20,985 bases of DNA from a virus: positions 1 through 20,985 of the IMG/VR virus record IMGVR_UViG_3300048930_001425. One strand, written 5' to 3'. The position numbers were made by a program, and so were the translations under genes. This document shows, piece by piece, positions 1 to 20,985 of this stretch. Position 1 is the first letter of the stretch. Every line of letters begins with the position of its first letter. Below the pieces are notes generated by a model. The model saw only the letters and a list, made by a program, of their open reading frames with translations. It had not been told where the DNA came from and did not search any database.

Positions 1-621
1 ATGAGTTTCGGCTGCAAGGACTGCCGCGACACCGGCGATCTCGCCCTCGCGAGCAAGCGCTATCGCCGCGCGCTCGCCTGGGTGGTGGCGCTGAACCTCG
101 GGATGGGAGTCGTGCAACTCACGGGCGGACTGCTCGGGATGTCGCAGTCGCTCAAAGCGGACGCCCTTGATTTCCTGGGAGACGGCCTCATCACCTGGAT
201 CGGGCTGCTGTCAGTCTCGCACACCCCGCGATGGCGTGCCCGGACGGCGATGGCCCAGGGAGTATTCCTTGCCCTGCTGGCGGTCGGTGTGCTCGCGGCA
301 GCCGTTTATCGCGCCTTTGAGCAGCGGATGCCAGAGGCGGGTGTCATGACCGTGCTCGGCCTCGTCGGATTTGTCGTGAACGTCGCCGCGGCGCTGATCC
401 TTGTTCCGCACCGGAATGGCGACGCGAACGTGCGGGCAGTATGGCTGTTCAGCCGCAATGACGCGATCGGCAACCTGGCTGTGGTGGCTGCATCCGGGTT
501 GGTGTACTGGACACGGAGCCCTTGGCCCGATCTCGTGACCGCGGCCGCGATGGCGGGTCTATTCCTCGCATCGGCAGTTGAGATTCTGCGGACGGCTCGT
601 CGGGAACTGCGAGTTCTGTGA
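1..621 (+). CDS. Cation diffusion facilitator-type metal transporter
   Basis: A 206-residue membrane protein of the cation diffusion facilitator (CzcD-like) superfamily, short form. It would export a divalent metal ion, probably by proton antiport, across the inner membrane. Hydrophobic segments fall near residues 24-46, 52-70, 80-102, 112-134, 150-168 and 174-192, giving about six helices. The second-helix signature SLKADALDFLGD (Asp54, Asp57, Asp61) and the fifth-helix motif SRNDAIGN supply the likely metal ligands; the fifth-helix pair is Asp-x-x-x-Asn rather than the usual His/Asp-x-x-x-Asp. The N-terminus carries Cys5 and Cys8, a possible metal-sensing pair. No C-terminal cytoplasmic domain is present, as usual for this short subgroup. 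The start is the first base of the window, so upstream signals are unseen, but the N-terminus looks complete. It is probably a chromosomal flanking gene rather than phage cargo. Family assignment is firm; the metal is unknown. Confidence 0.88.
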   Translation: MSFGCKDCRDTGDLALASKRYRRALAWVVALNLGMGVVQLTGGLLGMSQSLKADALDFLGDGLITWIGLLSVSHTPRWRARTAMAQGVFLALLAVGVLAAAVYRAFEQRMPEAGVMTVLGLVGFVVNVAAALILVPHRNGDANVRAVWLFSRNDAIGNLAVVAASGLVYWTRSPWPDLVTAAAMAGLFLASAVEILRTARRELRVL

Positions 622-648
622 GACACAGCAGGCTGAGCGGGGTTCCCA

Positions 649-682
649 GCGCGACAAACCCGGCTGGTTAGCAGAGGGGTAT
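649..682 (+). promoter_or_regulatory. Two-box motif copy A (GCGCGACA / AGAGGGGTAT)
   Basis: First of three copies of an intergenic motif: GCGCGACA at 649-656, a 16-base spacer, then AGAGGGGTAT at 673-682. In the other copies the second box lies 14 bases ahead of an RTG start codon; here that position (687-689) reads GAG, so this copy has no start codon in register. It sits between the transporter gene and the integration module. Function is unknown: phage promoter, protein-binding site or translation initiation signal are all possible. Confidence 0.55.
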
Positions 683-683
683 G

Positions 684-705
684 GGCGAGGGCCGCGTCCC
701 TCGCC
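684..705 (+). promoter_or_regulatory. Leader hairpin before the 708 gene
   Basis: Perfect 8-base inverted repeat GGCGAGGG / CCCTCGCC with a 6-base loop, ending two bases before the ATG at 708. It is not followed by a T tract, so it is not a standard intrinsic terminator. In RNA it would occlude initiation at 708, which makes it a candidate translational control element. Confidence 0.45.
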
Positions 706-707
706 GC

Positions 708-977
708 ATGCCACGACACGAAGAACAGAACAACCTGACGAAGGCGGGCTCGCTATGCCTGCCCGGCCGCGCCATCGAGATACTCGCCGCAGCGACTGTT
801 CGGCTGATCGACGCGAGCGCCATCGATTCGGGCGTCAGCATCGAACATGCCGGTTCCTCTGGGGCGGGACTTGAACTCGCGGAGCATGCCGCCCTCAGTG
901 TGCCTACGGGTGAACGCCCCCGTCCCGAACCGGAGAACCCGGGACGATGCTGCCCGAAGGAGCCTGAGGTACGATGA
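708..977 (+). CDS. Small protein of unknown function heading the integration operon
   Basis: An 89-residue open frame that I do not recognise as a named family. Support for it being real is positional: its TGA stop overlaps the ATG of the DUF2924 gene (ATGA at 974-977), the same arrangement used by the next two junctions of this operon. The sequence begins MPRHEEQNNLTKAGSLCLPG, continues with an alanine-rich helical stretch (residues about 22-60), and ends in a polar proline/glutamate-rich tail with one cysteine pair. An in-frame ATG at 681 would add nine residues, but its purine-rich box AGAGGGG is only about one base away, so 708 is preferred even though it has no clear ribosome binding site and is preceded by a hairpin. 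It could be an accessory of the recombinase. Existence moderately likely, function unknown. Confidence 0.5.
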   Translation: MPRHEEQNNLTKAGSLCLPGRAIEILAAATVRLIDASAIDSGVSIEHAGSSGAGLELAEHAALSVPTGERPRPEPENPGRCCPKEPEVR

Positions 978-1492
978 AGACCGCCGCAACCAGAACCATC
1001 CAGCAACAGATCGACGAGCTCCGCGACATGCCGGTGTCGCGACTGCGCGAGCGCTACGCCCAGGTCTTTGGCGAGCCGACGGCCTCCGGGAACCGCCAGT
1101 GGCTCTTTCGACGGGTCGCTTGGCGCATCCAATCCCTCGCGGAGGGGGACCTTTCCGAGCGGGCGCGGCGTCGGGCGGCGGAGTTGGCCCGGGACGTCGA
1201 CGTGCGGGTTCGGCCACTGGGGGAACGGGCAGCCGACGACGCCCGCGTCGGCTCGCGGCTCGTGACAATCACCGGGCGGCTCGCGTCGGCGGGAACCGAC
1301 CGCCTGCCCGCGCCCGGCACCGTCCTGCGGCGCACGTTCAAGGGTGCTGAGCACGAGGTGACGGTGCTCCCCCACGGCTTCGAGTACGAGGGGAGGGCGT
1401 ACCGCTCCCTGTCGGCGGTGGCGACGGCGATCACCGGGTCGCACTGGAACGGGTTCCTGTTCTTCGGGCTAACCAAGAAAGGGACCGCATGA
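974..1492 (+). CDS. DUF2924 family protein
   Basis: A 172-residue protein matching the DUF2924 family, which is typically encoded directly upstream of large serine recombinases. Diagnostic features are the N-terminal stretch IDELRDMPVSRLRERYAQVF, the following GNRQWLFRRVAWRIQSLAEG helix, and the C-terminal block LRRTFKGAEHEVTVLPHGFEYEGRAYRSLSAVATAITGSHWNG, split here only by its natural reading, which resembles a small nucleic-acid-binding fold ending in an aromatic-glycine patch (FLFFGL). The molecular role is not established; genomic association suggests a recombination accessory or directionality partner. It starts at the ATG within an ATGA overlap with the preceding frame, and its own stop overlaps the recombinase ATG at 1489, so translation of the three is probably coupled. 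Family assignment is strong; the functional statement is inference from context. Confidence 0.85.
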   Translation: MKTAATRTIQQQIDELRDMPVSRLRERYAQVFGEPTASGNRQWLFRRVAWRIQSLAEGDLSERARRRAAELARDVDVRVRPLGERAADDARVGSRLVTITGRLASAGTDRLPAPGTVLRRTFKGAEHEVTVLPHGFEYEGRAYRSLSAVATAITGSHWNGFLFFGLTKKGTA

Positions 1493-3081
1493 GCGCTATC
1501 GCCACCAAGCGTCCCGCCGCCTCGCGTCGCGCCACCGCGGAAGCCGCGTCGGGAAGCTCCTCGCCGTCCAAGTCGGTCCCGCGGACTATCCGCTGCGCCA
1601 TCTACACGCGCAAAAGTACCGAGGAGGGCCTCAACCAGGAGTTCAACAGCCTGGACGCCCAGCGCGAGAGCGCCATCGCGTACATCGCCAGCCAGAAGAA
1701 CGAGGGCTGGCTGTGCATCTCCGAGAAATACGACGACGGCGGATTCACGGGCGGGAACATCGAGCGTCCGGCGCTTAAGCGGCTCATGGCCGACATCGAA
1801 GCAGGGAAGGTCGACTGCGTGGTGGTCTACAAGGTGGACCGGCTGAGCCGGTCGCTGATGGATTTCGCGCGGCTGATGGGACTCTTCGACCGCAAGGGCG
1901 TGTCGTTCGTCTCCGTTACGCAGCAGTTCAACACGACCCACTCGATGGGTCGCCTGACGCTGAACATCCTGCTGTCGTTCGCGCAGTTTGAGCGGGAGAT
2001 CATCTCCGAGCGCACGCGTGACAAGATCGCCTCCGCCCGCCGCAAGGGCAAGTACCAGCACGGCAAGCCCATCCTGGGGTACGACTTCGTGCCCGCACCG
2101 GCTCCCTTCACGGGCCGACGCCTCGTCGTCAACAAGGCGGAGGCGGCGCGAGTCAATCGCATCTTCGAGTTGTACCTCGAGGAACGGAGCATCATGCACG
2201 TCGCCGACGAGTGCAACGCACGCGGGTGGACTACGAAGTCGTGGACGACCACTGCCGGTCGCACGGTCGGCAACCGGGAGTTCGACAAGACGATCATCTC
2301 TCGGCTGCTCCGTAACCCGCTGTACCTCGGGAAGGTACCGCACAACGGGGCGGTCTATGACGGCGAGCACGAGGCGATCATCGACGAAGATCTCTTCCTC
2401 CGCGTCCAAGCCCAACTCAAACTCGCCGGGGAGCGCGGCGGGGCGAGCGTGAAGAACTCGACGGGGTCGCTCCTGGGCGGATTGGTTCGGTGTAGGGGGT
2501 GCGGGTGCGCGATGTCTCCCAGCAGTGCCTCGAAGAAGAAGCCCGACGGGACACGCACCCGATACCGCTACTACGTCTGCTCCAACGCGGTGAAGCGCGG
2601 GCGGCAGCACTGCGCCGCCCCGTCCTTGCCCGGGCCCGCGCTCGAAGCATTCGTTCTGGATCAGGTGAAGGCCATTCTGGCCGACTCCCCGCAGATGTCG
2701 GCTGTCGTGGCCCGTGCGATTGACCTCCTCCGCGAAGCGGCCAGCGCTCGGGTCGCGGAGCAGACACGGCTCCGTGCCGTGCTCGAACGGCTCTCCGGCG
2801 AGGAGCCCACGGCCGCCACGCGCCGCGAGATCGAGCGTGTGCGGCGAACGCTCACAGCGGTTTCCGCCCAGGTGGCGGCGGACGCCGACCGCCTCATCGA
2901 TGAGGACGAGGTGACCGGAGCGGTGGAGGCGTTCGACGGGGTCTGGAACGCGATGACGCAGGCCGAACGTGCCGAGTTCCTGCGCGTCGTGATCGCGTCT
3001 GTTGAGTACGACGGCCAGACGCAGAACGTGTCCATCACCTTCAACCCGGAAGCGTCCGCCACGGAAGCGCCAATCCGATGA
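1489..3081 (+). CDS. Large serine recombinase (site-specific integrase)
   Basis: A 530-residue large serine recombinase, expected to integrate and excise the element by making staggered two-base cuts through a phosphoserine intermediate. The resolvase domain spans about residues 35-190: IYTRKST holds the catalytic Ser43, and VVVYKVDRLSRS and FAQFEREIISERTRDKI supply the conserved arginines and the long helix. A recombinase domain follows (about 200-310, GYDFVPAPAP onwards). A zinc ribbon follows with Cys335, Cys338, Cys364 and Cys375. A C-terminal helical stretch (about 395-500) is likely to contain the coiled coil that controls synapsis. Length is normal and all key residues are present, so it is probably active. 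It is flanked by ATGA overlaps with the DUF2924 gene and the HTH gene. The attachment site should lie close to this operon but cannot be placed from one window. Confidence 0.95.
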   Translation: MSAIATKRPAASRRATAEAASGSSSPSKSVPRTIRCAIYTRKSTEEGLNQEFNSLDAQRESAIAYIASQKNEGWLCISEKYDDGGFTGGNIERPALKRLMADIEAGKVDCVVVYKVDRLSRSLMDFARLMGLFDRKGVSFVSVTQQFNTTHSMGRLTLNILLSFAQFEREIISERTRDKIASARRKGKYQHGKPILGYDFVPAPAPFTGRRLVVNKAEAARVNRIFELYLEERSIMHVADECNARGWTTKSWTTTAGRTVGNREFDKTIISRLLRNPLYLGKVPHNGAVYDGEHEAIIDEDLFLRVQAQLKLAGERGGASVKNSTGSLLGGLVRCRGCGCAMSPSSASKKKPDGTRTRYRYYVCSNAVKRGRQHCAAPSLPGPALEAFVLDQVKAILADSPQMSAVVARAIDLLREAASARVAEQTRLRAVLERLSGEEPTAATRREIERVRRTLTAVSAQVAADADRLIDEDEVTGAVEAFDGVWNAMTQAERAEFLRVVIASVEYDGQTQNVSITFNPEASATEAPIR

Positions 3082-3566
3082 ACCCTGCACCAGCCAAATC
3101 CGATCGTGCCTCTGAAGCACAAGCCATCACCACTACAGCCCGGTTCGTCGTCGCCGGCCGCGGCCGACCGGGCCGGGACGCGGCCGCCGTGCCGACCGGG
3201 ATGCCCGGCCGGGTGCCGCGCGTCGCGCGCTTGATGGCGCTAGCGATCCGGTTCGACACCCTCATCCAGACGGGTGCGATTTCTACGCAGACGGAGTTGG
3301 CTGCCGCCGGTCACGTCACTCGCGCCCGCGTGACGCAGATCATGAACCTCCTGTACCTCGCGCCCGACATACAAGAAGCGGTGTTGCACCTACCGCTCGT
3401 AGCTAACGGTCGCGACCCGATAACCGAGCATGATTTGCGCGAAGTCACGTCACGGGTCGAGTGGCAGGCCCAGCGCCAACTGTGGCAATCACTGCTCCGC
3501 AAACCCTGTCGAACCAGCGCGGTGGACCTATCTGAAGTCCTGCAGGGGCCTGGGCTTAGGCACTGA
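3078..3566 (+). CDS. Small helix-turn-helix protein of the recombinase operon
   Basis: A 162-residue protein whose ATG overlaps the recombinase stop (ATGA at 3078-3081), so it is translationally coupled. The first 45 residues are basic and low in complexity. The core (about 48-97) reads RVPRVARLMALAIRFDTLIQ, then a helix-turn-helix, TELAAAGHVTRARVTQIMNL, resembling ParB/KorB-type or Xre-like DNA-binding helices. The following segment, LAPDIQEAVLHLP, and RDPITEHDLREV complete a pattern I associate with unnamed proteins encoded beside large serine recombinases. The likely role is DNA binding, perhaps at the attachment site or as the operon's regulator; this is inference. The C-terminal 40 residues are polar and may be less conserved. 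Confidence 0.75.
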   Translation: MNPAPAKSDRASEAQAITTTARFVVAGRGRPGRDAAAVPTGMPGRVPRVARLMALAIRFDTLIQTGAISTQTELAAAGHVTRARVTQIMNLLYLAPDIQEAVLHLPLVANGRDPITEHDLREVTSRVEWQAQRQLWQSLLRKPCRTSAVDLSEVLQGPGLRH

Positions 3567-3707
3567 TCCAATGTCCTGTTGGTTGGCTGTCGGCTCGACT
3601 TCGGAAGCGTCCTAACGATACACTATTGCCCGAATACTCCCGCCAGGCGTACTCGGCGGGGCTCGCGGCGGAGGCCGCGAGATTCTCGCGTCTGGCCGGA
3701 GATTCGG
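3567..3707. other. Intergenic gap between integration operon and unknown cassette
   Basis: A 141-base gap, richer in T than its surroundings (3575-3630) and then GC-rich. It holds a hairpin at 3662-3681 and the ribosome binding site GGAG at 3698-3701. No clear -35/-10 pair or terminator is visible. It is a plausible place for a promoter of the 3708-5859 cassette or for one half of an attachment site, but nothing in the window proves either. Confidence 0.4.
3662..3681 (+). promoter_or_regulatory. Leader hairpin before the 3708 gene
   Basis: Perfect 8-base inverted repeat CTCGCGGC / GCCGCGAG around a four-base GGAG loop, 26 bases before the ATG at 3708. No T tract follows. The loop itself is a Shine-Dalgarno-like tetramer. 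A strong GC stem so close to a start is a candidate RNA control element or protein-binding dyad. Confidence 0.4.
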
Positions 3708-4898
3708 ATGCCCAAGAGTCTGCGCGCAGGTCGGTGGGTAAACCCGGGGTCCCTCAACAGCATCGACCCCAAACTTCAGGTTCGGTTCTTCCAGCATTAC
3801 CGCAAGGAACTCGAACCGCACGGCGTGTTCATCGGCGACGGCATCGACGACGCCGCGGTACGCCGCGTCATGTGCGGCGAGGTTTCCGGCCTGTCGGCGG
3901 AGTTGGTGGACCGCATCGGCGTCATCGATGAGATGTCGACCGGCGGCAACCATCAACTGCTCCTGGACGAGGCGAAGCGACTGGGTCTTGATATCGCCCC
4001 GACCCCCAGCACCGCCGACCTCGTCGTCCTTCTGCTGCTGGATGGCACCGAATCACTCGAACGCATTTACGCCGAGCGCCTGCCCATCGCGCGTCGCCTC
4101 TTCCGCAGCCACTTTGCGCTGACGGCGGACCCGCCGATGATCTCCGGCGTTGCCGACCATGTCCTCAAGGGGTACGAGGACGGGCTGGAGAAGGACTTTG
4201 TCGGGCGCCGGCGCGGGTCGGGCGTGCGTGTGTTCCATTTCCCAACGCCGGCGGGATTCCGGCAGATGATCCGTCGCGCCGACGTGGCCCACCGCGACGT
4301 ATCCGTCGATCCTTTGACCGGCGGCCGTCAGCACATCATCTTCCACCCGGAGCGGTTCGATGTGCTGATCTACGAGCACGGCCAGGGCGAGATGCAAGTC
4401 AACGCCAAGCACGACGCCGATGTCCGTGCATACCTCGAGCATGTCGGCCACCATCTTTTCAACCAGTCGCAGCTGTTCCTGGCCGAGGGCCTGCCTGCGA
4501 AGTACACACTCAAGCCCATCCTGGAGAAGGGGCAGGCGTGCCTGCGCTGCGATGATGTGCCGGAACTCGAAGCGGTCTGGCTCCGCGGGCTGGACTGGGC
4601 TCATCCCAAGGCGGTTGATCTCGTCGAGCGACCTCGCTCCAAGAGCGATCTGTTCCGGGCCATGACCGACGCAGGACGCGGCATCCCGCGCGGCATCAAG
4701 CTCATGAGCGCGACCTTCAACGTCGTCTTCAGGACCGGCCGGGAGGGGCAGCTCCGGATCGTGCTGCCGAACAACGCCGTGTATTCCCGAGAGAGCGACA
4801 GCGAAGTGATCCTTCGCTGGCTCGGGCTGCGCGGATTCCTCCAGGACCGTGGGAAGGCGACCGATGGGCTCACTCGCGCACTTGTGGCAGCGTCTTGA
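3708..4898 (+). CDS. Uncharacterised protein, first gene of a two-gene cassette
   Basis: A 396-residue soluble protein that I do not recognise. The ATG at 3708 is chosen because GGAG (3698-3701) sits six bases upstream; 43 further in-frame upstream residues are arginine-rich and non-protein-like. The N-terminus (LNSIDPKLQVRFFQHYRKEL) looks helical. A hydrophobic aspartate-bearing segment, ADLVVLLLLDG, lies near residue 104. A beta-rich middle contains RQHIIFHPERFDVLIYEHGQ and a VNAKHDADVRAYLEHVGHHLF stretch (about 205-250) with several Asp/His residues. The C-terminal part (about 300-380) contains ATFNVVFRTG and RIVLPNNAVYSRESD, again beta-rich. No transmembrane helix, Walker motif or nuclease signature is obvious. 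Its 3' end overlaps the next gene by 35 bases, so the two are almost certainly co-translated. Position next to the integrase, in phage accessory territory, would suit a defence, exclusion or regulatory cargo pair, but no function should be assigned. Confidence 0.75.
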   Translation: MPKSLRAGRWVNPGSLNSIDPKLQVRFFQHYRKELEPHGVFIGDGIDDAAVRRVMCGEVSGLSAELVDRIGVIDEMSTGGNHQLLLDEAKRLGLDIAPTPSTADLVVLLLLDGTESLERIYAERLPIARRLFRSHFALTADPPMISGVADHVLKGYEDGLEKDFVGRRRGSGVRVFHFPTPAGFRQMIRRADVAHRDVSVDPLTGGRQHIIFHPERFDVLIYEHGQGEMQVNAKHDADVRAYLEHVGHHLFNQSQLFLAEGLPAKYTLKPILEKGQACLRCDDVPELEAVWLRGLDWAHPKAVDLVERPRSKSDLFRAMTDAGRGIPRGIKLMSATFNVVFRTGREGQLRIVLPNNAVYSRESDSEVILRWLGLRGFLQDRGKATDGLTRALVAAS

Positions 4899-5859
4899 GA
4901 TTGCGCCTGCGGACGCCGCGCCGCGGCAGGAGTGGCGGACCCTCTGCGGGGACGACTTCGCCTGCGTCGAAGGCCTGCTCGAGGCCAATGGCCGCCGCGC
5001 TTCGGTAGTCGCGTCGCCTCTCCCGAATGCGCCGGACATGCGGGTGGTCGTGCATAGGAACGGGACGGTGGTGGCGGTGTGCGATGAGGGAGCCACGCCC
5101 CGGCAGGAGCTCGCGCCCGAGGACTACACGCTTCTGCACATTTCCCCTAGGCGACTGCGGCCCGCAATCGCCAACGCCCTCGGCCTGGAAACTTCCACAA
5201 CGCCCATCAACGGCCCTCCGGGTGGCTTCCGCTTGGGTACGTGGGGCGTGCCGGGATCGGACCGTTTCCCGGTCACGTTCGTGGCCCAGCCGGATACTAC
5301 GGCGCTGGCGCTCACGATCCGGTCGGTCGTGTCGTCCAGCGATATGGGCATGATCATCGTGACGCCAACGGCGCAGGGCTGGTCTGACGAGCTCCGTGAA
5401 TGGGTCGAGGCCCGCAAGGGCGTGCTGGTGCCTGCGGAAGATGTGCTTGACGCAAACGGCTCCGGCCTGATCGCGTCGGATCTCTGGCATGGCTTCATCG
5501 ATCGCTTCGTGCGGCGCAACGGAATCGATCTGGCCTCTCCCCGGCGCTCCAAGACGAAACGCAAGAAGCGGGCGGATCGCCTGGGGGCAATCAACGCAGT
5601 CGAGACGGCGCTAACGCAGATGGCCCGGGATCGCGTGGCGCTCATTCGCTCACGACTCAGGGATGACCAGGGCATGCCCGCCAGCTTGCCGCGCGTGACA
5701 AAGTCCGCGATTGCGACGGCGGCCAAGGTCAAGCCGCATGTCATCACGCGGGTTTTCAACGACTCGGGCGCCGACAGCGTCCGCACGCTCTTCACGCTCG
5801 TGAACGACCCCCAGGCGCTGTGGGATTCCGGGTTCGGTCGCGTCCGGCTGGGCCGCTGA
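4864..5859 (+). CDS. Uncharacterised protein with C-terminal HTH-like segment, second gene of the cassette
   Basis: A 331-residue protein of no family I can name. The ATG at 4864 is chosen over a GTG at 4849 because GGAAGG (4852-4857) lies six bases upstream of it; it overlaps the preceding gene by 35 bases. The N-terminal half has alternating beta strands (residues about 45-75, MRVVVHRNGTVVAVCDEG). A second alpha/beta region around 135-195 includes TFVAQPDTTALALTIRSVV and GMIIVTPTAQGWSDELREWV. A strongly basic linker follows (about 220-240, SKTKRKKRADR). The C-terminus carries a helix-turn-helix-like stretch (about 280-305, TKSAIATAAKVKPHVITRVF) similar in shape to Xre/LacI-type DNA-binding helices. 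It may therefore contact DNA or RNA and act with the 3708 product. The gene ends before a structured intergenic region, closing the two-gene unit. Confidence 0.75.
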   Translation: MGSLAHLWQRLEIAPADAAPRQEWRTLCGDDFACVEGLLEANGRRASVVASPLPNAPDMRVVVHRNGTVVAVCDEGATPRQELAPEDYTLLHISPRRLRPAIANALGLETSTTPINGPPGGFRLGTWGVPGSDRFPVTFVAQPDTTALALTIRSVVSSSDMGMIIVTPTAQGWSDELREWVEARKGVLVPAEDVLDANGSGLIASDLWHGFIDRFVRRNGIDLASPRRSKTKRKKRADRLGAINAVETALTQMARDRVALIRSRLRDDQGMPASLPRVTKSAIATAAKVKPHVITRVFNDSGADSVRTLFTLVNDPQALWDSGFGRVRLGR

Positions 5860-5872
5860 CGCACTCCACTTC

Positions 5873-5903
5873 TTGCACTTTGCGCTGCTTGCTGTAAGTG
5901 CAA
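5873..5903. promoter_or_regulatory. Inverted repeat TTGCACTT / AAGTGCAA
   Basis: Perfect 8-base inverted repeat at 5873-5880 and 5896-5903 with a 15-base spacer, starting 14 bases after the stop of the 4864 gene. Centre-to-centre distance (23 bases, about two helical turns) fits a repressor operator better than a terminator, as no T run follows. It lies about 150 bases upstream of the sigma-like gene and could control the early genes. Confidence 0.4.
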
Positions 5904-5993
5904 ATCGCACGGCGGTTGTCATTTGGTCCCGTGTTTTCAGGCCTCCGGTGATGACGGTCAAGTTTTCTGCGCGCTGATCTGCAAGCCCCACCG

Positions 5994-6037
5994 GCTGGTG
6001 AACACGCCGCGACGTGCGGCGCGAACCACTCACCAGC
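5994..6037 (+). promoter_or_regulatory. Nested leader hairpin before the sigma-like gene
   Basis: An outer perfect 8-base dyad (GCTGGTGA at 5994-6001, TCACCAGC at 6030-6037) encloses an inner 6-base stem-loop (CGCCGC, GACGT, GCGGCG at 6005-6021). The structure ends 13 bases before the ATG at 6051 and just ahead of GGAAG (6040-6044). It could be an RNA element regulating translation or an operator. The inner stem resembles the hairpin ahead of the methyltransferase gene. Confidence 0.5.
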
Positions 6038-6050
6038 ACGGAAGCCATCC

Positions 6051-6632
6051 ATGCTCGCAGAAGCCATCGTCTCCCCGATCGTCACCACTCTCAACTCTGT
6101 CCCTCCGGCCCCGACGCCGCCGGAACTTCCGGAGCTCACCCTCCGGCAGATGAAGTTCCGAACCGAGCGGCTCGGACGCCTCTACTCGCTCGCCACTGAT
6201 CAGGTCGCGGATCTGTGGCAGGAGCTGGCAGCCGAGATTGTTCGAGCGCTCCGGCGGTTCGATCCGACGATCGCCTCGCGGACGACGTTCATGAAGGGCG
6301 TCATGAACCTCTGGTACCGGCAGAAGTGCAAGCAGCTCCGCCGCGACGCGGCGGTGCGCGATCGTCTCGTGCCGTTGCCGGCCCTGGGCACCGAGGGCAT
6401 GGACTTCGCAGACCGCCGCCACGGTGGCGTGGCCCAAGTGGATGCACGCCTCGATCTCGCCGACCGCATCGCGGGTCTGCCGCAGGACCTGTTCGCGCTC
6501 GCCCGCGATCTGCTCGCGGGCAAGTCGGTCCCGGAGATCGCCGCCGAGCGCGGCGTCCACCGGGGGACGGTGAACCGCTTGGTCCTGCAACTGCGCGTCC
6601 ACCTGGCCGACCTCGATCCGGCCGCCAACTAG
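6051..6632 (+). CDS. Sigma-70-family-like transcription regulator
   Basis: A 193-residue protein with the two-part layout of small (ECF-like) sigma factors, expected to bind core RNA polymerase and direct it to phage promoters. A region-2-like helical block lies at about 45-100 (QVADLWQELAAEIVRALRRF ... FMKGVMNLWYRQKCKQLRRD). A region-4-like block lies at about 135-190, where LPQDLFALARDLLAGKSVPE leads into IAAERGVHRGTVNRLVLQLR, a helix-turn-helix. Region 2 is diverged, lacking the usual acidic DAEDL-type motif, so it may bind polymerase weakly or act as a plain HTH regulator. GGAAG six bases upstream supports the ATG at 6051; an internal ATG near 6150 is possible. It stands alone behind a structured leader and is followed by motif copy B, so it is a good candidate for the regulator of the downstream replication operon. 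Fold assignment is moderately secure. Confidence 0.7.
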   Translation: MLAEAIVSPIVTTLNSVPPAPTPPELPELTLRQMKFRTERLGRLYSLATDQVADLWQELAAEIVRALRRFDPTIASRTTFMKGVMNLWYRQKCKQLRRDAAVRDRLVPLPALGTEGMDFADRRHGGVAQVDARLDLADRIAGLPQDLFALARDLLAGKSVPEIAAERGVHRGTVNRLVLQLRVHLADLDPAAN

Positions 6633-6633
6633 C

Positions 6634-6667
6634 GCGCGACAAGTGGCGGGCGCGGGCAGAGGGGTAT
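6634..6667 (+). promoter_or_regulatory. Two-box motif copy B (GCGCGACA / AGAGGGGTAT)
   Basis: Second copy: GCGCGACA at 6634-6641, a 16-base spacer, AGAGGGGTAT at 6658-6667, then a GTG codon at 6672, exactly 14 bases from the start of the second box. The region folds on itself: GCGGGC (6646-6651) and GGGCAG-A-GGGG (6654-6664) can pair with CCCC(C)TGCCC (6675-6684) and GCCCGC (6688-6693), which would bury the purine-rich box and the GTG. This is a candidate translational switch or promoter ahead of the replication operon. Confidence 0.6.
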
Positions 6668-6815
6668 TGGCGTGCCCCCTGCCCGTAGCCCGCGCCCGGA
6701 ACCGCGCGGCCCCGTCGACGAAAGCCTGCCGCTCGTCCGGTTGGGGCAGGGCGATTTCACCCGCGACCTGCGGGCCGAGGACCTCGATCCCCATCACCCC
6801 AAGAACGGAGCCACC

Positions 6816-7556
6816 ATGTCCCTGCTCGACTCGTTGATCACGACCACGACGCCCTCGCCGCCCAAGATCCTCGTCTACGGCACCCCGGGCGTCGGCAAGA
6901 CCACGTTCGCCGCCAGCGCCGGCGCGCTGCTCCTGGACTGCGAGAACGGCGCGGGCGCCGTGCCCGGGCTCACGCGGACCCCGTTCCTCAAGAGCTGGCC
7001 CGAGGTGCAGGCATGGCTCGCGGAGATCGAGGCCCAGCCTCCCGAGGGACTCGGGGCCGTGGCGATCGACACGCTCGACTGGCTCGTGCAGCGCATCGTC
7101 GAGTACGTCGTGATGGACCTCGACAAGAAGAGCAAGGGAGAGGTTACCAACACACTCTCCTCGGCTCACGGCGGGTACTTCAAGGCCCGCGAGATCGTCA
7201 ACAACATCGTGAGCCGTGACCTGCTCCCGCTGCTCAATGCGATTACCGACCGGGGCATCGCCGTGATCCTGCTGGCGCACGCGGCCAACACCAAGATCAC
7301 CACGCCCGAGGGGTACGACGTGCGGCTCGCCGCGCCAGACATCCCCCAGTGGATCGCCCCGACGTTCGTCGAGTGGGCCGACGCGGTGCTGTACGCCTCG
7401 CGCGAAACCACGGGCGAGCGCGTGCTCACGACCGAGGGAACGAGCAACGTCACCGCCAAGAACCGCTACGGCCTGCCGTCCAAGGTGGGCCTGTCGTGGA
7501 AGGACCTGTCGGAGGCGATCCAGCAAGGGCTGGAGCGCCAGTCGGCCGGTCGCTGA
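6816..7556 (+). CDS. Phage RecA-like ATPase (Sak4-like recombinase)
   Basis: A 246-residue P-loop ATPase of the phage RecA-like / Sak4 type, expected to promote single-strand annealing or strand exchange during phage replication. Walker A is GTPGVGKTT (residues 22-30), the Walker B-like strand is LGAVAIDTLDWL (Asp85), and a later strand VILLAHA (about 151) supplies a sensor position. The order Sak4-like ATPase, DUF669 protein, RusA is a familiar phage arrangement. GGAG five bases before the ATG at 6816 and the family's usual N-terminus (MSLLDSL) support this start. However, the same frame is open and coding-like back to a GTG at 6672 placed 14 bases after motif copy B, adding 48 residues (VPPARSPRPEPRG... 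RAEDLDPHHPKNGAT). Either the protein has an N-terminal extension or two starts are used. It heads the replication operon. Confidence 0.85.
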   Translation: MSLLDSLITTTTPSPPKILVYGTPGVGKTTFAASAGALLLDCENGAGAVPGLTRTPFLKSWPEVQAWLAEIEAQPPEGLGAVAIDTLDWLVQRIVEYVVMDLDKKSKGEVTNTLSSAHGGYFKAREIVNNIVSRDLLPLLNAITDRGIAVILLAHAANTKITTPEGYDVRLAAPDIPQWIAPTFVEWADAVLYASRETTGERVLTTEGTSNVTAKNRYGLPSKVGLSWKDLSEAIQQGLERQSAGR

Positions 7557-7603
7557 TCCCGATCCCCATCACCGCACCACCCGCTCATGAAGGAGCCCGC
7601 TCA

Positions 7604-8065
7604 ATGGCCAGCCTGAACAACTTCGACGCCAACCAGGTCGATCCCTCCGTGGCGCTCGACCCCATCCCCGCCGGCAAGTACCTCGCGGTCGTGTCCGACA
7701 GCGAGTACAAGCCCACCAAGAACGGCGGCGGTAAGTACCTCCAGCTCACGTTCCAGATCATCGACGGCGAGCACAAGGGCCGCCTGGTCTGGGCTCGGCT
7801 CAACCTCGAGAACAAGAGCGAGATGACCGTCAAGATCGCCCGCGGCGAGCTGTCCGCCATCTGCCGCGCCGTCGGCGTCATGCAGCCCAAGGACTCGGTT
7901 GAGCTCCACAACGTGCCGCTGGAGATCTCCGTCGGGCTCAAGAAGCGCGACGACAACGGGGAGTTCACCAACGTCATCAAGGGCTACGCGAAGAAGGGTG
8001 CCGCGGCCGCGCCCCGTGCTACCGCCGCCGCGGGCCCAGGGAGCACGCCGCCCTGGAAGCGATAA
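7604..8065 (+). CDS. DUF669 family phage protein, probable DNA-binding recombination partner
   Basis: A 153-residue DUF669-family protein, regularly paired with Sak4-like ATPases and probably a single-stranded-DNA-binding partner; that role is proposed for the family rather than demonstrated here. The beta-rich body runs from about 15 to 130: PAGKYLAVVSDSEYKPTKNG, then GGKYLQLTFQIIDGEHKGR, RLNLENKSEMTVKIARGELS, and VGLKKRDDNGEFTNVIKGYA. A flexible alanine/proline-rich tail ends in TPPWKR. AAGGAG (7589-7594) lies nine bases before the ATG. It follows the ATPase by 47 bases, and its TAA stop coincides with the region where the RusA gene must begin. No acidic SSB-type tail is present on this protein; one is instead found on the helicase. 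Confidence 0.88.
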   Translation: MASLNNFDANQVDPSVALDPIPAGKYLAVVSDSEYKPTKNGGGKYLQLTFQIIDGEHKGRLVWARLNLENKSEMTVKIARGELSAICRAVGVMQPKDSVELHNVPLEISVGLKKRDDNGEFTNVIKGYAKKGAAAAPRATAAAGPGSTPPWKR

Positions 8066-8424
8066 GCCCATCTGGTCGTGTCCTCGAGCTCCCGTACCCG
8101 CCGAGTGTGAACCACATCTGGCGTCGCGTGGGGCCCAGGACCGTCATCAGCCGCGAGGGCCGGCGCTACCGCAGGGACGTGTGCGCCGCCCTCGCGGCGA
8201 TGCGGGTGGAGCGGATGGATGGACGCCTGGCGGTGCGCGTCACTGTCTGCCCGCCTGATCACCGCCGGCGCGACCTGGACAACGTGCAGAAGGCGCTGCT
8301 TGACGCGCTGGCGAAGGGCGGGGCGTACCGCGACGACTCGCAGATCGATCGGCTGGAAGTGGATCGAGGCCCGGTGACGCCGGGCGGCAAGGTGCTGGTG
8401 GAGATCACGCGAATCAAACCATGA
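8053..8424 (+). CDS. rusA: RusA family Holliday junction resolvase
   Basis: RusA-type endonuclease that cuts Holliday junctions formed during recombination-dependent replication. The catalytic motif RRRDLDNVQKALLDAL carries the two aspartates equivalent to E. coli Asp70 and Asp72 and the lysine equivalent to Lys76. DDSQID, 19 residues after the second aspartate, supplies the Asp91 equivalent, matching the E. coli spacing. The conserved N-terminal strand RVLELPYPPSVNH is encoded upstream of the only usual start in frame (GTG 8107), which would delete about 13 residues including the LPxPPS segment. No ATG, GTG or TTG exists in this frame between the stop at 7900-7902 and 8107. The start is therefore put at CTG 8053, with AGGGAG (8038-8043) nine bases upstream; ATA 8062, overlapping the DUF669 stop as ATAA, is the alternative. 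The stop overlaps the helicase ATG (ATGA at 8421-8424). Confidence 0.85.
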   Translation: MEAISPSGRVLELPYPPSVNHIWRRVGPRTVISREGRRYRRDVCAALAAMRVERMDGRLAVRVTVCPPDHRRRDLDNVQKALLDALAKGGAYRDDSQIDRLEVDRGPVTPGGKVLVEITRIKP

Positions 8425-10112
8425 ACCTCCGACCCTACCAATCCGAAGCCGTCGCCGCGGTGTACGAGCACCTGCGGACCCGCGACGACAACCCTTGCGT
8501 GGTCATCCCGACCGGCGGGGGCAAGACGCCGGTGATCGCGACGATCTGCCGCGACTCGGTCGGGCCGTGGAACGGGCGCGTCGTCATCCTGGCCCACGTC
8601 AAGGAACTCCTCGAGCAAGCGGCGGACAAGCTCCGGCACATCGCGCCGGACGTGCCCGTGGGCATCTACTCGGCGGGGCTGAAGCGCAAGGACCTGGGGT
8701 ACGCGGTCACCATCGCGGGTATCCAGTCGATCTACCAAAGGGCGTGCGACCTTGGGCCGGTGGATCTGCTCATCGTGGACGAGGCGCACCTGATCCCGCC
8801 GGACGGCGAGGGGATGTACCGCCAGTTCATCGCCGACGCCAAGGTCGTGAACCCGCTGGCGCGGGTGATCGGGTTGACGGCGACGCCGTTCCGCATGAAG
8901 TCCGGCCCGATTTGCGAGCCGGGCAACATCCTCAACCACGTCTGCTTCGAAGTTGGGGTGCGCGAACTGATCGTGCAGGGCTTCCTCTCCCCACTGCGGA
9001 CCAAGGCGGGGCTCCAGAAGGTGAGCACCGACGACCTGCACGTCCGCGCCGGCGAGTTCGTCGCCAGCGAGGTCGAGGACCTGATGGACAAGGACGCCCT
9101 GGTCGAGGGGGCGTGCGCCGAGATCGTCGAGCACACCAAGGACCGCAGCGCCACGCTGATCTTCTCGTCGGGCATCCGGCACGGGCAGCACATCGTGGAG
9201 GTGCTGAAGTCCAAGCATGGCGTCGAGTGCGGGTTCGTGTCCGGCGACACGCCCGCGGGCGTGCGGAGCGGCATCCTCGACCGGTTCCGTTCAGGCTCGC
9301 TCAAGTTCCTCTGCAACGTGAATGTCCTCACGACCGGCTTCGACGCCCCGCACATCGACTGCGTGGCGCTCGTGCGCCCGACCATGTCGCCCGGGCTGTA
9401 CTACCAGATGGTGGGCCGAGGTTTCCGCCTGCACCCCGGCAAGGCCGACTGTCTCGTGCTGGACTTCGGCGGCAACGTGCTCCGGCACGGGCCGGTGGAT
9501 GCCATCCGCGTCACCACGGACGACCGCGGCGAGGGCGAGGCCCCGGCAAAGGAGTGCCCGCAGTGCCACGCGCTCATCGCGGCGGGCTACCAGACGTGCC
9601 CGCAGTGCGGGCACCAGTTCCCCGAGCCCAACAAGCAGAAGCACGAGGCGCAGGCCAGCACCGAGGGCATCCTCAGCGGCCAGAGCACGCGCGAGGAGCA
9701 CAATGTCAGCGAGACGACGTACCACGTCCACATGAAGCGGAACGACCCGGCCGCGCCGCTCACGATGCGCGTCGAGTACCGGGTCGGCTTCAACCACTAC
9801 TTCCGCGAGTGGGTCTGCTTCGACCACACCGGGTACGCCCGCACCAAGGCCGAGGCGTGGTGGCGGGCGCGGTCCGTCGAGCCCGTGCCCGGCGGCACCG
9901 AAGAGGCGGTCGAGCTCGCGCGGGCGGGGGCGCTCGCGCCGGCGCTGCACATCACGGTCGAGAAGAAAGCGGGCGAGCAGTTCGAGCGGGTGGTGGCGCA
10001 CCGCCTGGGCGACAAGCCACCGCGGCTCGAGGGCGATGAAGGCCTCCCCGAGCGACTGCCCCAGCCGGTCGGAACCACGTACGGCATCCCCGACGACGAA
10101 ATCCCCTTCTGA
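8421..10112 (+). CDS. SF2 DEAD/DEAH-box helicase with zinc ribbon and SSB-like acidic tail
   Basis: A 563-residue superfamily 2 helicase, likely the replicative or recombination helicase of the element, unwinding DNA with ATP. Motifs in order: RPYQSEA (Q-like motif, residues 4-10), PTGGGKT (Walker A, about 30-36), VDEAH (Walker B, about 119-123), GLTATPFR (motif III, about 152), a second RecA lobe with LTTGFDAP (about 312), and QMVGRGFR (motif VI, about 331). A zinc ribbon with CPQC / CPQCG follows near 379-397. The C-terminal third (about 430-550) is unassigned but contains an aromatic-rich VGFNHYFREWVCFDHTGYAR block. The protein ends in PDDEIPF, closely resembling the DDDIPF tip of bacterial SSB proteins. 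Translation is coupled to RusA by an ATGA overlap. Functional class is secure; the role of the tail is inference. Confidence 0.93.
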   Translation: MNLRPYQSEAVAAVYEHLRTRDDNPCVVIPTGGGKTPVIATICRDSVGPWNGRVVILAHVKELLEQAADKLRHIAPDVPVGIYSAGLKRKDLGYAVTIAGIQSIYQRACDLGPVDLLIVDEAHLIPPDGEGMYRQFIADAKVVNPLARVIGLTATPFRMKSGPICEPGNILNHVCFEVGVRELIVQGFLSPLRTKAGLQKVSTDDLHVRAGEFVASEVEDLMDKDALVEGACAEIVEHTKDRSATLIFSSGIRHGQHIVEVLKSKHGVECGFVSGDTPAGVRSGILDRFRSGSLKFLCNVNVLTTGFDAPHIDCVALVRPTMSPGLYYQMVGRGFRLHPGKADCLVLDFGGNVLRHGPVDAIRVTTDDRGEGEAPAKECPQCHALIAAGYQTCPQCGHQFPEPNKQKHEAQASTEGILSGQSTREEHNVSETTYHVHMKRNDPAAPLTMRVEYRVGFNHYFREWVCFDHTGYARTKAEAWWRARSVEPVPGGTEEAVELARAGALAPALHITVEKKAGEQFERVVAHRLGDKPPRLEGDEGLPERLPQPVGTTYGIPDDEIPF

Positions 10113-10125
10113 ACAGGAGCACACG

Positions 10126-10518
10126 ATGATCACGATCACCATCGAAGAAACGGACAAGGACGGCCGCGTGCTGGGGCGGCACGTGGCCTCGGCCCCCATC
10201 GACAAGAACGACGCGAAGGGCGTCGGATCTCTGCTGGCCCGCAGCGTCGGCGGGCTGATGTACCACGGCCAGACGCGGGCCGAGGTGCCGCTGCTGATCG
10301 CGGCGGCGGGAACGCACCGCTCCAGCCGCTGCACCCAGGCGATCGCGCACGCCCTGGGGCTGGCCGGGAGCGAGCACAGCTTCGAGTACGCGGTGAAGCC
10401 GGTCGTGGACCTCGACCGCCTGCTCGACTACCGCGCAAGCAAGAAGGACCGCGAGCACGCGGCGCAGATGCTCAAGATCATGGGCGCCGGCGTCAAGACG
10501 AAGGGGGACGACGAGTAA
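10126..10518 (+). CDS. Uncharacterised 130-residue protein of the replication operon
   Basis: An open frame between the helicase and the PrimPol gene, not recognised as a named family. CAGGAG (10114-10119) is six bases before the ATG at 10126. The N-terminal strand MITITIEETDKDGRVLGRHV is beta-hairpin-like. The middle is alanine/glycine-rich and helical (residues about 35-90, with SSRCTQAIAHALGLAG), and the C-terminus is a charged helix (DYRASKKDREHAAQMLKIMG). The first strand-turn-strand could suggest a small nucleic-acid- or partner-binding module. Being flanked within 14 and 3 bases by replication genes, it is probably a replication accessory such as a loader, clamp-like factor or primase partner, but that is only context. 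Confidence 0.75.
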   Translation: MITITIEETDKDGRVLGRHVASAPIDKNDAKGVGSLLARSVGGLMYHGQTRAEVPLLIAAAGTHRSSRCTQAIAHALGLAGSEHSFEYAVKPVVDLDRLLDYRASKKDREHAAQMLKIMGAGVKTKGDDE

Positions 10519-10521
10519 GCG

Positions 10522-12699
10522 ATGAGCGACGGCCCGTCCAATCTGCTCGACGCGGCGCGGTGGTACCTCGCGCGCGGCTACGCGCCGATCCCCGTGCCCG
10601 CGGGGACGAAGGTCCCCGTGCTCAAGGGCTGGACGGACCTGCGCCTCGCGGAGGCCGACCTCCCGCAGCACTTCAACGGAATGGGGAACGTCGGCGTGCT
10701 GCTGGGCGAGCCCAGCAGATGGCTCGTGGACGTGGACCTCGATTGCGAGGAGGCGGTAGCGCTCGCGCCCGCGTTCCTGCCGCCGACGGGCGCGAAGTCT
10801 GGGCGGCCCGGCAAAAGGTCGTCGCATTGGTGGTACGTCTGCGAGGGGGCGAAGACCCGCAAGCACCAGGACCCGGCCACAAAGAAGATGATCGTTGAGC
10901 TCCGGAGCACCGGGGCGCAGACCGTTGTCGGCCCGAGCATGCATCCCTGCGGGGAACCGTACGACCCGCTCGAAGGCGAGCCCGCCGTCGTGGATGTCGA
11001 GACGCTCAGCGCGGCGGTCGCGGCGCTGGCCGAGGCGGTGAAGAAGCAGAGATATGGCGAGCCGCCACCGGCGCGAGCGGCCGTGACGGCTGCAGCATCG
11101 AAGTGTCATCCCGACTCCGACGCCGTTCTGCGCCGCGCCGAGGCGTACCTCGACCGCATCCCGCCGGCGATCTCCGGCTCGGGCGGGCACGGCCAGACGT
11201 ATGCCGCCGCGACCGCGATGGTGCACGGGTTCGGGCTGGACCCCGAGACGGCGCTCGCGCTGCTGCGGGACAGGTACAACCCGCGCTGCCAGCCGCCGTG
11301 GTCGGAGAAGGAACTGCGCCACAAGGTCAGCGACGCCGCGAGCAAGCCGCACGATCGCCCGCACGGGTGGCTGCGCGACGCCGAGAAACCCGAGGACATG
11401 GGCGGCGTGGACCTATCCGGTTTCGACCCGGAGCGCCGGCGCGCCCCTGGCGAGCGGCCCCGCTCCGAGCGTCCGCCCGACCCGGGGCCGTTCCCCGATC
11501 ACCTGCTCCGCGTGCCCGGCTTCATCGAGCAGGTGGTCGCGCACAACCTGGCGACGGCCACCCGGCCGCAGCCCGTGCTGGCGCTGGCGGCGGGGATCTG
11601 CCTCCAGGCCGTGCTCGCCGCCCGCAAAGTGCGCGACGAGCGCGGCAACCGCACGAACGTCTACTGCGTCGGCGTCGCCCCCTCCGGCGCGGGCAAGGAC
11701 AACGCCCGCAAGGTGAACAAGAACATCCTCTTCGCCGCCGACATGGTCGAGCACGAAGGGAACGAGGACCTGGCGTCCGACGCCGGTCTCATCACGGCCG
11801 TCGAGGCCGAGCCGGCAATCCTGTTCCAGATCGACGAGTTCGGCCGCTTCCTCCGCACCATCGGCGATCCGAAGAAGGCACCTCACCTGTTTAACGTGCT
11901 GACGGCGCTCATGAAGCTCTACAGCAGCGCCGACACGGTCTTCCGGGGCAAGGCCTACGCCGACAAGAAGCGGAACAAGGTGGTCGATCAGCCGTGCGTG
12001 AGCGTCTACGGCACCACCGTCCCCGAGCACTTCTTCGAGTCCCTCACCGCCGACAGCCTCAGCGACGGGTTCATCGCCCGCCTGCTCGTGTTCGAGTCGG
12101 CCGAGACGCCGGCGCGGCAGCGCGCCAAGGCAACGGGTGTTCCCGAACCCCTGAAGCAGGCCGCCGAGTGGTGGGGAGCGTTCAAGCCCGGCGGCAACCT
12201 TGCCCCCGAGCACCCCCAGCCGATCGTGGTCGAGTCCACGCCGGAGGCGGGCGCGGTGTTCGATGCGCTCGCGGCGATGGTGGATGCAGAGCTCGGCAAG
12301 CCGGACGAGGCGGGGCGGTCGCTGTGGGCGCGCGCGGAGGAGAAGGCGTGCCGCCTGGCGCTGATCTATGCATGCTCGGCGAACGCCCAGAAGCCGGTGA
12401 TCGATCTGGACGCGGCGCGTTGGGCGTGCGATCTGTCGTCGTACCTGACGCGGCGGATGCTCTACATCGCGCACGAGTGGGTTGCGGACGGCGTGTTCGA
12501 CGCTCGGCAGAAGCGCGTCGTCCGGGTGGTGCGCAAGGCGGGTGGAAAGATCTCTCGCAGTGAACTCTGCCGCCGGACGCAGTGGCTGACCCAGCGGGAG
12601 CGGCAGGAAGTCATCGACAACCTCGTGGAAACAGGGCAAATCGAGCAGGTCACGGTGGAGACGGCAACCAAGCCGGGGGTGGTCTATGCGCTGGTCTGA
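10522..12699 (+). CDS. Primase-polymerase fused to DUF3987-like helicase
   Basis: A 725-residue bifunctional replication protein. Residues about 8-165 form an archaeo-eukaryotic PrimPol domain: the metal-binding run LVDVDLD places aspartates at 70, 72 and 74, His102 lies in SSHWWYVC, and STGAQTVVGPSMHPCG forms the third catalytic region. Residues about 190-275 resemble the helical PriCT-like linker (PPWSEKELRHKVSDAASKPH). Residues about 335-600 are a DUF3987-type helicase ATPase with Walker A PSGAGKDNARK (Lys392) and Walker B ILFQIDEFGRF (Asp438-Glu439). The Walker A has Asp where Ser or Thr normally binds magnesium. The C-terminal 60 residues form a winged-helix segment (GGKISRSELCRRTQWLTQRE) probably used for origin or DNA binding. 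It starts three bases after the preceding stop, with only a weak purine box upstream. It should prime and help unwind the element's DNA. Confidence 0.92.
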   Translation: MSDGPSNLLDAARWYLARGYAPIPVPAGTKVPVLKGWTDLRLAEADLPQHFNGMGNVGVLLGEPSRWLVDVDLDCEEAVALAPAFLPPTGAKSGRPGKRSSHWWYVCEGAKTRKHQDPATKKMIVELRSTGAQTVVGPSMHPCGEPYDPLEGEPAVVDVETLSAAVAALAEAVKKQRYGEPPPARAAVTAAASKCHPDSDAVLRRAEAYLDRIPPAISGSGGHGQTYAAATAMVHGFGLDPETALALLRDRYNPRCQPPWSEKELRHKVSDAASKPHDRPHGWLRDAEKPEDMGGVDLSGFDPERRRAPGERPRSERPPDPGPFPDHLLRVPGFIEQVVAHNLATATRPQPVLALAAGICLQAVLAARKVRDERGNRTNVYCVGVAPSGAGKDNARKVNKNILFAADMVEHEGNEDLASDAGLITAVEAEPAILFQIDEFGRFLRTIGDPKKAPHLFNVLTALMKLYSSADTVFRGKAYADKKRNKVVDQPCVSVYGTTVPEHFFESLTADSLSDGFIARLLVFESAETPARQRAKATGVPEPLKQAAEWWGAFKPGGNLAPEHPQPIVVESTPEAGAVFDALAAMVDAELGKPDEAGRSLWARAEEKACRLALIYACSANAQKPVIDLDAARWACDLSSYLTRRMLYIAHEWVADGVFDARQKRVVRVVRKAGGKISRSELCRRTQWLTQRERQEVIDNLVETGQIEQVTVETATKPGVVYALV

Positions 12700-12703
12700 A
12701 CCG

Positions 12704-12805
12704 GATCATTCAATCCTTCATCTAATCCCCGCGCGCGCACGCGGAGCGCACGGGCGTGGGCGTAGGGGAGGTATTGAAAGATTGAATGATCTCTCTCTTT
12801 CAATA
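12704..12805 (+). promoter_or_regulatory. Competing AT-rich inverted repeats (attenuator- or operator-like)
   Basis: Arm 1, GATCATTCAATCCTTCA (12704-12720), pairs 16 of 17 with arm 2, TGAAAGATTGAATGATC (12775-12791). Part of arm 2, TATTGAAAGA (12772-12781), is also perfectly complementary to arm 3, TCTTTCAATA (12796-12805). The two stems exclude each other, as in an attenuator. A pyrimidine run (TCTCTCTTTC) follows arm 2. It begins five bases after the PrimPol stop. It could instead be a cluster of binding sites for the element's own DNA-binding protein. Confidence 0.6.
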
Positions 12806-12846
12806 TCTTCTTCCTCCCTCCCCGCCGCTGCGCCCATGCAGGTCGC

Positions 12847-13101
12847 GTGCCAGGCCGCGCCTACCCGAAGCCTTACAGCCGGAAGCCTTACCAGGGGAGG
12901 ACCTGGGGGAGTAGGTACTTCCCGGGCCAGGCGGCGAAGAGACGCCCGCGGGAACAGCCGCGCTTGGCGACAGAGTTTGTTTCGCCCGTCCGAGCGCCGG
13001 GCGGCCCCGTGGCGGGGTTGATACGTCGCCCGGCCAAGGCCGCGACGTGGGCCAACGTGGGCGGACCCGTGGCCAACGGGCGACGGGGGGGCGGCCCGTA
13101 G
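12847..13101 (+). CDS. Possible small basic protein, uncertain
   Basis: An 84-residue frame starting with GTG at 12847, in the gap behind the PrimPol gene. The N-terminus is tyrosine- and lysine-rich with a five-residue repeat (KPYSR, KPYQG), followed by GRTWGSRYFPG and then a low-complexity Ala/Gly/Pro/Arg tail. The direct DNA repeat at 12867-12891 encodes the repeat. No good ribosome binding site is visible, third-position GC preference is weaker than in neighbouring genes, and no family is recognised. It may be a real small basic protein or merely an open frame in GC-rich DNA. Confidence 0.25.
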   Translation: MPGRAYPKPYSRKPYQGRTWGSRYFPGQAAKRRPREQPRLATEFVSPVRAPGGPVAGLIRRPAKAATWANVGGPVANGRRGGGP

Positions 13102-13113
13102 AGGGGGGAAATC

Positions 13114-13130
13114 GGGGCGCTGAGCGCCCC
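13114..13130. other. GC hairpin, possible terminator stem
   Basis: Perfect 7-base stem GGGGCGC / GCGCCCC around TGA. No T tract follows on either strand, so intrinsic termination is doubtful. It lies between the replication operon and the methyltransferase gene. Confidence 0.3.
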
Positions 13131-13195
13131 CGGACGGGCCCGGCTGCCCGAGCAATCCAGCCAATCAGCGATCCAGCCATCCCCGCCCCCCTGGA

Positions 13196-13215
13196 CCCGC
13201 CGCATGTGCGGCGGG
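13196..13215 (+). promoter_or_regulatory. Leader hairpin before the ParB-methyltransferase gene
   Basis: Perfect 8-base stem CCCGCCGC / GCGGCGGG closing an ATGT tetraloop, 57 bases before the GTG start at 13273. It shares the core GCCGC-A(C/T)GT-GCGGC with the inner hairpin upstream of the sigma-like gene at 6005-6021, and resembles an imperfect stem at 15493-15513 upstream of the HARE-HTH gene. A shared RNA or protein ligand is possible. Confidence 0.45.
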
Positions 13216-13272
13216 CCACCACGACGCCCCACGCGCTGGCGCTTGCCGCCGCGCGTCCCAACGGAGATCGCT

Positions 13273-14649
13273 GTGAACATCGAGACGCTGCCCATCGACG
13301 CGGTCAAGGAATACGACCGCAATCCCCGCACCATCAACGACGCCGCCATCGACGCGGTGGCCAAGAGCATCGAGGCGTTCGGCTTCAAGGTGCCGATCCT
13401 GATCGACGCCGACGGCGTGATCATCGCCGGGCACACGCGGCTCCGCGCGGCGCGGAAACTCGGGCTGAAGGAGGTGCCGACCATCCGCGCGGATGACCTG
13501 TCGCCCGACCAGGTCAAGGCGCTGCGCATCGCCGACAACAAGGTCGCCTCGCTGACGTCCTGGGACATGGAGCTGCTGCCCATCGAGCTGGCGGACCTCA
13601 AGGGTGTCGACTTCGATCTCGCGCTGCTGGGCTTCAGCGCCGAGGACCTCGCGGCGATCATGGCCCCCGCCGGCAACGAAGGTCTCGTCGACCCCGACGA
13701 CGTGCCCGCGCCGCCCGACGCCGCGACGACGGTCCCCGGCGACATCTGGGTGCTGGGCAACCACCGCTTGATGTGCGGCGACTCGTCCAAGCCGGAGGAT
13801 CTGGATCGACTGCTGGATGGCCAACCGATCCACCTCGTCAACACCGATCCGCCGTACAACGTGAAGGTCGAGCCGCGGAGCAACAACGCGATCGCGGCCG
13901 GGCTGTCGTCGTTCACGGCCACGCAGCGGAAGGACGCTAGCGCCGGCGACCAGCAGTCGGCGGACCTGCACCGCTACCCCGAGAAGTCCAAGCCGACGCA
14001 CAAGAAGCTCCGGGCCAAGGACCGCCCCCTGGCCAACGACTTCGTCTCGGACCAGGAGTTCGATCGCCTGCTCGCAGCGTGGTTCGGAAACATCGCCCGC
14101 GTGCTCATCCCCGGCGGCGGGTTCTACATCTGGGGCGGCTACGCCAACTGCGCCAACTACCCGCCGGTGCTCAAGGCGATGGAGCTGTACTTCAGCCAGG
14201 CGGTGATCTGGATCAAGGAGCACCCGGTCCTGACGCGCAAGGACTTCATGGGCAACCACGAATGGTGCTTCTACGGCTGGAAGGAAGGAGCGGCGCACCG
14301 CTTCTTCGGTCCCAACAACGTGCCGGACACCTGGAGCATCAAGAAGGTGAACCCGCAGAGCATGGTCCACCTGACGGAGAAGCCGGTGGAACTCGCGCGA
14401 CGGGCCATCGAGTACTCGTCGCGGCCCGGCGAGAACGTGCTCGACCTCTTCGGCGGCAGCGGCAGCACGCTCATCGGCGCGGAGATGACGGGGCGTCGGG
14501 CGTTCCTGATGGAGCTCGACCCGCTGTACTGCGACGTCATCGTGCAGCGCTGGGAGAAGTTCACGGGCGGCAAGGTGGACCGGGTTGGCTCAAACGCTGT
14601 GGCCGAAGAGAAAGCCGCGACCCGTGTCGCGGCTGGGAGCAAGACGTGA
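13273..14649 (+). CDS. ParB-like domain fused to DNA methyltransferase
   Basis: A 458-residue fusion. Residues about 1-95 are a ParB/Srx-type nuclease-like domain (YDRNPRTINDAAIDAVAKSI, then GHTRLRAARKLGLKEVPTI), expected to bind DNA or a nucleotide. The methyltransferase follows: NTDPPYNV (Asp192-Pro-Pro-Tyr195) is the catalytic motif of N6-adenine or N4-cytosine enzymes, and DLFGGSGSTLIGAE (Asp391 onward) binds S-adenosylmethionine. The catalytic motif precedes the cofactor motif, the permuted order of beta-class enzymes. GGAG (13263-13266) six bases before GTG 13273 fixes the start; the longer frame from 13204 begins inside the leader hairpin. No restriction enzyme is adjacent, so it is probably an orphan phage methyltransferase protecting DNA or marking it for regulation or packaging. 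Target sequence cannot be read from the protein. It converges with the minus-strand genes, eight bases apart. Confidence 0.92.
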   Translation: MNIETLPIDAVKEYDRNPRTINDAAIDAVAKSIEAFGFKVPILIDADGVIIAGHTRLRAARKLGLKEVPTIRADDLSPDQVKALRIADNKVASLTSWDMELLPIELADLKGVDFDLALLGFSAEDLAAIMAPAGNEGLVDPDDVPAPPDAATTVPGDIWVLGNHRLMCGDSSKPEDLDRLLDGQPIHLVNTDPPYNVKVEPRSNNAIAAGLSSFTATQRKDASAGDQQSADLHRYPEKSKPTHKKLRAKDRPLANDFVSDQEFDRLLAAWFGNIARVLIPGGGFYIWGGYANCANYPPVLKAMELYFSQAVIWIKEHPVLTRKDFMGNHEWCFYGWKEGAAHRFFGPNNVPDTWSIKKVNPQSMVHLTEKPVELARRAIEYSSRPGENVLDLFGGSGSTLIGAEMTGRRAFLMELDPLYCDVIVQRWEKFTGGKVDRVGSNAVAEEKAATRVAAGSKT

Positions 14650-14657
14650 TGTGCGCC

Positions 14658-14918
14658 TCACTGATCGTCGAGCGTTGGCAGAGCCCCGTCGGTCGCTTCA
14701 TCCCACTCGAGGGCGTAGCGCTCGGCGATGTCCTCGAGGTCGTGCTCGGTCAGGTAGTCGGCGGTCTTCCGCTCCTGGCACGCGGCGACCGCCCGCGCGA
14801 GGTCCGCCCACTCCTCGATCGTGAGCATCTGGTCCTGCCTCGCGCCGAGAAGGTAAAGCGCGGCTTGCAGGACGACTTCGAGTTGCGCTTCGCGGTTTGG
14901 GGCGGGCGTCGCGGTCAT
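14658..14918 (-). CDS. Small uncharacterised acidic protein
   Basis: An 86-residue protein, last gene of the minus-strand cluster and not recognised. It is largely helical and acidic: QLEVVLQAALYLLGARQDQM, then LTIEEWADLARAVAACQERK, and TEHDLEDIAERYALEWDEA. Its ATG (14918-14916) lies three bases after the stop of the HARE-HTH gene, so the two are co-transcribed; a GGGGG box stands about nine bases upstream. The stop is only eight bases from the end of the convergent methyltransferase gene, leaving no room for a terminator between them. Acidic small helical proteins next to DNA-binding genes can be regulators or inhibitors, but no role is assigned. Confidence 0.75.
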   Translation of the reverse strand: MTATPAPNREAQLEVVLQAALYLLGARQDQMLTIEEWADLARAVAACQERKTADYLTEHDLEDIAERYALEWDEATDGALPTLDDQ

Positions 14919-14921
14919 GGC

Positions 14922-15464
14922 TCAGGCCCCCTTCCCCGCGACAAAGACGCCGCGCTCGTGCTTCTTGAAGCGTGCGGCCGTGCCCTTGGCGGCGATCTCG
15001 CGGATGATGGCGGCGTAGAGCGTGGCCTCGGGGGTCTTGCCGCCGGGGCTCGTCCACAGACCCTTGGCCTCCATCGCGGCGATCATCTCCTTGGCCCGCA
15101 TCGGCACCTCGCTGGCAGCGAGCACCTGCGCGGCGGCGTCGAGGGCGCTGACGCGCTTTGCCTTGGGTTCCTTCGCGGGCTTCGGGGCCTTGGGCGTCTT
15201 GGGAGTCTTCTCACCCTTGGCCTTCTTCCCCTTGGCGGCCGCTTCCACGTTCGCGTTGTTGGCCACCTCTTTCTCGCTGGGGACCTCGTGGTCCTGCTTC
15301 CCGCCCGCGAGGCGGCCGTTGATCTCGGCGAGCGCCGCCTTGCGGAGGCGCTCCGTGCTGGAGGCGGCGGTGTCGGGCTTGCGCTTGGGGATGCGCTTGC
15401 CGCCCGGGCCGACGGCCCGCTTCATCGCGGGGGTGCTGCTGGTCTTCTTGGTCTTCGTGCTCAT
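14922..15464 (-). CDS. HARE-HTH domain protein with Lys/Ala/Pro-rich tail
   Basis: A 180-residue protein. The C-terminal 75 residues (about 106-180) match the HARE-HTH winged-helix domain: [40 protein letters not shown], then [16 protein letters not shown] and [15 protein letters not shown]. The domain is found in restriction and chromatin proteins and is proposed to sense or bind modified DNA. The first 100 residues are lysine/alanine/proline-rich and probably disordered, histone H1-like. Two ATGs are possible: GGAG abuts the first (15470), whereas the second (15464) stands six bases after it, so 15464 is chosen. Its sequence near the methyltransferase gene invites the idea that it reads that modification, but this is inference. 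It is co-transcribed with the 14918 gene. Confidence 0.85.
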
Positions 15465-15492
15465 GGTCATCTCCGAACTGGGGGTTGGAAAG

Positions 15493-15513
15493 CCCGTCGC
15501 ACGCTGCGGCGGG
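15493..15513 (-). promoter_or_regulatory. Leader stem before the HARE-HTH gene
   Basis: On the minus strand CCCGCCGCA pairs with TGCGACGGG (8 of 9) around a three-base GCG loop, about 29 bases upstream of the ATG at 15464. It resembles the perfect hairpin at 13196-13215. The rest of 15471-15572 is GC-rich non-coding leader with no further clear signal. Confidence 0.35.
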
Positions 15514-15572
15514 GTTGGGGGGAAAGCGTGGCGGCCGCGGTTCCCCGCGACGCCGCGTGGGCGGGGTGGGGG

Positions 15573-15857
15573 TCAGCAGCCCGCGATGCGTTCGATCTCG
15601 TTGAGGACGTCGTGCACCATCGAGTTGGTGGCGGCCGCCTGTCCCCGGCGGTCTTGCCCGTAGACGTGCTTGGCCACCTCGACGGCCTTCGCGTAGCGGG
15701 CCTCGCGGCTCTCGTCGCGGCGGAACTCGGCGATGACCCTGTCGAGGCGGCCCTCGGCGCGGCTCATGCGGACCACGCTGGCGGCCGCGCCGTCGGCCGT
15801 GGCCCGCACCGTGATGTCCTCTTCGCTGCCCTCGATGACGATGTGCTTGATCTTCAT
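15573..15857 (-). CDS. Small uncharacterised protein
   Basis: A 94-residue protein with no recognised family. The N-terminal part is a beta hairpin (MKIKHIVIEGSEEDITVRAT), while the remainder is helical and charged (RLDRVIAEFRRDESREARYA, KAVEVAKHVYG, then NSMVHDVLNEIERIAGC). AGGAGA six bases upstream of the ATG (15857-15855) is a strong ribosome binding site. It lies 21 bases downstream of the 15879-16142 gene on the same strand and is followed by a roughly 100-base structured leader before the HARE-HTH gene. The high codon-position bias and good ribosome binding site make it a real gene; the function is open. Confidence 0.75.
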   Translation of the reverse strand: MKIKHIVIEGSEEDITVRATADGAAASVVRMSRAEGRLDRVIAEFRRDESREARYAKAVEVAKHVYGQDRRGQAAATNSMVHDVLNEIERIAGC

Positions 15858-15878
15858 GGCGTGTCTCCTTGGAGGGGG

Positions 15879-16142
15879 TTACTCGGCGTCGTTCAAGAAG
15901 GCCTCGACGTGCTCGCGGTCCATCCCGCTCATGAACCCGACCAGGTCGATCAGGTCGCTGCGGACCTTGCCGAGGTCGCCGGTGCGGCCCCAGTTGAGCG
16001 GGTCGGCCTTGGCGGCCTCGGCGTGCTTGTCGAGTTCCATCTGCAGGACGTCCATCAGCCGGGCGATGTCGCCGCGGCGAGCGGCGTAGGTCTCTGCGGC
16101 GGTGGGCTGGTGGAGGACGGGCTTGCGGTTGTGCTTCTTCAT
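15879..16142 (-). CDS. Small uncharacterised helical protein
   Basis: An 87-residue protein, family unknown. The start is the ATG at 16142-16140 because AGAGAGG lies seven bases upstream; 13 upstream in-frame residues are less protein-like. It is mostly helical: PTAAETYAARRGDIARLMDV, LQMELDKHAEAAKADPLNWG, and KVRSDLIDLVGFMSGMDREH. The pattern of a long helix, a short loop with Trp-Gly, and a second helix suggests a small helical bundle. Its initiation region, AGAGAGGTAC followed by four bases and ATG, is the same as the second box of the two-box motif found at 6658 and 19474, so expression may be co-ordinated with those plus-strand genes. A terminator-like hairpin separates it from the upstream minus-strand gene. 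Confidence 0.72.
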   Translation of the reverse strand: MKKHNRKPVLHQPTAAETYAARRGDIARLMDVLQMELDKHAEAAKADPLNWGRTGDLGKVRSDLIDLVGFMSGMDREHVEAFLNDAE

Positions 16143-16146
16143 GTCT

Positions 16147-16156
16147 GTACCTCTCT
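16147..16156 (-). promoter_or_regulatory. Initiation box copy D (AGAGAGGTAC)
   Basis: On the minus strand AGAGAGGTAC is identical to the second box at 19474-19483, and again begins 14 bases before the start codon (ATG 16142). The upstream box is degenerate: GCGACG rather than GCGCGACA, with spacing one base off. It supports the second box acting in translation initiation. Confidence 0.5.
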
Positions 16157-16190
16157 GGTGGGCGGGGGCATGGCGTCGCATGGAAACAGC

Positions 16191-16213
16191 GAAGCCCGCG
16201 TTACGCGGGCTTC
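16191..16213 (-). terminator. Perfect 10-base hairpin, likely terminator of the 16212-16532 gene
   Basis: GAAGCCCGCG and CGCGGGCTTC form a perfect 10-base stem with a three-base loop, overlapping the stop codon of the minus-strand gene that ends at 16212. Downstream on the minus strand comes GCTGTTTCC, only a weak T run, so termination efficiency is uncertain. It may separate the first minus-strand gene from the remaining four or act as an mRNA 3'-end stabiliser. Confidence 0.5.
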
Positions 16214-16532
16214 AGGTGGTCGGCAGTTCGGGGTTGCGGGGGCTGGTGGGTGCCTCCTCGCGTGCGGCCTCGCGGGCCGCGTCGCCTCGTCCTTGGCGGT
16301 ATCCGGTGTGCAGGCCTTCGCGGTACCCGGCCTCGAAGGCGTGGCGGACCAGGTCGCGGATCGACCACACCGGGATCTCGTGGAAGTCGAGGCTGTCGCT
16401 CTTGCGGGTCTGGAGGGTTTCCAGCAGCAGTTCGACCTTGGCCCATTCCAGCTCGGCGTCGAGGGCCTTCCGCTTGGCGATCCCGTCGAGGCTGGGCTTG
16501 GTGTTCTTCCTTGCGTTCTGCGGGGCGTTCAT
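16212..16532 (-). CDS. Small uncharacterised protein, first gene of the minus-strand cluster
   Basis: A 106-residue protein, not recognised. The ATG at 16532-16530 is preferred because GGAGA stands about eight bases upstream; the frame is open further to 16670, but that extension crosses the divergent regulatory region. The product is helical and charged: DGIAKRKALDAELEWAKVEL, then LLETLQTRKSDSLDFHEIPV, then WSIRDLVRHAFEAGYREGLH, with an Arg/Ala/Glu-rich tail (GRGDAAREAAREEAPTSPRN). The segment VWSIRDLVRHAFEAGYREG resembles a short helical interaction motif. A GC stem (16548-16566) precedes the start and a strong hairpin overlaps the stop. It is transcribed divergently from the terminase operon. 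Confidence 0.7.
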   Translation of the reverse strand: MNAPQNARKNTKPSLDGIAKRKALDAELEWAKVELLLETLQTRKSDSLDFHEIPVWSIRDLVRHAFEAGYREGLHTGYRQGRGDAAREAAREEAPTSPRNPELPTT

Positions 16533-16690
16533 GTTCGCGGTCTCCGTCGCGGGTGCTTGCCCCGCGTTGTGACACATGAAGCCATGACATCCGCCACGAG
16601 GCAAGGCAAACCGCAGAGGTTTCGCCGTCATTCCGCGACATGTGGGCAAGTCCGCCGCCGATGTGGGCAACCGTGCGCGGGAGGTCCGCG
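16533..16690. promoter_or_regulatory. Divergent intergenic region with 10-base tandem repeat
   Basis: This 158-base region separates the minus-strand cluster from the terminase operon and must hold promoters for both, though no standard -35/-10 pair stands out. It contains ATGTGGGCAA twice, at 16640-16649 and 16661-16670, exactly 21 bases apart (two helical turns, same face), and a 6-base GC stem CGCGGG / CCCGCG at 16548-16566. The repeat could be an operator or the recognition site (cos or pac) for the small terminase encoded immediately downstream. Confidence 0.5.
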
Positions 16691-16939
16691 ATGACTCCCG
16701 AACACGCGCCTAGTCCCGAGCATGCACAGGGGATGTCCCGGCTCAGCCCCGCCGCGCTGGGCGTCGCGGACGCCGCGCGGGTGCTGACGCGGATCGGCGG
16801 GAAGCCCGTCACCGACGAGATGCTCCGCGCCGACATCGACGCGGGCGCGCCGACGAACGCCAACGGCACCATCAACCTCGTGCACTACGCCGCGTGGCTC
16901 GTGAAGGAGATGTCCGTGGGGGGTGCTGGTGGCGATTGA
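16691..16939 (+). CDS. Small terminase-like DNA-binding protein (putative)
   Basis: An 82-residue protein directly upstream of the large terminase, overlapping it by 17 bases, the usual place for a small terminase subunit. GGGAGG, six bases before the ATG at 16691, fixes the start; a longer frame from ATG 16640 begins inside the tandem repeat. Residues about 18-70 (LSPAALGVADAARVLTRIGG ... DEMLRADIDAGAPTNANGTI, NLVHYAAWLVKEM) resemble a small helix-turn-helix or excisionase-like fold. The end of this block (vtlhYaAWLV) is repeated near residue 60 of the large terminase (KVDLFRYVAWLV), so the two appear to share a domain. Role in recognising the packaging site is inferred from position and the shared domain, not from a named family match. 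Confidence 0.6.
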   Translation: MTPEHAPSPEHAQGMSRLSPAALGVADAARVLTRIGGKPVTDEMLRADIDAGAPTNANGTINLVHYAAWLVKEMSVGGAGGD

Positions 16940-19214
16940 CCCGCGCCAACTCAAGCCCGGCGAACTCGCGCGGCTGCTCAACAGCACGCCGCTGGGCGAG
17001 GTGATCAGCGAGCGGCAGCTCCACCGGCACCGCACGCGCGCGGGGTTCCGCGTCGCGGCCGATGGCGACGCGGGCAAGGTCGACCTGTTCCGATACGTCG
17101 CCTGGCTGGTGACGACGCGGCATGAGGCACTGGCGGAAGCGGCTCGCACGCCCGAAGGGCTCACGGGCTACGAAGCGATGAAGGAGCGGGCCAGGCTCCG
17201 CAACGCCATGCTGTCGCTGTCCGGCCGCGACATCGGCGAGCTGCCGCCCGTCGTTGACCCCGCGCGTCGTGCTCGGGCCGCGAAGGACTTCCGTTACTTC
17301 TGCGAGACGTACTTCGGGCAGACGTTTCACCTGAAGTGGTCCGACGACCATCTGAAGGTCATCGCCAAGATCGAGCAGGCGGTGCTCGACGGTGGGCTGT
17401 TCGCGATGGCGATGCCGCGCGGAAGCGGCAAGACCAGCCTGTGTGAGGTCGCGTGCCTGTGGGCGATGCTCTACGGGCACCGCGAGTTCGTCGCCCTCAT
17501 CGGCTCGGACGAGGAGCACGCGGCGGGGATGCTCGAGTCGATCAAGGCGGAGCTGGAGAACAGCGAGATCCTCGGGGCCGACTTCCCGGAGGTCTGTCAT
17601 CCCATACGGTCTCTCGAGGGCATCCACCAGCGGGCGTCGGGGCAGCTCTATCAAGGCAAGCAGACGCACATCGGGTGGACGGCCCGGGAGATCGTGCTGC
17701 CCACGATCTCGGGCTCGGTGGCGTCGGGGGCGATCATCCGGGTCGCGGGGATCACCGGCCGCATCCGCGGCATGAAGCACAAGCGCGTCGACGGCGTCAG
17801 CGTTCGCCCGTCGCTCGTGCTGATCGACGATCCCCAAACCGACGAGAGCGCCCGCTCGCCGTCGCAGTGCGCCAACCGCGAGCGGATCCTCGCCGGCGCG
17901 ATCCTGGGGTTGGCCGGCCCGGGCCGGAAGATCGCCGGGCTCATGACGCTGACGGTTGTCCGTCCCGACGACCTGGCCGATCGCATCCTCGACCGGGACA
18001 AGCACCCGCAGTGGCAGGGCGAGCGAACGAAGATGGTGTACTCGTTCCCTACGGCCGACCGCCTGTGGGCCGAGTACGCCCGCCTGCGAGCCGAGGGCCT
18101 CAAGGCCGACCGGGGCGGCGCGGAGGCGACCGCGTTCTACAAGGCCCACCGCACGGAGATGGACGACGGCGCGGTGATCTCGTGGCCCGAGCGGTTCAAC
18201 CACGACGAACTCTCCGCCGTGCAGCACGCGATGAACCTGCGGCTGCAGAACGAGGCGGCGTTCTTCGCCGAGTACCAGAACGAACCTCTCCCGGAAGTCG
18301 AAATCGCCGACGACCTGCTCAGCGCCGACCAGATCGCGGCCAAGGTGAACGGCCACGCCCGCGGGCTGGTCCCGCTGGGTTGCTCGTACCTGACCATGTT
18401 CGTCGACGTCCAGGGCAAGGCGCTGTTCTACCTGGTGGCGGCGTGGGAGGACGACTTCACGGGGCACGTCATCGACTACGGAACCGAGCCGGACCAGAAG
18501 CAGCCGTACTTCACGCTCCGCGACATCAAGCGGACGCTCGGGGCCGCATCTGCCCGCGCCGGCGTCGAAGGGGCGATCTACGCGGGGCTCGAGAGGCTCA
18601 TCGAAGCGACGGTGGCCCGCGAGTGGCGGCGCGACGACGGCGCGATGGTGCGGATCGACCGCTGCCTGATTGACGCCAACTGGGGTTCATCGACGGATGT
18701 CGTGTACCAGTTCTGCCGCCAGAGTCCGCACGCCAGCGTGCTCACGCCGAGTCACGGCCGGTACGTTGGCGCGAGCAGCCTCCCGTTCAGCGACTACAAG
18801 CGCAAGCGTGGCGAGCGGGTCGGGCTGAACTGGCGCGTCCCCGTGGTCACCGGCAAACGAGCCGTGCGGCACGTGCTCTTCGACACGAACTTCTGGAAGT
18901 CGTTCGTGCATGCCCGGCTTGCCGTCCCGATGGGCGACCCGGGCGGGCTGTCGCTCTTCGGCCACAAGCCCGAGCATCATCGTCTGCTGTCGGAACACTT
19001 GACCAGCGAGTACCGCGTACGCACGGAAGGCCGGGGTCGAACGGTCGATGAGTGGAAGCTCCGCGTCGAGGGGCTGGACAACCACTGGCTCGATGGGCTC
19101 GTCGGCTGCGCGCTCGCGGCGTCGATGGAGGGGGCGGTGCTCTTCGGGACGGACGCCAAGGTCGTCGCGAGGCCGCGGCTGAAGCTCTCAGCGCTGAAGG
19201 GGCGCTCGCGATGA
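16923..19214 (+). CDS. Phage terminase large subunit
   Basis: A 763-residue packaging motor that translocates phage DNA into the head and cuts it. The N-terminal 70 residues are an extra DNA-binding-like domain (ELARLLNSTPLGEVISERQL, then GKVDLFRYVAWLV). The ATPase domain has Walker A PRGSGKTS (Lys170 in GSGKT 167-171) and Walker B SLVLIDDP (Asp302-Asp303). The C-terminal nuclease domain has the acidic cluster of an RNase H-like fold: Asp495 in MFVDVQGK, Asp584 in LIDANWG and Asp724 in NHWLDGLVG. Overall it resembles GpA/lambda-type large terminases, in line with the gpW-sized and gpB-like products downstream. The start is GTG 16923, with AAGGAGA about twelve bases upstream, a somewhat long spacing; GTG 16929 is an alternative. 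It ends in an ATGA overlap with the zinc ribbon gene. Confidence 0.93.
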   Translation: MLVAIDPRQLKPGELARLLNSTPLGEVISERQLHRHRTRAGFRVAADGDAGKVDLFRYVAWLVTTRHEALAEAARTPEGLTGYEAMKERARLRNAMLSLSGRDIGELPPVVDPARRARAAKDFRYFCETYFGQTFHLKWSDDHLKVIAKIEQAVLDGGLFAMAMPRGSGKTSLCEVACLWAMLYGHREFVALIGSDEEHAAGMLESIKAELENSEILGADFPEVCHPIRSLEGIHQRASGQLYQGKQTHIGWTAREIVLPTISGSVASGAIIRVAGITGRIRGMKHKRVDGVSVRPSLVLIDDPQTDESARSPSQCANRERILAGAILGLAGPGRKIAGLMTLTVVRPDDLADRILDRDKHPQWQGERTKMVYSFPTADRLWAEYARLRAEGLKADRGGAEATAFYKAHRTEMDDGAVISWPERFNHDELSAVQHAMNLRLQNEAAFFAEYQNEPLPEVEIADDLLSADQIAAKVNGHARGLVPLGCSYLTMFVDVQGKALFYLVAAWEDDFTGHVIDYGTEPDQKQPYFTLRDIKRTLGAASARAGVEGAIYAGLERLIEATVAREWRRDDGAMVRIDRCLIDANWGSSTDVVYQFCRQSPHASVLTPSHGRYVGASSLPFSDYKRKRGERVGLNWRVPVVTGKRAVRHVLFDTNFWKSFVHARLAVPMGDPGGLSLFGHKPEHHRLLSEHLTSEYRVRTEGRGRTVDEWKLRVEGLDNHWLDGLVGCALAASMEGAVLFGTDAKVVARPRLKLSALKGRSR

Positions 19215-19405
19215 CGATCAGGCCATCGCCCAAGCTTGGCTCCGTTCCCAGCCCGTCGCCCAAGGGGCTGGTCTGCCCGAAGTGCGGATGCCAGCACTTC
19301 GAGGTGCTTTCTACCCGCGCAGCGCCGAGCGGGGCTGTTCGGCGTCGGCGGCAATGCCGACACTGCGGGCGGCGCGTCACGACCGTCGAGCGTCCGGTCG
19401 GGTGA
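19211..19405 (+). CDS. Stand-alone NrdR-like zinc ribbon protein
   Basis: A 64-residue protein whose ATG overlaps the terminase stop (ATGA at 19211-19214). After a 17-residue Ser/Pro linker it has a four-cysteine zinc ribbon, CPKCGC ... CRHCGRR, with VRRRRQCRHCGRRVTTVERP, closely matching the N-terminal zinc ribbon of the NrdR repressor (C-x2-C, RRRRxC-x2-C, then R-x-TT-x-E). The ATP-cone domain of NrdR is absent, so it is not a complete regulator. It could be a DNA-binding phage regulator, a packaging accessory, or a small protein binding the host's NrdR-type sites. The pattern is clear; the biological role is open. Placement between the terminase and connector genes is where small packaging accessories often sit. 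Confidence 0.78.
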   Translation: MTIRPSPKLGSVPSPSPKGLVCPKCGCQHFEVLSTRAAPSGAVRRRRQCRHCGRRVTTVERPVG

Positions 19406-19449
19406 TCGCACGCTACCGGTAGTCGATCTCGGCTCGCCGCCCACTTTCC

Positions 19450-19483
19450 GCGCGACATCCCGGCGGCTGGATCAGAGAGGTAC
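19450..19483 (+). promoter_or_regulatory. Two-box motif copy C (GCGCGACA / AGAGAGGTAC)
   Basis: Third copy: GCGCGACA at 19450-19457, a 16-base spacer, AGAGAGGTAC at 19474-19483, and a GTG start at 19488, exactly 14 bases from the start of the second box. Here AGAGAGG plainly serves as ribosome binding site for the connector gene. The spacer also shares CGGCTGG with copy A. It lies in the 82-base gap between the zinc ribbon gene and the connector gene. Confidence 0.6.
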
Positions 19484-19487
19484 GGGT

Positions 19488-19694
19488 GTGCCCCCCGACC
19501 CTTCCAGCGATGACGAAGCCCTGCGCGAGGCGGCGAAGCAGCCCGCCAAGGCCTCCGTCGACGGCCAGTCCGTCGAGCAGCACCCGCTGAAGGACCGGAT
19601 CGAGGCCGACCGCTACCTCGCGTCCAAGGAGGCCGCGAGGAAGCCCGGCCTCGGCATCAAGTTCGCCAAGATCGTCCCCCCCGGCTCCGTCTGA
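19488..19694 (+). CDS. Small head-tail connector-like protein (gpW-sized)
   Basis: A 68-residue protein starting at GTG 19488, seven bases after AGAGAGG. It lies between the terminase block and the portal gene, the position of lambda gene W, and has the same length as gpW (68 residues), a head-completion protein. The sequence has a short helix (DDEALREAAKQPAKASVDGQ), a DGQSVEQHPLKDRIEADRYL stretch, and a C-terminal tail KKFAKIVPPGSV-like end (actual residues GIKFAKIVPPGSV). Length, order and the helix-loop-helix pattern support a connector role, though residue identity with gpW is not visible. Its start begins VPP, as does the extension of the ATPase gene behind motif copy B. The portal gene starts seven bases after its stop. 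Confidence 0.6.
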   Translation: MPPDPSSDDEALREAAKQPAKASVDGQSVEQHPLKDRIEADRYLASKEAARKPGLGIKFAKIVPPGSV

Positions 19695-19701
19695 CCCACT
19701 C

Positions 19702-20985
19702 ATGCTGAAAGCCATCGCCAACATCATGAGCCGGGTCGCCCCCCAACGCGCGACGCGAGAGGTCTCTCCCTCCTCGGCGGCGTCGCATGCTCCGCACGGA
19801 AGTGGGGCACGCGGCGGCCGCCGCGCGGTCGTCGCCAAGTTCGATTCGGCGCAGACGACCGCCGACAACCGCAGGCACTGGGCGAACGCCGACGGGCTGT
19901 CTCCCAACGCCGCGATCAACCCCGAGGTCCGCCGAGTCCTCCGCAACCGGGCCCGATACGAGGTCGCAAACAACAGCTACGCCAAGGGCATCGTCCTGAC
20001 GCTCGCCAACGACACCGTCGGCACCGGCCCGCGGCTGCAGATGCTCACCGACGACGTGGCGGCGAATCGCCGTGTCGAGGAACTGTTCGAGGCGTGGGCG
20101 GCGGCGATCGACCTGCCCGGCAAGCTCCGCACCATGCGGATGGCCCGCGCCGAGAGCGGCGAGGCCTTCGGGCTCCTGGTCAGCAGCCCCGGCATCGACT
20201 CGCCCGTCAAGCTCGACCTGCGACTGATCGAACCCGAGCAGGTCGCGTCGCCGCACCTGCCGTGGACCCGGGGCGCTCGCGCGGTGCCCAGCGAGGCGGA
20301 CGGGATCGTGCTCGACGCGTACGGGCTCCCCGCCGCGTACCGCGTGCTGCGCCAGCACCCGGGGGACGTGGGCACCTGGACCGGTCCGGGCGCGGGTGCC
20401 GAGCCCGCGTTCGACACGCTCCCGGCGAACAGCGTGCTGCACTACTTCCGGCCAGACCGGCCGGGGCAGCTCCGGGGCGTTCCGGACATCACCCCCGCGC
20501 TGCCGCTGTTCGCGCAGCTGCGGCGGTACACCCTCGCCGTCATCGCGGCCGCCGAGACCGCGGCCGACTTCGCCGCGGTGCTCTACACCGACGCGCCGGC
20601 CAACGGTGAGGCCGATCCGCTGGAGCCGATGGACGAAGTCGAGCTCGAGAAGCGCATGGCGACGGTGCTCCCCGGCGGCTGGAAGCTCGGGCAGGTCCAC
20701 GCCGAGCAGCCGACCACGAGCTACGCCGAGTTCAAGCGCGAGATCCTCAACGAGATCGCCCGCTGCCTGAACATGCCGTTCAACGTCGCGGCGGGGAACT
20801 CCTCGGGTTACAACTACGCCAGCGGCCGCCTCGACCACCAGACGTACTTCAAGAGCCTGCGCGTCGAGCAGCACCACCTGCAGCTCGCCGTGCTCGATCG
20901 CATCTTGAAGGCGTGGCTCAACGAGGCTGTGCTCGTCGAGGGATTGCTTCCGCAGTCCCTCCGAACCATCGCCGCCACCCTGCCC
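19702..20985 (+). CDS. Phage portal protein, lambda gpB family (3' end outside window)
   Basis: The frame is open from ATG 19702 to the last base, 428 codons, and is therefore incomplete; lambda-type portals are about 530 residues, so roughly 100 are missing. It forms the ring through which DNA enters the head and to which the terminase docks. Signatures: TTADNRRHWANADGLSPNAA (about 53-72), NNSYAKGIVLTLANDTVGTG (about 92-111), ESGEAFGLLVSS, GQLRGVPDITPALPLFAQLR (about 254-273), and near the end NMPFNVAAGNSSGYNYASGR followed by LDHQTYFK, the hallmark of the lambda portal family. No ribosome binding site is evident before 19702; coupling to the preceding gene, seven bases away, or an internal ATG at 19726 is possible. 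With the connector and terminase this defines a lambda-like head module. Confidence 0.92.
   Translation, partial: MLKAIANIMSRVAPQRATREVSPSSAASHAPHGSGARGGRRAVVAKFDSAQTTADNRRHWANADGLSPNAAINPEVRRVLRNRARYEVANNSYAKGIVLTLANDTVGTGPRLQMLTDDVAANRRVEELFEAWAAAIDLPGKLRTMRMARAESGEAFGLLVSSPGIDSPVKLDLRLIEPEQVASPHLPWTRGARAVPSEADGIVLDAYGLPAAYRVLRQHPGDVGTWTGPGAGAEPAFDTLPANSVLHYFRPDRPGQLRGVPDITPALPLFAQLRRYTLAVIAAAETAADFAAVLYTDAPANGEADPLEPMDEVELEKRMATVLPGGWKLGQVHAEQPTTSYAEFKREILNEIARCLNMPFNVAAGNSSGYNYASGRLDHQTYFKSLRVEQHHLQLAVLDRILKAWLNEAVLVEGLLPQSLRTIAATLP

Follow-up and report, generated by a model that had tools for sequence, protein, structure and literature searches.

Opposed iterons behind a primase-polymerase gene as the putative replication origin of planctomycete phages

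What is the role of a large AT-rich inverted repeat that lies directly behind the gene for a primase-polymerase (Prim-Pol) in very GC-rich phage DNA, and does it act as RNA, as a DNA hairpin or as sites for a protein? In the phage considered here, whose host is a planctomycete of the Phycisphaerales type, the established part of the answer is that repeats exist, where they lie, how they are spaced and that they are inherited together with the winged helix of the protein encoded upstream; binding, unwinding and origin activity are the part that we infer. The arms are most probably double-stranded iterons of the initiator encoded directly upstream, with 12700-12811 as the core of the phage replication origin.

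The inverted repeat and its setting

The window, meaning the whole stretch of DNA analysed, is an entire IMG/VR virus record, 20,985 bases long. The serine recombinase gene (1489-3081) is followed by those for a Sak4-like annealing protein, a DUF669 protein, RusA and a helicase, and then by the Prim-Pol gene (10522-12699), behind which come, past an intergenic gap of 0.5 kb that holds the inverted repeat, a fusion of ParB_N with an N6/N4 DNA methyltransferase (13204-14649), the first gene 3' of the putative origin, and then the terminase, with its large subunit at 16923-19214. Two minor features of this map may be added. A DUF2924 gene (974-1492) and the start of the serine recombinase gene share 4 bases, the DUF2924 product being possibly a partner of the recombinase, and the open frame at 14646-16694 has no Pfam match and coincides with a very strong negative AT skew at about 15000-16500.

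The Prim-Pol gene (plus strand) encodes the putative initiator, a protein of 725 aa (Pfam PF09250 and PF13148) that joins Prim-Pol, DUF3987 and a C-terminal winged helix. Its AlphaFold2 model has a mean pLDDT of 88, and the N-terminal domain matches the Prim-Pol of pRN1 in fold. DUF3987 was earlier predicted to act as a helicase in mobile elements (PMC5862659); here its best fold matches in a structure search were MCM proteins, residues 332-650 (11515-12471, plus strand) aligning with MCM over 264 residues (VIA-align, Z 18.1, rmsd 3.4). In structural modelling of this Prim-Pol family, DUF3987 takes the form of an MCM-like AAA+ ATPase, and a winged helix comes after it, as in MCM proteins. This last domain, residues 658-725 (12493-12696, plus strand), folds as H-E-H-H-E-E both within the full model and when modelled alone, has winged-helix matches with Z up to 9.9 and is the proposed iteron-binding domain.

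The repeats begin about 5 nt past the Prim-Pol stop codon. Arm 1 (12704-12720) is complementary at 16 of 17 positions to 12775-12791, with 54 nt between, and 12769-12781 is complementary at 12 of 13 to 12796-12808; arm 2 can pair with arm 1 or with arm 3 and never with both, as the original prediction had it. This is the sole 17-nt inverted repeat in the window with at most one mismatch and a spacer of at most 100 nt, and the same search of 8 dinucleotide shuffles of the window found none. The pattern GATCATTCAATCNTTCA, with up to three mismatches allowed, has two matches where 0.02 are expected. The arms had also been described as AT-rich in GC-rich DNA, and the AT-richest 40 bases of the whole window do lie at 12772-12811 (28% GC against 68%), a candidate unwinding element that overlaps arms 2 and 3 and is followed by pyrimidine tracts; the spacer between the opposed iteron pairs (12721-12773), of differing length among relatives, is GC-rich.

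The arms are composed of 8-bp units, with copies like TTGAAAGA at 12706 (minus), 12774 (plus), 12782 (plus) and 12796 (minus). Arm 1, on the minus strand, holds an iteron at 12706-12713 and then a degenerate second copy at 12714-12721 (minus), visible by eye in the sequence. Arm 2 (12774-12789, plus strand) consists of the tandem iterons TTGAAAGA and TTGAATGA, with TATTGAAAGATTGAA nearly invariant in the window's group, and arm 3 (12796-12803, minus strand) is a further iteron, TCTTTCAA, of which relatives keep only TCTTTCA or less. A conserved CT tract, CTCTCTCTTTC (12791-12801, plus strand), adjoins the iterons. All four occurrences of ATTGAAWG in the window fall at the repeat region, against 0.24 expected. 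GATC stands at the outer ends of arms 1 and 2 (12704-12707 and 12788-12791), and only part of the relatives have it. Further into the gap lies an apparently non-coding conserved block, 12830-12891 (GCGCCCATGCAGGTCG...GAAGCCTTAC), with a short direct repeat. A small conserved gene in the gap was considered and rejected: on inspection of the sequences, the frame from 12847 is broken by a stop codon (GCC TAG) in relatives, with indels elsewhere.

Pairing, regulation or protein sites

Related loci were collected by a Prim-Pol protein scan (34 IMG/VR loci) and by Prim-Pol alignment scans of bacterial genomes (78 loci, nearly all in Planctomycetota) and of IMG/VR (78 loci, many already among the first 34). 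Some of them (L058, L066, L070, L076, L079 and L080) belong to the same phage family as those of Phycisphaerales and sit in MAGs labelled Betaproteobacteria, Vicinamibacteraceae, Cyanobacteria, Leptolyngbya or Acidobacteria, labels that are probably binning or naming errors. Short repeats in both orientations are present at this spot, directly 3' of the initiator gene, in some 125 related loci, nearly all of those collected. The repeat sequence varies by subfamily and falls into at least ten types, TTGAAAGA in the window's group and, in other subfamilies, GTGAAAGAAGG, GGTGAAAGAAG, GGTGACGGATT, CTGACGGATT, GGGAAGGATT, TGGACAAAAG, TGGAGAAAAG, CGGACAGAA, TCGGAAGTT, CGTTGGCC and GGGACGGGTT.

Family 7-mers reach 9-11 copies behind the gene, against mostly four or fewer in shuffles; single loci hold up to 11 copies where 0-1 are expected, and the window has 4-5. 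In eight whole phage contigs, 4-15 motif matches fall no more than 450 nt from the site, where 0.11-0.61 are expected. By exact 7-mer counting neither the window, with its 4-5 copies, nor its short group stands out, and one family member, L106, shows no repeat cluster. Since this counting misses the window's group, spacing and inverted-repeat tests were added. Over 33 representatives the inverted 7-mer pairs peak at 50-79 nt, with 77, 101 and 86 per 10-nt bin where about 8 are expected, and the direct-repeat spacings peak at 8 and 11-12 bp. The window's hairpin is one case of an opposed geometry common to the family. AT-rich and CT tracts adjoin the repeats in nearly all representatives, and in relatives such as L093, L088 and L135 the sequence layout suggests two iteron sets around an AT-rich region. 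A rule covering all DUF3987 prim-pols is ruled out by seven more distant phages, with other hosts and at most about 31% identity, which have no comparable cluster behind the gene, and the claim is therefore restricted to the planctomycete family.

The original prediction had offered two readings, a termination/antitermination switch and a replication origin or operator cluster. The first would make the repeats an RNA attenuator, antiterminator or terminator that ends the prim-pol operon, and the RNA folding check that it called for does return a strong fold (-49.8 kcal/mol, z -5.4), with mutually exclusive pairings and a pyrimidine tract past the stem. However, no terminator-like site was found at the repeat region, the tract being CT-mixed, no Rfam family matches it, and the pairing of arm 3 is lost in relatives. 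Conserved pairing, which had also been expected of the relatives, was not borne out by the 25 distinct arm pairs of the window's group, where 87.3% of cells pair against 86.5% with partners shuffled (81 of 500 shuffles as high), with no excess of compensatory changes and no covariation. With a repeat type that tracks the initiator's winged helix, described below, a switch of this kind is highly improbable, and RNA pairing may act as a by-product. The second reading is the one that is supported: the repeats occur family-wide 3' of the initiator, their type tracks its winged helix and an AT-rich segment adjoins them.

Within that reading the arms could still work by structure. Replication of pRN1 requires a stem-loop (21-nt stem, 58-nt loop) behind the gene for a protein with Prim-Pol, helicase and winged helix; the stem-loop lies in a region of low conservation with conserved sequence on either side, and phages were noted to have similar ones (PMC4234260). 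The window likewise has all three domains in one protein and a large stem-loop (17-nt arms, 54-nt spacer) 3' of the gene, within an inverted repeat of about 100 nt whose arms are poorly conserved between conserved flanks. An origin whose arms extrude a DNA stem-loop as proposed for pRN1, with sequence irrelevant, gains from this closeness in size, from arms that differ by group yet are complementary, and from the pRN1 stem mutants, which required that symmetry be restored (PMC4234260). We regard it as unlikely. A stem kept by compensatory change while its sequence drifts is not what the window's group displays: variable stem positions do not covary, the invariant part is a 7-bp motif per arm (the near-invariant parts being GATTGAA/TTCAATC and TGAA/TTCA), and the free position falls at the same place in every 8-bp unit, which is the conservation pattern that binding sites predict. 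Other members hold 6-11 direct and inverted copies and not a single stem. Between groups the arms do change together and remain complementary, but this joint change is also expected if one protein reads both, and arms of different groups would remain complementary because both are sites of that protein. As to pRN1 itself, which is archaeal and has an SF3-type helicase, the sequence motifs bound at its origin had not yet been identified (PMC4234260) and no iterons are reported, whereas the arms of the window are recognisable iterons; the window is a pRN1-like anatomy combined with recognisable iterons.

Sites for a protein could also be an operator, at which the initiator's winged helix or some other regulator would control either its own operon or that of the methyltransferase further on. 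In keeping with this, the sites are clustered and opposed and occupy a long intergenic stretch before a gene, and the initiator's winged helix resembles MarR/PadR-type regulators. Yet the site is 3' of the gene and hundreds of bases ahead of the next start, no promoter-like site was found at the repeat region, and the downstream methyltransferase protein is 85-97% identical across loci with different repeats; the adjoining AT-rich segment and the 4-11 copies also suit an origin better. Control of transcription as the role of the repeats is thus very unlikely, and iteron binding for both replication and regulation is possible. As a separate observation, in L004, L007, L016 and L023 the distance to the methyltransferase gene exceeds the usual one by about 0.7-1.9 kb, which suggests insertions between that gene and the repeats.

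Repeat type and the winged helix

In 22 representatives less than 80% identical in the C-half, the similarity of repeated k-mers behind the gene was regressed on that of the last 80 residues, with beta 0.58 (0 of 1000 permutations), and the Prim-Pol part had no explanatory value in the same regression (beta -0.05). With 33 representatives the beta for the last 80 residues was 0.73. Repeated k-mers of two neighbouring control regions showed no link to the C-terminus in this regression. A weaker correlation with the C-terminus (beta 0.26) exists for single-copy DNA behind the gene as well, so linkage contributes to the correlation, the winged-helix codons being the coding DNA closest to the repeats. 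Repeat type is in sum predicted by the last 80 or so residues of the initiator, that is the winged helix, and not by the primase, as far as sequence comparison goes. The columns of the winged helix with the strongest association (683, 681, 679 and 685) fall in helix 2 of the HTH; the association with repeat type is lower in helix 3, which usually serves for recognition. An LPHSVLLKRMK type accompanies GGTGAAAG, distant members included.

The same partnership is seen where parts of the locus have been exchanged. Against five loci of the GGTGAAAG type (L073, L103, L031, L029 and L032) the DNA identity of the window is mostly about 70-90% up to 11400, about 50-60% from there to about 12850 and about 75-95% thereafter, and from this drop between conserved flanks it follows that the exchanged cassette comprises the helicase half, the C-terminus and the repeats. 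Its right border is the conserved block at 12830-12891, which is common to groups with different repeats. The reverse is seen in L115, L056 and L116, where the Prim-Pol is divergent (65-66% identity) but the C-terminus is similar and the repeats are the same.

A proposed origin and its known counterparts

In the origin that we propose, the C-terminal winged helix would bind the 8-bp units of both opposed arms, and the AAA+ domains would assemble at the iterons and open the adjoining AT-rich and CT-rich segment; the helicase would then unwind the DNA, with the Prim-Pol domain laying primers. Speculatively, the inverted spacing of about 50-79 nt could serve bidirectional replication by allowing a pair of oppositely oriented helicase rings to be loaded. 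Yeast MCM is loaded from opposed ORC sites (PMC12440816), and by inference only the two opposed loading sites may recall this ORC/MCM loading. Carried further, the family could be one of phage origins whose iterons have split into at least ten specificities, each with its own winged helix and each moved as a cassette of helicase, winged helix and iterons, the fixed opposed geometry (about 50-79 nt) being retained for the loading of two oppositely oriented MCM-like rings straight from the initiator; this extended version we hold to be possible and rather doubtful. A turning point in GC skew was set aside as origin evidence, the cumulative skew being inconsistent among 8 contigs and pointing to the site in only one of them.

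The arrangement is known in kind, from the SaPI/PICI rep-ori, SCCmec Cch2 and the pRN1 stem-loop origin. The C-terminal domains of SaPI Rep and of SCCmec Cch2 bind short repeats directly downstream of their own genes (PMC7581432), and the PICI origin is always directly downstream of the initiator gene, with iterons around an AT-rich region (PMC6092414). The window shares with SaPI/PICI the origin site directly 3' of the initiator gene, multiple short iterons and an AT-rich segment, as well as the fusion of primase and helicase that is frequent there; recognition of iterons by the C-terminal domain would have its parallel here, where the two are co-inherited across the family. Differences lie in the large terminase, which SaPI/PICI satellites lack and which the window has as a phage and no satellite, in the ATPase, here an MCM-like DUF3987, and in the core, here opposed iteron pairs about 50-79 nt apart with the AT-rich stretch overlapping iterons. 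SCCmec Cch2 too has direct and inverted repeats 3' of the helicase gene, of which the direct ones are required by Cch2 and bound by its C-terminal domain in isolation (PMC7581432), but Cch2 is a D5-type helicase with a separate primase-polymerase and three 5-nt iterons. The alpha protein of phage P4 likewise has primase, helicase and winged helix in one protein and binds origin repeats (PMC4234260), its primase being TOPRIM-type and that of the window archaeo-eukaryotic.

Searches of the literature on prophages that combine iterons and primase-polymerase, and on primase-polymerase in planctomycete prophages, returned nothing relevant, and the site is a concrete candidate origin for planctomycete prophages with no earlier description in the literature searched. 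The matched pairs of winged helix and iteron, of at least ten types on a conserved scaffold, form a natural series from which a recognition code could be derived. Stem-loop origins of Prim-Pol replicons may be pairs of protein sites rather than hairpins, a point of consequence for origin recognition by pRN1-type initiators; should the cassette and two-ring version be true, the "stem-loop" origins of pRN1-like plasmids would also be opposed iteron pairs.

Incompatibility may drive the diversity of the iterons, and co-resident prophages do often differ in this respect. The four prophages of one Rhodopirellula rubra genome (L087, L089, L090 and L093) have four visibly different iteron types. Against this stand three prophages of a single iteron type, reported under H1_PLA1 and under CP054186 (L040, L043 and L044).
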